Below are positions 1 to 64,000 of a DNA stretch of 64,000 nucleotides, piece by piece (within the stretch, counting starts at the first letter, position 1; each line of letters opens with the position of its first letter). Origin of the DNA: Cellulomonas sp. PhB150 (GTDB lineage: Bacteria; Actinomycetota; Actinomycetes; Actinomycetales; Cellulomonadaceae); assembly GCF_003755175.1 (NCBI RefSeq), contig NZ_RKHX01000001.1, positions 1,178,001-1,242,000 on the forward strand, in the 5' to 3' direction. Both the position numbers and the translations under genes were made by a program. Under the pieces are notes generated by a model. That model ran no database searches, was not told the DNA's origin, and saw only the letters and a program-made list of their open reading frames with translations.

Positions 1-815
1 AGGAAGGTCTGCGCGCGGCTGATCGGCGCCGCGGCGCGGCGCGAGTGGAAGGGGCCGTACTCGGTGTCGGCGTAGCCGAGGGCGCCGTCGACCGCCGTGC
101 TGACGACGGTCGCGCCGATGAAGCCGGCGAGCACCAGCAGGAGCGTGAAGTAGAACGCGCTCAGCCCCGCGCCGGAGTGCGGGCCGAGCTGGTGCCCGGG
201 CTGCACGACGACCGACACCGGGTCGGCGAGCAGCAGCGCGGTCGCGTTCGCAGTGGGCGCGTCGCCCGACGAGGCCTGCGCGGTGAGCTGCTTGCCCACC
301 TCGGACGAGGCCGCGTGCGCCGCCGTCTGGGCGGCGTTCGAGGCGAACGACGAGCCGAGGCTGCCCGCGCCCTGGTTCGTGAGCACCGTGATCGTCGGCC
401 GCACGGGGTCGGCGGTCGCGGTCCCCAGCGCCGCGATCGAGGCGGTGAAGCCGGCGGGGATCTCGAGCGCCCCGAACACCTCGTCGCGGGCCAGCGCGTC
501 GCGGGCCTCCGCAGCAGTCATGACGCGCCAGTCGACCGCCGGGTCGTCGTCGGCCGTGATCGCCCCGACCACCTGGTCGCCGACGTTCGTCTGCGTGCCA
601 CCGACGCTCGCACCCTCGTCGGAGCTCACGAGCGCGACGGGCAGGTTCGACAGGTCCGTCTGCGGGTTGAGGATGCCGCCCATGTAGAGCAGCGAGAGCA
701 GGAGCGCGACGACCGCGACGACCCCGGTGGGCAGCGCCCAGGTCTTCGGCTCGCGGAGCACGTGCACCGCCCGGAGCGCGTCGGCGTGCCGGGGTGCGTG
801 GTGCGTGGTGGGCAT
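1..815 (-). CDS. YhgE/Pip (DUF3533-like) membrane protein, 3' part cut by window edge
   Basis: The first 271 codons are visible and the gene runs off the window. It starts at ATG 815, with GGAGA a few bases upstream. One membrane segment lies at about residues 26-45, followed by a long polar extracytoplasmic region rich in Ala, Thr and Ser (about 50-218), and a second hydrophobic segment starts near 220. This order (short cytoplasmic start, one TM, large outside loop, then a TM bundle) is that of the YhgE/Pip and ABC-2-like DUF3533 families, whose function is poorly known; some act in export or as phage or type VII-linked membrane proteins. It begins 37 bases after the TetR gene on the same strand, so the two are probably one autoregulated unit. 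Confidence 0.75.
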   Translation of the reverse strand, partial: MPTTHHAPRHADALRAVHVLREPKTWALPTGVVAVVALLLSLLYMGGILNPQTDLSNLPVALVSSDEGASVGGTQTNVGDQVVGAITADDDPAVDWRVMTAAEARDALARDEVFGALEIPAGFTASIAALGTATADPVRPTITVLTNQGAGSLGSSFASNAAQTAAHAASSEVGKQLTAQASSGDAPTANATALLLADPVSVVVQPGHQLGPHSGAGLSAFYFTLLLVLAGFIGATVVSTAVDGALGYADTEYGPFHSRRAAAPISRAQTF

Positions 816-852
816 GGCGGTCTCCAGGAAGGTCTGGTGAGGCGGGATGTGC

Positions 853-1479
853 TCAGACGGAGCGAGGCGGGACGGCGGCGATCGCGGCGTGCAGGATCGC
901 GAAGACCTGCTCGATGACCTCGGGCAGGTCGGGGGCGTCCCCGGCGATCCAGGCGCGGCCCGCTGTGGTCAGCCCCGAGGTGGCGACCCCGGCGAGGGTG
1001 GCCGGACGCAGGTCGCGGGCCGCGTCGACGCCGAGCCGGAGCGCCGCGACGCGGGTGGTCTCGTCCTGCGCCTGCGCGATGAGCTGGCGGAACGCGGCGC
1101 CGAGCGCGGGGTCGGTGGCGGCGAGCCGCAGGATCGCCTTGCTGCGCGGGCTCCGGTGCCAGGCGGGGTGGACCTCGTCGCGCATCCAGGTGCGCAGCGC
1201 GGCGACGTACGCCTCGACCAGGCCTTCGTCGGCCGGCCTGGCCTCGAGCATCGCGTTGACGCGTGCGAGGTCCCGGCGCAGGAAGTCGAGCGCCGCCTCC
1301 TCCTTGGTGCCGAAGTAGCGGCTGAACGTGCGGCGCGAGACCTCGACCCGGTCGGTGACGTCCTCGATGCCGACGCGCTCCGGGCCGCGCTCGAGCAGCA
1401 GGTCCAGTGCCGCCTCGGCGAGCGCCTCACGCGTGCGGCGCGAGCGGGGATCGGTGCGCGGCGCGGTGGGCTCTGTCAT
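853..1479 (-). CDS. TetR/AcrR-family transcriptional repressor
   Basis: 208 residues. The N-terminal helix-turn-helix is typical TetR: helices around residues 13-60 with the recognition segment VSRRTFSRYFGTKEEA. The C-terminal ligand and dimer domain (about 75-200) is helical and not assignable to a ligand. I prefer ATG 1479 over GTG 1488, because a -10 hexamer TAGCGT (1487-1492, minus strand) would overlap the GTG and lies exactly 7 bases before the ATG. A 15-base palindrome just upstream is a good operator, so the gene probably represses itself and the membrane protein behind it. Confidence 0.9.
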   Translation of the reverse strand: MTEPTAPRTDPRSRRTREALAEAALDLLLERGPERVGIEDVTDRVEVSRRTFSRYFGTKEEAALDFLRRDLARVNAMLEARPADEGLVEAYVAALRTWMRDEVHPAWHRSPRSKAILRLAATDPALGAAFRQLIAQAQDETTRVAALRLGVDAARDLRPATLAGVATSGLTTAGRAWIAGDAPDLPEVIEQVFAILHAAIAAVPPRSV

Positions 1480-1486
1480 GCGACTC

Positions 1487-1515
1487 ACGCTACGCCTGTT
1501 TGTCCCAGTGGGACA
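1487..1515 (-). promoter_or_regulatory. tetR promoter with TetR-type palindromic operator
   Basis: The minus-strand -10 hexamer TAGCGT is at 1487-1492. The perfect inverted repeat TGTCCCA-G-TGGGACA occupies 1501-1515, covering the -35/spacer side of the promoter, where a bound repressor would block polymerase. Palindrome seen directly; ownership by the adjacent TetR is inferred. Confidence 0.7.
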
Positions 1516-1558
1516 TTTGTCGCGCTGAGACGTGGGTCACGGCGCGAGCCGCGCCCGG

Positions 1559-2452
1559 TCAGGCCGGAGCGGGCGGTGCGGTGGCGTCCTCGTCGTCGGC
1601 CGCGTCCTCGTCGCGACCGTCGCCCCGCGCCTCGTCGCGCACGAGGCGCAGCCACAGCAGCACCGCGAACGTCCCGAAGATCCACCACTGCGCCGCGTAC
1701 GCGAGGTTCTGGATGTTCAGCCCCTCGCCCGGCTTGGTCGGGATGCCGAGCAGCGCGAGGTCGGCGGACTGCGCGGGGTCGGACGACGAGAGCACGAGGT
1801 AGCCGGTCCAGATGGGCCCGCCCCACTGCCCGACGAGCTCGGCGGAGCTGATCGCGTCCGTGCGGCCGTCGGCCACCCCCGAGCCGGCCTGCTCCGAGGC
1901 CTGCAGGAACCCCTCGACCGCCACGCTCCCGGCGGGGGCCTCGTCGGCGTCGTCGGGCTGAGCGACCCACCCGCGCACCACCGGGAGCACGCCGTCGGAC
2001 GTGCGCAGCGGCGTGAGCACCAGGTAGCCGGTCTTCCCGTCGAGCGCGCGGTCGGGGACCAGGAGCTGCTCGTCGGCGTCGTACGCGCCGGTCACGCTCA
2101 CCTTGCGGCCCACGTCGTCGCCCTCGAACGCGGTCTGGGGCGCGAGGACGTCGAGGATCGGGACCGGCGGTGCGGCGAGCTGCTCGGCCACGTGCCGCTC
2201 CTGGGCGCCGGCGCCGCGGATCTGCGCGCGGTCCAACTGCCACACGCCCAGGCGTCCGCAGACGTACGCGGCGCCGAGCAGGAGGAGGAGCAGGACGATC
2301 ATGCGTGGCCGGATCGCGGCACGGAACATCGTCGTGGGCGGCCTGCGCGCGGCGACGGCCCAGGGGTCCTGGCCGCCAGCTGGCTCGACGGGCCGGGCCC
2401 CGGCGTCGGCGGGCTCCGCCGCGGGCGCGACGGCGGGGGTCGGGTCAGGCAC
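1559..2452 (-). CDS. SURF1-family protein (cytochrome oxidase assembly)
   Basis: About 297 residues. After a Pro/Ala-rich leader there is a first membrane segment at about 50-66, followed by the SURF1 signature GVWQLDR (69-75). An extracytoplasmic domain follows, with the family's VRGWV and GGPIWTGYL stretches, then a second membrane segment near 254-268 and an acidic, Pro/Ala-rich tail. SURF1 proteins help insert heme or copper during aa3-type cytochrome c oxidase assembly. The start is uncertain: GTG 2452 is chosen because TACCGT lies 5 bases upstream, suggesting a leaderless start; ATG 2329 has no ribosome site and would remove the N-terminal leader. Stands alone between a TetR unit and the divergent xfp operon. 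Confidence 0.85.
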   Translation of the reverse strand: MPDPTPAVAPAAEPADAGARPVEPAGGQDPWAVAARRPPTTMFRAAIRPRMIVLLLLLLGAAYVCGRLGVWQLDRAQIRGAGAQERHVAEQLAAPPVPILDVLAPQTAFEGDDVGRKVSVTGAYDADEQLLVPDRALDGKTGYLVLTPLRTSDGVLPVVRGWVAQPDDADEAPAGSVAVEGFLQASEQAGSGVADGRTDAISSAELVGQWGGPIWTGYLVLSSSDPAQSADLALLGIPTKPGEGLNIQNLAYAAQWWIFGTFAVLLWLRLVRDEARGDGRDEDAADDEDATAPPAPA

Positions 2453-2524
2453 GATCCACGGTAACTCGCCGCACGTGACGGACCCGCATCGGCTCCCGCC
2501 CGCCCGACCGCGATTGCGCCTCTG

Positions 2525-2546
2525 ACCTGGGCTATGACGCCCAGGT
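2525..2546. promoter_or_regulatory. Inverted repeat upstream of xfp
   Basis: ACCTGGGC-N6-GCCCAGGT, a perfect 8-base inverted repeat in the 274-base gap between SURF1 and xfp, about 180 bases before the xfp start. It could be an operator for the divergent genes; there is no U-run on either side, which argues against a terminator. Confidence 0.35.
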
Positions 2547-2726
2547 GTGTCCGATCGTTCATCCACGCCCCGCTGCATTCCGCGCCCGAGTGCGGTTGTA
2601 TGGCTAGTGCGTGACACGGACGGACGCGGGCCCGTGGGACGGAGGTCCCAGCCGGTGCCGGGTGCGCGCGGTTGGCTTGCATCGGGCCGGCGGGGTGAAC
2701 CCGTCGGATGACCACGGGGAGCACGC

Positions 2727-5204
2727 ATGAGCACGACGACGTCAGCGGCAACGACCTGGCGCACGGGGAGCGGCGGTCCGGTGGACCCGGACACCCTCGC
2801 GCGCATCGACAAGTGGTGGCGAGCAGCGAACTACCTGTCGGTCGGTCAGATCTACCTGCTCGCCAACCCGCTGCTCCGCGAACCACTGACGCGCGACCAC
2901 GTCAAGCCGCGGCTGCTCGGCCACTGGGGCACGACGACCGGGCTCAACTTCCTCTACGCGCACCTCAACCGCGCGATCGCCGAGCGCCAGCAGTCCACGA
3001 TCTACGTCACCGGCCCCGGCCACGGCGGCCCCGGTCTGGTGGCCAGCGCGTACCTCGACGGCACGTACTCCGAGTACTACTCGGACATCACCGAGGACTC
3101 CGAGGGGCTGCGTCGCTTGTTCCGCCAGTTCTCCTTCCCGGGTGGTATCCCGAGCCACGTGGCGCCCGAGACCCCCGGCTCGATCCACGAGGGCGGCGAG
3201 CTCGGCTACGCGCTGAGCCACGCCTACGGCGCCGCGTTCGACAACCCGGACCTGCTGGTCGCGACGATCGTCGGCGACGGCGAGGCCGAGACCGGCCCGC
3301 TGGCCACGAGCTGGCACTCCAACAAGTTCGTCAACCCGGTGCACGACGGCGTCGTGCTGCCGATCCTGCACCTCAACGGGTACAAGATCGCCAACCCGAC
3401 GGTCTTGGCCCGCATCGACGACGACGAGCTCGTCGACCTGATGAAGGGCTACGGGCACAAGCCGCACGTCTTCGTCGCGGGCTTCGACGACGAGTCGCAC
3501 GAGAGCATCCACGGCCGGTTCGCGGCCCTGCTCGACGAGGCGCTCGACGAGATCGCCGCGATCAAGGCGCGCGCCCACGACGGCGACGAGAGCCGCCCGC
3601 GCTGGCCCATGATCGTGTTCCGCACCCCCAAGGGCTGGACCGGTCCGGACTACATCGACGGCAAGAAGACCACGGGCTCGTGGCGCGCCCACCAGGTGCC
3701 GCTCGCCAACGCCCGGGACACCCCCGAGCACCTCGACGTGCTCCGCCAGTGGCTCGAGTCGTACAACATCAACGAGCTGTTCGACGAGGACGGCCGCGTG
3801 ATCGACGACGTCCGCGCGCTCGCCCCCGAGGGCGACCTGCGGATGAGCGCCAACCCGCACGCCAACGGCGGCCTGCTGCTCAAGGACCTGCGGCTGCCGG
3901 ACTTCCGCGACTACGCGGTCGACGTGCCGGTGCCGGGCGGGTCGATCAGCGAGGCACCGCGCGTGCTCGGCGAGTGGCTCACGGACGTCATCCGGCAGAA
4001 CCCGGACAACTTCCGGATCTTCGGCCCCGACGAGACGGCGTCCAACCGCCTGCAGGCGGTCTTCGAGGTCACCGACAAGCAGTGGAACGCGCAGTTCGAG
4101 GGGCCCGAGGTCGACGAGCACCTGGCGCGCGCCGGCCGCGTGCTCGAGATGCTCAGCGAGCACCAGTGCCAGGGCTGGCTGGAGGGGTACCTCCTGACGG
4201 GCCGGCACGGCCTGTTCAACTGCTACGAGGCCTTCATCCACATCATCGACTCGATGTTCAACCAGCACGCCAAGTGGCTCAAGGTCACCAACGACATCCC
4301 CTGGCGTCGGCCGATCGCGTCGCTCAACTACCTGCTGTCCAGCCACGTCTGGCGCCAGGACCACAACGGCTTCAGCCACCAGGACCCCGGGTTCGTCGAC
4401 CACGTGGTGAACAAGAAGGCCGAGGTCGTCCGGGTCTACTTCCCGCCGGACGCGAACACGCTGCTGTCCACGTACGACCACTGCCTGCGCAGCCGGCAGT
4501 ACGTCAACGTGGTGGTCAGCGGCAAGCAGCCCGCGCCCAACTTCCTCACCATGGAGCAGGCCGTCGCGCACTGCACCCGCGGCCTGGGGATCTGGGAGTG
4601 GGCCGGCACCGAGGTCGCGGGCGAGAAGCCCGACGTGGTGCTCGGCTGCGCGGGCGACGTACCGACGCTCGAGGTGCTGGCCGCGGCCGACATCCTCAAG
4701 CGCGAGCTGCCCGACCTCAAGGTCCGGGTCATCAACGTCGTCGACCTCATGCGCCTGCAGGACGAGCGGGAGCACCCGCACGGCCTGTCGGACAAGCAGT
4801 TCGACGGCCTGTTCACGCCCGACCGGCCCGTGATCTTCGCGTACCACGGGTACCCGTGGCTGATCCACCGCCTCACCTACCGCCGCCACGGGCACGCGAA
4901 CATCCACGTGCGCGGGTACAAGGAGGAGGGCACGACGACGACGCCGTTCGACATGGTCATGCTCAACGACCTCGACCGGTTCCACCTGGTCATCGACGTC
5001 ATCGACCAGGTGCCGCACCTGGGCTCGGCGCAGGCCCCCTTGCGCCAGAAGATGGTCGACGCCCGGCTGGCCGCCCGCGAGTACACCCGCGTGCACGGCG
5101 ACGACCTGCCGGAGGTGCGCGACTGGGTCTGGCCCGACGCGCAGGACCTGGCCGACTCCTCGCAGGTGGAGGCGACCATCTCGACCGGCGGCGACAACGA
5201 GTAG
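2727..5204 (+). CDS. xfp: Phosphoketolase (xylulose 5-phosphate / fructose 6-phosphate)
   Basis: 825 residues, normal for Xfp. The enzyme uses thiamine diphosphate and phosphate to cleave xylulose 5-phosphate or fructose 6-phosphate to acetyl-phosphate plus a shorter sugar phosphate. Visible family motifs are [19 protein letters not shown], the ThDP/Mg-binding stretch GDGEAETGP with the following WHSNKFVNP, and a conserved C-terminal transketolase-like domain. ATG 2727 follows GGGGAG. It is the first gene of the xfp-pta-ackA operon, so its acetyl-phosphate can be turned into acetate plus ATP by AckA or into acetyl-CoA by Pta, a carbon-saving bypass of glycolysis. A hairpin after its stop may reduce read-through. 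Confidence 0.96.
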
Positions 5205-5213
5205 CTGAGCGGG

Positions 5214-5238
5214 GCGGGGGCCGCTCGTCGGCCCCCGC
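5214..5238 (+). terminator. Hairpin between xfp and pta
   Basis: GCGGGGGCC-N7-GGCCCCCGC, a perfect 9-base stem directly after the xfp stop and about 40 bases before pta. There is no T-run, so it is more likely an mRNA-stabilising or partially terminating hairpin inside the operon than a full terminator. Confidence 0.5.
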
Positions 5239-5277
5239 CTCCTCGGCATCCACGCACAACCACAGGAGAAGCCCACC

Positions 5278-7356
5278 GTGGCCCGCAGCATCTACGTCGC
5301 CTCACCCGAGGGCGACACCGGCAAGTCGATCGTCGCCCTCGGGCTCGTGGATCTCCTGAGCAGGACGGTGCAGCGCGTCGGCGTCTTCCGGCCCGTCGCG
5401 CGGTCCACCGACACCAAGGACTTCGTCCTCGAGCTCCTGCTCGAGCACGACGGCGTCGACCTCGCGTACGACGACTGCATCGGCGTGACCTACGAGGAGC
5501 TGCTGCCGGACCCCGAGGCGGCCCTGTCCCGGATCATCACGCGGTACCACGCCGTCGCGCGGCAGTGCGACGCGGTGGTCGTCGTCGGGACCGACTACAC
5601 CGACGTCGCCGGCGCCACCGAGCTCGCGTACAACGCGCGGATCGCCGCCAACCTCGGCGCGCCCGTCGTGCTCGTGATCAACGGGCGCGGCCACAAGACG
5701 GACGCGATCGGCCAGGGCGCGAGCGTGGCCGTGGCCGAGCTGCACGCCAATCACGCGCAGGTCGCCGCGATCGTCGCCAACCGCGCGGCCAACGGCACGC
5801 TCGACGCCGTGCGCGCCGCGCTGAGCACGCCCGAGATCCCCGCCTGGGCGCTGCCGGAGAGCCCGCTGCTCAGCGCGCCGACCGTCCGCCAGCTCATGGA
5901 GGCCGTCGGCGGCGAGCAGATCGGCGGCGACGACGACCTGCTGGCCCGCGAGGTGCTCGACGTGCTCGTCGGGGCGATGTCGATCGAGCACCTGCTCGAC
6001 CGGCTCGCCGACGGCGCCGTCGTCATCACCCCCGGCGACCGGGCCGACGTGCTGCTCGGCCTCCTGCTGGCCCACCAGGCCGACGGCTTCCCCAACCTGG
6101 CCGGCATCATCCTCAACGGCGGCTTCCGCCCCGCGCCGACGATCACCCGGCTGCTCGACGGCCTGGGCAGCCGGCTGCCCATCATCGCGACGAACCTCGG
6201 CTCCTTCCGCTCCGCGAGCGCGGCGGCCTCCACGCGAGGCCGACTGACCGCCGACTCGCAGCGCAAGATCGACACCGCGCTGGCCGTCTTCGAGCAGCAC
6301 ATCGACGGTCCGGCGCTGCTCGCGGCGCTCGACGTCGCGCGGCCGGAGGTCGTCACGCCGCTGATGTTCGAGTACGAGCTGCTCGACCGAGCCCGGGCGG
6401 ACCGCAAGCACATCGTGCTGCCCGAGGGGAGCGACGACCGGATCCTGCGGGCCGCCTCCACCCTCCTGCAGCGCGGCGTCGCGCGGCTGACCCTGCTGGG
6501 TGAGGAGGCGTCGATCCGCACGCGCGCCACCGAGCTGGGCCTCGCGCTCGACGACGCGACGGTCATCGACCCGCACGACGAGCAGTGGGTGTCGCGGTTC
6601 GCCGAGGAGTACACGCAGATGCGGGCGCACAAGGGCATGACCGTCGAGCGGGCACGGGAGATCGTCCCGTCGGTGTCCTACTTCGGCACGATGATGGTGC
6701 AGCTCGGGCTCGCCGACGGCATGGTCTCCGGCGCGGTCCACACCACGGCGCACACGATCAAGCCGTCCTTCGAGATCATCAAGACGGCGCCGGGCGTCTC
6801 GAACGTGTCGAGCGCCTTCCTCATGTGCCTCGAGGACCGTGTGCTCGTGTACGCCGACTGCGCCGTCATCCCCGACCCCACCGCCGAGCAGCTCGCGGAC
6901 ATCGCCATCTCGTCGGCCGGCACCGCAGAGCAGTTCGGCATCGAGCCGCGCATCGCGATGCTGTCCTACTCCACCGGCGCCTCGGGCACCGGGGCCGACG
7001 TCGACAAGGTCCGGCAGGCCACCGCGCTCGTCCGCGAGCGCCGCCCGGACCTGTCCGTGGAGGGCCCGATCCAGTACGACGCGGCCGTCGACGCGTCCGT
7101 CGCGCAGACCAAGCTGCCGGAGTCGACCGTCGCCGGGCGCGCGACCGTGTTCGTCTTCCCGGACCTGAACACCGGCAACAACACGTACAAGGCCGTGCAA
7201 CGCTCGGCGGGTGCGGTCGCGATCGGGCCGGTGCTGCAGGGCCTGCGCAAGCCGGTCAACGACCTGTCGCGGGGCGCGCTCGTGCAGGACATCGTCAACA
7301 CCGTCGCGATCACCGCGATCCAGGCGCAAGCCCTCTCAGAGGAGAACCAGGCATGA
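5278..7356 (+). CDS. pta: Phosphate acetyltransferase, long form
   Basis: 692 residues. Transfers acetyl groups between acetyl-phosphate and CoA. It is the long, three-domain type: an N-terminal P-loop domain of the dethiobiotin-synthase kind (ASPEGDTGKS near residue 9), a central DRTGG domain (about 215-330), and the catalytic PTA/PTB domain from about 365 (starting around KHIVLPEGSDDRIL and containing SYSTGASGTG). GTG start at 5278 with AGGAGA upstream. Its stop overlaps the ackA ATG by four bases (ATGA), so the two are translationally coupled. Confidence 0.96.
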   Translation: MARSIYVASPEGDTGKSIVALGLVDLLSRTVQRVGVFRPVARSTDTKDFVLELLLEHDGVDLAYDDCIGVTYEELLPDPEAALSRIITRYHAVARQCDAVVVVGTDYTDVAGATELAYNARIAANLGAPVVLVINGRGHKTDAIGQGASVAVAELHANHAQVAAIVANRAANGTLDAVRAALSTPEIPAWALPESPLLSAPTVRQLMEAVGGEQIGGDDDLLAREVLDVLVGAMSIEHLLDRLADGAVVITPGDRADVLLGLLLAHQADGFPNLAGIILNGGFRPAPTITRLLDGLGSRLPIIATNLGSFRSASAAASTRGRLTADSQRKIDTALAVFEQHIDGPALLAALDVARPEVVTPLMFEYELLDRARADRKHIVLPEGSDDRILRAASTLLQRGVARLTLLGEEASIRTRATELGLALDDATVIDPHDEQWVSRFAEEYTQMRAHKGMTVERAREIVPSVSYFGTMMVQLGLADGMVSGAVHTTAHTIKPSFEIIKTAPGVSNVSSAFLMCLEDRVLVYADCAVIPDPTAEQLADIAISSAGTAEQFGIEPRIAMLSYSTGASGTGADVDKVRQATALVRERRPDLSVEGPIQYDAAVDASVAQTKLPESTVAGRATVFVFPDLNTGNNTYKAVQRSAGAVAIGPVLQGLRKPVNDLSRGALVQDIVNTVAITAIQAQALSEENQA

Positions 7357-8594
7357 CCGTCCTCGTCGTCAACTCGGGCTCGTCGTCCATCAAGTACCAG
7401 CTGGTGGACCCGGTCGGCGGGGGCGCGGTCGCCTCCGGCGTCGTCGAGCGCATCGGCGAGGAGACGGGCTCGCTCACGCACACCTTCGGGGACACCAAGG
7501 TGACGCGCACCGACCCCATCCCGGACCACGCGGCCGGCCTGCGCGCCGTGCTCGCGCTCTTCGACGAGGTCGGGCCGGACCTCGCGTCGTCGGACGTCGT
7601 CGCCGTGGGGCACCGCGTGGTGCACGGCGGCTCGGTGTTCTCCACGCCGGTGCTCGTCACCGACGAGGTCGTCGACCAGATCGAGGCGATCTCCCCGCTC
7701 GCGCCGCTGCACAACCCCGCCAACGTCACCGGCATCCGGGTCGCGCGCGAGCTGCTGCCCGACGTGCCGCACGTGGTCGTCTTCGACACCGCGTTCTTCC
7801 ACGGGCTGCCCGAGGCCGCCTCGACGTACGCGATCGACCGCGCCGTCGCGCGCGAGCACGGCGTGCGCCGCTACGGCTTCCACGGCACGTCGCACCACTA
7901 CGTGTCCCAGCAGGTCGCCCGCTTCCTGGGCCGTCGTGTCGAGGACCTCAACACCATCGTGCTGCACCTGGGCAACGGCGCGTCAGCGTCCGCGGTGCGC
8001 GGGGGCCACGCGGTCGAGACGTCGATGGGCATGACCCCGCTCGAGGGCCTCGTCATGGGCACCCGGTCCGGCGACGTCGACCCCGCCGTGCTCATCCACC
8101 TGCAGCGCAACGCCGGCCTGTCGGTCGACGAGGTCGACGACCTGCTCAACCGCCGCTCCGGCCTCAAGGGGCTCGCCGGCGAGAACGACTTCCGGGCGCT
8201 GCACACTCTGATCGCCGACGGCGACGAGGACGCGCAGCTCGCGCTCGACGTCTACATCCACCGGCTGCGGAAGTACATCGGCGCGTACACCGCTGTCCTC
8301 GGCCGGGTCGACGTGCTCGTGTTCACGGCGGGCGTCGGCGAGAACGACGACGTCGTGCGCGAGCTGGCCACCGCGGGCCTCGAGCCGCTCGGCTTCGAGC
8401 TGGACGCCGCGCTGAACGCGGGCCGCAAGAAGGAGCCCACGGTCGTCTCGCGCGACGTCAGCCGCACCACGATCGTCGTGTACCCGACCAACGAGGAGCT
8501 GGCCATCGCCCGGCAGGCGGTCGAGGTCGCCGAGGCCGCTGGCCTCACGGGCGAGGACGCCGACGACTCCCCCGCCGCAGCGGGCCACGCCTGA
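7353..8594 (+). CDS. ackA: Acetate kinase
   Basis: 413 residues. Makes acetate and ATP from acetyl-phosphate and ADP (reversible), closing the phosphoketolase shunt. The ASKHA signatures are clear: NSGSSSIKY at the start, HRVVHGG, FDTAFFH (catalytic Asp region), YGFHGTSH, HLGNGAS and GVGEND near the end. GAGGAGA precedes ATG 7353, which overlaps the pta stop. A short acidic Ala-rich tail follows the conserved end. Last gene of the operon; the gap after it carries a palindromic repeat element. Confidence 0.96.
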   Translation: MTVLVVNSGSSSIKYQLVDPVGGGAVASGVVERIGEETGSLTHTFGDTKVTRTDPIPDHAAGLRAVLALFDEVGPDLASSDVVAVGHRVVHGGSVFSTPVLVTDEVVDQIEAISPLAPLHNPANVTGIRVARELLPDVPHVVVFDTAFFHGLPEAASTYAIDRAVAREHGVRRYGFHGTSHHYVSQQVARFLGRRVEDLNTIVLHLGNGASASAVRGGHAVETSMGMTPLEGLVMGTRSGDVDPAVLIHLQRNAGLSVDEVDDLLNRRSGLKGLAGENDFRALHTLIADGDEDAQLALDVYIHRLRKYIGAYTAVLGRVDVLVFTAGVGENDDVVRELATAGLEPLGFELDAALNAGRKKEPTVVSRDVSRTTIVVYPTNEELAIARQAVEVAEAAGLTGEDADDSPAAAGHA

Positions 8595-8620
8595 CAGGTC
8601 CTGCGCGCACGCCCTCCTTG

Positions 8621-8689
8621 TGGCAGCAGGGATCGTTGCAGCGAGCGCGCTCCCCGCGTGCACGCACGCTGCGACGAACTCTGCGCTCA
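8621..8689. repeat. Intergenic palindromic element, copy A
   Basis: Aligns without gaps to 27402-27470 at about 52 of 69 bases by hand count. The best-conserved parts are CGCAGCGA-like and CTGCGACGA arms around a CGTGCACG centre. The arms GTTGCAGCG and CGCTGCGAC pair with one G-T. It lies between the convergent ends of ackA and the aldehyde dehydrogenase gene. Confidence 0.6.
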
Positions 8690-8707
8690 TCCACTCCGCC
8701 GGCGGGA

Positions 8708-10366
8708 TCAGGGCAGGCGGGCAGCCTTCATCAGGCGCAGCAGCCTGGTGTAGACGGGCGGGAACGTCTCGGTGCCCAGCCCGTACAGGCGGCCCAGCCC
8801 GACGCGCGGGCCGCCGCCCGGGAGCAGGCCGCCGAGCAGGCCGTGGACGCCGTGCTGGACCGCGACCGTCTGCAGGCGGGTGGTCTCCCACAGCCCCTCG
8901 CGCCCGTGCCGCACGCCGATGCCCGACGAGCCCACGCCGCCCTGCGGCGCCCCGACGGACCCCCACGTGGCGACGTAGCCCTCGTTGACGTTCACGCTGC
9001 CGGCGTGCACGCGGCGGGCGAGTGCCGCACCGCGCGCGGTGTCGGCGGTCCAGATGCTCGCGTTGAGCCCGAACTCGCTGTCGTTCATGGCCGCGACGGC
9101 CTCGTCGTCGGACGAGGCCCGGTATAGCGCGACGACCGGGCCGAACGTCTCCTCGCGCGCCAGTCGGGCCTCGGCGGGGACGTCGGTGAGGATCGTCGGC
9201 TCGTAGAACCACGGGCCCAGGTCGGTGCGGTGCACCGCACCGGACAGGACGGCGGCACCGTGCCCGATGGCGTCCTCGACGTGCTCCACGACGGTCGCGA
9301 GCTGCGCGGCGGAGGTCAGGGAGCCCACGTCGAACCGGTAGTCCAGGCCCGAGCCGATGCGCAGCTCGCGGGTCCGCCGCGCGAACGCGGCGGCGAACTC
9401 CTCGAACACCTCGTCGCGCACGTAGATGCGCTCGATCGAGACGCACACCTGCCCGGTCCCGACGAAGCACGCGCGCACGGCACCCTCGGCGACGACCTCG
9501 ACGTCGACGTCCTCGGCCACGTACATCGGGTTCTTGCCGCCGAGCTCGAGCGTCGCGGGGACGAGCCGCTCCCCCGCCTGCGCTGCGACGACCCGACCCG
9601 TGCGCGTCGAGCCCGTGAACGAGACGTGGTCGACGTTCTCGACGACGGCCCCGCCGACGGACGGCCCGTCACCCACGACGATCTGCAGCAGGTCGGCGGG
9701 CAGCCCCGCCTCCTCCAGCTGCTCAGCGGCCCAGAGCGCGGTGAGCGCGGTCTGCGGGTCGGGCCGCAGGATGACGGCGTTCCCGGCGACGAGTGCGGGG
9801 AGCACGTCGCCGATGGTGAGCGTGAGGGGGAAGTTCCAGGGCGCGACGATGCCGACGACGCCGACCGGGTGCCGCAGCACCCGCACCGACGTGAGGCCGG
9901 GCACGATCCCGCCGGCCCGCCGGGGCGCGAGGTAGCGACCGGCGCGGGCCGCGTAGTGCCGCGCGACGAGCGCGATGTCGCAGATCTCCTCGAACGCCGA
10001 GACCCGGGCCTTGCCGTTCTCGAGCTGGATGAGGTCGAGGACGTCGCTCTGCCGCTCGAGCAGCAGGTCGTGGAACCGGGAGAGGACCGCGGTGCGGTCG
10101 CGCACGGGTCGGGCGGCCCACAGCTTCTGCGCGGCGCGGGCGGCACGCGCGGCACGCGCCACGTCGTCGGGCGTCGACAGCGGCACGGCCGCGATCGGGG
10201 CTCCGGTGAACGGGGCGAGCGACGTGTGGGTCGCGGCACCCGGGGCGGCCACGACGCGCGCCAGCAGCGGGCGGACGTCGTCGGGCTCGAGCACGTAGGT
10301 GGCGAGGGGGTCGGTCTCCGGGTCGTGCAGCTCGGCCGATCCGGGTCCGTGCGAGTCGTGCGCCAT
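8708..10366 (-). CDS. NAD(P)-dependent succinate-semialdehyde-type aldehyde dehydrogenase
   Basis: 552 residues, aldehyde dehydrogenase superfamily. Visible: PWNFPLT (cofactor-binding loop), GSTRTG, LELGGKNP with the general-base Glu, the nucleophile Cys in VGTGQVCVSIERIY, and EETFGPV near the end. Length and the GQVC variant of the active-site motif fit the actinobacterial GabD2-like succinate-semialdehyde dehydrogenases; the exact aldehyde substrate is not provable here. It is longer at the N-terminus than typical aldehyde dehydrogenases. ATG 10366 is supported by TACCCT at 10374-10379 (minus), 7 bases upstream, so it is probably leaderless. It stands alone. Confidence 0.88.
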   Translation of the reverse strand: MAHDSHGPGSAELHDPETDPLATYVLEPDDVRPLLARVVAAPGAATHTSLAPFTGAPIAAVPLSTPDDVARAARAARAAQKLWAARPVRDRTAVLSRFHDLLLERQSDVLDLIQLENGKARVSAFEEICDIALVARHYAARAGRYLAPRRAGGIVPGLTSVRVLRHPVGVVGIVAPWNFPLTLTIGDVLPALVAGNAVILRPDPQTALTALWAAEQLEEAGLPADLLQIVVGDGPSVGGAVVENVDHVSFTGSTRTGRVVAAQAGERLVPATLELGGKNPMYVAEDVDVEVVAEGAVRACFVGTGQVCVSIERIYVRDEVFEEFAAAFARRTRELRIGSGLDYRFDVGSLTSAAQLATVVEHVEDAIGHGAAVLSGAVHRTDLGPWFYEPTILTDVPAEARLAREETFGPVVALYRASSDDEAVAAMNDSEFGLNASIWTADTARGAALARRVHAGSVNVNEGYVATWGSVGAPQGGVGSSGIGVRHGREGLWETTRLQTVAVQHGVHGLLGGLLPGGGPRVGLGRLYGLGTETFPPVYTRLLRLMKAARLP

Positions 10367-10418
10367 GCGCGCCAGGGTACGCGCGCCACCCAGGCGAACC
10401 CCGCGACACCCCCGAAGC

Positions 10419-10505
10419 CGCGAGTGCGCCCGATATCGATCGAGTGCGCCCGCAACGACGGGCGCACTCGACGGGCGCACTCGACGGGTAGGGGTAGCAC
10501 TCGCG
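10419..10505. repeat. Nested palindrome cluster upstream of the iron transport operon
   Basis: Two direct copies of CGAGTGCGCCCG (10421-10432, 10441-10452) are followed by two copies of its reverse complement (10459-10470, 10472-10483). The whole is flanked by CGCGAGTGC (10419-10427) and its complement GCACTCGCG (10497-10505). The inner pair forms a 12-base stem with a 6-base loop. It lies in the divergent gap between the aldehyde dehydrogenase and the siderophore operon. Function unknown. Confidence 0.75.
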
Positions 10506-10590
10506 AGGGTGGGGTGGGTGGGGACGGACACGTCTGGATGTTGGTTCGGACTGTGACGCACCTCGTGTTGGCCGGTCCCCGATGACGTCG

Positions 10591-10609
10591 TAAGGTGAGG
10601 CTCGCCTAA
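10591..10609 (+). promoter_or_regulatory. DtxR/IdeR-type iron box
   Basis: The 19 bases TAAGGTGAGGCTCGCCTAA match the known DtxR/IdeR consensus TTAGGTTAGSCTAACCTAA at 15 of 19 positions and are imperfectly palindromic. The box is 52 bases before the first gene of a siderophore importer, where an iron-loaded repressor is expected to bind. Confidence 0.85.
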
Positions 10610-10660
10610 CCGATGTTCGCTTCACCCGATCACTCCACCTCATCGACTCCGAGGACCTCC

Positions 10661-11722
10661 ATGCGCTCCGCACTCCAGCGTCCGGGCCGGCTCGCCGCGC
10701 TCGCCGCCGTCGCCGCCCTCGCACTCACCGCCTGCTCGTCGGGCGACGACGACGCGACGCCCGCCGCGACCACCTCCGGCTCGTCCTCCGCCGCGGCGCA
10801 GGCCTTCCCGATCACGCTGACGAACACGTTCGGCGACACCACGATCGAGAAGCAGCCCGAGCGCATCGCGAGCATCGCCTGGGGGAACCAGGACGTCCCG
10901 ATCGCCCTCGGCGTGGTGCCGGTGGGCTTCGCCAAGGCGAACTACGGCGACGACGACGGCGACGGCGTGCTGCCGTGGGCGTTCGACGCGCTCAAGGCGC
11001 TCGGCGCGACCGGCGACAAGCTGCCGAAGCTGTTCGACGAGACCGACGGCGTGGACTTCGAGGGCGTCAACGACACCACGCCCGACGTCGTCCTCGCGGC
11101 CCAGTCAGGCCTGACCAAGGAGGACTGGACCACCCTGTCGCAGATCGCGCCCACGGTGTCGTTCCCGAAGGTCGCGTGGGGCACCAACTGGCGCGACATG
11201 GCGCTCGTCGACGGCGAGGCGATCGGCAAGAAGGCCGAGGCGCAGGCCAAGATCGACGAGATCGAGAAGCAGATCACCGCCGCCGTGGCGACCCGTCCCG
11301 ACATCGCCGGCAAGACGTTCGTCTACACAGCGGCAGACCCGGCGGACAAGAGCAAGCTCTGGATCTACACGGGCGTCGACGCCCGCGTGCAGTACGTCGA
11401 GGACCTCGGCCTGACGGTGGCTCCCTCGGTCGCCTCGTTCACCGAGCTCAGCGGCTTCGGCGGGACCATCAGCTCGGAGAACGCCGACAAGCTCTCGGAC
11501 GCCGACATCCTGGTCACCTACGGCGACGACACCACGCTGGCCTGGCTCCAGAAGGACCCGCTGCTGGGCAAGATCCCGGCGGTGAAGAACGGCGCCGTCG
11601 TCGTCGTACCCGACGCCACGCCGTTCGCGGCCTCGACCTCGGGCCCGACGATCCTGTCGATCCCGTGGGGCCTCGACAAGTACCTCGACCTCTTCGAGGC
11701 AGCGGCCAAGAAGGTCAAGTGA
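10661..11722 (+). CDS. Iron-siderophore ABC transporter substrate-binding lipoprotein
   Basis: 353 residues. Lipoprotein signal peptide with a hydrophobic Ala/Leu core and lipobox LTAC (Cys 25), followed by a Ser/Thr/Ala linker. The mature part is a FepB/FhuD-type periplasmic-binding fold: an early IASIAWGNQD region, VVLAAQSGLT, and a C-terminal half with ILSIPWGLDKYLDLFE. It captures ferric siderophores outside the membrane for the two permeases encoded next. ATG 10661 follows GAGGA; an upstream in-frame ATG (10613) would place the signal peptide 16 residues in and is rejected. Probably iron-repressed through the box at 10591. Confidence 0.93.
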   Translation: MRSALQRPGRLAALAAVAALALTACSSGDDDATPAATTSGSSSAAAQAFPITLTNTFGDTTIEKQPERIASIAWGNQDVPIALGVVPVGFAKANYGDDDGDGVLPWAFDALKALGATGDKLPKLFDETDGVDFEGVNDTTPDVVLAAQSGLTKEDWTTLSQIAPTVSFPKVAWGTNWRDMALVDGEAIGKKAEAQAKIDEIEKQITAAVATRPDIAGKTFVYTAADPADKSKLWIYTGVDARVQYVEDLGLTVAPSVASFTELSGFGGTISSENADKLSDADILVTYGDDTTLAWLQKDPLLGKIPAVKNGAVVVVPDATPFAASTSGPTILSIPWGLDKYLDLFEAAAKKVK

Positions 11723-12774
11723 CGCTCCAGGCTCCCGCACCGGCACCGATCGCCCCCACCCGGGGGCGGTCGGTGTCGTTGCGCAGGCGGCGGGTGCTCG
11801 GTCTCGTCGTCTGCGTCGTCGTGCTGCTCGTCATGGTCGTGGCGTCGCTCGCCTTCGGGTCCCGCATCGTGTCCTGGCCCGACGTCGTGGCCGGGGTGCT
11901 GCACCCCGACCCGGACGACATCGCGCAGGCCGCCGTGCACGCGCGCATCCCGCGCACCGTGCTCGGACTCCTGGTGGGCGCCGCGCTCGGGCTCGCGGGT
12001 GCCGTCATGCAGGGGTTGACCCGCAACCCGCTGGCAGACCCGGGGATCCTCGGCGTCAACGCGGGCGCCTCCCTGTTCGTCGTCATCGGCATCGCGTGGT
12101 TGGGGCTGTCCAGCCTCGACCAGTACATCTGGCTGTCGTTCGCCGGCGCCGCGCTCGCCGCCCTGCTCGTCTACACGATCGGCTCCATGGGCCGCGAGGG
12201 CGCGACCCCGCTCAAGCTCGCGCTCGCCGGCGCCGCGACCACCGCGGCCCTCGGCTCGATGGTCTCGATGGTGCTGCTGGCCCGCACCGACGTCCTCGAC
12301 ACGTTCCGGTTCTGGCAGGTGGGCTCGCTGGGCCGCGCCGACCTAGCCGAGATCGGCCAGGTCGTGCCGTTCCTCGTCGTGGGGGCCGTGCTCGCCGTCG
12401 CGTGCGCCCGGGGCCTCGACGCCCTCGCGCTCGGCGACGACCTCGCCGTGGGCCTGGGCCAGCGCACGGGCCTGGTCCGGGTGCTCGGCGCGACCTCCGC
12501 GGTCCTGCTGGCCGGCTCGGCCACCGCGATCGCCGGGCCCATCGCGTTCGTCGGACTCGTCATGCCGCACCTGGCCCGCACGTTCACCGGCCCGAGCCAC
12601 CGCTGGCTCCTGCCCTACTCCGCCGCGTTCGGCGCCGCGCTGCTGGTCGGCGCCGACGTCGTCGGCCGCATCGTCACCCGGCCGCAGGACCTCGAGGTCG
12701 GCATCATGACCGCCCTGCTGGGAGCACCCGTGTTCATCGCGATCATCCGCCGACAGAAGGTGCGCGAGCTGTGA
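11719..12774 (+). CDS. FecCD-family iron-siderophore ABC permease, first subunit
   Basis: 351 residues with a basic N-terminus and about nine to ten hydrophobic segments. The FecCD/BtuC signatures are visible: RIPRTVLGLLVGAALGLAGA, QGLTRNPLADPGILGVNAGA, and GPIAFVGLVMPHLAR, the loop that contacts the ATPase. The GTG start overlaps the stop of the binding protein gene (GTGA). Forms the channel with the next gene product. Confidence 0.95.
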   Translation: MTLQAPAPAPIAPTRGRSVSLRRRRVLGLVVCVVVLLVMVVASLAFGSRIVSWPDVVAGVLHPDPDDIAQAAVHARIPRTVLGLLVGAALGLAGAVMQGLTRNPLADPGILGVNAGASLFVVIGIAWLGLSSLDQYIWLSFAGAALAALLVYTIGSMGREGATPLKLALAGAATTAALGSMVSMVLLARTDVLDTFRFWQVGSLGRADLAEIGQVVPFLVVGAVLAVACARGLDALALGDDLAVGLGQRTGLVRVLGATSAVLLAGSATAIAGPIAFVGLVMPHLARTFTGPSHRWLLPYSAAFGAALLVGADVVGRIVTRPQDLEVGIMTALLGAPVFIAIIRRQKVREL

Positions 12775-13820
12775 CCGCCGCCCTGCTCGAGCGCGCCGCC
12801 GGCACCACGGTGGCCGCGGGGCGCCGTGCCCGCTCGCGGCGCTGGCGCCGGGTCGTCGTCGCGCTCGTCCTCGTGCTGCTCGCCGTCACCCTGCTCACTC
12901 TGTGCGTGGGCGAGCGCAGCTACTCGCCGCTGGAGGTGCTGCGCGTGATCCTGGGCCAGGACGTCCCGGGCGCGTCGTTCACCGTCGGCGACCTGCGGCT
13001 CCCGCGCGCCCTGACCGGGATCCTCGTCGGCGTCGCGTTCGGCATGGGCGGCGTCATGTTCCAGACGATGCTGCGCAACGTGCTGGCCAGCCCGGACATC
13101 ATCGGCATCAGCGCCGGCTCGAGCGCCGCCGCGGTGGTCGCCATCACCGTCTTCGGCATCAGCGGCGCCGCGCTGTCCGCCGTCGCGGTGGTGTCCGGCA
13201 TCGGCGTGGCCGGGGTGATCTACGCGCTGTCCTGGCGCCGCGGCGTGCACGGGACGCGGCTCATCCTGATCGGCATCGCGGTCGGCGCGATGCTCGACTC
13301 GGTGATCTCGTACGCGATCTCCCGCGCCGGGATCTACGACGTCAACGAGGCGATGCGCTGGCTCACCGGGAGCCTGAACTCGGCCTTCTGGCCCGTGGTG
13401 AAGCCGCTCGCCCTCGCACTGGTCGTCCTGGTGCCGCTCGCCGTGGTCCTGTCCCGCCGGCTCGCGGCCCTCCAGCTGGGCGACGACGCCTCGACCGCCC
13501 TCGGCGTCCCCGCCGACCGCAGCCGCCTCGCCCTGCTCGTCGTCGCCGTGGCGCTCGTCTCGGTCGGCACCGCCGCGGCCGGACCGATCGCGTTCGTCGC
13601 GTTCCTGGCCGGCCCGATCGCGCATCGCCTGGTCAGGGGCTCGGGCCCGCTGCTGTGGCCCGCGGCGCTCGTCGGCGCGCTGCTCGTGCTCGTCGGCGAC
13701 TTCGCGGGGCAGCACCTGCTCGGCCTACGGTTCCCCGTGGGCGTCGTCACCGGCGTGCTCGGCGCGCCCTACCTGCTCTGGCTGCTGGCCAGGTCCAACC
13801 GCACGGGAGGATCCCTGTGA
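12771..13820 (+). CDS. FecCD-family iron-siderophore ABC permease, second subunit
   Basis: 349 residues. Basic start (RRARSRRWRR) then a membrane bundle of the same family: RLPRALTGILVGVAFGMGG, QTMLRNVLASPDIIGISAGS and GPIAFVAFLAGPIAHRLV. FecCD importers in actinobacteria commonly have two different permeases, as here. The GTG start overlaps the stop of the first permease gene by four bases, so translation is coupled. Confidence 0.95.
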   Translation: MTAALLERAAGTTVAAGRRARSRRWRRVVVALVLVLLAVTLLTLCVGERSYSPLEVLRVILGQDVPGASFTVGDLRLPRALTGILVGVAFGMGGVMFQTMLRNVLASPDIIGISAGSSAAAVVAITVFGISGAALSAVAVVSGIGVAGVIYALSWRRGVHGTRLILIGIAVGAMLDSVISYAISRAGIYDVNEAMRWLTGSLNSAFWPVVKPLALALVVLVPLAVVLSRRLAALQLGDDASTALGVPADRSRLALLVVAVALVSVGTAAAGPIAFVAFLAGPIAHRLVRGSGPLLWPAALVGALLVLVGDFAGQHLLGLRFPVGVVTGVLGAPYLLWLLARSNRTGGSL

Positions 13821-14686
13821 AGCACACGCTGGCCGTCGAGGCCGCGACCCTGGGCTACGACGACCGCGTCGTGGTCCAGGACATGACCCTGGAGATCCCG
13901 CAGGGGCGGATCACGACGATCGTCGGCGCCAACGCGTGCGGCAAGTCGACCCTCCTGCGCGCGATGGCCCGCCTCCTGCGCCCGACGGCCGGACGCGTGC
14001 TGCTCGACGGCACACCCATCGACGACCTGCCCTCGCGCGAGGTCGCCACGATCCTGGGACTGCTGCCGCAGACGCCCATCAGCCCCGAGGGCATCGCCGT
14101 GGCGGACCTCGTCGGGCGGGGCCGCTACCCGCACCAGGGGTGGTTCCGGCGCTGGACCGCCGACGACGACGCGGCCGTCGAGGAGGCCCTGCGGACCACG
14201 GACACGCTCGACCTCGCGGACCGCCCCGTCGACGAGCTCTCGGGCGGCCAGCGCCAGCGTGTGTGGATCGCCATGGCGCTCGCGCAGCAGACCGACGTGC
14301 TGCTGCTCGACGAGCCGACGACGTTCCTCGACGTGGCCCACCAGGTCGAGGTCCTCGACCTGCTCACGGACCTCAACCGGCGCCGCGGCACCACGGTCGT
14401 CATGGTGCTGCACGACCTGAACCTGGCGGCGCGGTACGCCGACCACCTCGTCGCGATCCGCGCCGGGCACCTCTACGCACAGGGCACGCCGGCCGAGGTC
14501 GTCACCGAGCAGATGGTGGCCGACGTGTTCGGCATGGCGTCGCGCGTCATCAACGACCCGGTCTCGGCGACCCCGCTCGTGCTGCCCGTCGGGCGGCACC
14601 ACAGCGGGACGGACGTCACCAGCAGCGCGGCCGACGACCAGCGCGCGGCCCCCGACGCACCGCTGCCGGCGGACGCGCTGCGCTGA
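13817..14686 (+). CDS. Iron-siderophore ABC transporter ATPase
   Basis: 289 residues. Full ABC ATPase motif set: Walker A GANACGKST, Q-loop LLPQTP, signature LSGGQRQR, Walker B VLLLDEPTTFLD and H-loop VLHDLNLAARY, matching the FepC/FhuC group. The last 40 residues are a hydrophilic tail beyond the usual end. The GTG start overlaps the stop of the second permease by four bases. Its own stop codon lies inside the first unit of an 11-base tandem repeat. Confidence 0.95.
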   Translation: MKHTLAVEAATLGYDDRVVVQDMTLEIPQGRITTIVGANACGKSTLLRAMARLLRPTAGRVLLDGTPIDDLPSREVATILGLLPQTPISPEGIAVADLVGRGRYPHQGWFRRWTADDDAAVEEALRTTDTLDLADRPVDELSGGQRQRVWIAMALAQQTDVLLLDEPTTFLDVAHQVEVLDLLTDLNRRRGTTVVMVLHDLNLAARYADHLVAIRAGHLYAQGTPAEVVTEQMVADVFGMASRVINDPVSATPLVLPVGRHHSGTDVTSSAADDQRAAPDAPLPADALR

Positions 14687-14748
14687 TCGGCGGCTGATCG
14701 CCTGCCGATCGGCGACTGATCAGCGGCTGATCAGCGGCTGATCACCGC
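14683..14748. repeat. Six tandem 11-base units across two convergent stop codons
   Basis: Units start at 14683, 14694, 14705, 14716, 14727 and 14738 with the consensus CTGATCAGCGG; units 4 and 5 are identical. The palindrome CTGATCAG recurs, so the array can fold in many registers. The stop codon of the ATPase gene lies in unit 1 and that of the desaturase in unit 6; no other terminator is seen between these convergent genes. Confidence 0.85.
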
Positions 14749-15824
14749 AGCTGCGAGGCCAGCGGGCAGTCGAACGGGTCGCGCGCGGCCAGGCCGACGC
14801 GGTTGAGGTAGCGGATGACGATGCCGTACGACTGGAACAGCGTCGTCTCGGTGTAGTGCACCCGGTGCTCGGCGCAGAACTGCTTGACCATCGGCTGGAT
14901 CTTGCGCAGGTTCGGCGACGGCATGCTCGGGAACAGGTGGTGCTCGGTCTGCAGGCTCAGGCCGCCGGTGAGGAACGACATCACGCGGCCGCCGCTGATG
15001 TTGCGGCTCATGAGCACCTGCCGGCGCAGGAAGTCGAGCTTCGCGTCACGCGCGACGATCGGCATGCCCTTGTGGTTCGGGGCGAACACGGCACCCATGT
15101 AGACGCCGAAGATGCCGAGCTGGACCGCGAGGAACGCGACCGCCATGAGCGGCGGCAGGAACCAGAACACGAGGGCCAGGTAGCCGCCGAGGCGTAGCGT
15201 CACGAAGACGATCTCGACCGGGCGGCGCTTGACCGCACCGCGGCCGAAGATCGTCTTGACCCCGGACACGTGCAGGTTGAGGCCCTCGAGCAGCAGCAGG
15301 GGGAAGAAGAGCCAGCCCTGGTGGGCCGTGAACCACTGCGCGAGGCGGCTGCGGCGCGGGGGCGGCGCCTCCTCGTTGTGGAAGATGATCACGTCGTTGT
15401 CGATGTCCGGGTCCGCGCCCACCTGGTTCGGCTTGGCGTGGTGCCGGCTGTGCTTGTGCTGCCACCAGCCGTAGCTCATGCCCGCGTAGAGGTTGGCGAT
15501 GACCAGGCTCGCCCAGTCGTTCCACCGGCCGGACCGGAAGATCTGCCGGTGCGCGGCGTCGTGGCCCAGGAACATCACCTGGCCCAGCACGACGGCCAGG
15601 AGCGCGGCGACGACCATCTGCCACCACGAGTGCCCGATCAGCACGATGGCCGCGACGAGCGCGCCGAGCAGGCCGGTCAGGACGGCGAAGCGCGTCCAGT
15701 AGTGCCCGTAGCGGCGCTCCATGAGGCCCGTGGCGTTGACGGCCTGGCTCAGGGCGGTGAACTCGCTGACGTGGCGCTCGCGCACCGTCGTCGCGGGAGC
15801 GGCAGGAGCTGCGGTGGGGGTCAT
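14742..15824 (-). CDS. Membrane fatty-acid desaturase (acyl-lipid type)
   Basis: 360 residues. The three histidine boxes of membrane di-iron desaturases are present: HDAAH, HSRHH and QTEHH followed by LFPSMP. Two pairs of hydrophobic segments separate them. The QTEHH form of the third box is that of front-end or acyl-lipid desaturases; there is no fused cytochrome b5 domain. It would introduce double bonds into membrane acyl chains and adjust fluidity; position specificity cannot be read from the sequence. ATG 15824 follows GCGGAG; longer in-frame starts up to 15998 lack a ribosome site and would add basic, disordered sequence. Single-gene unit. Confidence 0.9.
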   Translation of the reverse strand: MTPTAAPAAPATTVRERHVSEFTALSQAVNATGLMERRYGHYWTRFAVLTGLLGALVAAIVLIGHSWWQMVVAALLAVVLGQVMFLGHDAAHRQIFRSGRWNDWASLVIANLYAGMSYGWWQHKHSRHHAKPNQVGADPDIDNDVIIFHNEEAPPPRRSRLAQWFTAHQGWLFFPLLLLEGLNLHVSGVKTIFGRGAVKRRPVEIVFVTLRLGGYLALVFWFLPPLMAVAFLAVQLGIFGVYMGAVFAPNHKGMPIVARDAKLDFLRRQVLMSRNISGGRVMSFLTGGLSLQTEHHLFPSMPSPNLRKIQPMVKQFCAEHRVHYTETTLFQSYGIVIRYLNRVGLAARDPFDCPLASQLR

Positions 15825-15978
15825 GGGTGACTCCGCTCTGGGACTGGCCCGGGGTGCAGGGCGTGCAGGTGGGTGAGGCATCACCCGAAGGGCACGCGCA
15901 CCGTGGGGTGCCAGCCTTCCGCGCGTACTCCCGGGCTGGCGGCCCGGGCGAGTGCTGATCATGACAGATCGGTGCGAT

Positions 15979-15998
15979 GTGACACGCCGCCGTGTCAC
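15979..15998. promoter_or_regulatory. Inverted repeat upstream of the desaturase
   Basis: GTGACACG-N4-CGTGTCAC, perfect 8-base arms, about 155 bases upstream of the desaturase ATG. Candidate operator; the regulator is unknown. Confidence 0.4.
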
Positions 15999-16105
15999 GA
16001 ACCGCCGTGTCGCTCGCCGTGACGAGGGCCTCGACGAGCACGCGAGTGGAGCGTCAGCCCCGGACGTTCGTCCAGGACGTGGTCCCGACTGTACGCGGGC
16101 CGGCC

Positions 16106-16145
16106 GCGACTCGCCCGGGCGCGCCGCGACTCGCCCGGGCGCGCC
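16106..16145. repeat. 20-base tandem duplication
   Basis: Two identical adjacent copies of GCGACTCGCCCGGGCGCGCC (16106-16125, 16126-16145), ending 7 bases before the GuaB3 stop codon. The unit contains the self-complementary GGGCGCGCC/CCCGGG core. Confidence 0.9.
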
Positions 16146-16152
16146 GGACTCG

Positions 16153-17277
16153 TCAGTGCGGCTGGTACGGGGAGACGACGACCTCGACGCGCTGGAACTC
16201 CTTGAGGTCGGAGTACCCCGTGGTGGCCATCGCGCGGCGCAGCGCGCCGATCAGGTTGAGCGTGCCGTCGGCCGTGTGGCCCGGCCCGAACAGGATCTGC
16301 TCGAGCGTGCCGGCGGTGCCGACCTCGACCCGCTCGCCGCGGGGCAGCTTGCTGTGGTGCGCCTCGGGGCCCCAGTGGTAGCCGCGGCCCGGCGCGTCGG
16401 TGGCGCGCGCGAGGGCGGCACCGAGCATCACGGAGTCGGCGCCGCACGCCACGGCCTTGACCAGGTCGCCCGAGCGGCCCACGCCGCCGTCGGCGATGAC
16501 GTGGACGTAGCGCCCGCCCGACTCGTCGAGGTAGTCGCGGCGCGCGGCCGCGACGTCCGCGACGGCCGTGGCCATCGGGGCGTGGATGCCGAGCGACGTG
16601 CGCGTCGTGTGCGCGGCGCCGCCGCCGAACCCGACCAGCACGCCCGCCGCACCGGTGCGCATGAGGTGCAGCGCCGCCGTGTAGGTGGAGGCACCGCCGA
16701 CGATGACCGGCACGTCGAGCTCGTAGATGAACCGCTTGAGGTTGAGAGGCTCCGCGTGCCCGGAGACGTGCTCGGCCGAGACGGTGGTGCCGCGGATGAC
16801 GAACAGGTCGACGCCCGCGTCGACGACGGTGCGCCAGTGCTCCCGCGTGCGCTGCGGCGAGAGCGCGCCGGCGACGGTGACGCCCGCGTCCCGCACCTGG
16901 CGCAGCCGCTCGGTGATGAGCTCGGGGCGGATCGGCGCCTCGTAGATCTCCTGCATGCGCGCGGTGGCGCGCGTCGCGTCGAGCGAGGCGATCTCCGTGA
17001 GCAGCGACGTCGGGTCGTCGTACCGCGTCCACAGTCCCTCGAGGTCCAGGACGCCGAGCCCGCCGAGGCGCCCCAGGGCCACCGCGGTGTCCGGGCTCAT
17101 CACCGAGTCCATCGGCGCCGCGACCACGGGCAGGTCGAAGTGGTAGGCGTCGATCTGCCAGCCGACCGAGACCTCCTCGGGGTCGCGCGTGCGGCGCGAG
17201 GGCACCACGGCGATGTCGTCGAAGGAGTACGCCCGGCGACCACGCTTGCCGCGCCCGATCTCGATCTCGTTGCTCAC
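16153..17277 (-). CDS. guaB3: GuaB3 family, IMP dehydrogenase-related protein
   Basis: 374 residues, a TIM-barrel of the IMPDH/GMPR superfamily without the CBS pair. AAPMDSVMS, VIVGGAST, VIADGGVGRSGD and the flap region HSKLPRGE are visible. At residues 215-226 the sequence VGFGGGAAHTTR aligns with GuaB's [12 protein letters not shown], so His 223 takes the place of the catalytic cysteine. Actinobacteria commonly carry such a paralogue next to guaB; its reaction is not established by this sequence. GTG 17277 is preceded at 6 bases by TAGCCT (17284-17289, minus), so it is probably leaderless. Confidence 0.9.
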   Translation of the reverse strand: MSNEIEIGRGKRGRRAYSFDDIAVVPSRRTRDPEEVSVGWQIDAYHFDLPVVAAPMDSVMSPDTAVALGRLGGLGVLDLEGLWTRYDDPTSLLTEIASLDATRATARMQEIYEAPIRPELITERLRQVRDAGVTVAGALSPQRTREHWRTVVDAGVDLFVIRGTTVSAEHVSGHAEPLNLKRFIYELDVPVIVGGASTYTAALHLMRTGAAGVLVGFGGGAAHTTRTSLGIHAPMATAVADVAAARRDYLDESGGRYVHVIADGGVGRSGDLVKAVACGADSVMLGAALARATDAPGRGYHWGPEAHHSKLPRGERVEVGTAGTLEQILFGPGHTADGTLNLIGALRRAMATTGYSDLKEFQRVEVVVSPYQPH

Positions 17278-17440
17278 CGGGCCAGGCTACCGGCGCGGGC
17301 GGCCCGAGCCCGAACCGGGTCCAGCATCAAGCCCGCTCCGAGCCCGGTCTGCGGCTCGCGGGCCCGGCTCCCGGGTCGTGTCGGTGGGCGGTGCGATCCT
17401 GGAGCCGAACGACACGGATGTGATTCGAAGGACGTGGGAC

Positions 17441-18160
17441 ATGACCTGGAGCGCCGGCCCCCTGCTCGGTTTCGACACCGAGACCACGGGTGTGGACGTC
17501 GACTCCGACCGCATCGTCTCCGCGGCCCTGGTCCGCCGGGACGAGAGCGGCACGCACGTGCGCACCTGGCTCATCGACCCCGGCGTCGAGATCCCCGAGG
17601 GCGCGGCCGCGATCCACGGCATCAGCACCGAGCACGCGCGCGAGCACGGCGAGCCACCGGCGCCGGCGCTCGACGAGATCGCGAGCCTGATCGCCGAGGC
17701 GCTGCGCGGCGGGGTCCCCGTCGTCGCGTACAACGCCGCGTTCGACCTGTGCCTGCTGGATGCCGAGCTGCGCCGCCACGGCCTGCCCACGGTCCCGGAC
17801 CGCCTGTGCTGCGACACCCGCCCGGTCATCGACCCCCTCGTGCTCGACCGCGCCGAGGACCGCTACCGGCAGGGCAAGCGCAAGCTCGTGGACCTGTGCG
17901 GGTACTACGAGGTCACCGAGTCGGGCTCGCTGCACAGCGCCGACGTGGACGTCGTCGCGACCCTCGACGTGCTCGAGCGCATCCTCGGCCGCTTCCCGCA
18001 CCTCGCGGACCTCGACCTCGACCAGCTGCACAGCTACCAGGTCACCGCGCACCGGGCGTGGGCCGAGGGCTTCAACGCGTGGCGCGAGCGCAAGGGCCTC
18101 GACGGCCCGGGCGCGCAGGACCACTGGCCCGTGCGCGAGCCCGTCGGCACCCTGTGGTGA
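17441..18160 (+). CDS. DnaQ-like DEDDh 3'-5' exonuclease
   Basis: 239 residues. Exonuclease motifs: Exo I FDTETTG near residue 11, Exo II in AYNAAFDLCLL, and Exo III HSADVDVVATLD with the His and Asp of the DEDDh type. Four acidic residues would bind two metal ions. Similar stand-alone proteins in actinobacteria are annotated as exonuclease domain proteins and may act in proofreading, repair or RNA trimming; the substrate is open. ATG 17441 is chosen because GAAGGA lies 8 bases upstream and the upstream extension is low-complexity. It overlaps no neighbour and lies between guaB3 and guaB, on the opposite strand. Confidence 0.88.
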   Translation: MTWSAGPLLGFDTETTGVDVDSDRIVSAALVRRDESGTHVRTWLIDPGVEIPEGAAAIHGISTEHAREHGEPPAPALDEIASLIAEALRGGVPVVAYNAAFDLCLLDAELRRHGLPTVPDRLCCDTRPVIDPLVLDRAEDRYRQGKRKLVDLCGYYEVTESGSLHSADVDVVATLDVLERILGRFPHLADLDLDQLHSYQVTAHRAWAEGFNAWRERKGLDGPGAQDHWPVREPVGTLW

Positions 18161-18176
18161 CCGAGCGGACCGCGCG

Positions 18177-19751
<1,575 letters not shown>

Positions 19752-20441
19752 TCAGCGGATGAGACCGCCACGCAGGCCGATCGCCACGGCCTGCGCCCGG
19801 TCCGAGGCGCCGAGCTTGCGGAACAGCCGACGGGCGTGGGTCTTGACGGTGTCCTCGGACAGGAAGAGCTCCTGGCCGATCTGGGCGTTGGACCGCCCGT
19901 TGCTCATCCCGACGAGCACCTCGATCTCGCGCTTGGTCAGCACGACGGGGTGCGGCTCGGGTGCCGCGTTCGCCTCGTTCGCCACGGCTCCCGCGGCCCC
20001 CGTGGCGCTGTCGGCCAGCGGCGGCGCGGCGGGGTGCGGGACCTCGCTCACCGGGCGCGGGCCGGCGGGAAGCACAGGGCTCGCCAGGACGTGCGCGGCG
20101 ACGGCGGACAGCTCGGGCCGGCCGACGTCGGGCGCGAGGAAGCCCCGAGCGCCGAGCGCGAGCGCACGGTCGAGCGCGGCGGTGTCGTCGGCGGCGGCGA
20201 GCAGCACCACGGCTGCGGACGGGGCGACGGCACGCAGCCGTCGGATCGCCTCGTTCGCACCGGGCGCAGGGATGTGCGCGTCGAGCAGCACGATCGTCGG
20301 CGGGATCCGGCGCGCGTGCGCCAGCAGCTCGTCGACGCTCGCTGCGGCGCGCACCGGGCTCAGCGTCGGGACGCCGATGGACGTCACCACGAGCCTCTCG
20401 CGCACGACGGTCGAGCCGTGACACACCACGACTCCAGCCAT
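19752..20441 (-). CDS. BldM-like LuxR-type response regulator with degenerate receiver
   Basis: 229 residues. The C-terminal 65 residues form a LuxR/FixJ helix-turn-helix (GMSNGRSNAQIGQELFLSED and on to the end) very close to what I remember of Streptomyces BldM. The receiver keeps Asp 54 (VLLDAH) but lacks the acidic pair after strand 1 (VVVCHGS), has Ala where Thr/Ser is expected after strand 4 (LLAAADD) and Pro 104 where the conserved Lys is expected (GFLAPD). No histidine kinase is adjacent. GGGAGGGGAG lies directly upstream of ATG 20441, which sets the start. It sits beside guaB and the WhiB gene, as bldM and whiD do in Streptomyces. Confidence 0.88.
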   Translation of the reverse strand: MAGVVVCHGSTVVRERLVVTSIGVPTLSPVRAAASVDELLAHARRIPPTIVLLDAHIPAPGANEAIRRLRAVAPSAAVVLLAAADDTAALDRALALGARGFLAPDVGRPELSAVAAHVLASPVLPAGPRPVSEVPHPAAPPLADSATGAAGAVANEANAAPEPHPVVLTKREIEVLVGMSNGRSNAQIGQELFLSEDTVKTHARRLFRKLGASDRAQAVAIGLRGGLIR

Positions 20442-20597
20442 GCGTGCTCCCCTCCCACTCACAGTCGTCGGCCCGATCGTCAGACCGGGTCGTTCGTTGG
20501 CTATCGGCCATTCCCGGGGGTGACGTTAGCGGTCCGCGCCAAACTCGTGCGGGTGAGGTCTTGACTACGCCGGTTCCCAGGCCGTATGGGCGGTATG

Positions 20598-21545
20598 TCA
20601 GGGGGTCGCGACGGCGAGGACCTCGTGGAGGGTCCCCTGGAAGCTGCGGGCCCGGTGCACGGACCTCCCGACGGGCACGTCGACGTGCACCGTCTCGGGC
20701 ACCATGACGAACTGGGGCACGTCGGGATGTTCGTCCGCAAGCCGCCCGACGACGGACAGATCGGGGTCGTCCCGGCGCGCCACGACGACCACGGCCCGCG
20801 GCCTCGTCATGACGACGAGCTCGGCGGCCTGCCGCGGCCCGGTCGGCCCGCCGACGATGCGCGCATCCACGTGGCCGGTCACCAGCGCGGCGGCCAGCGC
20901 GTGCGTGAGGAGCGGGCGCGAGTGGCCGACCGGGACGAGCAGCAGCACGACGGGAGCGCCGCGGGGGGCGGGGCCGGCGACGCGGGCGCGCAGCGCGTCG
21001 AGGGCCGCGGTCTCGATGGTGCGTGCCGCGTCCACCCCGGGCCGGTCGACGACCGTGCGCCGCGCCAGGTCGTGCAGCGCGGGCTCGACGAGTGCGGTCC
21101 ACCACCGCGCGACGTCCCCGGTCGGCTCCATCGCGAGCAGCCGGGCGCAGGTCGCGCGGTCGTCGACGAGCGCGGCGTCGACGAGCATCGTCGGCGTCGC
21201 CACCCGCGGCGCGCCCAACGGGGCGACGGCCGGGCCACCCGGACCGCCGGAGCTCAGGGCGAGGCGAGCAGCGTCGCCCGGCGCGACGCCGTCGAGCGTG
21301 AGCCTGCGCATCACGAGGAGACGGTCGACGTCGGCCGGCGAGTACCGCCGGTGCGCCCCCGCGGAGTGCTCGCTGGGTCCGAGCCCGTAGCGCCGGTCCC
21401 ACGTCCGCAGCGTCGCCGGGGCGACCCCGAGGCGGCGTGCGACGGCGGCGACGGCGAGCGCCGGTCCGTCGCCGGGATCGGGCTCCAACCGCGCCACGTC
21501 CGCGTCAGCCGTGGGCGCGGCCGCAGCGTCGTCGTCGTCGGCCAT
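20598..21545 (-). CDS. MerR-family regulator with CarH/B12-binding-like C-terminal region
   Basis: 315 residues. The N-terminal winged helix-turn-helix is about residues 28-75 (VARRLGVAPATLRTWDRRYGL, then RRYSPADVDRL). The middle (about 115-185) is a helical cap and the last 120 residues resemble a Rossmann-like B12-binding fold. The DxHxxG base-on cobalamin motif is absent, so binding of B12 is doubtful. Relatives include light- or stress-responsive MerR regulators of the CarH/LitR type. ATG 21545 has CACAAT (21552-21557, minus) 6 bases upstream, a leaderless pattern. It is divergent from the WhiB gene. Confidence 0.8.
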   Translation of the reverse strand: MADDDDAAAAPTADADVARLEPDPGDGPALAVAAVARRLGVAPATLRTWDRRYGLGPSEHSAGAHRRYSPADVDRLLVMRRLTLDGVAPGDAARLALSSGGPGGPAVAPLGAPRVATPTMLVDAALVDDRATCARLLAMEPTGDVARWWTALVEPALHDLARRTVVDRPGVDAARTIETAALDALRARVAGPAPRGAPVVLLLVPVGHSRPLLTHALAAALVTGHVDARIVGGPTGPRQAAELVVMTRPRAVVVVARRDDPDLSVVGRLADEHPDVPQFVMVPETVHVDVPVGRSVHRARSFQGTLHEVLAVATP

Positions 21546-21650
21546 GGCGCGATTGTGCCAGCACACAGGCGGTTACCGCGCCGCGGGACCGTTCGCAGCC
21601 CGGGGAGCACCCATCTCGATCGATTCACCGAATTGGGTGACGAACGGGTC

Positions 21651-21679
21651 TTGAACAACTTCTGGCGCGGTTGTAACGT
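21651..21679 (+). promoter_or_regulatory. whiB promoter
   Basis: TTGAAC (21651-21656), a 17-base spacer and TAACGT (21674-21679): a good vegetative-type promoter, about 100 bases before the WhiB start, leaving a real 5' leader with a Shine-Dalgarno site. Confidence 0.65.
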
Positions 21680-21780
21680 TCCCCTCGTCGCCCCGCCGCA
21701 AGCCCGGTGACACCCCGACTTTCCACCCCGACCATCCGGCGCCACCACCCAGCAGGCGCCACATCCCCTTGGAGGAACAC

Positions 21781-22077
21781 ATGGCCGAGATCTCGCGGTT
21801 GCCCGGACCGGTGATGGATCTGTGGGAGTGGCAGTTCGACGGCGCGTGCCGCGATGCCGACCAGGACCTCTTCTTCCACCCCGAGGGCGAGCGCGGCTCG
21901 GCCCGCCGCCGCCGCGCCGAGGCCGCCAAGGCGATCTGCGCCACGTGCCCCGTGCTCAAGGAGTGCCGCGAGCAGTCCCTGCAGGTCCGTGAGCCCTACG
22001 GCGTGTGGGGCGGGCTGTCGGAGGACGAGCGCGCCGCGATCCTCTCGCAGCGGTCCCGCACCACGAAGGCCGTCTGA
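21781..22077 (+). CDS. WhiB-family iron-sulfur regulator (WhiD/WhiB3 position)
   Basis: 98 residues. Four cysteines (23, 53, 56, 62) in the C-x29-CxxCx5C arrangement bind a [4Fe-4S] cluster; the GVWGG turn (74-78) and a basic C-terminal tail follow, as in all WhiB proteins. WhiB proteins sense O2 or NO and act on transcription with sigma factor HrdB/SigA. The neighbourhood (BldM-like regulator, groES) matches that of Streptomyces whiD. GGAGG sits 6 bases before ATG 21781, so the in-frame upstream ATG 21769 is rejected. A strong terminator follows. Confidence 0.93.
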   Translation: MAEISRLPGPVMDLWEWQFDGACRDADQDLFFHPEGERGSARRRRAEAAKAICATCPVLKECREQSLQVREPYGVWGGLSEDERAAILSQRSRTTKAV

Positions 22078-22092
22078 CCCGAAGACACCGAC

Positions 22093-22128
22093 AGAAGCCC
22101 CCCGGTCGAGGACGACCGGGGGGCTTCT
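22093..22128 (+). terminator. Rho-independent terminator after whiB
   Basis: Perfect 15-base stem (22093-22107 with 22114-22128) with a 6-base loop, very GC-rich, 16 bases after the whiB stop. There is only a weak T-tract after the stem, common in high-GC actinobacteria. Confidence 0.85.
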
Positions 22129-22178
22129 GCGTCGCCGCGTCGTGCGCCAGACTGCGTGGGGGCGACGAGGGGGTCTGC

Positions 22179-22562
22179 ATGCGACGCGAGACGGTCGTGA
22201 CGGTGCTGGTGTGCGCGGCGGCGCTCACGGCGTGCACGGGACCGGGCGAACCCGCCTTCGTCTCGGACCGCCCGAGCCTGGAGCCCTGCGGCACGGTCAC
22301 GCTCGGACAGGGCGAGACGGTTCCCACCGAGGCGTGGACCTGCTTCGACGCGGCGGCAGCGACCGGGGCCGAGCTCGTCGTGAGCCGACCGACGACCGAG
22401 GGCGACCCGATCGTCACCTACTACCGCGCCGGCCCGGGGATCACCGGCGTGGAGGTCCTCACCGACACGACCGCCGACGCGTTCGGACCGCGGACCTGGA
22501 CGCACGAGCTCTGCGCCCGCATGGACGGCGCGCACGACCCGCGGGACTGCCGGACCGTCTGA
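22179..22562 (+). CDS. Small secreted lipoprotein, unknown function
   Basis: 127 residues. A short signal peptide (MRRETVVTVLVCAAALTAC) ends in a clear lipobox, so Cys 19 would be lipidated and the protein anchored outside the membrane. The mature part has four more cysteines spread over 100 residues (about 38, 53, 110, 123), possibly two disulfides. I recognise no domain. GAGGGGG precedes ATG 22179. It stands between two strong terminators, so it is its own unit. Confidence 0.75.
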   Translation: MRRETVVTVLVCAAALTACTGPGEPAFVSDRPSLEPCGTVTLGQGETVPTEAWTCFDAAAATGAELVVSRPTTEGDPIVTYYRAGPGITGVEVLTDTTADAFGPRTWTHELCARMDGAHDPRDCRTV

Positions 22563-22572
22563 CAACGCGAGA

Positions 22573-22613
22573 GGCCCCCTCGGGCTCGTCGCGTGGACGA
22601 GCCCGAAGGGGCC
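22573..22613. terminator. Bidirectional terminator between lipoprotein gene and groES
   Basis: 18-base stem (22573-22590 with 22596-22613), one mismatch, 5-base loop, placed between two convergent genes. Confidence 0.85.
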
Positions 22614-22652
22614 TTCGCTGGGCGGATCGACCGGGGTCGCGCGCCCGTCAGA

Positions 22653-22949
22653 TCACTTGACGACGACCGCGAGGATGTCGCGGGCCGAGAGGATCAGCAG
22701 CTCCTCGCCGGCGTACTTGACCTCGGTGCCGCCGTACTTGGAGTAGATGACCTTGTCGCCGACGGCCACGTCGAGCGGAACCCGGTTGCCCTTGTCGTCG
22801 ATGCGGCCGGGGCCGACTGCCAGGACCTCGCCCTCCTGGGGCTTCTCCTTGGCACTGTCCGGGATGACGAGACCGGAAGCGGTCGTCGTCTCTGCCTCGA
22901 GCGTCTTGACGACGATCCGGTCCTCGAGGGGCTTGATGGAGACCGACAC
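22653..22949 (-). CDS. groES: Co-chaperonin GroES
   Basis: 98 residues, full length. [10 protein letters not shown] at the start, the mobile loop [15 protein letters not shown] that docks to GroEL, the [13 protein letters not shown] segment, and [26 protein letters not shown] at the end. GTG 22949 follows GGGGAGG. It caps the GroEL folding chamber in the cytoplasm. No groEL follows: the next features are a terminator and a convergent lipoprotein gene, so groEL must be elsewhere. Two CIRCE operators upstream indicate HrcA-controlled heat-shock expression. Confidence 0.96.
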
Positions 22950-23040
22950 AGCGGACCTCCCCTTCGCGTGTGAGTAGTTCAGCGATGTGGGTGCTGCGCG
23001 TTCGGGCCACGTCGTCGCGGGTGCCGGGGCCTGAGGCGCG

Positions 23041-23067
23041 TTGGCACACTCACGGGGAGAGTGCCAA
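23041..23067 (-). promoter_or_regulatory. CIRCE operator, proximal
   Basis: TTGGCACAC-N9-GAGTGCCAA, 9-base arms around a 9-base spacer with one non-pairing position. Matches the HrcA-binding CIRCE layout (TTAGCACTC-N9-GAGTGCTAA) and lies about 90 bases upstream of the groES start. Confidence 0.85.
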
Positions 23068-23088
23068 CGTCCTCACTGTAGGAAGGCG

Positions 23089-23115
23089 TTAGCACTCGGT
23101 CAACCTGAGTGCCAA
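23089..23115 (-). promoter_or_regulatory. CIRCE operator, distal
   Basis: TTAGCACTC-N9-GAGTGCCAA. It differs from the CIRCE consensus at one base. Second HrcA site, 21 bases beyond the first, in the divergent gap between groES and the methyltransferase gene. Confidence 0.92.
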
Positions 23116-23187
23116 CATTGCTCGACGGGTGCTCGGCGGAACCTCGCCGGTGGCTCGTCCGCGGGGCGCGCATGGAAGGATCAGCGC

Positions 23188-24369
23188 GTGGATCCCGCCG
23201 GCCTGACCGCACTGCTCGCCCCGGAGGGCTGGGCGCTGCTGTCCGCCCTGCCGCCGTACGACGAGAAGCTCGCCATGACGATCTCCCAGCGGCTGCGCGA
23301 CGAGGGGCTCGACCCCGTCCTCGTCGCAGCCGCCCTCACGCAGTCGCGGCTGCGCGCCAAGGCACACGCCAAGCTCGGCGACTTCGCCGACGGCATGCTG
23401 TTCACCCAGGCGGGCCTCGAGCAGGCGACGCGCCTGGAGGTCGGCGCGCACCACGCGCGCCGGTACCGCGACGCCGGTCTCACGCACGTCGCCGACCTCA
23501 CGTGCGGCATCGGCGCGGACGCCATGGCCTTCGCGGGGGTCGGCCTGCGGGTCACCGCGTCGGACGTCGACGAGATGACCGCGGCCATCGCGACGGTCAA
23601 CCTGCGCCACTTCCCCGAGGCCGTGGTGCGGCACGGCGACGGGCTGACGCTCGACCTGGCGGGCATCGACGGCCTGTACGCCGACCCCGCCCGCCGCACC
23701 TCGCGCGGGACCCGCGTCTTCGACCCCGCCGCGTACGCACCGTCGCTCGACTCGGTCCTCGCGCTGCGCGAGTCCGTGCCGGCGCTCGGCCTCAAGCTCG
23801 GCCCGGGCATCCCGCACGCCGCGCTGCCCGACGACGCGCACGCGCAGTGGGTCTCGGTGGACGGCGACGTCGTCGAGGTCGGCCTCTGGTTCGGCCCGCT
23901 GGCTCCCGAGGGCCCCGGCCGCTCCGCGCTGCTGCTGGCCCGCGGTCAGGCGCACGTCGTCGCCCCGGGACCCGACGGCCCGGCGCTCGCCGACGCGGGC
24001 CCGGTCGGCGCGTACCTGTACGAGCCGGACGGCGCGGTCATCCGGGCGGGGCTGGTCGGCGACGTGGCGGTCCGGGTCGGCGGCCGGCTCGTCGACACGA
24101 CGATCGCCTACGTGACCTCCGACTCGCTGCGCCGGGACCCGTCGGCCACCGCCTACCGGGTCCTCGACACCATGCCGTTCGGCCTCAAGCGGCTGCGCAC
24201 CTACCTGCGCGAGCGCGGCGTCGGGCGCCTGACGATCAAGAAGCGGGGCACCGCCGTGGTGCCCGAGCAGCTGCGCAAGCAGCTCGACCTGCGCGGCGAC
24301 GCCGAGGCGACGATCGTCCTGACCCGCGTCGCCGGGCACCAGCAGATCCTCGTCGTGGAGGTGGTGTGA
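23188..24369 (+). CDS. THUMP-like class I SAM-dependent methyltransferase
   Basis: 393 residues. SAM-binding motif I is DLTCGIGADAMAFA (about 110), motif II VTASDVDEMT, and the position of the catalytic loop holds YADPARRTSRG, the DPARR variant shared by this family of uncharacterised methyltransferases. The C-terminal 100 residues match the THUMP-like domain (RERGVGRLTIKKRG). The target, probably RNA, is unknown. GTG 23188 with GGAAGG 7 bases upstream is chosen; a longer frame reaches into the CIRCE region. Its stop overlaps the next ATG by one base (TGATG), coupling it to the GCS2 ligase gene. Confidence 0.85.
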   Translation: MDPAGLTALLAPEGWALLSALPPYDEKLAMTISQRLRDEGLDPVLVAAALTQSRLRAKAHAKLGDFADGMLFTQAGLEQATRLEVGAHHARRYRDAGLTHVADLTCGIGADAMAFAGVGLRVTASDVDEMTAAIATVNLRHFPEAVVRHGDGLTLDLAGIDGLYADPARRTSRGTRVFDPAAYAPSLDSVLALRESVPALGLKLGPGIPHAALPDDAHAQWVSVDGDVVEVGLWFGPLAPEGPGRSALLLARGQAHVVAPGPDGPALADAGPVGAYLYEPDGAVIRAGLVGDVAVRVGGRLVDTTIAYVTSDSLRRDPSATAYRVLDTMPFGLKRLRTYLRERGVGRLTIKKRGTAVVPEQLRKQLDLRGDAEATIVLTRVAGHQQILVVEVV

Positions 24370-25517
24370 TGGCCGCGCCCGTGCAGATCCCGTTCGCGCA
24401 GTCCGAGCGCTCCACGGTCGGCATCGAGTGGGAGGTCGCGCTCGTCGACGCCGACTCGGGCGACCTGCGCCAGGCCGCGGAGACGGTGCTGGACGCGGTG
24501 CGGTCCGACGACGGCACGGACAACCCGCACATCACGCAGGAGCTGCTGCGCAACACCATCGAGGTCTCGTCGGGCAAGTGCGTCACCGTGCGGGAGGCGG
24601 CCGACGACCTGCAGCGGGCGCTCGACGAGGTCGCCGCGGCCGCCGCTCCCCTGCGCATCGACCTCATGGGCGGCGGCACGCACCCGTTCGCCAACTGGGC
24701 CACGCAGAAGGTCAGCGACAAGCAGCGCTACGCCACGCTCATCGACCGCACGCAGTGGTGGGGCCGGCAGATGCTCATCTACGGCGTGCACGTGCACGTC
24801 GGCGTCGAGGACCGCGACAAGGTGCTGCCGCTGTCGCGCGCTATGCTCACCGTGTTCGCGCACATCCAGTCGCTGTCCGCGTCGTCGCCGTTCTGGGCCG
24901 GCAAGGACACGGGCTACGCCTCGAACCGCGCGCTGCTGTTCCAGCAGCTGCCGACGGCCGGCCTGCCGTTCGGGTTCGACGAGTGGGAGCAGCTCGAGCA
25001 GTACGTCGGCGACATGATGCACACCGGCGTGATCGACCAGTTCAACGAGGTCCGCTGGGACATCCGCCCCGCGCCCCGGTTCGGCACGCTGGAGATGCGG
25101 ATCGCCGACGGCGCCGCCAACCTGCTCGAGGTCACGGCCATCTCCGCGCTGACCCACTGCTTCGTCGAGCACTTCTCCACCCTGCTCGACCAGGGCGAGA
25201 CGCTGCCGACGATGCCGCCGTGGTTCCTGCAGGAGAACAAGTGGCGGTCCGCGCGCTACGGCATGGACGCCATCATCATCACCAACGCCGCGGGGGACGA
25301 GCAGCTCGTCACGGACTCGATCGCCCACTGGCTGACGGTCCTCGCGCCCGTGGCCGAGCGCCTCGGGTGCTCCGCCGAGCTCCAGCAGGTCCGCGTGATC
25401 CTGCGGCGCGGTGCGTCCTACCAGCGCCAGCGCGCGGTCGCCCGCCGCAACGCGGGAGAGCTCGACGCGGTGGTCGCGTCGCTCGTCTCCGAGTTCAGGG
25501 CCGGCCGGCCGCTGTAG
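24369..25517 (+). CDS. GCS2/YbdK-family carboxylate-amine ligase (glutamate-cysteine ligase-like)
   Basis: 382 residues. The YbdK/GCS2 fold is recognised from TVGIEWEVALVD at the start (metal and nucleotide-binding acids), TQELLRNTIEVSSG, the YGVHVHVGVEDRD strand, and EVRWDIRPAPRFGTLEMRIADG. These enzymes use ATP to join a carboxylate to an amine; E. coli YbdK makes gamma-glutamylcysteine weakly, and the physiological substrate is usually unknown. ATG 24369 overlaps the stop of the methyltransferase gene, so they are expressed together. It converges on tsaD with a 21-base gap. Confidence 0.9.
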   Translation: MAAPVQIPFAQSERSTVGIEWEVALVDADSGDLRQAAETVLDAVRSDDGTDNPHITQELLRNTIEVSSGKCVTVREAADDLQRALDEVAAAAAPLRIDLMGGGTHPFANWATQKVSDKQRYATLIDRTQWWGRQMLIYGVHVHVGVEDRDKVLPLSRAMLTVFAHIQSLSASSPFWAGKDTGYASNRALLFQQLPTAGLPFGFDEWEQLEQYVGDMMHTGVIDQFNEVRWDIRPAPRFGTLEMRIADGAANLLEVTAISALTHCFVEHFSTLLDQGETLPTMPPWFLQENKWRSARYGMDAIIITNAAGDEQLVTDSIAHWLTVLAPVAERLGCSAELQQVRVILRRGASYQRQRAVARRNAGELDAVVASLVSEFRAGRPL

Positions 25518-25538
25518 CTCGCCGGTCTGCGGGAGGGG

Positions 25539-26579
25539 TCAGACCAGGACCGTGGTCAGCGGCATCGAGGAGTCGACGGGGATGTCGAGCGACGACGGCG
25601 GCAGCCCGCGCCGCACCACCGCGGAACCGAGCGCGGCGATCATCGCGCCGTTGTCCGTGCAGTACCGGATCGGCGGGATCCGCAGCTCGATGCCGGCCTC
25701 GGCGCAGCGCACGGCGGCCATGTCCCGCAGCTGGGAGTTGGCGGAGAAGCCGCCGCCGACGACGAGCGTCGAGACCCCCTGCGCCCGGCAGGCGGCGATC
25801 GTCTTCGCCGTCAGGACGTCCGCGACCGCGGCCGCGAACGAGGCGGCGACGTCCGGCAGCGGGATCTCCAGGCCGGCGTCCTGCCGCGCCTCGACCCACC
25901 GGGCGACGGCGGTCTTCAGCCCGGAGAACGAGAAGTCGGTCGCGTGCTTGGCCTGGTCCTTGGGCGCTGTCAGGCCGCGCGGGAACCGGATCGCCGCGGG
26001 GTCGCCCTCGCGTGCCAGCCGGTCGATGTGGGGTCCACCCGGGTAGGGCAGGCCGAGCAGCCGACCGACCTTGTCGAAGGCCTCCCCCGCGGCGTCGTCG
26101 AGCGTGGAGCCCAGCTCGGTGACATTGACGGTGTCGTCGATGAGCAGCAGCGAGGAGTGCCCGCCGGAGACGACGAGCGCCATGACGCGCTCCGGGAACG
26201 GCCCGTCGACGAGCTCGTCGACCACCGCGTGCCCGATGACGTGGTTGACGCCGTAGAGCGGCTTGTCGAGAGCGATGGCCAGCGCCTTGGCCGCGGACGC
26301 GCCCACGGTCAGCGGGCCGACGAGACCCGGACCGGCGGTCACGGCGATCGCGTCGACCTCGCCGAGCGAGACGTCGGCCGTGGCGAGCGCGCGCTCGATC
26401 GTGGGCACCATCGCCTCGAGGTGGGCGCGCGACGCGATCTCGGGGATGATCCCGCCGAATCGTGCGTGCTCGTCGACCGACGAGGCGACGGCGTCGACCA
26501 GCAGGTCGTGGCCGCGCACGAGCGCCACCCCCGTCTCGTCGCAAGAGGTCTCGATCCCGAGGACGAGGGGTTCAGCCAT
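25539..26579 (-). CDS. tsaD: tRNA N6-threonylcarbamoyladenosine synthase subunit TsaD
   Basis: 346 residues. Catalyses transfer of threonylcarbamoyl to A37 of ANN-decoding tRNAs with TsaB and TsaE. ASKHA/Kae1 features: [10 protein letters not shown] at the start, the metal-binding HVIGHA pair, VVSGGHSSL, the PYPGGPHID loop and [10 protein letters not shown] near the end. ATG 26579 has TATCCT (26587-26592, minus) 7 bases upstream, so it is probably leaderless. Here it is separated from tsaB, tsaE and rimI by an inserted plus-strand reductase gene and a sulfurtransferase gene. Confidence 0.96.
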
Positions 26580-26666
26580 GCGTCCTAGGATAGGTGTGCC
26601 GGGTGGCGTGACGAGCGTCACGGCCGCACGCGGAACACCGCCAGGTCGTTGAATCTTGTACGAGTC

Positions 26667-27308
26667 ATGACGACTGACACCACCGTCCTCGACGGCCTCG
26701 ACTTCCCCGCTCCCGCGCTCGCCGTCGCCGACGACGTCGCCGACCTCCTGTTCCGCGAGGCGCGCACCATCGCGTCCTTCACCGACCAGCCCGTGACCGA
26801 CGAGGAGCTCGCCGCCGTCTACGACCTGGTGAAGTGGGGCCCGACCGCGATCAACACGACGCCGCTGCGTCTGCTCGTCGTGCGCACGCCGGAGGCCCGC
26901 GAGCGCCTCGCGAAGCACGTGAACGACGGCAACCGCGACCGCGTCCTGGCCGCCCCGGTGACGCTCATCGTCGCCTCGGACCCCGGCTTCCACGAGCACA
27001 TGCCGTTCCTCGCCCCCCACATGGCGGCCCTCGGCGAGGCGCTGCACCCGCAGACCGAGACCCGCGAGCAGATGGCGCGGATGAACACGCTCATCCAGTT
27101 CGGCTACCTCATCGTCGGCCTGCGCGCCGCCGGCCTGGACGCCGGCCCCATGGCGGGCCTGGACACCGACGGCGTCGACGCGGAGTTCTTCGCCGACAAC
27201 GGCTGGAAGTCGCAGCTCATCATCAACGTCGGCCACCGCGACGGCGTCGGCACCACGTACCCGCGCGGGCAGCGCCTGTCCTACGACCAGGTCTCGCTGA
27301 CCGTCTGA
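26667..27308 (+). CDS. RutE/HadB-type nitroreductase (malonic semialdehyde reductase family)
   Basis: 213 residues. FMN-dependent nitroreductase fold: [36 protein letters not shown] (flavin-binding), the central [22 protein letters not shown] helix and [13 protein letters not shown] near the end. Length and motifs match the RutE/HadB group, which reduces 3-oxopropanoate (malonic semialdehyde) or related aldehydes with NAD(P)H. No other rut genes are nearby, so the pathway role is open. ATG 26667 is taken; TTG 26649 gives only a short extension. A strong terminator follows. Confidence 0.88.
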
Positions 27309-27320
27309 CGCACCGCCGAC

Positions 27321-27351
27321 GGGCGCGCATCCCCCACCGGGATGCGCGCCC
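27321..27351 (+). terminator. Terminator after the RutE-like gene
   Basis: GGGCGCGCATCCC-N5-GGGATGCGCGCCC, a perfect 13-base stem, 12 bases after the stop codon. Confidence 0.85.
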
Positions 27352-27401
27352 GCGGCATGTCCGGACCCGTTCGCTCAACCCGCGCCCGACCGCACGCGCG
27401 A

Positions 27402-27470
27402 TGGACGCAGTTCTCGTCGCAGCGATCACGCTGCTGGCGTGCACGATCGCTGCGACGAGAACTGCACTCA
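27402..27470. repeat. Intergenic palindromic element, copy B
   Basis: Perfect 21-base inverted arms at 27407-27427 and 27445-27465 around a 17-base loop containing GCGTGCAC. Ungapped similarity to copy A at 8621-8689 is about 75 percent by hand count. It sits between two convergent genes after a separate terminator, so it is not simply a terminator. Confidence 0.75.
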
Positions 27471-27519
27471 CGCTGAGGACTCAGGCGGGCGGGGCCATGC
27501 GTGCGCGCGGCGGCGCGTG

Positions 27520-28356
27520 TCAGGAGCCGGTCGCGACCGGGCGGGCCTCGTCGTTGGACCACTGCGACCACGAGCCCGGGTACAGCGCGGCCTCGATGCC
27601 GACCGAGGCCAGCGCGGCCACCTCGTGCGCGGCGGTCACGCCGGAACCGCAGTAGACGGCCACGGGCGCACCCGCCGCGGCTCCGAGCGCACGGAACCGG
27701 TCCCGCAGCGCGTCGGCCGCGAGGAAGGTCCCGTCGGCGTCGAGGTTGCTCGCCGTGGGCGCGGAGACCGCACCGGGGATGTGGCCCGCCTGCGGGTCGA
27801 CCGGCTCGACCTCGCCCGCGTACCGCTCCGCGGCCCGGGCGTCGAGCAGGGGGCCGTCCCACGCGGCGGCGTCGTCGGCGTCGATCGTCGGCATGCCCCC
27901 GGGCCGCACGACGAGGTCGCCGGGCTCGGCGACGACCGCGCCGGCCTCGAGCGGGAGTCCCGCTGCCGTCCACGCCTCCAGGCCGCCGTCGAGCAGGCGC
28001 ACCTCGCGCAGCCCCGCCCAGCGCAGGAGCCACCAGGCGCGCGCCGCGGAGATGCCTCCACCACCGTCGTAGGCGACCACGGCCCGGTCCTCGCGCACGC
28101 CCCAGCGCCGCGCGGCGGCTTCGAGGTCCGCGACGGCGGGCAGCGGGTGGCGGCCCTCCGCGGGGCTCGGCGGTGCGGCGAGCTCGGCGTCGAGGTCGAC
28201 GAACACCGCGCCCGGCAGGTGACCCGCCAGGTACTGCTCGTGGCCGTCGGTGCGGCCGAGCGCCCAGCGGACGTCGAGCAGCACGGGCGGCTCGTCCCCC
28301 GCGAGCGCGGCGGCCAGTCCCACGGCGTCGACCAGGACGTCGTCGCGATCACTCAT
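27520..28356 (-). CDS. Thiosulfate/3-mercaptopyruvate sulfurtransferase (two rhodanese domains)
   Basis: 278 residues. Two rhodanese domains: an N-terminal inactive one (LLDVRWALGRTDGHEQYLAGHLPGA) and a C-terminal one with the catalytic loop CGSGVTA. The CGSGVTA loop is that of TST/MST enzymes, which move sulfane sulfur to cyanide or thiols. ATG 28356 with GGGGA upstream is preferred over ATG 28362. The start lies inside the end of rimI (8-base overlap), so the gene is the tail of the alr-tsaE-tsaB-rimI chain. Confidence 0.92.
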   Translation of the reverse strand: MSDRDDVLVDAVGLAAALAGDEPPVLLDVRWALGRTDGHEQYLAGHLPGAVFVDLDAELAAPPSPAEGRHPLPAVADLEAAARRWGVREDRAVVAYDGGGGISAARAWWLLRWAGLREVRLLDGGLEAWTAAGLPLEAGAVVAEPGDLVVRPGGMPTIDADDAAAWDGPLLDARAAERYAGEVEPVDPQAGHIPGAVSAPTASNLDADGTFLAADALRDRFRALGAAAGAPVAVYCGSGVTAAHEVAALASVGIEAALYPGSWSQWSNDEARPVATGS

Positions 28357-28816
28357 GAGCATCCCCGTTCTGTGCCGACGTCAGCCCCAGCTGCATCGTC
28401 CACGCGTCCTTGTTCTCCGGCTGGTAATACCCCCGGCGCAGGCCGAGCCGCGTGAAGCCCGCGCGCTCGTACAGCCGCAGCGCGGGCTCGTTGTCGACCC
28501 GCACCTCGAGCAGCACGGACGCGGCACCGATCTCGCGCGCCCGGGCGACGAGCGCCGCCAGCATCACGCCACCCAGCCCACGGCCCTGGTGCGCCGTGGC
28601 GGTGCCGATCGTCATGACCTGCGCGTCGTCCCCGTCGAACCACAACCCGGCGTAGCCGGCGAGGATTCCGTCGACCTCCACGCCCACGTACCAGCGGCCA
28701 GGCCCGACGAGCTCCTCGGCAAGCATCGCGGCCGACCACGCCCCGGCGCCGAACAGCTCGCGCTCGAGCGTCTCGAGCACCGGCAGGTCCGCCGCGGTCA
28801 GCGGGCGGACGCTCAT
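28349..28816 (-). CDS. rimI: Ribosomal protein bS18 alanine N-acetyltransferase
   Basis: 155 residues, GNAT fold. Acetyl-CoA pyrophosphate loop HQGRGLGGVML, then LLEVRVDNEPALRLYERAGF, the C-terminal signature of RimI. It acetylates the N-terminal alanine of bS18 and, in some actinobacteria, other proteins. ATG 28816 overlaps the tsaB stop (ATGA). The tsaB-rimI order is very common and supports the assignment. Confidence 0.92.
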   Translation of the reverse strand: MSVRPLTAADLPVLETLERELFGAGAWSAAMLAEELVGPGRWYVGVEVDGILAGYAGLWFDGDDAQVMTIGTATAHQGRGLGGVMLAALVARAREIGAASVLLEVRVDNEPALRLYERAGFTRLGLRRGYYQPENKDAWTMQLGLTSAQNGDAHE

Positions 28817-29490
28817 CCCCCGACGCGCTTGCTGGCCGCGGGCGGCACGGCGTCGGGGCGACGCAGGTAGAGCGGCTCGGTCGGCAGGTCGAGGCCGGCG
28901 GCGCGGCGGGCGATCGCCAGGACGGCGAGCTCGGCGGGGTCGGGGTCGAGCAGGCCGTCCGGCACGGTGTGCGCGCCGAGCGCCTCGGGGTAGAGGGCGG
29001 CGCCACGCCCGACGACGAGCGCGCCCGGCTCGACCGTGACCGTCCTCGCCGCGCCCACGGCGGGCTCGGCGAGGACGGTCACGAGGCCCGGACCGTCGGC
29101 GCGGTAGGTGGACGAGTAGACCTCGCGGCGGCGGGCGTCGGTGGCGACGACGATCGTCGTGCCGACCGGCGCGACCCGCGAGGCGGCGAGGGCGATCGCG
29201 TCGAGCGACGGGACGCCGAGCACCGGGATGCCCAGGCCGAGCGCGAGCGTGCGCGCGGTGACGAGCCCGACGCGCAGGCCGGTGAACGGCGCCGGTCCCG
29301 TGCCGACGACGACCGCCGTCAGCTCGCGACGGTCCACACCCGCCTCCGCGAGTACCGACTCGATCATGGGAGCGAGCAGCTCGGCGTGGTGCCGCTGCTG
29401 GCTGTCGGCCCGGGCGGCGAGGACCTCGCCGGCGTCCGAGGTCAGGGCGACCGCGACGGCGCCGGAGGTGTCGAGAGCAAGAACGGGCAC
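28813..29490 (-). CDS. tsaB: t6A biosynthesis protein TsaB
   Basis: 225 residues. ASKHA fold related to TsaD but without metal-binding His: LALDTSGAVAVAL at the start, HHAELLAPMI and GTGPAPFTGLRVGLVTARTLA are the family hallmarks. It is a scaffold that pairs with TsaD and TsaE in the tRNA-modifying complex. The GTG 29490 start lies 4 bases after the tsaE stop. The C-terminal part (EPLYLRRPDAV) is typical. Confidence 0.93.
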   Translation of the reverse strand: MPVLALDTSGAVAVALTSDAGEVLAARADSQQRHHAELLAPMIESVLAEAGVDRRELTAVVVGTGPAPFTGLRVGLVTARTLALGLGIPVLGVPSLDAIALAASRVAPVGTTIVVATDARRREVYSSTYRADGPGLVTVLAEPAVGAARTVTVEPGALVVGRGAALYPEALGAHTVPDGLLDPDPAELAVLAIARRAAGLDLPTEPLYLRRPDAVPPAASKRVGG

Positions 29491-29494
29491 GGGA

Positions 29495-30031
29495 TCAGCC
29501 TGCCACGTCGGTGCCGGTGGCTCCGGGCAGGACGGCGCCGGCCCAGCGGTCGCCGACGCCCCGCACGGTCGCGACACGCTCCCCCGCCCCGCCGTCGCCG
29601 TCGGCCTCGTCGACCACGCCTCCGCGCGGACGCTGCAGGGCGACCTCGAGGCGGTCGTCGGCCAGGCCCTCGACCCAGCCCGCGCCCCACTCGACGACGG
29701 TCACCGACTCGTCGAGCCCGGCGTCCAGGTCCAGGGCGTCGACCTCGTCGAGCGAGCCGAGACGGTAGGCGTCGACGTGCACGAGGGCGGGTCCGCGGGT
29801 GCCGTCCTCCCGGGGCAGCGGCGGGTGCTCGCGCGCGATGACGAACGTGGGCGAGGCGACCTGGCCGCGCACGTGCAGGCCCGCGCCGAGGCCCTGCGTC
29901 AGGGTGGTCTTGCCTGCGCCGAGGTCGCCCGTCAGGACGAGCAGGTCACCCGCGCGCAGGAGCGCGGCCAGCGCGCGGCCGTACGCTCGCGTGGCCTCGG
30001 CGTCGGGGAGACGGACGACGACCTCGTTCAC
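29495..30031 (-). CDS. tsaE: t6A biosynthesis ATPase TsaE
   Basis: 178 residues. P-loop GDLGAGKTTL (about 35-44), SPTFVIAREH, VHVDAYRL and VVEWGAGW are the TsaE signature stretches. It hydrolyses ATP to drive turnover of the TsaBD complex. The last 35 residues are an Ala/Gly/Asp-rich extension beyond the usual end. ATG 30031 overlaps the alr stop by four bases. Confidence 0.94.
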   Translation of the reverse strand: MNEVVVRLPDAEATRAYGRALAALLRAGDLLVLTGDLGAGKTTLTQGLGAGLHVRGQVASPTFVIAREHPPLPREDGTRGPALVHVDAYRLGSLDEVDALDLDAGLDESVTVVEWGAGWVEGLADDRLEVALQRPRGGVVDEADGDGGAGERVATVRGVGDRWAGAVLPGATGTDVAG

Positions 30032-31203
30032 TGCTGCTCCTCACCCTCAGGGTTGCTGTCGACGTGCACGCGCGGCACGCGCGGTCCGATCCTCGTGACG
30101 ATCTCGTAGGAGATCGTGCCCGCCGCACGGGCCCAGTCCTCGGCCGTGGGGCCGCCGTCCGCGCCCGTGCCGAACAGCACGACGGGGTCCCCGGCCCGGT
30201 CGGTGGCGCCGGGACCGAGGTCCACGACCACCTGGTCCATGCACACGCGCCCCGCGACCCCCAGCAGCCGGCCCCCGACGAGCAGCGGCCCGCCCGGCGC
30301 GGCCTGCGTGCCCGAGGCGTGCCGCGGCACCCCGTCGGCGTACCCGACCGGCACGACGCCGAGCACGGTGTCCCGGTCGGTGACGTACTGGTGGGCGTAG
30401 GACATGCCGCCACCGGCCGGCCACGCCTTGACGTTGACGAGCGGCGCCTCGAGCGTCATCGCCGGCACGAGGCCGAAGTCGTCCGGGCCGCCGAGCTGCG
30501 GCACGGGCGACAGCCCGTACACCGCGAGGCCGGGCCGCACGAGGTCGTAGTGGATCGACGGGTTGGTCAGCGTCGCGGCGGAGTTGGCCAGGTGCCGCAC
30601 CTCGAGCCGAGCGCCCGCGTCCTCGGCGAGCTGCACGGCCGCGGCGAACGCGACCGCCTGATCGCGGACCACGGCGTGACCGGGCTCGTCGGCGAACGCC
30701 AGGTGCGACCACACGCCGACGAGGCGCACGGCGCCCTCGGCCTCGGCGCGCAGCGCGTCGGGCAGCAGGGCCGCGTAGTCGGTCGCGTTGAGCCCGTTGC
30801 GGCCGAGCCCGGTGTCGACCTTGAGGTGGATGCGGGCGGTGCGGCCGGCGGCACGGGCAGCCGCGACGACCTCGTCGAGCGCCCAGCGCGTCGCCACGGA
30901 CAGGTCGACGTCCGCCTCGATCGCCTCGCGCAGCGGCGCGCCCGGCGCGTACAGCCAGGTCAGGACGCGCGGACCGACGACGCCCGCGGCGCGCAGCGCG
31001 AGCGCCTCGGGGACCTGCGCGGCGCCGAGCCAGGCGGCACCCCCGGCGACCGCGGCGATCGCGGAGGGCACCAGGCCGTGGCCGTAGGCGTCAGCCTTGA
31101 CGACGGCCATGACCTGCGCGGTCGGCGCGTGCGCCGCGAGGCTGCGGACGTTGCTCCGGATGGCGGCCAGGTCGACGACGGCGCGCGCGGGGTACGAGCT
31201 CAC
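30028..31203 (-). CDS. alr: Alanine racemase
   Basis: 391 residues. PLP enzyme that makes D-alanine for peptidoglycan. The PLP lysine lies in AVVKADAYGHG near the start; the C-terminal beta domain provides the second catalytic Tyr (GGGMSYAHQYVT region) with VPVGYADGVPR and GRVCMDQVVVDLG. The GTG 31203 start follows the kinase gene by 12 bases; a weak GAGACT hexamer 6 bases upstream could give an extra leaderless transcript. Overlaps tsaE. Confidence 0.95.
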   Translation of the reverse strand: MSSYPARAVVDLAAIRSNVRSLAAHAPTAQVMAVVKADAYGHGLVPSAIAAVAGGAAWLGAAQVPEALALRAAGVVGPRVLTWLYAPGAPLREAIEADVDLSVATRWALDEVVAAARAAGRTARIHLKVDTGLGRNGLNATDYAALLPDALRAEAEGAVRLVGVWSHLAFADEPGHAVVRDQAVAFAAAVQLAEDAGARLEVRHLANSAATLTNPSIHYDLVRPGLAVYGLSPVPQLGGPDDFGLVPAMTLEAPLVNVKAWPAGGGMSYAHQYVTDRDTVLGVVPVGYADGVPRHASGTQAAPGGPLLVGGRLLGVAGRVCMDQVVVDLGPGATDRAGDPVVLFGTGADGGPTAEDWARAAGTISYEIVTRIGPRVPRVHVDSNPEGEEQQ

Positions 31204-31215
31204 GGCGCCAGTCTC

Positions 31216-31827
31216 TCAGGTGGTCCGCACGACGAGGTCCGCGCGCCCGGCGGTCGCGGCGACGAGCTCCGCGTTGCGCTCGTCGGGCCCGTGCGACCAC
31301 GCGTGCGCCGCGTCCGCGGTCTTGCCGAAGGCCACGTGCCGCGCGACGAGGCGCTCGCGCCGCACCGCGTCGTCGGGCGCCACGAACCACGCCTCGTCGA
31401 GCAGGTCCGCGACCGGGGCGAACCCGAAGGCCTCGAGCAGCAGGTAGTTCCCCTCGACCACGACGAGCGGCACCTCGGGCGGCACGGCGATCGCCCCCGC
31501 CACGGGGTTGCGCAGGTCGCGGCGGTACTCGGGCGCGTAGACCGTGCCCACGCCCGCGCGGAGCCGACGCAGGAGCGCGACGAACCCGTCGGCGTCGAAG
31601 GTGTCCGGCGCGCCCTTGCGGTCCGCGCGGCCGATCCGCTCGAGCTCGGACTGCGCGAGGTGGAACCCGTCCATCGGCACGACGACCGCCCGCTCCCCCA
31701 GCTCGGCGGCGACCGCCGCGGACAGCGTCGACTTGCCCGCGCCCGGCGAGCCCGCGATGCCGAGGAGCCGTCGCCCGCCGTCCGCGAGCGCGCGCGCCCG
31801 GGCGGCCAGCCCGGCGTCGAGCGTCAC
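31216..31827 (-). CDS. P-loop nucleoside/sugar kinase, uridine kinase-phosphoribulokinase family
   Basis: 203 residues. Walker A GSPGAGKST (about 26-34), VVPMDGFHLA, the RKGAPDTFDADGF stretch, PEYRRDLRNPV and VVVEGNYLLLE are shared with the PRK/Udk-like kinases. The substrate cannot be told from sequence; related proteins are annotated as nucleoside/nucleotide kinase family, and some act on fructose. The GTG 31827 start overlaps the nnr stop by four bases (GTGA), so it belongs to the nnr-alr chain. Confidence 0.82.
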   Translation of the reverse strand: MTLDAGLAARARALADGGRRLLGIAGSPGAGKSTLSAAVAAELGERAVVVPMDGFHLAQSELERIGRADRKGAPDTFDADGFVALLRRLRAGVGTVYAPEYRRDLRNPVAGAIAVPPEVPLVVVEGNYLLLEAFGFAPVADLLDEAWFVAPDDAVRRERLVARHVAFGKTADAAHAWSHGPDERNAELVAATAGRADLVVRTT

Positions 31828-33296
31828 GCGCCCGCCAGCAGCGCCGCGATCGTCTCGGGCAGCGCGACGGCCACCGCGCGCGCAGCGACCGGTCCGCCGG
31901 GGTTGGCCCGGTGCGCGGCCCGGCCGTGCACGAGCGCCGCTGCCGCCGCGAGGGCCGCCGCCAGCGAGGGGTCCTCGTGGATGTCGTCGGCGCGGCCCGC
32001 GAGCAGCGCGCCGAGCAGCCCGGCCAGCACGTCACCGGCACCCGCGGTGGCGAGCCAGGACGGGGCGTCCGCCTGGCTGTAGACGGCCCCCTGGGCACCG
32101 ACGACGATCGTCACCGCACCCTTGAGCAGCACCGTCGCACCCGTGAGCTCGTGCGCGCGGCGGGCCCAGCGCAGCGGCTCGGCCTCCACGACGTCCCGGT
32201 CGACCTGCTCGCCGCGCGTGGCCAGCAGGCGCGCGAGCTCGCCCGCGTGGGGCGTGAGCACCACGTGCGGTCCCACGCGCGCCGGCAGCAGCTCGAGCGC
32301 GCCGGCGTCGCACACCGCGGGCTCACCGCGCTCGTGCACGCCCTCGAGCGCGTGCTCGATGCGGCGGCGCTGCGAGGCGTCGTCGGGCGAGACCCCCGGC
32401 CCGAACACCCACGCCTGCACGCGGCCGACACCGATGACCACCTCGGGGCGCCGCGCGACGACGAGGTCGCCCACGTCCCCGAGGTACCTGACCATCCCGA
32501 CGCCGGCCAGCACCGCCGCGGTCGTCGAGAGCACCGCGGCGCCGGGGTAGCGCCGCGCGCCGGCGACCACGCCGAGGACCCCGCGCGTGTACTTGTGCGC
32601 GTCGGTGGGCGGCACGGGCCACAGGCCGGCCACGTCGGCGTCGTCGAGCCGGGCGACGGCGGGCGCGCCGCCGGGCGCGAGCCCGATGTCGACGACCGCG
32701 AGCCGGCCGACCGCGCCCGCGGCCGGCGGCAGCAGGAGGCCGGGCTTGGCGGCGCCGAAGGTCACGGTCTCGTCCGCCGCGAGCACGGGGCCGGGCAGCG
32801 AGCCGTCGTCGACGCCGATCCCCGAGGGCGCGTCGACCGCCACGACCACTCCCCGCACGTCGGCGGAGAGCCGCTCGACGAGGTCCGCGGCCGCGCCCCG
32901 CAGCCCGCCGGAGGCCCCGATGCCGAGGAGCCCGTCGAGGACGAGGTCGGCGTCGACGGCCCAGGCGAGCCCCTCGTCGGCCGGGACGACACGGCCACCC
33001 GCGGCCCGCAGCGCCGCCGCCCCTGCGGCATGGACCCGGTCGTCGACCGTCAGGGCCCGGACTGCCGCACCGCGCCGGGCGAGGAGTGCGCCGGCGAGCA
33101 GGGCGTCGCCCCCGTTGTTGCCCGGCCCGACGAGGACCGCCACGCGGGCGCCGCCGACGCGCCCGAGCCGCTCGCGCAGCAGGGCCGCGACGTGCGTCGC
33201 GAGTCCGAACGCGGCGCGGTCCATCAGCGGGACGCCGGCCGCGAGCAGCGGCTCCTCAGCGGCCCGGACCTGCGACGACGTCCAGGAGAGCAGCAC
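31824..33296 (-). CDS. nnr: Bifunctional NAD(P)H-hydrate epimerase / ADP-dependent dehydratase
   Basis: 490 residues. Repairs damaged NAD(P)H. The N-terminal YjeF_N domain (about 1-210) has the GPGNNGGDALLAG loop and VAVDAPSGI; the C-terminal dehydratase domain of the ribokinase-like type (about 225-490) has VVLTPHAGEL, LLKGAVTIV and the catalytic GAGDVLAGLLGALLA. GTG 33296 is chosen; the longer frame to 33494 overlaps the divergent oxidoreductase gene. CAGGAT 6 bases upstream allows a leaderless start. Confidence 0.94.
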   Translation of the reverse strand: MLLSWTSSQVRAAEEPLLAAGVPLMDRAAFGLATHVAALLRERLGRVGGARVAVLVGPGNNGGDALLAGALLARRGAAVRALTVDDRVHAAGAAALRAAGGRVVPADEGLAWAVDADLVLDGLLGIGASGGLRGAAADLVERLSADVRGVVVAVDAPSGIGVDDGSLPGPVLAADETVTFGAAKPGLLLPPAAGAVGRLAVVDIGLAPGGAPAVARLDDADVAGLWPVPPTDAHKYTRGVLGVVAGARRYPGAAVLSTTAAVLAGVGMVRYLGDVGDLVVARRPEVVIGVGRVQAWVFGPGVSPDDASQRRRIEHALEGVHERGEPAVCDAGALELLPARVGPHVVLTPHAGELARLLATRGEQVDRDVVEAEPLRWARRAHELTGATVLLKGAVTIVVGAQGAVYSQADAPSWLATAGAGDVLAGLLGALLAGRADDIHEDPSLAAALAAAAALVHGRAAHRANPGGPVAARAVAVALPETIAALLAGA

Positions 33297-33366
33297 CCCA
33301 CCATCCTGGCCCGTCCGACCGCCGGGGGCCAGGCGCGATGTCGAACCCACGGGTAACGTGCAGGTC

Positions 33367-34353
33367 ATGCGCTTCGGAATGTTCGTCCCCCAGGGCTGGC
33401 GGCAGGACCTCACGGGCATCGAGGCCCGCGACCACTGGCAGGTGATGAGCGGGCTCGCGAAGCACGCCGACGACGGCGACGTGTGGGAGTCCATCTGGGT
33501 CTACGACCACTTCCACGCCGTCCCCGAGCCCAACGGCCAGGCGGTGCACGAGGCGTGGAGCCTGATCAACGCCTTCGCGGCCTCGACGAGCCGCGTGCGC
33601 CTCGGCCAGATGTGCACGTGCATGGCCTACCGCAACCCCGCCTACCTGGCGAAGGTCGCCGCGACGGCGGACGTCATCTCCGGCGGACGTGTCGAGATGG
33701 GCATCGGCGCCGGCTGGTACGAGCACGAGTGGCGCGCCTACGGCTACGGCTTCCCGACGGCCGGCGAGCGGATCGCGATGCTCGACGAGGGCGTCCAGAT
33801 CTTCAAGCAGCTGTGGACCAACGGCGTCGCGACGCTGGACGGCAGGCACTACCAGGTGGACGGGGCGCAGCTCGCCCCGCTCCCCCTGCAGGTCGACGGA
33901 CCGCCGCTGTGGATCGCCGGCGGGGGCGAGCGCAAGACCCTGCGGATCGCGGCCGAGCACGCGCAGTACACGAACTTCGACGGCACGCCCGAGACCTTCG
34001 CGCACAAGTCCGACGTGCTGCGCGGCCACTGCGACGCGATCGGGCGCGACTTCGCCGAGATCACCCGCTCGGCCAACTACAACGTGGTCATCGGCGAGAC
34101 GCAGGCGGACGTCGACGACCGGATCGCCTGGATCGAGGAGCACTACGCGAACACGCTGCCCGAGCGGGCGCCGGGCATCGCCGAGGACTTCCGCAAGGGC
34201 CCGCTCGTCGGCACCCCGGAGCAGATCGTCGAGAAGCTCACCGAGCTCCAGGGCCTGGGACTGGCCTACGCGATCACCTACTTCGCGGACGCCGCCTACG
34301 ACCGCCAGAGCATCGAGCTCTTCGAGACGAAGGTCGTCCCCGAGCTGCGGTGA
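33367..34353 (+). CDS. LLM-class F420-dependent oxidoreductase
   Basis: 328 residues. Luciferase-like TIM barrel: MRFGMFVPQGW at the start, WVYDHFHAVP, RVRLGQMCTCMAYRNP, GRVEMGIGAGWYEHEW and PLWIAGGGERKTL. These are the marks of the actinobacterial LLM group, which uses coenzyme F420 or FMN; the substrate is unknown. ATG 33367 is preceded at 7 bases by TAACGT (33354-33359), so the transcript is probably leaderless. It converges on the next gene with a single base between the stops and no visible terminator. Confidence 0.88.
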   Translation: MRFGMFVPQGWRQDLTGIEARDHWQVMSGLAKHADDGDVWESIWVYDHFHAVPEPNGQAVHEAWSLINAFAASTSRVRLGQMCTCMAYRNPAYLAKVAATADVISGGRVEMGIGAGWYEHEWRAYGYGFPTAGERIAMLDEGVQIFKQLWTNGVATLDGRHYQVDGAQLAPLPLQVDGPPLWIAGGGERKTLRIAAEHAQYTNFDGTPETFAHKSDVLRGHCDAIGRDFAEITRSANYNVVIGETQADVDDRIAWIEEHYANTLPERAPGIAEDFRKGPLVGTPEQIVEKLTELQGLGLAYAITYFADAAYDRQSIELFETKVVPELR

Positions 34354-34354
34354 C

Positions 34355-35842
34355 TCAGTCGTCGACCGCGCCCAGCAACGTCAGCCGGTCGCGGTCGACC
34401 ACCAGCACCCCGCCCTCCTGCGGCGATCCGACAACTCTCAGGTCCTCGTGCCGGTACCAGCCGAGGACTGAACCGTCCGTCGCGTCCAGCACCGTCACCT
34501 GGGTGGCGTCCGAGCCCACGAACGGGTTGAGGCCGACCGGCGAGCTGCGCAGCGCGACCGTGCCCGGCCCGACCTCCTTGTCCAGGGTCCCAGCGCCACG
34601 CCCCGACCAGGTCCAGGCCGTCGCTGTGCTCGGCGGAACCGCCGCTCGGATCGAATCCGACCGCGACAGCAGCACGTCGCCCGTGCTCGCGTACTGGTCG
34701 ACGCCCGGCAGCGTCGTGGTCTCGCCCGTCTCCACGTCCAGCATCGTCGGAGCGACCGAGGTGTCGACGGGGTCGTCGGAGCCCCAGTACCGCTCGCCGG
34801 TCCACGCGGTCTCCCCCAGGCAGGGCATCTCTCGCGTCCAGAGCACCTGGCCGCGTCTGGTTGCCGAGGTCTCGCACCCGCTCCCTTCGTCGGACACCGC
34901 GCTCCACAGGGCGAGGTCGGCGCTCGCCGATCTCAGGCCGGCGTCGCGCGGCGTGCGGGCGAGCTCGTCGCCCGTCCGCACGTCCACCGTCACGACCTCG
35001 TCACCGTCGCGCGACAACGCGTAGCCGACGGTCGGCAGGGGCTCGACGATGCGGTGCCGGTAGCGACCCTCGTGCTCACCGGTCAGCGCCGGTAGCCCGC
35101 GGGCGAAGCCGCTGCGTGTCCAGGTGATGCTCCCGTCAGCAGCTCGTGCCGTGACTGTCCCGCCGCACGAGCTCGCGTCGATCAGCAGGACCAGGTCCCC
35201 GTCGGCCGCCGCGGGCTCGACCACCCCGTCCTTCTCGCACGCGCTCGTAGCCCGCCACTCCGGCTGCGTGCTGCTCAGGTCCCATCCCGCCGAAGCGGGG
35301 CGCACGCGGTAGAACGCCACGGATCCGTCGCTCGCGACCAGCACACCGTCGGAGCCGACGGGCGTGACGCCGCGGACCTCCGGCCAGACGGCCAGCCCTC
35401 CCCGACGCTGCCCGGTCGCTGCGTCGATCACGTCCACCCGGTACCTGCTCACGAGCAGGTACGCGTCGCCGACGGCAGCCACGTCCTCGGGCTCGAGCGC
35501 ACCGCTCTCCTGCTCGACGCTCCACACGACGCCGTCACCGGCCGACCGCACGGCCGCCGCCGGGACGGTGACGAGCACCGCCACCACGACGAGCGCGGCA
35601 CCGAGCGCGGGCCACCACCGGGGGGCCCTGCCCTCGGCCCTGCGCGCGAGGAGCGCGGCGGGCAGCATCGCGACACCAGCGGCCGTCGCCACGGCGCCCG
35701 CGACGTAGGCCAAGGCATCCTGCCCGAGGAGCCCGAGAGCGATCAGGCCGATCCCGGCGACCAGCAGCGCCGCGGCGACGACCGGGCCTCGGGCCCAGCC
35801 CTTCCGCACCTCGGTCTCGTCCGAGCCCTCCTGGTCGCTCAC
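34355..35842 (-). CDS. Membrane-anchored PQQ/beta-propeller-like protein
   Basis: 495 residues. N-terminal cytoplasmic stretch, then three hydrophobic segments (about residues 20-38, 44-60 and 79-98), then a roughly 390-residue outside domain made of repeated DV...TG-type blades (VDVIDAATGQRRGGLAV, VVTVDVRTGDELART, MLDVETGETTTLPG, VTVLDATDGSVLGW), as in PQQ-like or BamB-like propellers. There are five cysteines in the propeller (pairs near 200/225 and 307/324). GTG 35842 follows AGGGGGA. It may be a sensor or scaffold at the cell surface; no partner is adjacent. Confidence 0.75.
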   Translation of the reverse strand: MSDQEGSDETEVRKGWARGPVVAAALLVAGIGLIALGLLGQDALAYVAGAVATAAGVAMLPAALLARRAEGRAPRWWPALGAALVVVAVLVTVPAAAVRSAGDGVVWSVEQESGALEPEDVAAVGDAYLLVSRYRVDVIDAATGQRRGGLAVWPEVRGVTPVGSDGVLVASDGSVAFYRVRPASAGWDLSSTQPEWRATSACEKDGVVEPAAADGDLVLLIDASSCGGTVTARAADGSITWTRSGFARGLPALTGEHEGRYRHRIVEPLPTVGYALSRDGDEVVTVDVRTGDELARTPRDAGLRSASADLALWSAVSDEGSGCETSATRRGQVLWTREMPCLGETAWTGERYWGSDDPVDTSVAPTMLDVETGETTTLPGVDQYASTGDVLLSRSDSIRAAVPPSTATAWTWSGRGAGTLDKEVGPGTVALRSSPVGLNPFVGSDATQVTVLDATDGSVLGWYRHEDLRVVGSPQEGGVLVVDRDRLTLLGAVDD

Positions 35843-35906
35843 GTGTCCCCCTGGCTTCGCTGTCAGATCCACGCGCACAGTACCGAGCGGTCAGATGCGG
35901 CGCGCG

Positions 35907-36260
35907 TCAGTCGCGCTCGGCGACCACCATGGCCGACGCGATGCCCGCGTCGTGCGAGATCGACAGGTGGAACCGCGTCACGCCGAGCTCGGCGGCCCGC
36001 GCGGCCACCGTCCCGATCACCTCGACCACGGGCTGCGCGCCCGCGACGCGCCGCACGGTCGCGTCCTGCCAGCTCATCCCGGCCGGCGCCCCGAGCGCCT
36101 TGGCGATGGCCTCCTTCGCGGCGAAACGCGCGGCCAGCGAGGTCTCGGGCATCTCCCGCTCGGCCGGCGTGAACAGCCGGTCGCGCAGCGAGGGGACCCG
36201 GCGCAAGGTCTCGACGAAGCGCGCGACGTCGACCACGTCGATGCCGATCCCGACGATCAC
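35907..36260 (-). CDS. acpS: Holo-[acyl-carrier-protein] synthase
   Basis: 117 residues. Transfers 4'-phosphopantetheine from CoA to a serine of acyl carrier protein. [12 protein letters not shown] holds the Mg-binding Asp, [11 protein letters not shown] the Glu and the CoA-binding Lys, and [16 protein letters not shown] is the typical end. GTG 36260 overlaps the stop of the MazG-like gene (GTGA). Third gene of the glmS unit. Confidence 0.95.
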
Positions 36261-36571
36261 GTGCGGTCCTCGTCCGTGATCAGGTCCCGGTACCGGAACC
36301 ACTTGGCCTCGAGCGCCGCCGCGAGGTCCACGTCGAAGCGCTGCGCCACGAGCATCAGGTGCGCGAGCACGTCCGCCATCTCCGCCGCCAGCGCGCCGTC
36401 GTCGGGCTCCCGTCGCGAGCGCCCCGTGTGCGCGAGGTACGCCTGCGTGAGCTCGCCCATCTCCTCGCCCAGCTTGAGCACGAGCCAGTCGTCGGTGCGC
36501 TCGATCGCGTGCAGGCGCGCGTACACGCGCGAGATCGTCTCGACCTCGGCCTGCGCAGCCGCGAGGTCCAC
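36257..36571 (-). CDS. MazG-like nucleotide pyrophosphohydrolase
   Basis: 104 residues. The all-alpha NTP-PPase fold is recognised by [14 protein letters not shown] (ExxE helix) and [15 protein letters not shown] (ExxD helix), the two Mg-binding motifs of MazG. It may hydrolyse non-canonical or stringent-response nucleotides. The GTG 36571 shares its first base with the glmS stop (TAGTG), and its end overlaps acpS, so the three are coupled. Confidence 0.85.
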
Positions 36572-38427
36572 TACTCGACCGTGACGGACTTGGCCAGGTT
36601 GCGCGGCTGGTCGACGTCGAGGCCCTTGGCGGTCGCCAGCTCGCACGCGAACACCTGGAGCGGAACGACGGTCAGCAGCGGCGCGAGCAGGGTCGGCGAC
36701 TGCGGCACGTAGAAGACCTCGTCGGCGTAGGGCCGCACGGCCTCGTCGCCGTCCTCGGCGATGACGATCGTCCGGGCACCGCGAGCGCGGATCTCCTGGA
36801 TGTTGGAGACGACCTTGGAGTGCAGCGAGTCACGGCCGCGGGGCGAGGGGACGACGACGAACACGGGCTGGCCGGGCTCGATGAGCGCGATCGGGCCGTG
36901 CTTGAGCTCGCCGGCGGCGAAACCCTCGGCGTGGATGTACGCGAGCTCCTTGAGCTTGAGCGCACCCTCCAGGGCGACCGGGAACCCGACGTGCCGGCCG
37001 AGGAACAGCACCGACTGGGTGTCCGCCATCCAGCGCGCGATCTCGCGCACGCGGCCGGCACGGTCGAGCACCTGCTGGATCTTGTCCGGCATCGCGCGCA
37101 GCTCGTCGAGGATCTCGGTGACCTCGTCGGCGTACTTGTTGCCGCGCAGCTGGGCCAGGTAGAGGCCGAGCAGGTACGCGGCGGTGATCTGCGAGAGGAA
37201 CGCCTTGGTCGACGCGACGGCGATCTCCGGGCCGGCGTGCGTGTAGAGCACCGCGTCGGACTCGCGCGGGATGGTCGAGCCGTGCGTGTTGACGATGGCC
37301 AGCACCTTGGCGCCCTGCTCGCGCGCGTGCCGGACGGCCATGAGGGTGTCCATCGTCTCGCCGGACTGCGAGACGGCGACGACGAGCGTGCGCTCGTTGA
37401 CCACGGGGTCGCGGTAGCGGAACTCGTGCGCGAGCTCGACCTCGACCGGGATGCGGCACCAGTGCTCGATCGCGTACTTGGCGACGTGGCCCGCGTAGGC
37501 AGCCGTGCCGCACGCGATCACCACGATCTTGTCGACGGCCCGCAGGATGCCCTCGTCGATCCGCACCTCGTCGAGCACGAGGCGCCCGCGGGCGTCGGTG
37601 CGACCCAGCAGGGTGTCCGCGACGGCCTGCGGCTGGTCGTGGATCTCCTTGTCCATGAACGAGCGGAAGCCGCCCTTCTCGGCCGCCTCCGCGTCCCAGT
37701 CCACGGTGTAGCGGCGGGCGTCGGCGGGCGAGCCGTCGAAGTTCGTCACGCTGACCGAGCCCGGCGTGATCGTCACGACCTGGTCCTGGCCGAGCTCGAG
37801 CGCCTCGCGGGTGTGGGCGATGAACGCCGAGACGTCCGAGCCGAGGAAGTTCTCCCCCTCACCCAGGCCGACGACCAGCGGGGAGTCGTGCCGCGCGCCC
37901 ACCACCGTGCCGGGGTCGTCGGCGTGCACCGCGAGCAGGGTGAACGTGCCGTGCAGTTGGCGGACGACGCTCGTCATGGCGGTCGTGAGGTCACCCGTGG
38001 TCGCGTACGCGCGGGCGATGAGGTGCGCCGCGACCTCGGTGTCGGTCTCGGACAGGAAGGTGACGCCCTCCCCCTCGAGCTCGGCCTTCAGCGCGGCGAA
38101 GTTCTCGACGATGCCGTTGTGGATGACGGCGAGGCGGCCGGCGACGTGCGGGTGCGCGTTGGTGTCGGTGGGGCCGCCGTGCGTGGCCCAGCGCGTGTGG
38201 CCGATCGCGGCGGTCGCGGGGTCGAGCGGGTGAGCGTCGAGCTCCTCGACGAGGTTGGCGAGCTTGCCGGCCTTCTTGGCGGTCTCCAGCCCGGTCGCGG
38301 GGCCGACGAGGGCCACGCCCGCCGAGTCGTAGCCGCGGTACTCCAGGCGACGCAGCCCCTCCATCACGACGTCGAGGGGACGGGTGCTGGCCTGCTGGCT
38401 TCCGACGTAGCCGACGATTCCACACAT
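36571..38427 (-). CDS. glmS: Glutamine-fructose-6-phosphate aminotransferase (isomerising)
   Basis: 618 residues. Makes glucosamine 6-phosphate for peptidoglycan. The N-terminal glutaminase domain starts MCGIVGY with the nucleophile Cys 2 and contains [11 protein letters not shown] and HTRWATHG. The two SIS sugar-binding domains (about 290-600) have [18 protein letters not shown] and a C-terminal LAKSVTVE, the standard end. ATG 38427 is preceded at 7 bases by TAGACT (38435-38440, minus), so the mRNA is probably leaderless and there is no room for a glmS ribozyme. Confidence 0.97.
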
Positions 38428-38434
38428 GGCGGCA

Positions 38435-38518
38435 AGTCTATCCGGGGCATCGCGCCGCGCCCGGGGCCCCGCCCGTGACCAGCCCCACACGGCCGCCTCG
38501 GCGGGAGTCGGGCACAAT
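38435..38518. promoter_or_regulatory. Divergent leaderless promoters of glmS and coaA
   Basis: TAGACT (38435-38440, minus strand) is 7 bases before glmS ATG 38427; CACAAT (38513-38518, plus strand) is 7 bases before coaA GTG 38526. Neither start has a convincing Shine-Dalgarno site. Confidence 0.65.
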
Positions 38519-38525
38519 CGTGCGC

Positions 38526-39476
38526 GTGCCTGCGTCGCTCACCCCGTCCACCCCGTACGTGGACCTCGACCGCGCGGCGTGGACGCGCCTGTCGGCCTCC
38601 ACGCCCCTGCCCCTGACCGATGCGGACGTCGACCGGCTCGCCGGCCTCGGCGACCCGATCGACCTGGCCGAGGTGGACGCGATCTACCGGCCCATCTCCC
38701 GGTTGCTCGACCTCTACGTCGAGGCCACGCGCGGCCTGCACCAGGCCTCGAGCACGTTCCTGCGCGAGGACATCGTCGCGACGCCGTTCGTCATCGGCGT
38801 CGCCGGCTCGGTCGCGGTCGGCAAGTCCACGACGGCCCGCCTCCTGCGCGAGCTGCTCGCCCGCTGGCCCGCGACCCCCCGCGTCCAGCTGATCACGACC
38901 GACGGCTTCCTCTACCCGAACGCCGAGCTCGAGCGCCGCGGCCTGATGGACCGCAAGGGCTTCCCGGAGTCCTACGACAGGCGAGCGCTGCTCCGCTTCG
39001 TCTCGAAGGTCAAGGCGGGGCGACCCGAGGTCCGCGCGCCCGTGTACGACCACCTCACCTACGACATCGTGCCGGGCCGCGAGATCGTCGTGCAGCACCC
39101 GGACGTGCTCGTCGTCGAGGGGCTCAACGTGCTGCAGCCCGCACGCCCGACGGCCGCGGGGACCTCGAACCTCGCCGTGAGCGACTTCTTCGACTTCTCG
39201 ATCTACGTCGACGCCCGCACGCCCGACGTGCGGCAGTGGTACGTCGACCGGTTCCTGTCCTTGCGCAGCACGGCGTTCTCGGACCCGGACTCCTACTTCC
39301 ACCGGTACGCCGCGCTGTCCGACGACGAGGCCGTGGCGCGTGCCGAGCACATCTGGGACACGATCAACGCGCCCAACCTGGAGGAGAACATCCTCCCGAC
39401 GCGCAGCCGCGCCGACCTCGTGCTGACCAAGGGCCGCGACCACTCCGTCGAGCGCGTGCGACTGCGCAAGATCTGA
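38526..39476 (+). CDS. coaA: Type I pantothenate kinase
   Basis: 316 residues. First step of CoA synthesis. Walker [13 protein letters not shown] (about 94-105), the TTDGFLYPN strand, [11 protein letters not shown], the [11 protein letters not shown] substrate loop and VEGLNVLQ are the CoaA signature; the end [13 protein letters not shown]...RLRKI is typical. GTG 38526 gives [16 protein letters not shown], which aligns with the start of mycobacterial CoaA; a leaderless CACAAT box 7 bases upstream supports it over GTG 38520. Supplies CoA used by the acpS product nearby. Confidence 0.95.
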
Positions 39477-39478
39477 CG

Positions 39479-40066
39479 TCAGGGGTTCGGCGCCGGCTCC
39501 AGCAGCCCGACCGGGTACGTCGCGGTGTCGGTGACCTCGAGCGCGTCGAGGGCCGTGGTGATCTCGGCCCGTGGGCCGCCCCCGCACGCGCCCTCGGGCA
39601 GCGAGGCACGCACCGCGCGGCCGAGCGCGTCGACGAGCCACAGGTCGAGGCGGGACACGGGCGCGGGCGTGCAGCCCTGCGACGTCGGCGCCGGGGCGAG
39701 AGCGAGCGCCGCCTCCAGAGCCGTCGTGTCCCCGTCCAGCCGCCGCGCACGCACCGAGCTCCACGTGCCCGCGCTGTCGACGAGCGTGCCGCCCGGCGTG
39801 CACTCGACCGCTCCCGTTGCCACGAACGTGCTCGGGACCCGGCCGGGGGCGGGCGCGTCGACGTGCGGCGCTGCCGACGACGGCACCGTGGCGGCCGTGC
39901 CCGCTGCCGGGGTCAGGTCGAGGGCGGCGAGCACCTGCGGGGCCATGCAGTCCGCCGCCTCGACGACGTGCGCGACCGGGACCGTCGGGCTGGGGTCGGG
40001 AGCTGCCGAGGAGCACCCGGCGAGCACGAGCACGGCGAGCAGACCCGGCACGAGTCGTCGTCCCAT
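39479..40066 (-). CDS. Secreted lipoprotein, unknown function
   Basis: 195 residues. The signal peptide MGRRLVPGLLAVLVLAGC ends with a lipobox at Cys 18, followed by a Ser/Pro/Ala linker. The mature part has four more cysteines (about 41, 90, 134, 163). No domain is recognised. GAAGGGGGC precedes ATG 40066, which rules out the longer frame. It ends 2 bases from the convergent coaA stop. Confidence 0.75.
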   Translation of the reverse strand: MGRRLVPGLLAVLVLAGCSSAAPDPSPTVPVAHVVEAADCMAPQVLAALDLTPAAGTAATVPSSAAPHVDAPAPGRVPSTFVATGAVECTPGGTLVDSAGTWSSVRARRLDGDTTALEAALALAPAPTSQGCTPAPVSRLDLWLVDALGRAVRASLPEGACGGGPRAEITTALDALEVTDTATYPVGLLEPAPNP

Positions 40067-40128
40067 GACTGCCCCCTTCCCGTGCGCGCGACGAGGCCTC
40101 CCCTGACCGGGGTTCGCCACGTGGTGGA

Positions 40129-40150
40129 GGGACGGCAGCGCAGCCGTCCC
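40129..40150 (-). terminator. Hairpin downstream of the DedA gene
   Basis: GGGACGGC-N6-GCCGTCCC, perfect 8-base stem about 53 bases after the DedA stop on the minus strand. Weak terminator candidate. Confidence 0.45.
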
Positions 40151-40202
40151 ACCTCGAGGGTATGAGCCCGAACGGGTGAACGCGCGCGCCGAGACCGGAT
40201 CG

Positions 40203-40952
40203 TTAGGCCGGGGGCACCGATCGTGAGCGACCCGTGACCGGACGGGCGTCGTCGTCGCTCCCCGAGGGCGTCGAGCCGTCGTCGTCGGCGGGCCCCGCTG
40301 CGAGCCCTGCGAGCTCGTCCGTGGCCTCGTCCGTGGGCTCGTCTGCGGCGTCGTCGTGCCGTCCGTGCCACCGGCGCAGGGCCCAGTCGACCAGGAACCC
40401 GAGGACGATGCCGCCCACCACGCCGACGCCGACGGCGACCACCGGGTGCCCCTCGAGGAAGGCCCCCGACGCGATGCCGATGGCCGCGGAGTACGCGGCC
40501 CACATCACGGCGGCCACGGCCGTCAGCCCGACGAACCGACGTCGCGGGTAGCCCAGCGCGCCGGCGCTCATGTTCACCGCGACCCGGCCGATCGGGATGT
40601 ATCGCGCGGCGATGATGAACGACGCCCCCCGCCGGTCGAGCGCGTTCTCGGCCCAGTCGAGCGACGCCTGGGCCCGCTTGGACCGCAGCAGCCGCAGCGT
40701 GCGGACGTGCACCTTGGTGCCGATCTGGTACGCGATCTGGTCACCGGTGAAGGCCCCGAGCGCGGCCACGGTCAGCAGCAGCACCAGGTTGGGCTCGCCC
40801 GACGAGGCCGACAACGCGGCCAGCGCGATGATGAGCGACTCGCTCGGCAGCGGGGGGAAGAAGCCGTCGACCGTCGCGAACGCGTACATGACGACGAAGA
40901 CCCAGGGGGATCCTGCGAGGGCCAGCGCCCACTCCTCCAGCCCCACCGTCAC
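40203..40952 (-). CDS. DedA-family membrane protein (VTT domain)
   Basis: 249 residues. An N-terminal amphipathic helix and then four to five hydrophobic segments with the DedA hallmarks PPLPSESLIIALAAL (acidic residue near the first re-entrant loop), GDQIAYQIG, RYIPIGRVAVNMSAGALG (the FxR-P-G motif variant) and a final helix. DedA proteins flip or scavenge lipids such as undecaprenyl-phosphate. The last 55 residues are an acidic, disordered tail. GTG 40952 is preceded by a GGGGGTGG stretch. Confidence 0.9.
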   Translation of the reverse strand: MTVGLEEWALALAGSPWVFVVMYAFATVDGFFPPLPSESLIIALAALSASSGEPNLVLLLTVAALGAFTGDQIAYQIGTKVHVRTLRLLRSKRAQASLDWAENALDRRGASFIIAARYIPIGRVAVNMSAGALGYPRRRFVGLTAVAAVMWAAYSAAIGIASGAFLEGHPVVAVGVGVVGGIVLGFLVDWALRRWHGRHDDAADEPTDEATDELAGLAAGPADDDGSTPSGSDDDARPVTGRSRSVPPA

Positions 40953-41022
40953 CCACCCCCGAGGTTCGTCGTGCCCTCACGGTATGCGCTGGGGCGCGGG
41001 TGCACCTCCGCCAGCGCCCAGG

Positions 41023-41700
41023 TCACCCCGCGTCGAGGGCGAAGCCAAGAGCCTCGGCAGCCCCCGTGGGTCGCGGCTCGCTCGCCCAGCGCATGCCGAT
41101 CTCGTCGGCGGCCGCGAGCGAGCGCAGCTCGGCGCGATCGAGGTAGAGCGTGCCGCCCAGGTGGTCGGTCTCGTGCTGGACGATCCGCGCGGACCAGCCG
41201 GTCACGACCTCGTCCAGCGCCGTGCCGCGCTCGTCGGCCCCCGTCAGCCGGACCGACCGCCAGCGGGCGACGACCGCCTGGTAGGCGGGCACGCTCAGGC
41301 AGCCCTCGTAGAACGCGACCCGCTCGTCGCCGTCGGGCTCGTCACCGGCGGGCTCGTAGGACGGGTTGACCAGCACGCGGTACGGCAGCGGGGCCCGCTC
41401 GCGCACCGCGGCGACCTGCTCGGACGTCATCCCGGGGTCCTCGAGCACCGCGATCGCGAGCGGCAGCCCGATCTGCGGAGCCGCGAGGCCGACGCCCGGC
41501 GCCGCGCGCATCGTGCGGTGCATGAGGGCGAGCAGCCCGTCGAGCTCCTCGCCCTCCAGCTGCCCGTCGAACGGGACGGCCACGCCGCGCAGGGCCGGGT
41601 GGCCGGCCCGCACGATGGGGGCCGGCCCGGCACCGGCCGCGTCGAGCAGCCGCAGCGCGTGCTCGCGCAGCGCGACGTCGCGCTCGGTCACGGGGGTCAC
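41023..41700 (-). CDS. def: Peptide deformylase
   Basis: 225 residues. Removes formyl from N-terminal methionine. All three motifs are present: GVGLAAPQIG, EGCLSVP (metal Cys) and QHETDHLGG (HExxH). It is about 40-50 residues longer than E. coli deformylase, with an N-terminal helix (about 1-30) and a C-terminal extension. GTG start at 41700. It is directly downstream of glmM on the same strand with a 46-base gap containing a 9-base tandem repeat. Confidence 0.95.
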   Translation of the reverse strand: MTPVTERDVALREHALRLLDAAGAGPAPIVRAGHPALRGVAVPFDGQLEGEELDGLLALMHRTMRAAPGVGLAAPQIGLPLAIAVLEDPGMTSEQVAAVRERAPLPYRVLVNPSYEPAGDEPDGDERVAFYEGCLSVPAYQAVVARWRSVRLTGADERGTALDEVVTGWSARIVQHETDHLGGTLYLDRAELRSLAAADEIGMRWASEPRPTGAAEALGFALDAG

Positions 41701-41724
41701 CGGGGGCTCACTCCACGCTCACCG

Positions 41725-41751
41725 GCGCTCACAGCGCTCACAGCGCTCACA
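41725..41751. repeat. Three tandem 9-base units at the glmM stop
   Basis: GCGCTCACA repeated at 41725-41733, 41734-41742 and 41743-41751. The third unit contains the glmM stop codon (41747-41749, minus). A degenerate GCTCACC unit lies just before at 41717. Confidence 0.85.
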
Positions 41752-43093
41752 GTGCGAGGCGGTCGCGCACCACGTCCGCCAGCTCGTGCGCGACGCGGTC
41801 GGCGTCCTCCTGCGTCGCGGCCTCGACCATGACCCGGACCAGCGACTCGGTGCCCGAGGGCCGCAGCAGCACCCGCCCGGTGGCACCCAGCCGGTCCTCG
41901 GCGCGCTTGACCGCGTCGGCGAGCGGGCCGTCGTCCGTGCGCGCCTTGTCGACACCGTTGACGTTGACGAGAGTCTGCGGCAGCCGGCGGACCACACCCG
42001 CCAGGTCGTCCAGCGGTCGGCCCGTGGAGACGACGCGCGCGGCGAGCTGCAGCGCGGTCAGGACCCCGTCGCCCGTCGTGGCGTGCTTGGCCATGATGAT
42101 GTGCCCGGACTGCTCGCCGCCCAGGGAGTACCCGGCGGCACGCATCGCCTCGAGCACGTAGCGGTCGCCCACGCCGGTCTCGACCGTCGCGATCCCGGCG
42201 GCCTCCATCGCGAGCCGCAGCCCGAGGTTGCTCATCACCGTCGTGACGAGGGTGTCGTCCACGAGCTCACCGCGGTCCCGCATCGCCAGCGCGAGCACAC
42301 CCATGATCTGGTCGCCGTCGACGAGGACGCCGAACCGGTCGACCGCGAGGCAGCGGTCCGCGTCGCCGTCGAAGGCCACGCCGAGCGCCGCGCCGGACGC
42401 GACCACCGCAGCCTGGAGCTGCTCCGGGTGCGTCGAGCCGCACTTCTCGTTGATGTTGCGCCCGTCGGGCGACGCGTTGATGACGACCACGTCGGCGCCC
42501 GCCTCGCGCAGGGCCGAGGGTCCGACCTCGCTCGCAGCGCCGTTCGCGCAGTCGACCGCGATGCGCAGACCGGCGAGCGGCGTGTCGATCGTGCCGACCA
42601 GGTGGTCGATGTAGGAGGCGCCGGAGCTGCCCGTGTCGACCCGGATCCGACCGACGTCGCCCCCGAGCGGGCGCTCCCAGTCCTCGCCGATGCGCGCCTC
42701 GATGGCGGCCTCGAGGTCGTCGTCGAGCTTGTGCCCGCCGCGCGCGAGGAACTTGATGCCGTTGTCGGGCATCGGGTTGTGCGACGCGGAGAGCACCACG
42801 CCGATGTCGACCCCGGTGGACGCCGTCAGGAACGCCACCGCCGGCGTGGGCAGCACGCCCACGTTGTTCACGTCGACGCCAGCGGACGCCAGGCCCGCGC
42901 TGACCGCCGCGGCGAGGAACTCGCCCGACGCGCGCGAGTCGCGCCCGACCACCGCGCGCGGCCGGTGCCCCGCGAACACGCCGCGCGTGCCGAGCACGTG
43001 CGCGGCCGCCACCGACAGGTCGAGCGCGAGCTCGGCCGTCACGTCGCGGTTGGCGAGTCCTCGTACTCCGTCGGTCCCGAACAGCTGACCCAT
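41747..43093 (-). CDS. glmM: Phosphoglucosamine mutase
   Basis: 448 residues. Interconverts glucosamine 6- and 1-phosphate after Glm[12 protein letters not shown] at the start, the active-site Ser loop [17 protein letters not shown], the metal-binding DGDADRC loop, the sugar-binding GGEQSGHII and the phosphate-binding [12 protein letters not shown] near the end. ATG 43093 is preceded by GAAGGGG. Confidence 0.96.
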
Positions 43094-43180
43094 GTCAGAC
43101 CCCTTCGTCGTCCGTGCTGAACGCTAGCCCTCGCGCCACAGGCGTGCTGACGTTCCCTGGTCGTCCGCCGCCGGACATGC

Positions 43181-43218
43181 CGATGGCCCCACCGGTCTCG
43201 CGACCGGCGGGGCCATCG
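43181..43218 (-). terminator. Terminator after rpsI
   Basis: A near-perfect stem (CGATGGCCCC-A-CCGGTC with GACCGG-CGGGGCCATCG), 16 bases after the rpsI stop on the minus strand and before glmM. Confidence 0.85.
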
Positions 43219-43234
43219 TGCGCAAGCGCGAGGA

Positions 43235-43723
43235 TCAGCGCTTCGAGTACTGCGGAGCCTTGCGGGCCTTCTTGAGACCGGCCTTCTTGCGCTCGACGAC
43301 GCGGGCGTCGCGAGTCAGGAAGCCGGCCTTCTTCAGGGCCGGGCGGTTGTGCTCGGCGTCGATCGCGTTGAGCGCACGGGCGATGCCCAGGCGCAGCGCG
43401 CCGGCCTGGCCGGAGACGCCACCGCCGGTGATGCGCGCGACGACGTCGAAGCGACCCTCGACGTCCACGAGCTTCAGCGGGGAGTTCACCAGCTGCTGGT
43501 GGACCTTGTTCGGGAAGTAGTCCTCGAGCGTGCGCCCGTTGATCTTCCACTCACCGGTGCCGGGGACCAGGCGAACGCGCGCGATGGCCTCCTTGCGGCG
43601 GCCGAGCGCGTTGGCCGGCGCGGTGATGCTCTGGCCACGGCCGGCGGGGGCCGCGGACTCGGAGGTGTAGCTGGTGGGGGTGTCGTCGCCCTCGAGGTCG
43701 ATGTCGACCGTCGTCTCTGCCAC
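43235..43723 (-). CDS. rpsI: 30S ribosomal protein uS9
   Basis: 162 residues. The conserved core starts near residue 40 ([14 protein letters not shown]), ends with KAPQYSKR whose final Arg reaches the P site, and has an acidic/Ser N-terminal extension of about 38 residues, common in actinobacteria. Second gene of rplM-rpsI, with a 32-base gap. Confidence 0.97.
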
Positions 43724-43755
43724 GGGTTTTCCTGTCGTCTCTATGCGCAGCGGCC

Positions 43756-44205
43756 TCAGGCCTGCTGCGCGACCTGGGTGATCTCGAAGGGCTTCGGCTG
43801 CTGGGCCGCGTGAGGGTGCTCGGCACCCGCGTAGACCTTGAGCTTGCCGAGCTGCTGACGGCCGAGGCTCGTCTTGGGGATCATGCCGCGGACGGCCTTC
43901 TCGATCACACGCTCGGGGTGCTTCTCCAGCAGGTCCGAGTACGCGGTGGCGCGCAGGCCGCCCGGGTAGCCGGAGTGGGTGTACGCGAGCTTGTTCTCGC
44001 GCTTCTTGCCGGTCAGGGCGATCTTGTCCGCGTTGATGACGATGACGAAGTCACCGCCGTCCACGTGGGGGGCATAGGTCGCCTTGTGCTTGCCGCGCAG
44101 CAGCGTGGCCACGTGAGTGGCCAGGCGGCCCAGGACGACATCGCTCGCGTCGATGACGTACCAGGTCCGCTCGACGTCGCCGGGCTTCGGGGTGTACGTG
44201 CGCAC
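43756..44205 (-). CDS. rplM: 50S ribosomal protein uL13
   Basis: 149 residues. [19 protein letters not shown] at the start, [26 protein letters not shown] and the RGMIPK motif are diagnostic. GTG 44205 follows GAAGG. The 232-base upstream gap to the LysR gene should hold the promoter; no ORF is supported there. Confidence 0.97.
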
Positions 44206-44437
44206 GGTCGTAGCCTTCGTTTCGTGTTGCGTGGTGTGGCGGCATGGGCCCGCAAGCCGCAGGTCCGCCGTCAATGGCTGGTCGGTGGCATCCGCGGTCC
44301 GGCGAGTGGGATCACCGGCCCTGCCGACGCGACGGGTGCTGAGTACACCGGCCAGCGTGCGGGGACGCACAACGAGTCACCAGGTTAGCCGCCGCCCGCC
44401 GGAGGGGTCAAAGCCGGACGGCTGTCACGGTGGTCAC

Positions 44438-45406
44438 TCACCCGTCGCCCACCGGTCGGTCGGCCGCGCGTCGAGGCGCGGGACCGTGCGGCGCGACGGG
44501 CCGAAGGGCAGCCGCCGCGGCGCGCACGACGCGGTCGGTGAGGTCGTCGAGCGTCGGGGTCCGCAGCGCCCAGTGCTGCCAGTAGAGCGGCACGTCGAGG
44601 TGGCGCCCCGCGCGCAGCTCGACCAGCGTCCCGCGGGCCAGCGCGTCGGCCGCCGCTGCCGACGGCACCATGCCCCACCCGATCCCGGCCTCGATGAGCC
44701 GGACGAACGCGCCCTGCGACGGGACGTAGTGCACCAGCGGGGCCGCGGAGCGCCGCCCGACCGCGGCCGCCACGAAGCGTTCCTGCAGGCCATCCTCACG
44801 ATTGAAGGCCAGCAGCGGCGCCGCTGCGAACGCCTCGGCGCGCAGCCCGCCGCCGAACCACTGCGCCCTGCGCTCGGGCGCGGCGACGGCGAGGTACCGC
44901 ATCGCGCCGAGCCGCCGGACGCGGCAGCCCTGCACCGCGCGGGGGTCGGCCGTCACCGCCGCCATGACCGTGCCGTCGCGCAGCAGGTCGGCGGACAGGT
45001 CCTGGTCCTCCCGCCGCAGGTCGAGCAGGACGTCGGCCGGCAGGTCCGCGAGCGCGTCGGGGAACCAGGTGGACATCGAGTCGTCGTTCACGGCCACGGG
45101 CAGGCGCCGCATGGCCGCGGCGGAGGGCACCGGCCGCGTGCTGCCGGGAGACGGGACGAGCTGCCCGAGCGCGTCGCGTCCCAGGACGTCGATCTGGCCG
45201 GCGAGCCGCACGAGGACCTCCCCGTCCTCGGTCGGCCGGCACGGGCGCGTCCGGAGCACCAGCACGCGTCCCACCTGCTGTTCTAGCGCCTTCACGCGCT
45301 GGCTGACGGCCGACGGGGTGACGTGCAGACGCTGCGCCGCGGCGTCGAAGCTGCCCTCGTGGACCACCGCGGCGAGCGCGTCGAGCTGGTCCGGGTCGAA
45401 CGCCAT
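44438..45406 (-). CDS. LysR-family regulator of amino-acid export (LysG/ArgP type)
   Basis: 322 residues. N-terminal LysR helix-turn-helix ([35 protein letters not shown]), then the effector domain of the ArgP/LysG subgroup with its SMSTWFP substrate stretch. In Corynebacterium, LysG activates lysE when lysine or arginine accumulates. ATG 45406 is chosen because GAGGAAG lies inside the longer frame, 7 bases upstream. It is divergent from the exporter gene. Confidence 0.93.
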
Positions 45407-45438
45407 GGGCCGCTTCCTCACTGTTGCTTATGGTTCTG

Positions 45439-45464
45439 TAGATTCTTGCGCTGGACTGAATCTA
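45439..45464. promoter_or_regulatory. LysR-type operator in the divergent lysG-lysE gap
   Basis: TAGATTC-N12-GAATCTA, a perfect 7-base inverted repeat containing a T-N11-A-type LysR box. It is 25-50 bases before the lysE start, next to the -10 hexamer TACGGT at 45476-45481. Confidence 0.75.
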
Positions 45465-45488
45465 CCGCAGCGCCCTACGGTCGTCGCC

Positions 45489-46085
45489 GTGCCCGCCGCC
45501 GCCCTCTCGGGTTTCCTCACCGCGCTGACGCTCATCGTCGCGATCGGTGCCCAGAACGCCTTCGTCCTGCGTCAGGGGATCCGCCGGGAGCACGTGCTGC
45601 CCGTCGTGGCCGTGTGCGCCGCCGCCGACGCGCTGCTCATCGCCGCCGGGGTCGCCGGCCTGGGAGTGCTCGTCACCGAGCACCCGGTCGCCCTGACCGT
45701 CACCCGCTACGGCGGCGCGGCCTTCCTGCTGCTGCTCGCCGTCGGCGCGGCCCGCCGTGCGAGGCACCCGGAGCACCTGGACCCCAGCGCCGACGGACCG
45801 GCGGGCCTCGGCGCCGTGCTGGGCACCTGCCTCGCGCTGACGTTCCTCAACCCGCACGTCTACCTGGACACCGTCGTCCTGCTGGGCTCCCTCGCGCACC
45901 AGCACGACCCGGGCGCGTGGGCCTTCGCCGTCGGGGCGGCGTGCGCGAGCGTCGTGTGGTTCACCGCGCTCGGGTTCGGGGCCGCGCTGCTGCGGCCGGT
46001 GTTCGCCCGGCCACGGGCGTGGCAGGTGCTCGACGTCGTCGTCGCCGTGGTGATGGCGACGCTCGCGGTCCTGCTGGTCGTCTAG
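45489..46085 (+). CDS. LysE/ArgO-type amino-acid exporter
   Basis: 198 residues with five to six hydrophobic segments. The LysE signature [11 protein letters not shown] is at about 20-30 and [14 protein letters not shown] about 118-131. It exports lysine and/or arginine. GTG 45489 follows TACGGT (45476-45481) by 7 bases: a leaderless start. Its TAG stop shares the palindrome CTAG with the stop of the convergent ABC-F gene. Confidence 0.93.
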
Positions 46086-47764
46086 CGCGCGCGGGACACG
46101 CGCGCGACGTCCCACACCGGCTCGGGCGTCTCGACGACGGTGCCGTCGGCACCGAACACGAGGAACCGGTCGAACGTGCGCGTGAACCAGCGGTCGTGCG
46201 TGACGGCCATGACCGTCCCCTCGAACGCCTCGAGCCCCTGCTCCAGGGCCTCGGCCGAGTGCAGGTCGAGGTTGTCCGTCGGCTCGTCGAGGAGCAGCAG
46301 CGTCGCGCCGCCGAGCTCGAGCAGCAGGATCTGGAGCCGCGCCTGCTGGCCGCCGGAGAGCGTCTCGTAGCGCTGCTCCGCGGCGCCGACGAGCTCGTAG
46401 CGGTCGAGCGCCTTGCTCGCCTGCTCGCGGCCCATGCCGGAGCGGTGGGTGTCGCCGCGGTGCAGGATCTCCAGCAGGGTGCGACCGACGAGCTCGGGGT
46501 GCGCGTGGTTCTGCGCGAACCAGCCCGGCCGGACGCGCGAGCCGAGCGTCACCTTCCCGGTGTGGTTGACGGCGACCACCGGCGTCTCCCCCGCGGGCAG
46601 GTGCTCCGGGCCCGGGTCGGACCCGCCCGCGGCCAGCAGCCGCAGGAAGTGGGACTTGCCCGAGCCGTTCGACCCGAGCACGGCGACGCGCTCGCCGAAC
46701 CAGAGCTCGAGGTCGAAGGGCTTCATCAGGCCCGTCAGCTCAAGACCGTCGGCGACGACCGCGCGCTTCGCGGTGCGGCCGCCCCGCAGGCGGACCTTGA
46801 CGTTCTGCTCACGGACCAGCACGGTCGGTGGCCCGGCCTGCTCGAACTTGCGCAGCCGCGTCTGGGCGGCCTGGTAGCGCGAGGCGAGGCCGTCGTTGAA
46901 CGCGGACTTCGTCTTGAGGGTCAGCACGAGCTCCTTGAGCTTCGCGTGCTCCTCCTCCCAGCGGCGCAGCTGCTCCTCGAGCCGGTTGCGCCGGTCCTCA
47001 CGCGCCTGGTGGTAGGTGCCGAAGCCGCCTCCGTGCACCCACACGGAGGCGCCGACGGCGGTCGGCTCGAGGGTCGCGACCTGGGTGGCCACGCGGGCCA
47101 GCAGCTCGCGGTCGTGACTGACGAACAGCACCGTCTTGCCCGAGGCGACCAGCCGCTCCTCGAGCCACCGCTTGGTCGGCACGTCGAGGGCGTTGTCGGG
47201 CTCGTCGAGCAGCAGCACCTCGTCGGGCCCGCGCAGCAGCGCCTCGAGCACGAGCCGCTTCTGCTCGCCGCCCGACAGCGTGCGCACCTCACGGTCCTGC
47301 GCGCGGTCGAACGGGATCGAGAGCACGGCGTCGGTCACGCGGTCCCAGCCCGCCTCCGCCTCGTAGCCGCCCACGTCGGCCCAGTCGACGAGCGCCTGGG
47401 CGTAGCGCATCTGCGACGGCTCGTCGTCGACCGTCATGATCCCCAGCTCGGCGGCCGCGAGCTCGGCCGCGGCGTCGCGCACCGCGGGCGCGGCCAGCGA
47501 CGCGAGCAGGTCGCGGATCGAGCGCGCGTCGTCGACCCGCCCGATGTCCTGGCGCATGATCCCGAGCCCGCCGCTGCGGCCGACCGTGCCGGAGTGCGGT
47601 GCCTCGTCGCCGGCGACGATCCGCAGCAGCGTGGACTTGCCGGCGCCGTTGGGGCCGACGAGCGCCACTCGGGCGCCGTCCGCGACGCGGAACGTGACCT
47701 CGTCGAGCAGCTCGCGGCCGTCGGACAGGACGTAGGTCACGGAGGCGATGTCGAGGTGTCCCAC
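46082..47764 (-). CDS. ABC-F family ATPase
   Basis: 560 residues, two ABC domains and no membrane segment. First domain: [17 protein letters not shown] and an unusual Walker B DEPDNALD where ABC-F proteins normally have DEPTNHLD. The linker (about 245-320) is charged and coiled-coil-like ([22 protein letters not shown]). Second domain: [18 protein letters not shown] and [13 protein letters not shown] proteins act on ribosomes, in translation control or antibiotic protection; the variant Walker B suggests an actinobacterial subgroup. GTG 47764 is preceded at 7 bases by CACACT (47772-47777, minus). Confidence 0.9.
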
Positions 47765-47879
47765 ACACTGAAGTGTGCGGGTCCGTGGGCCGACCGGACG
47801 AATCCTTTGCCGCCACCTCATCGCCGGGCTCCCGCCGGCCGATGACCAGATGACCACCACCGAGACACCAGGAGAACCC

Positions 47880-48167
47880 GTGCGCCGCACCCTCGCCGCC
47901 CTGACGCTCGTCGTCGGCCTCGTCGTCGCGCCCGCCGCGGCCGCCGAGGCGCAGGTCCACACCGCCAAGTCCTTCACGAACTGCACAGCGCTGAACAAGA
48001 CCTACGCGGGCGGTGTCGCGAAGAGCTCGAAGGTGCACAACACCAAGACCGTCGGCGGCAAGAAGGTCGCCGCGAAGTCGAAGTACAAGCCGAAGGTCAG
48101 CGCGGCCCTCTACGCCGCCAACAAGAAGATGGACCGTGACAAGGACGGCATCGCCTGCGAGCGCTGA
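47880..48167 (+). CDS. Secreted protein with excalibur calcium-binding domain
   Basis: 95 residues. Signal peptide (about 1-25, VRRTLAALTLVVGLVVAPAAAAEAQ), then an excalibur domain: FTNCTALNKTYAGGV at its start and DRDKDGIACE at its end, the calcium loop with two bracketing cysteines. A Lys-rich stretch of about 25 residues lies between. It is probably exported and cell-wall associated. AGGAGA is 4 bases before GTG 47880. Confidence 0.88.
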   Translation: MRRTLAALTLVVGLVVAPAAAAEAQVHTAKSFTNCTALNKTYAGGVAKSSKVHNTKTVGGKKVAAKSKYKPKVSAALYAANKKMDRDKDGIACER

Positions 48168-48236
48168 CGCAGCCCTCAGCCAGGCTCGCACGGGCGGACG
48201 CTGGCGGTCCGGGCCGCGGGGTGCGAGTGTCGTGTC

Positions 48237-48683
48237 ATGAGTGATGACACGTCCGGCACCAGCACCGACCCGGCCCTCGGCAGCGAGGGCGACACCGACC
48301 AGCTCCCCCGCGAGGACACGCTGGTCGACCGCGGCGTCGACGACCTGCTCGACGAGGGCTACTCCCCGCCCGAGCGTGACCGATCCACCCACTACGGCGA
48401 GACCGCGTGGGAGGAGAGCCACCGCGAGGGCATCGACCAGCGGGCCGCGCAGGAGGAGCCCGAGGTCTGGGAGCAGCGCCCCAAGATCGCCGGCGACCGC
48501 GAGGAGCTCCGCGCGGGGCGGCTCGTCGAGGACGACGGCGCCGTCGAGGCGGGCGGCACCGACAGCTTCGCGATCGACGCCGGCGTCTCCGGCGGGGCCG
48601 CGAGTGCCGAGGAGGCCGCGATCCACCTCGTCGAGGAGGAGTACGTCGACGAGGACCGCTACCGCGACGACGACGAGTCCTGA
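48237..48683 (+). CDS. Acidic DUF5709 protein
   Basis: 148 residues, strongly acidic and predicted mostly disordered. The conserved DTLVDRGVDDLLDEGYSPPER segment (about 28-48) defines DUF5709, found across actinobacteria; function unknown. EEAAIHLVEE is a second conserved patch near the end. ATG 48237 has GAGTGT 6 bases upstream, compatible with a leaderless start. Confidence 0.85.
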   Translation: MSDDTSGTSTDPALGSEGDTDQLPREDTLVDRGVDDLLDEGYSPPERDRSTHYGETAWEESHREGIDQRAAQEEPEVWEQRPKIAGDREELRAGRLVEDDGAVEAGGTDSFAIDAGVSGGAASAEEAAIHLVEEEYVDEDRYRDDDES

Positions 48684-48702
48684 ACGGCCCGTCAGCAGCA
48701 GG

Positions 48703-49572
48703 TCAGCAGCAGGGCGGCGCGGCGGCCTCGACCGAGCGGCGCGCCCGGGTCAGCTCGGCGCGGTCGGCCATCTCCTGCTCCGGCGGGTAGCTGACCTCCT
48801 CGAGCGTGAGCCCGTGCGCGGGTGCGACGTGGGTCTTGCCGTCCCGGCTGCGCCCGGCGAGCTGCTCGGCGGGCCAGTCGGTCCCGCGGCGCCCCTCCCC
48901 CACGGCGAGGCTCGCGCCGACGAGCGATCGGACCATCGAGTGGCAGAAGGCGTCCGCCTGCACGTCGGCCACCACGAGGCCCTCGTCGTCCCGGGACCAC
49001 CGGAACACCTCGAGCGTGCGGATCGTCGTCGCGCCGGGCCGCGGCTTGCAGAAGGCCGCGAAGTCGTGCAGCCCGACGAGCGGCGCGGCCGACTCCTGCA
49101 TGGCCTCGACGTCGAGCCGGCGCCGGTGCCAGACCACCGACGTGCGGACGAGGGGGTCACGGACGGTCGTGTCGTCGCAGAGCCGGTAGGTGTAGCGGCG
49201 GCGCTCGGCGGAGAACCGGGCGTCGAACCCGTCGGGGGCGTCCGTGACGCGGTGCACGACGAGGTCCGGCGGCAGCACTCCCGCCAGCCGCGCGACGAGC
49301 GCCTCGAGCAGCGGCCGATCGCCCCGGCCGCGGGAAGCCTGCAGCGCGTCGGGCTCGATGTCGATGTGCGCCACCTGACCCCGCGCGTGCACTCCCGCGT
49401 CCGTGCGGCCGGCGACCGTGGGCCGCGGCGTGGGCACCCCGCGAGGTCCGGTGCGCAGGATGGTGGCGAGGGCATCCTCCAGGACGGCCTCGACCGTGCG
49501 CAGGCCGGGCTGCTTGGCCCATCCGGCGAAGGCGGTCCCGTCGTAGGCGAGGTCAAGGCGCAAGCGGATCAC
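48703..49572 (-). CDS. truA: tRNA pseudouridine(38-40) synthase
   Basis: 289 residues. The catalytic Asp lies in AGRTDAGVHARGQV; LAYDGTAFAGWAKQ at the start and FCHSMVRSLVGASLAVGEGR near the end are TruA hallmarks. It isomerises uridines in the anticodon arm. The GTG 49572 is preceded at 6 bases by TACCGT, facing the promoter of the divergent kinase gene. The C-terminus has about 20 extra residues including CC. Confidence 0.95.
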   Translation of the reverse strand: MIRLRLDLAYDGTAFAGWAKQPGLRTVEAVLEDALATILRTGPRGVPTPRPTVAGRTDAGVHARGQVAHIDIEPDALQASRGRGDRPLLEALVARLAGVLPPDLVVHRVTDAPDGFDARFSAERRRYTYRLCDDTTVRDPLVRTSVVWHRRRLDVEAMQESAAPLVGLHDFAAFCKPRPGATTIRTLEVFRWSRDDEGLVVADVQADAFCHSMVRSLVGASLAVGEGRRGTDWPAEQLAGRSRDGKTHVAPAHGLTLEEVSYPPEQEMADRAELTRARRSVEAAAPPCC

Positions 49573-49578
49573 GCACCC

Positions 49579-49603
49579 ACGGTAGGCGGCTCCTCGCTAC
49601 GGT
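49579..49603. promoter_or_regulatory. Back-to-back leaderless promoters of truA and the ROK kinase
   Basis: TACCGT on the minus strand (49579-49584) and TACGGT on the plus strand (49598-49603) lie 6 and 7 bases before the GTG starts of truA and the kinase. The whole gap between the two start codons is only 38 bases. Confidence 0.65.
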
Positions 49604-49610
49604 GGGGCGC

Positions 49611-50375
49611 GTGACCCGCGGCCAGACCTACACGCTGGGCGTCGACTGCGGCGGCAGCGGCATCAAGGCCTCGGTGCTGGACGAGTCCGGTGTGCTGCAC
49701 GCGCCGCCCGTGCGCGTCCGGACCCCGTACCCCCTGCCGCCCGGGCGTCTCGTGGACACGATCGCCGCGCTGGCCGCGGACCTCCCGCCCGCGCACCGGG
49801 TGACCGTGGGCGTGCCCGGCATGATCCGGCACGGCGTCGTCGTCGCGACCCCGCACTACGTGACCCGCTCCGGCCCACGGTCCGCGATCGTCCCCGAGCT
49901 CGCCGACGCATGGCGCGACTGCGACGTCCGCGCGCTGCTCGAGGAGCGGCTCGGCCTGCCGACGCTGGTGCTCAACGACGCCGAGGTGCACGGGGCGGGA
50001 GTGGTGACCGGCGAGGGGATCGAGCTCGTGCTCACGCTCGGCACCGGGCTCGGCGCGGCCCTGTTCGACCGCGGCGACCTCGCCCCGCACCTCGAGCTCT
50101 CGCACGCCCCGGTGCGTCGCGGCCTCACGTACGACGTCTACATCGGCCAGGTCGAGCGGCGCAGGCTCGGCAGCACGCTGTGGTCGCGGCGCGTGCAGCG
50201 CGTGGTCGAGGGCCTGTGGCCCGTCGTGCGCTGGGACCGCCTCTACCTCGGCGGCGGCAACGCGCAGAACGTCACGCCCGCCGTGCTCGCGCGGCTGGGT
50301 GAGCGGGTGACCGTGGTGCCGAACCAGGCGGGGATCATCGGCGGCGTGCGCGCGTGGGCGCTCGGGACGGCCTAG
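49611..50375 (+). CDS. ROK-family kinase, polyphosphate glucokinase-like
   Basis: 254 residues. ASKHA/ROK features: GVDCGGSGIKASVLD phosphate-1 loop, VGVPGMIRHG, the catalytic LNDAEVHGAG and phosphate-2 loop LTLGTGLGAALF. Length and GGSGIK match polyphosphate/ATP glucokinases, but the zinc or sugar-binding ExGH region reads ELSHAP and is less conserved, so glucose as substrate is not certain. GTG 49611 is chosen from the TACGGT box 7 bases upstream. It ends in a CTAG shared with the convergent hydrolase gene. Confidence 0.85.
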   Translation: MTRGQTYTLGVDCGGSGIKASVLDESGVLHAPPVRVRTPYPLPPGRLVDTIAALAADLPPAHRVTVGVPGMIRHGVVVATPHYVTRSGPRSAIVPELADAWRDCDVRALLEERLGLPTLVLNDAEVHGAGVVTGEGIELVLTLGTGLGAALFDRGDLAPHLELSHAPVRRGLTYDVYIGQVERRRLGSTLWSRRVQRVVEGLWPVVRWDRLYLGGGNAQNVTPAVLARLGERVTVVPNQAGIIGGVRAWALGTA

Positions 50376-51079
50376 GACCGCTCGAGCTCGTCGAGCGCCT
50401 CCAGCAGCACCCGCGTGAAGCGCACGGGCTGGACGACGCTCACCAGGTGCGTCGCGCGCGGGACGACGACGAGCCGGCCGTCGCGGCACGCACCGACGAA
50501 GCGCCGCTCCTCACCGCGGAAATGGTCGAGCGCGCCGTTGACGACCCAGACGGGCACCTCGATCCGGGCGAGGTCGTCGAGCGGACGGGCCTCGCGCATC
50601 GCCCGGAGCACCGGCACGGTCGCGTCCAGCGCGTATCCCCCGGCGCCGACGTCCGCCGCGCCGACGGCCGGCAGCGTCCGGTCGACGAGGCCCTGGTTGA
50701 GCCGCGCGCCGCGGTCGGGCAGCGCCCCGATCCCCCGGGCGGCCACGCCCCAGGTCTGCAGGACCACCGGCGCGGGCCGGGTCGAGCAGCTCGCGGCCAC
50801 CAGGCCGGCGACGTGCTCGGGGTGACGTGCCGCCGCGGTGATCGCCGTGTAGCCGCCGAGCGAGAGCCCGACGAGCAGCGCGCGCCCCGCCACGTCGAGC
50901 GCGCTGCGCACCGTCTCGACGGCGCCGTCGAGGGTGAACTCCTCCTCGACCCGCGTCCCGTGCCCCGGCAGGTCCACCGCGATCGCCCGGTGGCCCGCGC
51001 GTTCGAGCGCCTCCACCTGGAAGCGCCACATGGTCCGCGACGTCCGCAGCCCGTGCACGAGCACCACCGGCATCCCCAC
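50372..51079 (-). CDS. Alpha/beta-hydrolase
   Basis: About 235 residues. The oxyanion segment VLVHGLRTSRTMW near the start, nucleophile elbow GLSLGG with Ser, acidic residue in VVNGALDHF and His in PRATHLVSVVQP complete the triad. Substrate unknown. The start is moved to GTG 51079 because TAGCGT (51087-51092, minus) lies 7 bases before it and overlaps the alternative GTG 51088. Stop shared in CTAG with the kinase gene. Confidence 0.87.
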   Translation of the reverse strand: MGMPVVLVHGLRTSRTMWRFQVEALERAGHRAIAVDLPGHGTRVEEEFTLDGAVETVRSALDVAGRALLVGLSLGGYTAITAAARHPEHVAGLVAASCSTRPAPVVLQTWGVAARGIGALPDRGARLNQGLVDRTLPAVGAADVGAGGYALDATVPVLRAMREARPLDDLARIEVPVWVVNGALDHFRGEERRFVGACRDGRLVVVPRATHLVSVVQPVRFTRVLLEALDELERS

Positions 51080-51210
51080 CGAAGCCACGCTACGCCGCTC
51101 GCTGCCGGTCAGGTGCCGCCAGCCGCCACCGGGGACCGAGCACCCGGCAAGCGGGTGATCCCAGCCTCGCGTACGCCTGTGGCGTCCATGGGTGTCCTAG
51201 AGTCCCGCGC

Positions 51211-52122
51211 ATGGCTTGGTTCTCGCGCCCCGCGCGCGTCCCGGATCCGTTGCTGGGAACGCTGACCGTCGACCAGGCAGAACAGCTGCGAAGCCTCGCT
51301 CTGCATGCGTGGACCGAGGCGGGGTTCCCGTCGCCCGATGTCCAGGGCGACCGCGTCGTCGACGGCACCGGGGCCGTCTACGGGCTCGGCAACCTGGCGG
51401 CGCTCGTCGCTGCCCTCCCCCGACGGCAGTGGGCCGCCGCGGTCCGCCATCACGCCGACACCCTCGCCGAGATGGACAGCGCCCGGGAGCCCCAGACCTT
51501 CGACGAGGTGCGCGGGCTCGTCGTCGCCCGCATCGTCCACGTCGAGGACCTGCCCGATCCCGACGCGACCGGGGCGGGACCAGCGCTGGCCGCCAACCTC
51601 GTCGTCCGTGCGGCGCTCGACCTGCCCACGCACGTCCAGATCCTCCATGACGGCGCTCGGTACGGCGGCTGGGCGGTCACCGGCCCGACCGCGCTGGCCA
51701 ACCTCGGCAGGCTGCCCGCGCCCGAGCACACGACGCACGATGCCGGGGACGGTGCTGTCGTGCACTGCTTCTTCGCCGAGGACTTCTTCGGGGCGAGCCG
51801 CCTCCTGCTGCTCGACGAGCTCCTCGCCTCGCAGGCCGGGATCGAGCGCCCCGAGCACGGCGTGCTCGTCGCCGTGCCCCACCGCCACCTCGTCGCCGTG
51901 CACGTGCTGCAGGACGCGTCGGCAGCGCGGGCCGTCGGCGCCTTGATCGGACTCGCCCAGGGCGGCCGAGACGCAGCGGGCTCGCTGAGCGCGGACGTCT
52001 ACTACCGCTCGCCCGACGGTGCGATGCAGGTCGTCACCGACGTCGACCCCGACGGCGGTACGCGCGTCGTCGTCGACGGGCCGTTCGGGGACGCGATGGC
52101 CCGGCTCGGCCTCGTCGGCTGA
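51211..52122 (+). CDS. Conserved-looking hypothetical protein, function unknown
   Basis: 303 residues, no signal peptide or membrane segment. Predicted mixed alpha/beta. A central hydrophobic stretch (LAANLVVRAALDLPTHVQILHD) and a C-terminal half with GVLVAVPHRHLVAVHVLQD and VQVVTDVD-like strands resemble proteins of the DUF1444/YtpQ type, but the similarity is weak and I do not assign a family. ATG 51211 is preceded at 7 bases by TAGAGT (51198-51203), a leaderless start. It is followed by a strong hairpin before the ribosomal operon. Confidence 0.7.
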   Translation: MAWFSRPARVPDPLLGTLTVDQAEQLRSLALHAWTEAGFPSPDVQGDRVVDGTGAVYGLGNLAALVAALPRRQWAAAVRHHADTLAEMDSAREPQTFDEVRGLVVARIVHVEDLPDPDATGAGPALAANLVVRAALDLPTHVQILHDGARYGGWAVTGPTALANLGRLPAPEHTTHDAGDGAVVHCFFAEDFFGASRLLLLDELLASQAGIERPEHGVLVAVPHRHLVAVHVLQDASAARAVGALIGLAQGGRDAAGSLSADVYYRSPDGAMQVVTDVDPDGGTRVVVDGPFGDAMARLGLVG

Positions 52123-52147
52123 CCTGGCCAACGCAACACCCGATGCA

Positions 52148-52183
52148 CGAAGGCCCGGACACCGTGTGGTGTCCGGGCCTTCG
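52148..52183. terminator. Terminator between the hypothetical gene and rplQ
   Basis: A perfect 16-base stem with a 4-base loop (52148-52163 with 52168-52183). It serves both convergent transcripts and marks the end of the rplQ operon. Confidence 0.88.
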
Positions 52184-52196
52184 ACGAGTGCTGGCG

Positions 52197-52730
52197 TCAG
52201 GCCTTGTCGGCCTTCTCGTCGGCAGCGGCCTCAGGGGCCGTCTCCTCAGCAGCGGTCTCCTCGGCGGGAGCCTCCTCGACGGGGGCCTCCTCGACCGGGG
52301 CGGCCTCAGCCTTGGGGGCAGCCTTCTTGGCGGCCTTGGTCGCCTCGCGGACGACGGCCTGCTTGGGCGAGACGGGCTCGAGGACGAGCTCGATCACGGC
52401 CATGGGCGCGTTGTCGCCCTTGCGGGGACCGATCTTCGTGATGCGCGTGTAGCCACCCTCGCGCTCGGCCATGGCCGGGGCGATCTCGGTGAACAGCACG
52501 TGCACGACGCTCTTGTCCTTGACGACGGTCATCACGCGACGACGCGCGTGCAGGTCACCGCGCTTGGCGAACGTGATCAGGCGCTCGGCGAGGGGGCGAA
52601 GGCGCTTGGCCTTGGTCTCCGTCGTCGTGATGCGCTTGTGCTCGAACAGCGCCGTCGCGAGGTTCGCGAGGATCAGCCGCTCGTGAGCCGGTCCGCCACC
52701 GAGCCGGGGACCCTTGGTGGGCGTAGGCAT
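52197..52730 (-). CDS. rplQ: 50S ribosomal protein bL17 with acidic C-terminal tail
   Basis: 177 residues. The normal bL17 core (about 1-121) starts [19 protein letters not shown] and holds [15 protein letters not shown]. After it comes a roughly 55-residue tail: first Lys/Ala (KAAKKAAPK), then repeats of [14 protein letters not shown], strongly acidic. Last gene of the rpsM-rpsK-rpoA-rplQ operon. Confidence 0.96.
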
Positions 52731-52795
52731 GGTCAGTCTCCTTGAGTTCCAATGATGGGCGACGCACCCGCGTCAGCGGATGCGTTCCCCCGGCG

Positions 52796-53806
52796 TCAGT
52801 ACTGCTCGTCCTCGACGAAGTCACCCTCGTCGTCGCCGTAGGCGTAGGCCGTGCTCGGGTCGAAGTCGAGCGGGCTGTCCTTGAGGCTCAGGCCCAGCTC
52901 GGCGAGCTTCTCCTTGACCTCGGTGATCGACTTCGCACCGAAGTTGCGGATGTCGAGCAGGTCGGCCTCGGAGCGCGCCACGAGCTCACCCACGGAGTGG
53001 ATGCCCTCACGCTTGAGGCAGTTGTACGACCGGATCGTCAGCTGCAGGTCCTCGATCGGGAGTGCCAGGTCGGCGGCGAGCGCGGCGTCCGTCGGCGACG
53101 GGCCGATCTCGATGCCCTCGGCCTCGACGTTCAGCTCGCGCGCCAGGCCGAAGAGCTCGACCAGCGTCTTGCCGGCGGACGCGAGAGCGTCGCGCGGGCT
53201 GATCGCGGCCTTGGTCTCGACGTCGACGATGAGCTTGTCGAAGTCCGTGCGCTGCTCGACACGCGTCGCCTCGACCTTGTAGGTCACCTTGAGGACGGGC
53301 GAGTAGATCGAGTCGACCGGGATGCGGCCGATCTCGGCGTCGAACGACTTGTTCTGGTTCGCCGACACGTACCCACGGCCACGCTCGACCGTGAGCTCGA
53401 TCTCGAGCTTGCCCTTGTCGTTCAGCGTCGCCAGGTGCAGACCCGGGTTGTGCACCTCGACACCGGCCGGCGGCACGATGTCAGCGGCGGAGACCTCGCC
53501 GGCGCCCTGCTTGCGCAGGTACATCACGACGGGCTCGTCGTTCTCCGAGGAGACGACCAGCTGCTTGATGTTGAGGATGATCTCGGTGACATCCTCCTTG
53601 ACCCCGGGCACGGTCGAGAACTCGTGCAGCACGCCGTCGATCCGGATGGACGTGACGGCGGCACCGGGGATGGAGGACAGCAGCGTCCGGCGCAGCGAGT
53701 TGCCGAGCGTGTAGCCGAAGCCGGGCTCGAGCGGCTCGATGGAGAACCGTGAGCGGTTCTCCGAGATGACCTCTTCGGTCAGGGTGGGGCGCTGTGCGAT
53801 CAGCAC
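52796..53806 (-). CDS. rpoA: RNA polymerase alpha subunit
   Basis: 336 residues. N-terminal dimer domain ([15 protein letters not shown]), flexible linker, and C-terminal DNA-binding domain with [20 protein letters not shown]; the tail is acidic. GTG 53806 follows AGAGGA. No rpsD lies between rpsK and rpoA, unlike in Streptomyces and many other bacteria. Confidence 0.97.
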
Positions 53807-53901
53807 GGTGTGATTCCTCTCAGCGAGCGTCCGCCATATGACGCACCGCAGGTACTTCAGACCGCCGCGGTCTCGGTCCACCGGGGCGGGACAGGCGAAA
53901 C

Positions 53902-53930
53902 CCCCGGGAGCGAGCGAGTCGCTCCCGGGG
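53902..53930. terminator. Hairpin between rpsK and rpoA
   Basis: A 12-base GC stem (53902-53913 with 53919-53930) with a 5-base loop just after rpsK on the minus strand. It could be a partial terminator or RNA-processing site inside the operon. Confidence 0.6.
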
Positions 53931-53939
53931 TACGGATGG

Positions 53940-54341
53940 TCAGACGCGGCGACGCTTCGGCGGGCGGCAGCCGTTGTGCGCCTGGGGCGTCACGTCCTGG
54001 ATCGAACCGACCTCGAGGCCCGTCGCCTGGAGCGAACGGATCGCGGTCTCGCGGCCCGAGCCGGGGCCCTTCACGAAGACGTCGACCTTGCGCATGCCGT
54101 GCTCCTGCGCACGACGAGCGGCGGCCTCGGCGGCGAGCTGGGCGGCGAAGGGCGTCGACTTGCGCGAGCCCTTGAAGCCGACCTGGCCCGACGACGCGGA
54201 CGCGATGACGGCGCCCGACGGGTCGGTGATCGAGATGATCGTGTTGTTGAACGTGCTCTTGATGTGCGCCTGGCCGTGGGAGACGTTCTTCTTCTCCTTG
54301 CGGCGCGGCTTGCGCACTGCGGAACGGGTCTTGGGAGGCAT
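53940..54341 (-). CDS. rpsK: 30S ribosomal protein uS11
   Basis: 133 residues. Basic start [20 protein letters not shown], then the conserved [15 protein letters not shown] and the C-terminal [19 protein letters not shown]. Normal length. Follows rpsM by 64 bases. Confidence 0.97.
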
Positions 54342-54405
54342 GTCTTCTTCTCTCTACAGGTACGAGGGTCCGGCTGCGCGTGTGTTCGCGCGGCGGCGGA
54401 CAGGG

Positions 54406-54783
54406 CTACTTGCGCGCCTTCTTCTTGCCGGCGACGGTGCGCTTGGGGCCCTTGCGGGTACGCGCGTTGGTCTTCGTGCGCTGACCGCGCACCGGGAGGC
54501 CGCGGCGGTGACGCAGGCCCTCGTAGCAACCGATCTCGACCTTGCGGCGGATGTCGGCGGCGACCTCACGGCGGAGGTCACCCTCGAGCTTGAAGCTGCC
54601 CTCGAGGTAGTCGCGCAGGGCGACGAGCTCGGTGTCGCCCATGTCCTTCACGCGAAGGTCACCGGAGATGCCGGTGGCGGCGAGGGTCTGCTTGGCGCGC
54701 GTGCGGCCGACCCCGTAGATGTAGGTGAGCGCGATCTCCAGCCGCTTCTCGCGGGGGAGGTCGACTCCGATAAGACGTGCCAT
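54406..54783 (-). CDS. rpsM: 30S ribosomal protein uS13
   Basis: 125 residues. [24 protein letters not shown], and the RNA-binding [22 protein letters not shown] tail. It is separated from rpmJ by 201 bases that contain a 10-base hairpin at 54917-54940 and no gene. Confidence 0.97.
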
Positions 54784-54916
54784 GTGCCTGGTGGCTCCTG
54801 AACTGCGTCGGAGGTCTTCCGCGCCACCCTCCCGCGTGCTGCGGGCCCCGGCCTCCGACCGAGGGTTCGCCGGTCCCGGCCGCGAGGCCGAGCACCGGAG
54901 TGGTGGTGCGCTGTGT

Positions 54917-54940
54917 CGGCACCCGATCTCTCGGGTGCCG
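54917..54940. terminator. Hairpin between rpmJ and rpsM
   Basis: CGGCACCCGA-TCTC-TCGGGTGCCG, a perfect 10-base stem. On the minus strand it lies downstream of rpmJ, so it could end or slow the infA-rpmJ transcript before rpsM. Confidence 0.55.
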
Positions 54941-54984
54941 TCTCTCCTTCATGGGTACTGCGAGACGCCGACGGCGTCAGGGCA

Positions 54985-55098
54985 TCAGCCCTGGCGCTGC
55001 TTGTGGCGCAGGTTCTCGCAGATCACCTGGACGCGACCGTGCCGGCGGATCACCTTGCACTTGTCGCAGATCTTCTTGACGCTGGGCTTGACCTTCAT
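54985..55098 (-). CDS. rpmJ: 50S ribosomal protein bL36 (zinc form)
   Basis: 37 residues. [16 protein letters not shown] with Cys 11 and 14, then Cys 27 and His 32 complete the zinc site; the rest is basic. It is the zinc-binding form of this protein. GGAGGAA precedes ATG 55098. It sits in its usual place between infA and rpsM. Confidence 0.95.
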
Positions 55099-55175
55099 CG
55101 CGTGTTCCTCCGCCGCCGTTCGGTTCCCGGTCTACGTGGAGTCTCCGGGGACATGACGGCGTGTTGATGTGGTGA

Positions 55176-55397
55176 TTACTTGTAGCGGTAGACGATGCGA
55201 CCGCGGGACAGGTCGTACGGGCTCAGCTCCACCACCACGCGGTCCTCGGGGAGGATCCGGATGTAGTGCTGGCGCATCTTGCCCGAGATGTGCGCGAGAA
55301 CCTTGTGGCCGTTGGTGAGCTCCACGCGGAACATCGCGTTCGGGAGCGCCTCGACGACACTGCCCTCGATCTCGATGACGCCGTCCTTCTTCGCCAT
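55176..55397 (-). CDS. infA: Translation initiation factor IF-1
   Basis: 73 residues, one S1/OB fold: [23 protein letters not shown] to [15 protein letters not shown], full length. CGGAGGAC precedes ATG 55397. The 262 bases upstream to map hold no gene and probably carry the operon promoter. Confidence 0.97.
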
Positions 55398-55659
55398 GTC
55401 CTCCGCTAACTGTCGGTCTGCTGGAACAACCCACGATGACCCGCGACCGCGCGGCAGGCATGCCGTACGTCCGCGACCCTCGTGGAGAGCGAGTGCGGCT
55501 TGACGCCGTACCCCGCCGCCATCGGAGCCCAGAAGGACACGGGATGACTGACAGGGCGCACACACCCAACGGACAACTCTACGCCATGACGTCCAGCGGA
55601 CGAAACCACCGCCGACGTGACGTGCAGGACAGTTCGTCCTCAGGCGTCCTCAGGCGAGC

Positions 55660-56502
55660 TCAGGCGAGCGGCGCGACCGTCACGCCGAGCTCGGCGAGGC
55701 GCGCGGCTCCGCCGTCTCGGGCTGTCAGCACCCAGATGCCGTCGTCGTGCACCGCGACCGAGTGCTCCCAGTGCGCCGCGCGCGAGCCGTCCGTCGTGAC
55801 GACCGTCCAGTCGTCCTCGAGGACGACCGTCTCGCGCGAGCCGCGCACGATCATGGGCTCGACCGCCAGGCACATGCCCGGGCGCAGCCGGGGACCGCGG
55901 TCGCGGGCGCGGTAGTTCAGGACGTCGGGCGGCTGGTGCATCGCGGTACCGATGCCGTGCCCGACGTACTCCTGCACGATCCCGTAGTGCGCTCCCCCGT
56001 TGAGGCCCGCGGCCTGCGCGCCGTCGACGACGTCCTCGACCGCCTCTCCCACCGCGCCGAGCCGCTCGCCGCCCGCGAGGGCCGCGATGCCGGCCCACAT
56101 CGCGGCCTCGGTGGTCGCGACCAGGTCGGCGTCGGGCTGCGTGCCACCGTCGACCACGACCGAGATCGCGGAGTCGCCGTGCCAGCCCTCGACCACCGCG
56201 CCGCAGTCGACCGAGACGACGTCGCCCGGCTCGAGCACGCGGTCGCCCGGGATGCCGTGCACGACCTCGTCGTTGACCGACACGCACAGCACGGCGGGGT
56301 ACCCGTGGTACCCCAGGAACGACGGCGTCGCGCCCGCTGCGGCGATGACGTCGGCCGCGACCGAGTCGAGGTCGGCCGTCGTCGCGCCGGGCGCCACGTG
56401 GGCGCGCACGGCGTCGAGGGCGTCCGCGACGACGAGGCCGGCACGCCGCATGAGCAGCATCTGCTCGGGCGTCTTGTACTCGATCTTCTCGCGGCCGAAC
56501 AT
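55660..56502 (-). CDS. map: Methionine aminopeptidase, type I
   Basis: 280 residues. Di-metal ligands in DCGAVVEGWHGDSA (two Asp), VGHGIGTAMH (His), AVEPMI (Glu) and WEHSVAV (Glu). It removes the initiator methionine after deformylation. It follows adk by 4 bases on the minus strand. The C-terminus is about 20 residues longer than the E. coli enzyme. Confidence 0.96.
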   Translation of the reverse strand: MFGREKIEYKTPEQMLLMRRAGLVVADALDAVRAHVAPGATTADLDSVAADVIAAAGATPSFLGYHGYPAVLCVSVNDEVVHGIPGDRVLEPGDVVSVDCGAVVEGWHGDSAISVVVDGGTQPDADLVATTEAAMWAGIAALAGGERLGAVGEAVEDVVDGAQAAGLNGGAHYGIVQEYVGHGIGTAMHQPPDVLNYRARDRGPRLRPGMCLAVEPMIVRGSRETVVLEDDWTVVTTDGSRAAHWEHSVAVHDDGIWVLTARDGGAARLAELGVTVAPLA

Positions 56503-56506
56503 CGCG

Positions 56507-57085
56507 TCAGCTCGCCGCGGTGCCGATCACGGCGAGCAGTCGCTCGGTGACCTCGTCGACCTCGCCGATGCCGTCGACCTTCGCCAGCAGCGACCGCTCG
56601 GCGTAGACCGCCGAGATGGGCGCGGTCTGCTCGGCGTAGACGTCGAGCCGGTGACGGATCACGTCGGCCGTGTCGTCCTCGCGGCCCTCGATCTCGGCAC
56701 GCTTGAGGAGCCGCTCGGTGACGACGTCGGGGTCGGCCGTGATCTCCAGCGCGAGGTCGAGCTGGAGACCGGCGTCCGCGAGGATCGCCTCCAGCTCGGC
56801 CACCTGGGCCACGTTGCGGGGGTACCCGTCGAGCAGGAAGCCCTCGGCCGCGTCCGGCTCGGCCAGCCGGTCGCGGACCATCGCGTTGGTGACCTCGTCG
56901 GGCACCAGAGCGCCGCGCGAGGAGTACGACTGCGCGAGGACACCGAGCTCCGTGCCGCCCTTGATGTTGGCGCGGAAGATGTCACCGGTCGAGATCGCCG
57001 GGACCCCGAGCCGCTCGGCGAGCCGAGCGGCCTGGGTGCCCTTGCCGGCACCCGGAGGACCGAGCAGGACGAGCCTCGCGCTCAT
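56507..57085 (-). CDS. adk: Adenylate kinase
   Basis: 192 residues, short-lid type without the zinc cysteines. P-loop GPPGAGKGTQ (about 9-18), STGDIFRANI, GFLLDGYPRNVAQ and the lid region RAEIEGREDDTADVIRHR. ATG 57085 overlaps the secY stop by four bases. Confidence 0.97.
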   Translation of the reverse strand: MSARLVLLGPPGAGKGTQAARLAERLGVPAISTGDIFRANIKGGTELGVLAQSYSSRGALVPDEVTNAMVRDRLAEPDAAEGFLLDGYPRNVAQVAELEAILADAGLQLDLALEITADPDVVTERLLKRAEIEGREDDTADVIRHRLDVYAEQTAPISAVYAERSLLAKVDGIGEVDEVTERLLAVIGTAAS

Positions 57086-58377
57086 CGCAGGAAGCCCTCG
57101 TAGTGGCGCTGCTCCAGCTGGCTCTGGATCTGCTTGACCGTCTCCAGGCCGACGCCGACGACGATGAGGATCGACGAGCCGCCGAACGGGATGTTGTTGT
57201 CGACGTTGAGCACGATGAACGTGATCGTCGGGATGAGCGCGACCAGGGCGAGGTAGATCGCACCGGGCGCGGTGATCCGGGAGATCACGTAGCTCAGGTA
57301 GTCGGCCGTCGGGCGACCGGCACGGATGCCGGGGATGAAGCCGCCGTACTTCTTCATGTTGTCGGCGACCTCGTCCGGGTTGAACGTGATGGCCGTGTAG
57401 AAGTAGCAGAAGAAGATGATCAGGACCACGTACAGGAGCAGGTGCAGCGGCGCGCTCTGCTGCGCGACGTTCCGCGAGACCCACTGCACCCAGTCGGCGC
57501 TCTGGTCGCCGAACTGCGCGATGAGGCCGGGGATGGCGAGCAGCGACGACGCGAAGATCACCGGGATGACACCGGCCATGTTGATCTTGATCGGGATGTA
57601 GGTGCTCGAGCCGCCGTACATGCGACGACCGACCATGCGCTTGGCGTACTGCACCGGGATACGGCGCTGGCTCTGCTCGACGAACACGACGAGCCCGATG
57701 ACCAGGACGATGATCGCCAGGACCACGATGAACTTCGAGGCGCCGTTCGCGCCACCGGCGATCGACCACATGGCGCCCGGGAAGGACGCCGCGATCGACG
57801 TGAAGATGAGCAGCGACATGCCGTTGCCGACGCCGCGCTCCGTGATGAGCTCGCCGAGCCACATGATCAGGCCCGTGCCCGCGGTCATCGTGATGACCAT
57901 GATCAGCAGCGTGACCCACGAGTCGTCGGGGATCACGTCGAACTCGCAGCCGCTGAAGAGCTGGCCGGAGCGCGCGATCGTGATGATCGTCGTCGACTGC
58001 AGGATCGCGAGCCCGATGGTCAGGTACCGCGTGTACTGCGTGAGCTTCGCGGTGCCGGCCTGACCCTCCTTGTGGAGCTCCTCGAACTTGGGGATGACCA
58101 CCCGGAGCAGCTGCACGATGATGCTCGCCGTGATGTACGGCATGATCCCGAGCGCGAACACCGACAGGTGCACGAGGGCACCGCCGCTGAACAGGTTCAC
58201 GAGCCCCAGCAGGTTGTTGTCCGCTGTCGCATCGATGCACTTCTGGACGTTGGGGTATGACACCCCGGGCGTCGGCAGGAAGGAGCCGATGCGGAACACG
58301 ACCATGATGCTGATCGTGAAGAGCAGCTTCCGCCGCAGGTCGGGCGTCCTGAACGCCCGCACGAATGCGCCTAGCAC
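57082..58377 (-). CDS. secY: Protein translocase subunit SecY
   Basis: 431 residues, ten predicted membrane segments. The N-terminal amphipathic segment (AFRTPDLRRKLLFTI), plug region, ITERGVGNGMSLLIF and YAKRMVGRRMYGGSSTYIPIKIN (ribosome-binding loop) are clear. It forms the SecYEG channel. GTG 58377 follows AGGAGG. Confidence 0.97.
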   Translation of the reverse strand: MLGAFVRAFRTPDLRRKLLFTISIMVVFRIGSFLPTPGVSYPNVQKCIDATADNNLLGLVNLFSGGALVHLSVFALGIMPYITASIIVQLLRVVIPKFEELHKEGQAGTAKLTQYTRYLTIGLAILQSTTIITIARSGQLFSGCEFDVIPDDSWVTLLIMVITMTAGTGLIMWLGELITERGVGNGMSLLIFTSIAASFPGAMWSIAGGANGASKFIVVLAIIVLVIGLVVFVEQSQRRIPVQYAKRMVGRRMYGGSSTYIPIKINMAGVIPVIFASSLLAIPGLIAQFGDQSADWVQWVSRNVAQQSAPLHLLLYVVLIIFFCYFYTAITFNPDEVADNMKKYGGFIPGIRAGRPTADYLSYVISRITAPGAIYLALVALIPTITFIVLNVDNNIPFGGSSILIVVGVGLETVKQIQSQLEQRHYEGFLR

Positions 58378-58494
58378 CTGTTCCTCCTGTACCGCTGGAG
58401 CGGCATGTCGTGCGACCGGGTCGTTCCGGCCGCGTCGCCCGGCTCAGAGCACGGGCACCCGGGGCACCCTAACCGATGCCCGTCCACATATGGA

Positions 58495-58533
58495 AAGAGG
58501 CCGGTGGGCGTGAGAACGCACCACCGGCCTCTT
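58495..58533 (-). terminator. Hairpin after rplO
   Basis: A 13-base stem (58495-58507 with 58521-58533) with a structured loop, directly after the rplO stop on the minus strand and about 120 bases before secY. It may separate the ribosomal genes from secY-adk-map. Confidence 0.75.
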
Positions 58534-58541
58534 CCGGCAAA

Positions 58542-59303
58542 TCAGTCCTGCGAGACGCTACCGCCGGCAGCGACGATCGCGTCCTTCGCCGACGCCGAGA
58601 AGGCGTCCACGGCGACGGAGACCTTGACCGTCAGCTCGCCGGTGCCGAGCACCTTGACGGGCTGGCCCTTGCGGACCGCGCCCTTCGCGACCAGGTCGGC
58701 GACCGTCACGTCGCCACCGTCCGGGTACAGCGCGGAGAGCTTGTCCAGGTTGACGACCTGGTACTCCACGCGGAACGGGTTCTTGAAGCCACGAAGCTTG
58801 GGCAGACGCATGTGCAGCGGCATCTGACCACCCTCGAAGCGGTCGGGGATCTGGTAGCGGGCCTTCTGGCCCTTGGTGCCACGACCGGCCGTCTTGCCCT
58901 TCGACGCCTCACCACGACCCACGCGGGTCTTGGCGGTCTTGGCGCCGGGAGCCGGACGCAGGTGGTGCACCTTGAGGGTGCCACCGTTGCCGGGCTGCGC
59001 AGCGGCCTCGGCCGCGGCGAGCGCTGCAGCCGACTTCTCCGCCTTGGGCGCGGCCTTGGCGGCAGCACTCTTGGCAGGAGCCTTCTTCGCAGCAGGCTTC
59101 TTCTCGGCCGGTGCGTCGGCAGCAGCCTCGGCCTTGGCCGTGGTCGCCTTCTTCGCAGCAGGCTTCTTGGCCGCCGCCGTCTTCGGAGCGGACTCCGAAG
59201 CAGCAGCTGCCTTCTTCGCAGGAGCCTTCTTCGCGGCGGCCTTGGGGGCTGCTGCCTCCGAGGACTCCACGGACTCCTTGCTGGCGTTCTTCTCGTCAGC
59301 CAT
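58542..59303 (-). CDS. rplO: 50S ribosomal protein uL15 with histone-H1-like N-terminal extension
   Basis: 253 residues. The conserved core (about 109-253, 145 residues) starts [21 protein letters not shown] and has the normal uL15 length. It is preceded by a roughly 108-residue extension made of Lys/Ala/Pro blocks ([33 protein letters not shown]), low in other residues. The extension is in frame and in the same gene, following GGTGGAG before ATG 59303. The stop of rpmD overlaps the region just upstream. Confidence 0.95.
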
Positions 59304-59305
59304 GG

Positions 59306-59488
59306 TCACTCCACCTCTTCGACCGCGACGAGGTGCTGCACGGTGCGGACCATGCCGCGGATCTCAGGGCGGTCCTCCTTGACGACGACGTCGCCGATCC
59401 GCTTCAGGCCCAGCGTGCGCAGCGTGTCGCGCTGGTTCTGCTTGCCACCGATGCCGGACTTCTTCTGCGTCACCTTGAGACGGGCCAT
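59306..59488 (-). CDS. rpmD: 50S ribosomal protein uL30
   Basis: 60 residues. [34 protein letters not shown] and [16 protein letters not shown]. Normal length. Its ATG shares a base with the rpsE stop (TGATG). Confidence 0.96.
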
Positions 59489-60153
59489 CACGCACCCACC
59501 TTCTCGGCAGCCTTCGCCCGACCCTCGGCCTGGGCGCGCAGCAGCGCGGCCGGGACGACGTGCTCGACGGGAAGTCCACGGCGAGCCGCCACGGCCTCCG
59601 GCTGCTCGAGACCCTTGAGGGCCGCGACAGTCGCGTGCACGATGTTGATCGCGTTCGACGACCCGAGCGACTTGCTCAGGATGTCGTGGACGCCGGCGCA
59701 CTCCAGGACGGCGCGCACCGGGCCACCGGCGATCACACCGGTACCCGGCGAGGCCGGACGCAGGAAGACGACACCGGCAGCGGCCTCACCCTGGATGGGG
59801 TGCGGGATGGTGCCCTGGATGCGGGGGACGCGGAAGAAGTTCTTCTTCGCCTCCTCGACACCCTTGGCGATCGCCGCGGGCACCTCCTTGGCCTTGCCGT
59901 AGCCGACGCCGACCGTGCCGTCGCCGTCTCCGACCACGACGAGCGCGGTGAAGCTGAAGCGACGGCCGCCCTTGACGACCTTCGAGACGCGGTTGATCGT
60001 CACGACGCGCTCGAGGAACGCGCTCTTCTCTGCGGTGTCGCGGCCACCACGGCCGCCACCGTCACGGCCGCGGCCGCCGTCGCGGCGGTCACCGCCGCCG
60101 GTCCCGGTGCCGCCCGCAGGCGCCCCGGTGTTGCTGCGCTGAGGAGCAGCCAT
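59488..60153 (-). CDS. rpsE: 30S ribosomal protein uS5 with Arg/Gly-rich N-terminal extension
   Basis: 221 residues. Double-stranded RNA-binding fold from [26 protein letters not shown], with [16 protein letters not shown] and the C-terminal GLPVEHVVP. The first 40 residues are Gly/Arg-rich with [17 protein letters not shown], resembling RGG RNA-binding boxes. ATG 60153 is preceded by a weak ribosome site (GAGGACTCACTG). Confidence 0.96.
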
Positions 60154-60184
60154 CAGTGAGTCCTCTTCTTCCGGTTCGTCGTCG

Positions 60185-60556
60185 TCACAGCGCCAGACCA
60201 CCCTTGCGGGCACCGTCGGCCACCGCGGCCACACGGCCGTGGTACTTGTTGCCGCCGCGGTCGAACACGACCGCGTCGACGCCGGCTGCCTTCGCACGCT
60301 CGGCGATCAGCTCGCCGACCTTCGTGGCCTTGGCGGTCTTGTCGCCGTCCGCGGTCCGCAGGTCGGCCTCGAGGGTCGACGCGGAGACCAGGGTCTGCCC
60401 GATGCCGTCGTCGACGACCTGAGCGGTGATGTGGCGCGCGGAGCGCGTCACGACGAGACGGGGACGCTGCGCCGAACCCGAAACCTTCTTGCGAAGGCGC
60501 AGGTGACGACGCTGACGCGCCTTCCGCTTGCCCTTGCCGATGATCTTGATCGCCAT
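60185..60556 (-). CDS. rplR: 50S ribosomal protein uL18
   Basis: 123 residues. Basic N-terminus with [30 protein letters not shown], and the C-terminal [24 protein letters not shown]. Binds 5S rRNA. Two bases from rplF. Confidence 0.97.
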
Positions 60557-60558
60557 GG

Positions 60559-61098
60559 CTACTTACCGGCCTTTCCGACCTTGCGGCGCACGTTCTCGCC
60601 CGCGTACCGCACGCCCTTGCCCTTGTAGGGCTCCGGCTTGCGGATCTTGCGGATGTTCGCGGCGACCTCGCCGACCTGCTGCTTGTCGATGCCCTGCACC
60701 GAGAAGCGCGTCGGGGCCTCGACCACGAAGGTGATGCCCTCGGGCGGGGTGACCACGACGGGGTGGCTGAAGCCGAGCGCGAACTCGAGGTCCGTGCCCT
60801 TGGCGACGACGCGGTAACCCGTGCCGACGATCTCGAGCTTCTTGACGTACCCGTCCGTCACGCCGGTGACGAGGTTCGCCAGCAGCGTGCGGGTGAGGCC
60901 GTGCAGCGAGCGCGAGTTGCGCTCGTCGTTCGGGCGGGAGACGACGAGTGCGCCGTCCTCGTTCCGAGCGACCTCGATGGGGGAGGCGATCGTGTGCGCG
61001 AGGGTGCCCTTGGGGCCCTTCACCGTCACGACGGCACCGTTGATGTTGACGTCCACGCCGGCCGGAACCGGGACGGGGACTCTGCCGATACGAGACAT
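60559..61098 (-). CDS. rplF: 50S ribosomal protein uL6
   Basis: 179 residues, two repeated domains: [21 protein letters not shown] to about 80, then [23 protein letters not shown] and the conserved [15 protein letters not shown] near the end. Normal length. Confidence 0.97.
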
Positions 61099-61123
61099 TG
61101 GCTAGCTCCTTTCCGTCTCGGAA

Positions 61124-61522
61124 TTACCAGACGTAGGCGAGGACTTCCCCACCCACGCCCTTCTTGGCGGCCTGCTTGTCGGTCAGGAGGCCGGAGGACG
61201 TGGACAGGATCGCCACGCCGAGGCCGCCGAGCACCTTGGGCAGGTTGGTCGACTTGGCGTACACGCGCAGGCCCGGCTTGGACACGCGCTTGACGCCGGC
61301 GAGCGCACGCTCGCGGTTGGGGCCGTACTTCAGCTCGACGATGAGGTTCTGGCCAACAGTGGCCGCCTCAACCTTCCAGCCGACGATGTAGCCCTCCGCC
61401 TGGAGGATCTCCGCGATGTGCGACTTGAGCTTCGAGAACGGGATCGACACCTCGTCGTGGTGTGCCGAGTTCGCGTTCCGCAGACGCGTCAGGAAGTCTG
61501 CGATCGGGTCGGTCATGGTCAT
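61124..61522 (-). CDS. rpsH: 30S ribosomal protein uS8
   Basis: 132 residues. [22 protein letters not shown] at the start, the central [12 protein letters not shown], and the C-terminal [33 protein letters not shown]. Normal length. Confidence 0.97.
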
Positions 61523-61551
61523 GGGGGCTTCCGCCCTTCCTCGCCGGGGTA

Positions 61552-61577
61552 TCCCGCCCTGCTCTCGCAGGGCGGGA
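61552..61577. terminator. Hairpin between rpsZ and rpsH
   Basis: TCCCGCCCTGC-TCTC-GCAGGGCGGGA, perfect 11-base stem in the 87-base gap, inside what should be a continuous spc operon. Confidence 0.6.
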
Positions 61578-61609
61578 CCTACCGACGCTTGTGTGTCAAA
61601 ACTGAGGTG

Positions 61610-61795
61610 TTACCAGCTGCTCTTGGTGACGCCGGGGAGCTCGCCGCGGTGGGCCATCTCCCGCACGCAGATCCGGCACAGGCCGAACTTGCGGTACACC
61701 GAGTGCGGACGGCCGCAGCGCTGGCAGCGCGTGTAGCCGCGAACCGCGAACTTCGGCTTCGCAGCCGCCTTGTTCTTCAGAGCGGTCTTCGCCAT
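61610..61795 (-). CDS. rpsZ: 30S ribosomal protein uS14, type Z (zinc form)
   Basis: 61 residues. Short zinc form with Cys 24, 27, 40 and 43 (CQRCGRPHS...GLCRIC). Distinct from the longer zinc-free uS14, which may be encoded elsewhere. Confidence 0.96.
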
Positions 61796-61797
61796 GG

Positions 61798-62370
61798 TCA
61801 GTTCTCCTTGAACGGGAAGCCGAGGAGCTTGAGGAAAGCGCGACCCTCGTCGTCCGTGTCAGCGGTGGTGACGATCGTGATGTCCATGCCGCGGACACGG
61901 TCGATCTTGTCCTGGTCGATCTCGTGGAACATCGACTGCTCCGTGAGGCCGAACGTGTAGTTGCCGTGGCCGTCGAACTGCTTGGGCGACAGGCCGCGGA
62001 AGTCGCGGATGCGCGGCAGCGCGGTCGAGAGCAGGCGGTCCAGGAACTCCCAGGCACGGTCGCCGCGCAGCGTGACGTGCGCGCCGATCGGCATGCCCTC
62101 ACGCAGCTTGAACTGGGCGATCGACTTGCGGGCCTTGGTGACCTGCGGCTTCTGGCCCGTGATCTGCGTGAGGTCGCGGATGGCGCCCTCGATCAGCTTC
62201 GAGTCCTTGGCGGCGTCACCGACACCCATGTTCACGACAACCTTGACCAGGCGCGCGACCTGGTTGATGTTCTCGTGGGAGAAGTCCTTGAACAGCGTCG
62301 GCTTGATCTCGTCGGCGTACTTCGTCTTGAGGCGCGGAATCGCCGGAGCCTCGATGGTCGTCTCGGTCAT
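61798..62370 (-). CDS. rplE: 50S ribosomal protein uL5
   Basis: 190 residues. [46 protein letters not shown] and [23 protein letters not shown]. Binds 5S rRNA. Its ATG shares one base with the rplX stop. Confidence 0.97.
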
Positions 62371-62711
62371 CAGACGTCCTTCCCGGAGCGCTTGGCGATG
62401 CGGACGCGAACGGTCCGGGTACGGCCATCACGCTCGACCTGCTCGGTGCGGTAGCCCACCCGGGTGCCCTTCTTGGTCTCCGGGTCGACGAGCATCACGT
62501 TGCTGATGTGGATGGGGGCCTCGACGGTCTCGATGCCACCGGTGCGCGTGCCGCGCTGCGTCTGGCCGGCCTTGACGTGCTTCTGCACGCGCTGGACGCC
62601 CTCGACGACGACGCGCTGCGTCTCGGTGAGAACCTCGAGGACACGGCCCTCGCGGCCCTTGTCACGGCCGGAGATGACGACCACGAGGTCGCCCTTCTTG
62701 ATCTTCGCCAT
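62370..62711 (-). CDS. rplX: 50S ribosomal protein uL24
   Basis: 113 residues. KOW motif [24 protein letters not shown] at the start, then the [14 protein letters not shown] and [20 protein letters not shown] stretches. Normal length. Confidence 0.97.
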
Positions 62712-62713
62712 GG

Positions 62714-63082
62714 TCAGAGCACCTCCGGAGCCAGCGAGATGATCTTCATGAACTTCTTGTCGCGCAGCTCGCGGCCCACCGGGCCGAAGATGCGCGTGCC
62801 ACGGGGCTCCCCGTCGGTCTTGAGGATCACTGCGGCGTTCTCGTCGAACTTGATGTACGAGCCGTCCGGGCGGCGGCGCTCCTTGCGGGTGCGCACGATG
62901 ACGGCCTTGACGACGTCGCCCTTCTTGACGTTGCCGCCAGGGATCGCGTCCTTGACGGTGGCGACGATGACGTCACCGATTCCGGCGTAGCGGCGTCCCG
63001 AGCCACCGAGAACGCGGATGCAGAGAATCTCCTTGGCACCCGTGTTGTCGGCGACGCGAAGCCGCGTCTCCTGCTGGATCAT
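62714..63082 (-). CDS. rplN: 50S ribosomal protein uL14
   Basis: 122 residues. [49 protein letters not shown] and [28 protein letters not shown]. Normal length. A strong hairpin lies in the 143-base gap upstream. Confidence 0.98.
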
Positions 63083-63169
63083 CTACCTACTCCTGTCGTC
63101 TGGCGGGTTCTGCGCTGCGCTTCTCGCAGGCAGCCTGGCCGAACGGATAGTTGCCGTGATGCACACGTC

Positions 63170-63199
63170 GCGGCGGGGGCCGTTGCTGGCCCCCGCCGC
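63170..63199 (-). terminator. Strong hairpin between rpsQ and rplN
   Basis: GCGGCGGGGGCC-GTTGCT-GGCCCCCGCCGC, a perfect 12-base stem 27 bases after the rpsQ stop on the minus strand. Without a T-run it may be a partial terminator between the S10-type and spc-type operons. Confidence 0.75.
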
Positions 63200-63225
63200 C
63201 CGTGGGCAACTGGGGGTGGTGCTGC

Positions 63226-63510
63226 CTACTTGGCCTTCTCGAGGACCTCGACCAGACGCCACCGCTTGGTGGCGCTGAGCGGACGGGTCTCCATGATCAG
63301 CACGAGGTCGCCCACGCCCGCCGAGCTCAGCTCGTCGTGCGCCTTGACCTTGCTGGTGCGTCGGATGACCTTGCCGTAGAGCGGGTGCTTGACCCGGTCC
63401 TCGACCTCGACCACGACGGTCTTGTCCATCTTGTCGCTCACGACGTAGCCCCGGCGCGTCTTGCGCTGCGCGCGGTGCTCCGCCGTGGCGGTGGTGTGCT
63501 TGTCAGTCAT
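63226..63510 (-). CDS. rpsQ: 30S ribosomal protein uS17
   Basis: 94 residues. [31 protein letters not shown], then [35 protein letters not shown] 63510 gives the standard length; a longer frame to 63558 would overlap rpmC. It overlaps no real gene. Confidence 0.96.
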
Positions 63511-63517
63511 GTCAGCC

Positions 63518-63757
63518 TCACTCGCTCGCGGTCGGAGCGGTACGGATGCCGAGCTCACGCTCGCGCAGGATCGTGTAGATCCGGGCGATGTCGCGGCGCA
63601 CGGCCTTGAGACGCCCGTGGCTCTCGAGCTGACCGGTGGCCGACTGGAAGCGAAGGTTGAACAGCTCTTCCTTCGCCTTCTTCAGCTCGGCAACCAGCTT
63701 CTCGTCGTCAAAGGCATCCAGCTCGGTGGGAGCCAGGTCCTTGGTCCCGATAGTCAT
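63518..63757 (-). CDS. rpmC: 50S ribosomal protein uL29
   Basis: 79 residues. [58 protein letters not shown], two helices near the exit tunnel. Its ATG shares one base with the rplP stop (TGATG). Confidence 0.97.
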
Positions 63758-64000
63758 CAGTTACCACCCTCGCGAACCACGAAACGGGTCTTCATCGGGA
63801 GCTTGTGCTGCGCGCGGCGCATGGCCTCGCGGGCAAGGGGCTCCGGGACGCCGGCGAGCTCGAAGAGAACTCGGCCCGGCTTGACGTTGGCGATCCACCA
63901 CTCGGGCGAACCCTTTCCGGAACCCATGCGGGTCTCGGCAGGCTTCTTCGTGAGGGGGCGGTCCGGGTAGATGTTGATCCAGACCTTTCCCCCACGCTTG
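63757..64000 (-). CDS. rplP: 50S ribosomal protein uL16, C-terminal part
   Basis: 81 codons visible; the start is beyond the window. The sequence runs [43 protein letters not shown], to [14 protein letters not shown], the typical end of uL16. Continues the rplP-rpmC-rpsQ order. Confidence 0.96.

Follow-up and report, generated by a model that had tools for sequence, protein, structure and literature searches.

A dispersed family of palindromes with tandem-unit arms in Cellulomonas sp. PhB150 and its relatives

The GTAG and CGTC REPs, together with BIMEs and REPINs, are short dispersed intergenic palindromes that lie 3' of genes and are biased towards tandem and convergent gene pairs; they are patchy among species, and a species sometimes holds several families (PMC3733652). 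REPs are hairpins of 20-40 bp, with stems of 5-13 bp and a GTAG or CGTC tag left unpaired (PMC3733652). In the parts of that paper drawn upon here, REP palindromes come mainly from Proteobacteria, the mobilisation of GTAG REPs is ascribed to RAYT, CGTC REPs have no dedicated transposase, and the phyla listed do not include Actinobacteria, a word absent from the main text (PMC3733652). In the DNA uptake sequences of Neisseria and Pasteurellaceae, a short word in inverted pairs makes up hairpins or terminators at gene ends, and the part of the source used here puts such words generally at 1,000 or more occurrences (PMC1852404). A description of comparable elements in Cellulomonas or Actinobacteria was sought in the open-licence literature, and nothing on topic was found.

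The elements described here, which we call family A, are like the REPs in being short intergenic palindromes with patchy occurrence, and like the CGTC REPs in that no dedicated transposase was found in the carriers tested. They differ from REPs in their length of ~74 bp, in their 24-bp arms built of tandem units and in having no tag. The inverted pairs of a short word at gene ends recall the uptake sequences, but family A amounts to tens of four-unit elements, a count that does not include single words. Copy numbers per genome (12, 16 and 47) are also below the more than 100 given as usual for REPs in the portion of PMC2817692 used here. REP-like dispersal itself is already known; family A is new as a variant, that is, as a dispersed actinobacterial palindrome whose arms are tandem units and whose tested carriers have no RAYT.

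The window, a stretch of 64,000 nucleotides of the PhB150 genome, holds the family A features listed below. R1 is a covariance model made from six copies, the window copy and copy A among them, and the unit table has rows from 11 of the 14 copies of PhB150 and 9 of the 16 copies of Cellulomonas sp. JH27-2.

27396..27474, + strand: family A element, window copy (R1, 84.5 bits, E 2.8e-19)
27400..27411, + strand: 12-bp unit 1, left outer (unit table)
27412..27423, + strand: 12-bp unit 2, left inner (unit table)
27424..27448, no strand: centre of the element, which varies by lineage (unit table and alignment)
27449..27460, - strand: 12-bp unit 3, right inner, inverted (unit table)
27461..27472, - strand: 12-bp unit 4, right outer, inverted (unit table)
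8615..8693, + strand: family A element, copy A (R1, 78.5 bits, E 9.3e-18; unit table)
8619-8630, 8631-8642, 8668-8679 and 8680-8691: the 12-bp units of copy A (unit table)

The window copy was also matched by R1 on the - strand (27398-27476, 76.5 bits). An earlier sequence-only reading had described it as a palindrome with perfect 21-base arms around a 17-base loop, and re-computation gave exactly this: segment 27407-27427 is the exact reverse complement of segment 27445-27465. The similarity to copy A (8621-8689) that had been put at about 52/69 without gaps was likewise re-counted as 52/69, with 16/21 identical bases in the left arm, 13/17 in the loop and 16/21 in the right arm. The 69 bases then allotted to the element were too few, the conserved unit extending from about 27400 to 27472 according to the unit table. 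The palindrome is the longest perfect inverted repeat of the window at loop lengths of 3-40, and perfect inverted repeats with arms of at least 16 numbered four in the real window and none in five of five base-shuffled windows. When folded as RNA, segment 27396-27476 reached -52.9 kcal/mol (z -7.4 relative to dinucleotide shuffles), and copy A reached -42.5 kcal/mol (z -4.0). Elsewhere in the window, a perfect 17-bp inverted repeat with a 15-base loop (29035-29083) lies within a predicted - strand gene (28813-29490), and two terminator-like perfect inverted repeats with arms of 17 and 16 bp and 4-base loops (22092-22129 and 52148-52183) are intergenic with respect to predicted genes. No Rfam family matched the window at gathering scores.

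The genes around the two copies, called by a custom GC-frame script rather than taken from annotation, and a neighbouring hairpin are as follows.

26667..27308, + strand: nitroreductase-family gene, start uncertain (PF00881, E 1.2e-16 on ORF 26649-27308; gene call)
27315..27355, + strand: separate strong hairpin 3' of the nitroreductase gene (-37.1 kcal/mol, z -6.7)
27520..28362, - strand: rhodanese-domain gene (PF00581, E 2e-29; gene call)
7353..8594, + strand: gene upstream of copy A (gene call)
8708..10366, - strand: convergent gene on the far side of copy A (gene call)

Both copies lie between convergent genes, as had been noticed from the sequence (the + strand genes end at 27308 and 8594, and the - strand genes at 27520 and 8708), and the window copy follows a separate hairpin, the one at 27315-27355, which stands between it and the nitroreductase gene.

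A BLAST search of the PhB150 genome with 111 bases returned further copies. With R1, 12 firm places were found (E <= 1.5e-4), in addition to two further probable copies and one half copy. The proposal of a dispersed intergenic element with diverged copies is thus borne out, and the opposite outcome envisaged with it, a genome devoid of further copies, did not occur. The 14 PhB150 copies referred to throughout are the 12 firm ones plus C2:261209 (E 0.05) and C1:1537091 (E 0.08), both kept by eye as probable. R1 matches at C2:367334 and C2:608501 were dropped since they lie inside genes, while those at C2:263063, C2:436158, C1:1293347 and C5:136814 were too weak to keep, with the sequence inspected for C2:263063 only. 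The half copy at C1:567800 was left out of the count; it consists of the left arm only, plus some upstream bases common to the window copy (L005:1501-1540, corresponding to C1:567793-567832).

An R1 search of 29 genomes matched seven of them at E <= 0.01; weak matches in G003, G014, G015 and G017 were set aside as sequences without units. There were 16 family A places in G002, taken as Cellulomonas sp. JH27-2, and many in G010, taken as C. composti, where in the stretches inspected they often formed arrays spaced 138-249 bp. Arrays of 3-6 elements with a spacing of 147-227 bp are seen at L181:2641-3487, L158:4987-5458 and L136:1303-2124 of C. composti, and at L181 the DNA between array elements is also repeated. 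R2, a broader covariance model of 38 rows, was run on 81 genomes of the genus and reached E <= 1e-6 in 10 of them, which is a lower bound because the filters were strict. A pattern scan of genome contigs gave 47 distinct matches in C. composti and one in C. persica, and was also positive in Cellulomonas sp. JH27-2; among metagenome-assembled genomes (MAGs), it found 13 loci in BWSM_131 (Actinomycetales), 15 in clean1242 (Kineosporiaceae) and two in AUS1. The scan yielded 76 stretches in total, 53 in named carriers and 23 in other bacteria. We take the latter for chance matches, 10 of them having been examined, of which seven were inside genes and three were not. In a class-wide R2 survey of 394 genomes PhB150 alone was positive, which, with 11 candidates scored per genome and a limit of 1e-9, is weak evidence of absence elsewhere. 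Searches of plasmid and phage sequences gave no match to the window copy; with window DNA from nearby as query, megablast returned a single plasmid match of 76% over 9% of the query and no phage match. Plasmid or phage carriage was rejected.

Each 24-bp arm of family A is a tandem pair of 12-bp units (about NRTSGTYGCAGS). An element of ~74 bp therefore contains four of them, a direct pair on one side of a centre of ~25 bp and an inverted pair on the other. The sequence-only reading had the palindrome right and missed this tandem build of its arms. Among 80 units from 20 copies (PhB150 and JH27-2), the most constant positions were A10 (80), G8 (79), T3 (78), G5 (72), C9 (71) and G11 (67), and in the same copies an arm matched itself best at a shift of 12 (0.564), every other shift between 6 and 18 giving 0.16-0.44 (0.438 at most). 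The two-plus-two arrangement was present in 71 of 84 copies, a few having three to five units per arm. The search pattern prescribes several unit positions, at which conservation in BWSM_131, clean1242 and C. composti is imposed. Position 6, which the pattern leaves free, is G in 68/68 units of clean1242, A in 37/52 of BWSM_131, A or G in 79/84 of C. composti and T in 54/80 of PhB150 and JH27-2. The centre of the element also varies between lineages in the 38-row alignment, in which inspection by eye revealed no shared GTAG end. Where some copies of C. composti have CGTC at their outer edge, it falls inside the outer unit.

Among copies taken from different fetched loci of C. composti, 310 pairs had a core identity of at least 0.8, partly imposed because the search pattern prescribes some core positions, and identity fell to ~0.35 just outside the element. 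Flank identity was 0.31 in BWSM_131, 0.32 in clean1242 and 0.35 in C. composti. The edges of family A are sharp at unrelated loci, and the element has spread as a unit. These data bear on another account of the palindromes, that they are ordinary terminators alike by chance. Their location and hairpin energy agree with it, but a shared family of ~74 bp with sharp edges at unrelated loci and an internal period of 12 bp does not, and we give chance resemblance next to no credence. The same doubt had been raised at the outset; ordinary terminators do not explain the origin of the copies, while a terminator-like role is still, in our view, their likeliest function.

Sharp boundaries and inverted ends are also features of MITEs, which are non-autonomous, and family A is like them in these respects. 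It might accordingly be a short transposon derivative whose transposase binds two tandem sites per end, an idea that suits inverted ends carrying two tandem repeats each. Yet no consistent target-site duplication was detected relative to shuffled flanks, a difference from MITEs that the loss of a duplication from old copies could produce; the lowest counts of shuffles that did as well were 1/60 at 10 bp in BWSM_131, 4-8/60 at 4-6 bp in clean1242 and 3/60 at 7 bp in C. composti. As the window copy was also without a plasmid or phage match, we regard a MITE as unlikely. Insertion into existing terminator hairpins was considered separately and rejected: the flanks were not inverted beyond shuffles in BWSM_131, clean1242, C. 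composti or family B (a different palindrome, described below), and a weak excess was seen in PhB150 (26/300 shuffles as good, 11 copies) and JH27-2 (13/300, 5 copies).

A classic REP or REPIN mobilised by RAYT would likewise be dispersed, intergenic and palindromic, with the gene-end and convergent bias published for REPs (PMC3733652, in the part used here). PF01797 (Y1/RAYT), however, had no match in the PhB150 genome or, among 60 genomes of the genus, in the carriers G002, G010, G035, G036, G042, G051 and G066, which excludes a present-day RAYT there. The search covered 8 of the 10 Cellulomonas carriers (G070, G081 and the MAGs were left out), and the single positive genome, G004, was without family A at E 1e-6. 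The size, stem length and ends of the elements are also unlike those of GTAG and CGTC REPs, and RAYT mobilisation appears very improbable. The suggestion of a REP-like or MITE-like element thus holds for dispersal and for enrichment between convergent genes (see below); it is not borne out as to the RAYT, the search for which was negative in PhB150, G002 and G010, or as to a target-site duplication, of which no consistent one was seen. An all-against-all comparison of 407 flanking proteins gave no cluster of the kind expected of a mobilising enzyme encoded beside the elements. Pfam scans of 16 clustered flanking proteins and two proteins at orthologous sites returned ABC transporters, aminopeptidases, oxidoreductases, an MFS protein, RbfA, citrate synthase, NAD synthase, an aminotransferase, or no match. 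Family A copies at L044 (PhB150) and L171 (MAG BWSM_131) are both downstream of leucyl aminopeptidase genes, whose products are 64% identical. We conclude that this dispersed family of palindromes with tandem-unit arms is real and that the tested carriers have no RAYT; some other enzyme may copy the elements in trans.

The elements are located mostly downstream of genes. In PhB150, eight of the 14 copies are convergent, six tandem and none divergent. The convergent excess is significant, as only 10 of the window's 69 other gene pairs converge (Fisher 0.0015), while the absence of divergent copies is not significant in PhB150 alone (0.09). In BWSM_131, clean1242 and C. composti taken together, convergent regions made up 22/42 element regions versus 13/114 other regions (p 2.8e-7), and divergent regions 4/42 versus 42/114 (p 4.6e-4); the 42 are those with a called gene on both sides, and the comparison regions were at least 75 bp long, so that short intergenic regions were left out while an element lengthens its own region. 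The enrichment between convergent genes proposed for checking in the sequence-only reading is thus present in PhB150 and in three other genomes. Stem-loops in general gather at the 3' ends of genes and prefer convergent over divergent spaces, according to the part of PMC1590033 used here, and the bias of family A taken alone is therefore ordinary. A stop codon lies within 20 bp of five of the 14 PhB150 copies and 28 to 233 bp from the others, the nearest stop being more than 100 bp away for L026 and L044 and 233 bp away for L036.

Orthologous sites in relatives were also compared. In the convergent region between the RbfA and MFS genes, 10 genomes were resolved by the gene caller out of 16 loci; two carry family A, four carry family B and four a plain strong hairpin. 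The two family A copies, in PhB150 and JH27-2, differ on both arms in ways that preserve pairing. At the site of copy A, eight of 10 resolved relatives have a strong hairpin other than family A, and two have 3-12 bp and nothing in it; a 35-bp pair of L282 (G002) was dropped, as another stretch separates the two flanks there. The nitroreductase and rhodanese genes are adjacent in nine resolved relatives, with gaps of 1-114 bp and family A in none (G002 has an extra gene between them, and G007 was unresolved). By eye, four of these gaps contain other inverted repeats, and the remaining five are 1-25 bp long with nothing in them, so a terminator is not needed at that site. The best evidence for a shared gene-end role is that family A, family B and plain hairpins replace one another at the RbfA/MFS site. 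A bidirectional role at gene ends is accordingly predicted for family A and is likely.

The best explanation in our view, for which the chances seem about even, is that family A is a RAYT-less, REP-like, non-autonomous dispersed element that serves as a bidirectional 3'-end hairpin. An element of ~74 bp, with four 12-bp words around a lineage-specific centre, would spread as a unit and be kept mostly downstream of genes as such a hairpin, which may stop or insulate transcription between neighbours, as its position and the other hairpins holding the same sites suggest. Several observations count against this explanation: a separate hairpin is already present 3' of the nitroreductase gene, five of nine relatives have gaps of only 1-25 bp at that site, only five of 14 copies are within 20 bp of a stop codon, none of the 90 copies checked has a T-tract beside it, and the searches brought up no mobilising enzyme. 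So does a test of pairing. If pairing is under selection, the arms should match better within a copy than between copies. Of 5000 permutations, 1873 were as good in PhB150 (11 copies), 2447 in BWSM_131 (13), 4843 in clean1242 (17) and 2653 in C. composti (one copy per fetched locus, 21/47); an excess of within-copy pairing was seen in JH27-2 only (21/5000, 9 of its 16 copies). Both arms change together across lineages (0/500 shuffles), a result confounded by relatedness, which explains it equally well; the first six copies equalled shuffles.

These results are the reason why we keep a serious rival, which we consider possible if doubtful: the 12-bp units would each be recognised as double-stranded DNA by a binding protein (a nucleoid protein, a topoisomerase partner or a roadblock factor), with hairpin formation a by-product of their inverted layout. 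In favour of a protein-binding array, the units are conserved, yet in four of five genomes they pair no better within copies than between them. A T-tract, looked for beside the element on either strand, was found in none of 90 copies (0/14 in PhB150, 0/12 in BWSM_131, 0/17 in clean1242 and 0/47 in C. composti), and a T-tract search of window segment 27200-27600 gave 0 sites. Position 6 is lineage-specific, as if the units tracked one factor, although a recent common source copy would have the same effect. Against the array, the arms of JH27-2 do match within copies, the RbfA-site copies of PhB150 and JH27-2 differ on both arms with pairing kept, and hairpins without the word occupy the same sites in relatives.

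Two further palindrome families are built in the same way. Family B is unrelated in sequence and has an 11-bp core, GAGGTCGTCAC, present four times, with a 19-bp period wherever two cores share one side and, by direct count, a 6-bp centre in 16 of 19 copies. It was found at E <= 1e-6, at gene ends of other Cellulomonas species, in four of 20 genomes searched (G009, G015, G038 and G067; an example is L205:1918-1992 of G009), none of which is among the 10 genomes of the genus that matched R2. Among 19 places examined, 12 were convergent, seven tandem and none divergent, and no copy (0/19) had a T-tract beside it. Being alike in layout, with 11-bp cores at 19-bp spacing, family B fits the array, while its 8-bp spacers pair only slightly better within copies than between them (4.69 versus 4.22, 287/5000, 16 copies). 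Family C is a second dispersed palindrome of PhB150, with the word GGTGTGCG and a 12-bp period. It has eight good places (L300-L304, L306, L307 and L313, from position 1501) and a weak one; of the nine, two are convergent, five tandem and two divergent. Its arms match themselves best at a shift of 12 (0.57, versus 0.17-0.43 at others), with a word different from that of family A. In a mosaic-like arrangement, three of the eight good places have a family A copy (in one case a probable one) no more than 55 bp away.

The repeated layout suggests a wider reading, which we put forward as speculation and think rather unlikely. Cellulomonas-type Actinobacteria would have a general class of mobile tandem-arm palindromes, in which three or more unrelated words (12 bp in families A and C, 19 bp in B) are each built in the two-direct, two-inverted layout, spread without RAYT and are interchangeable with ordinary hairpins at gene ends as portable bidirectional stops or insulators. 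Under this general-class reading, the recurrence of the layout in all three families would imply a shared trans-acting system recognising two units in each arm. Whichever reading applies, different species have family A, family B or a plain hairpin at one and the same orthologous gene-end site, and through this natural series the alternatives of a parasite, a terminator and a protein-binding site become directly testable.
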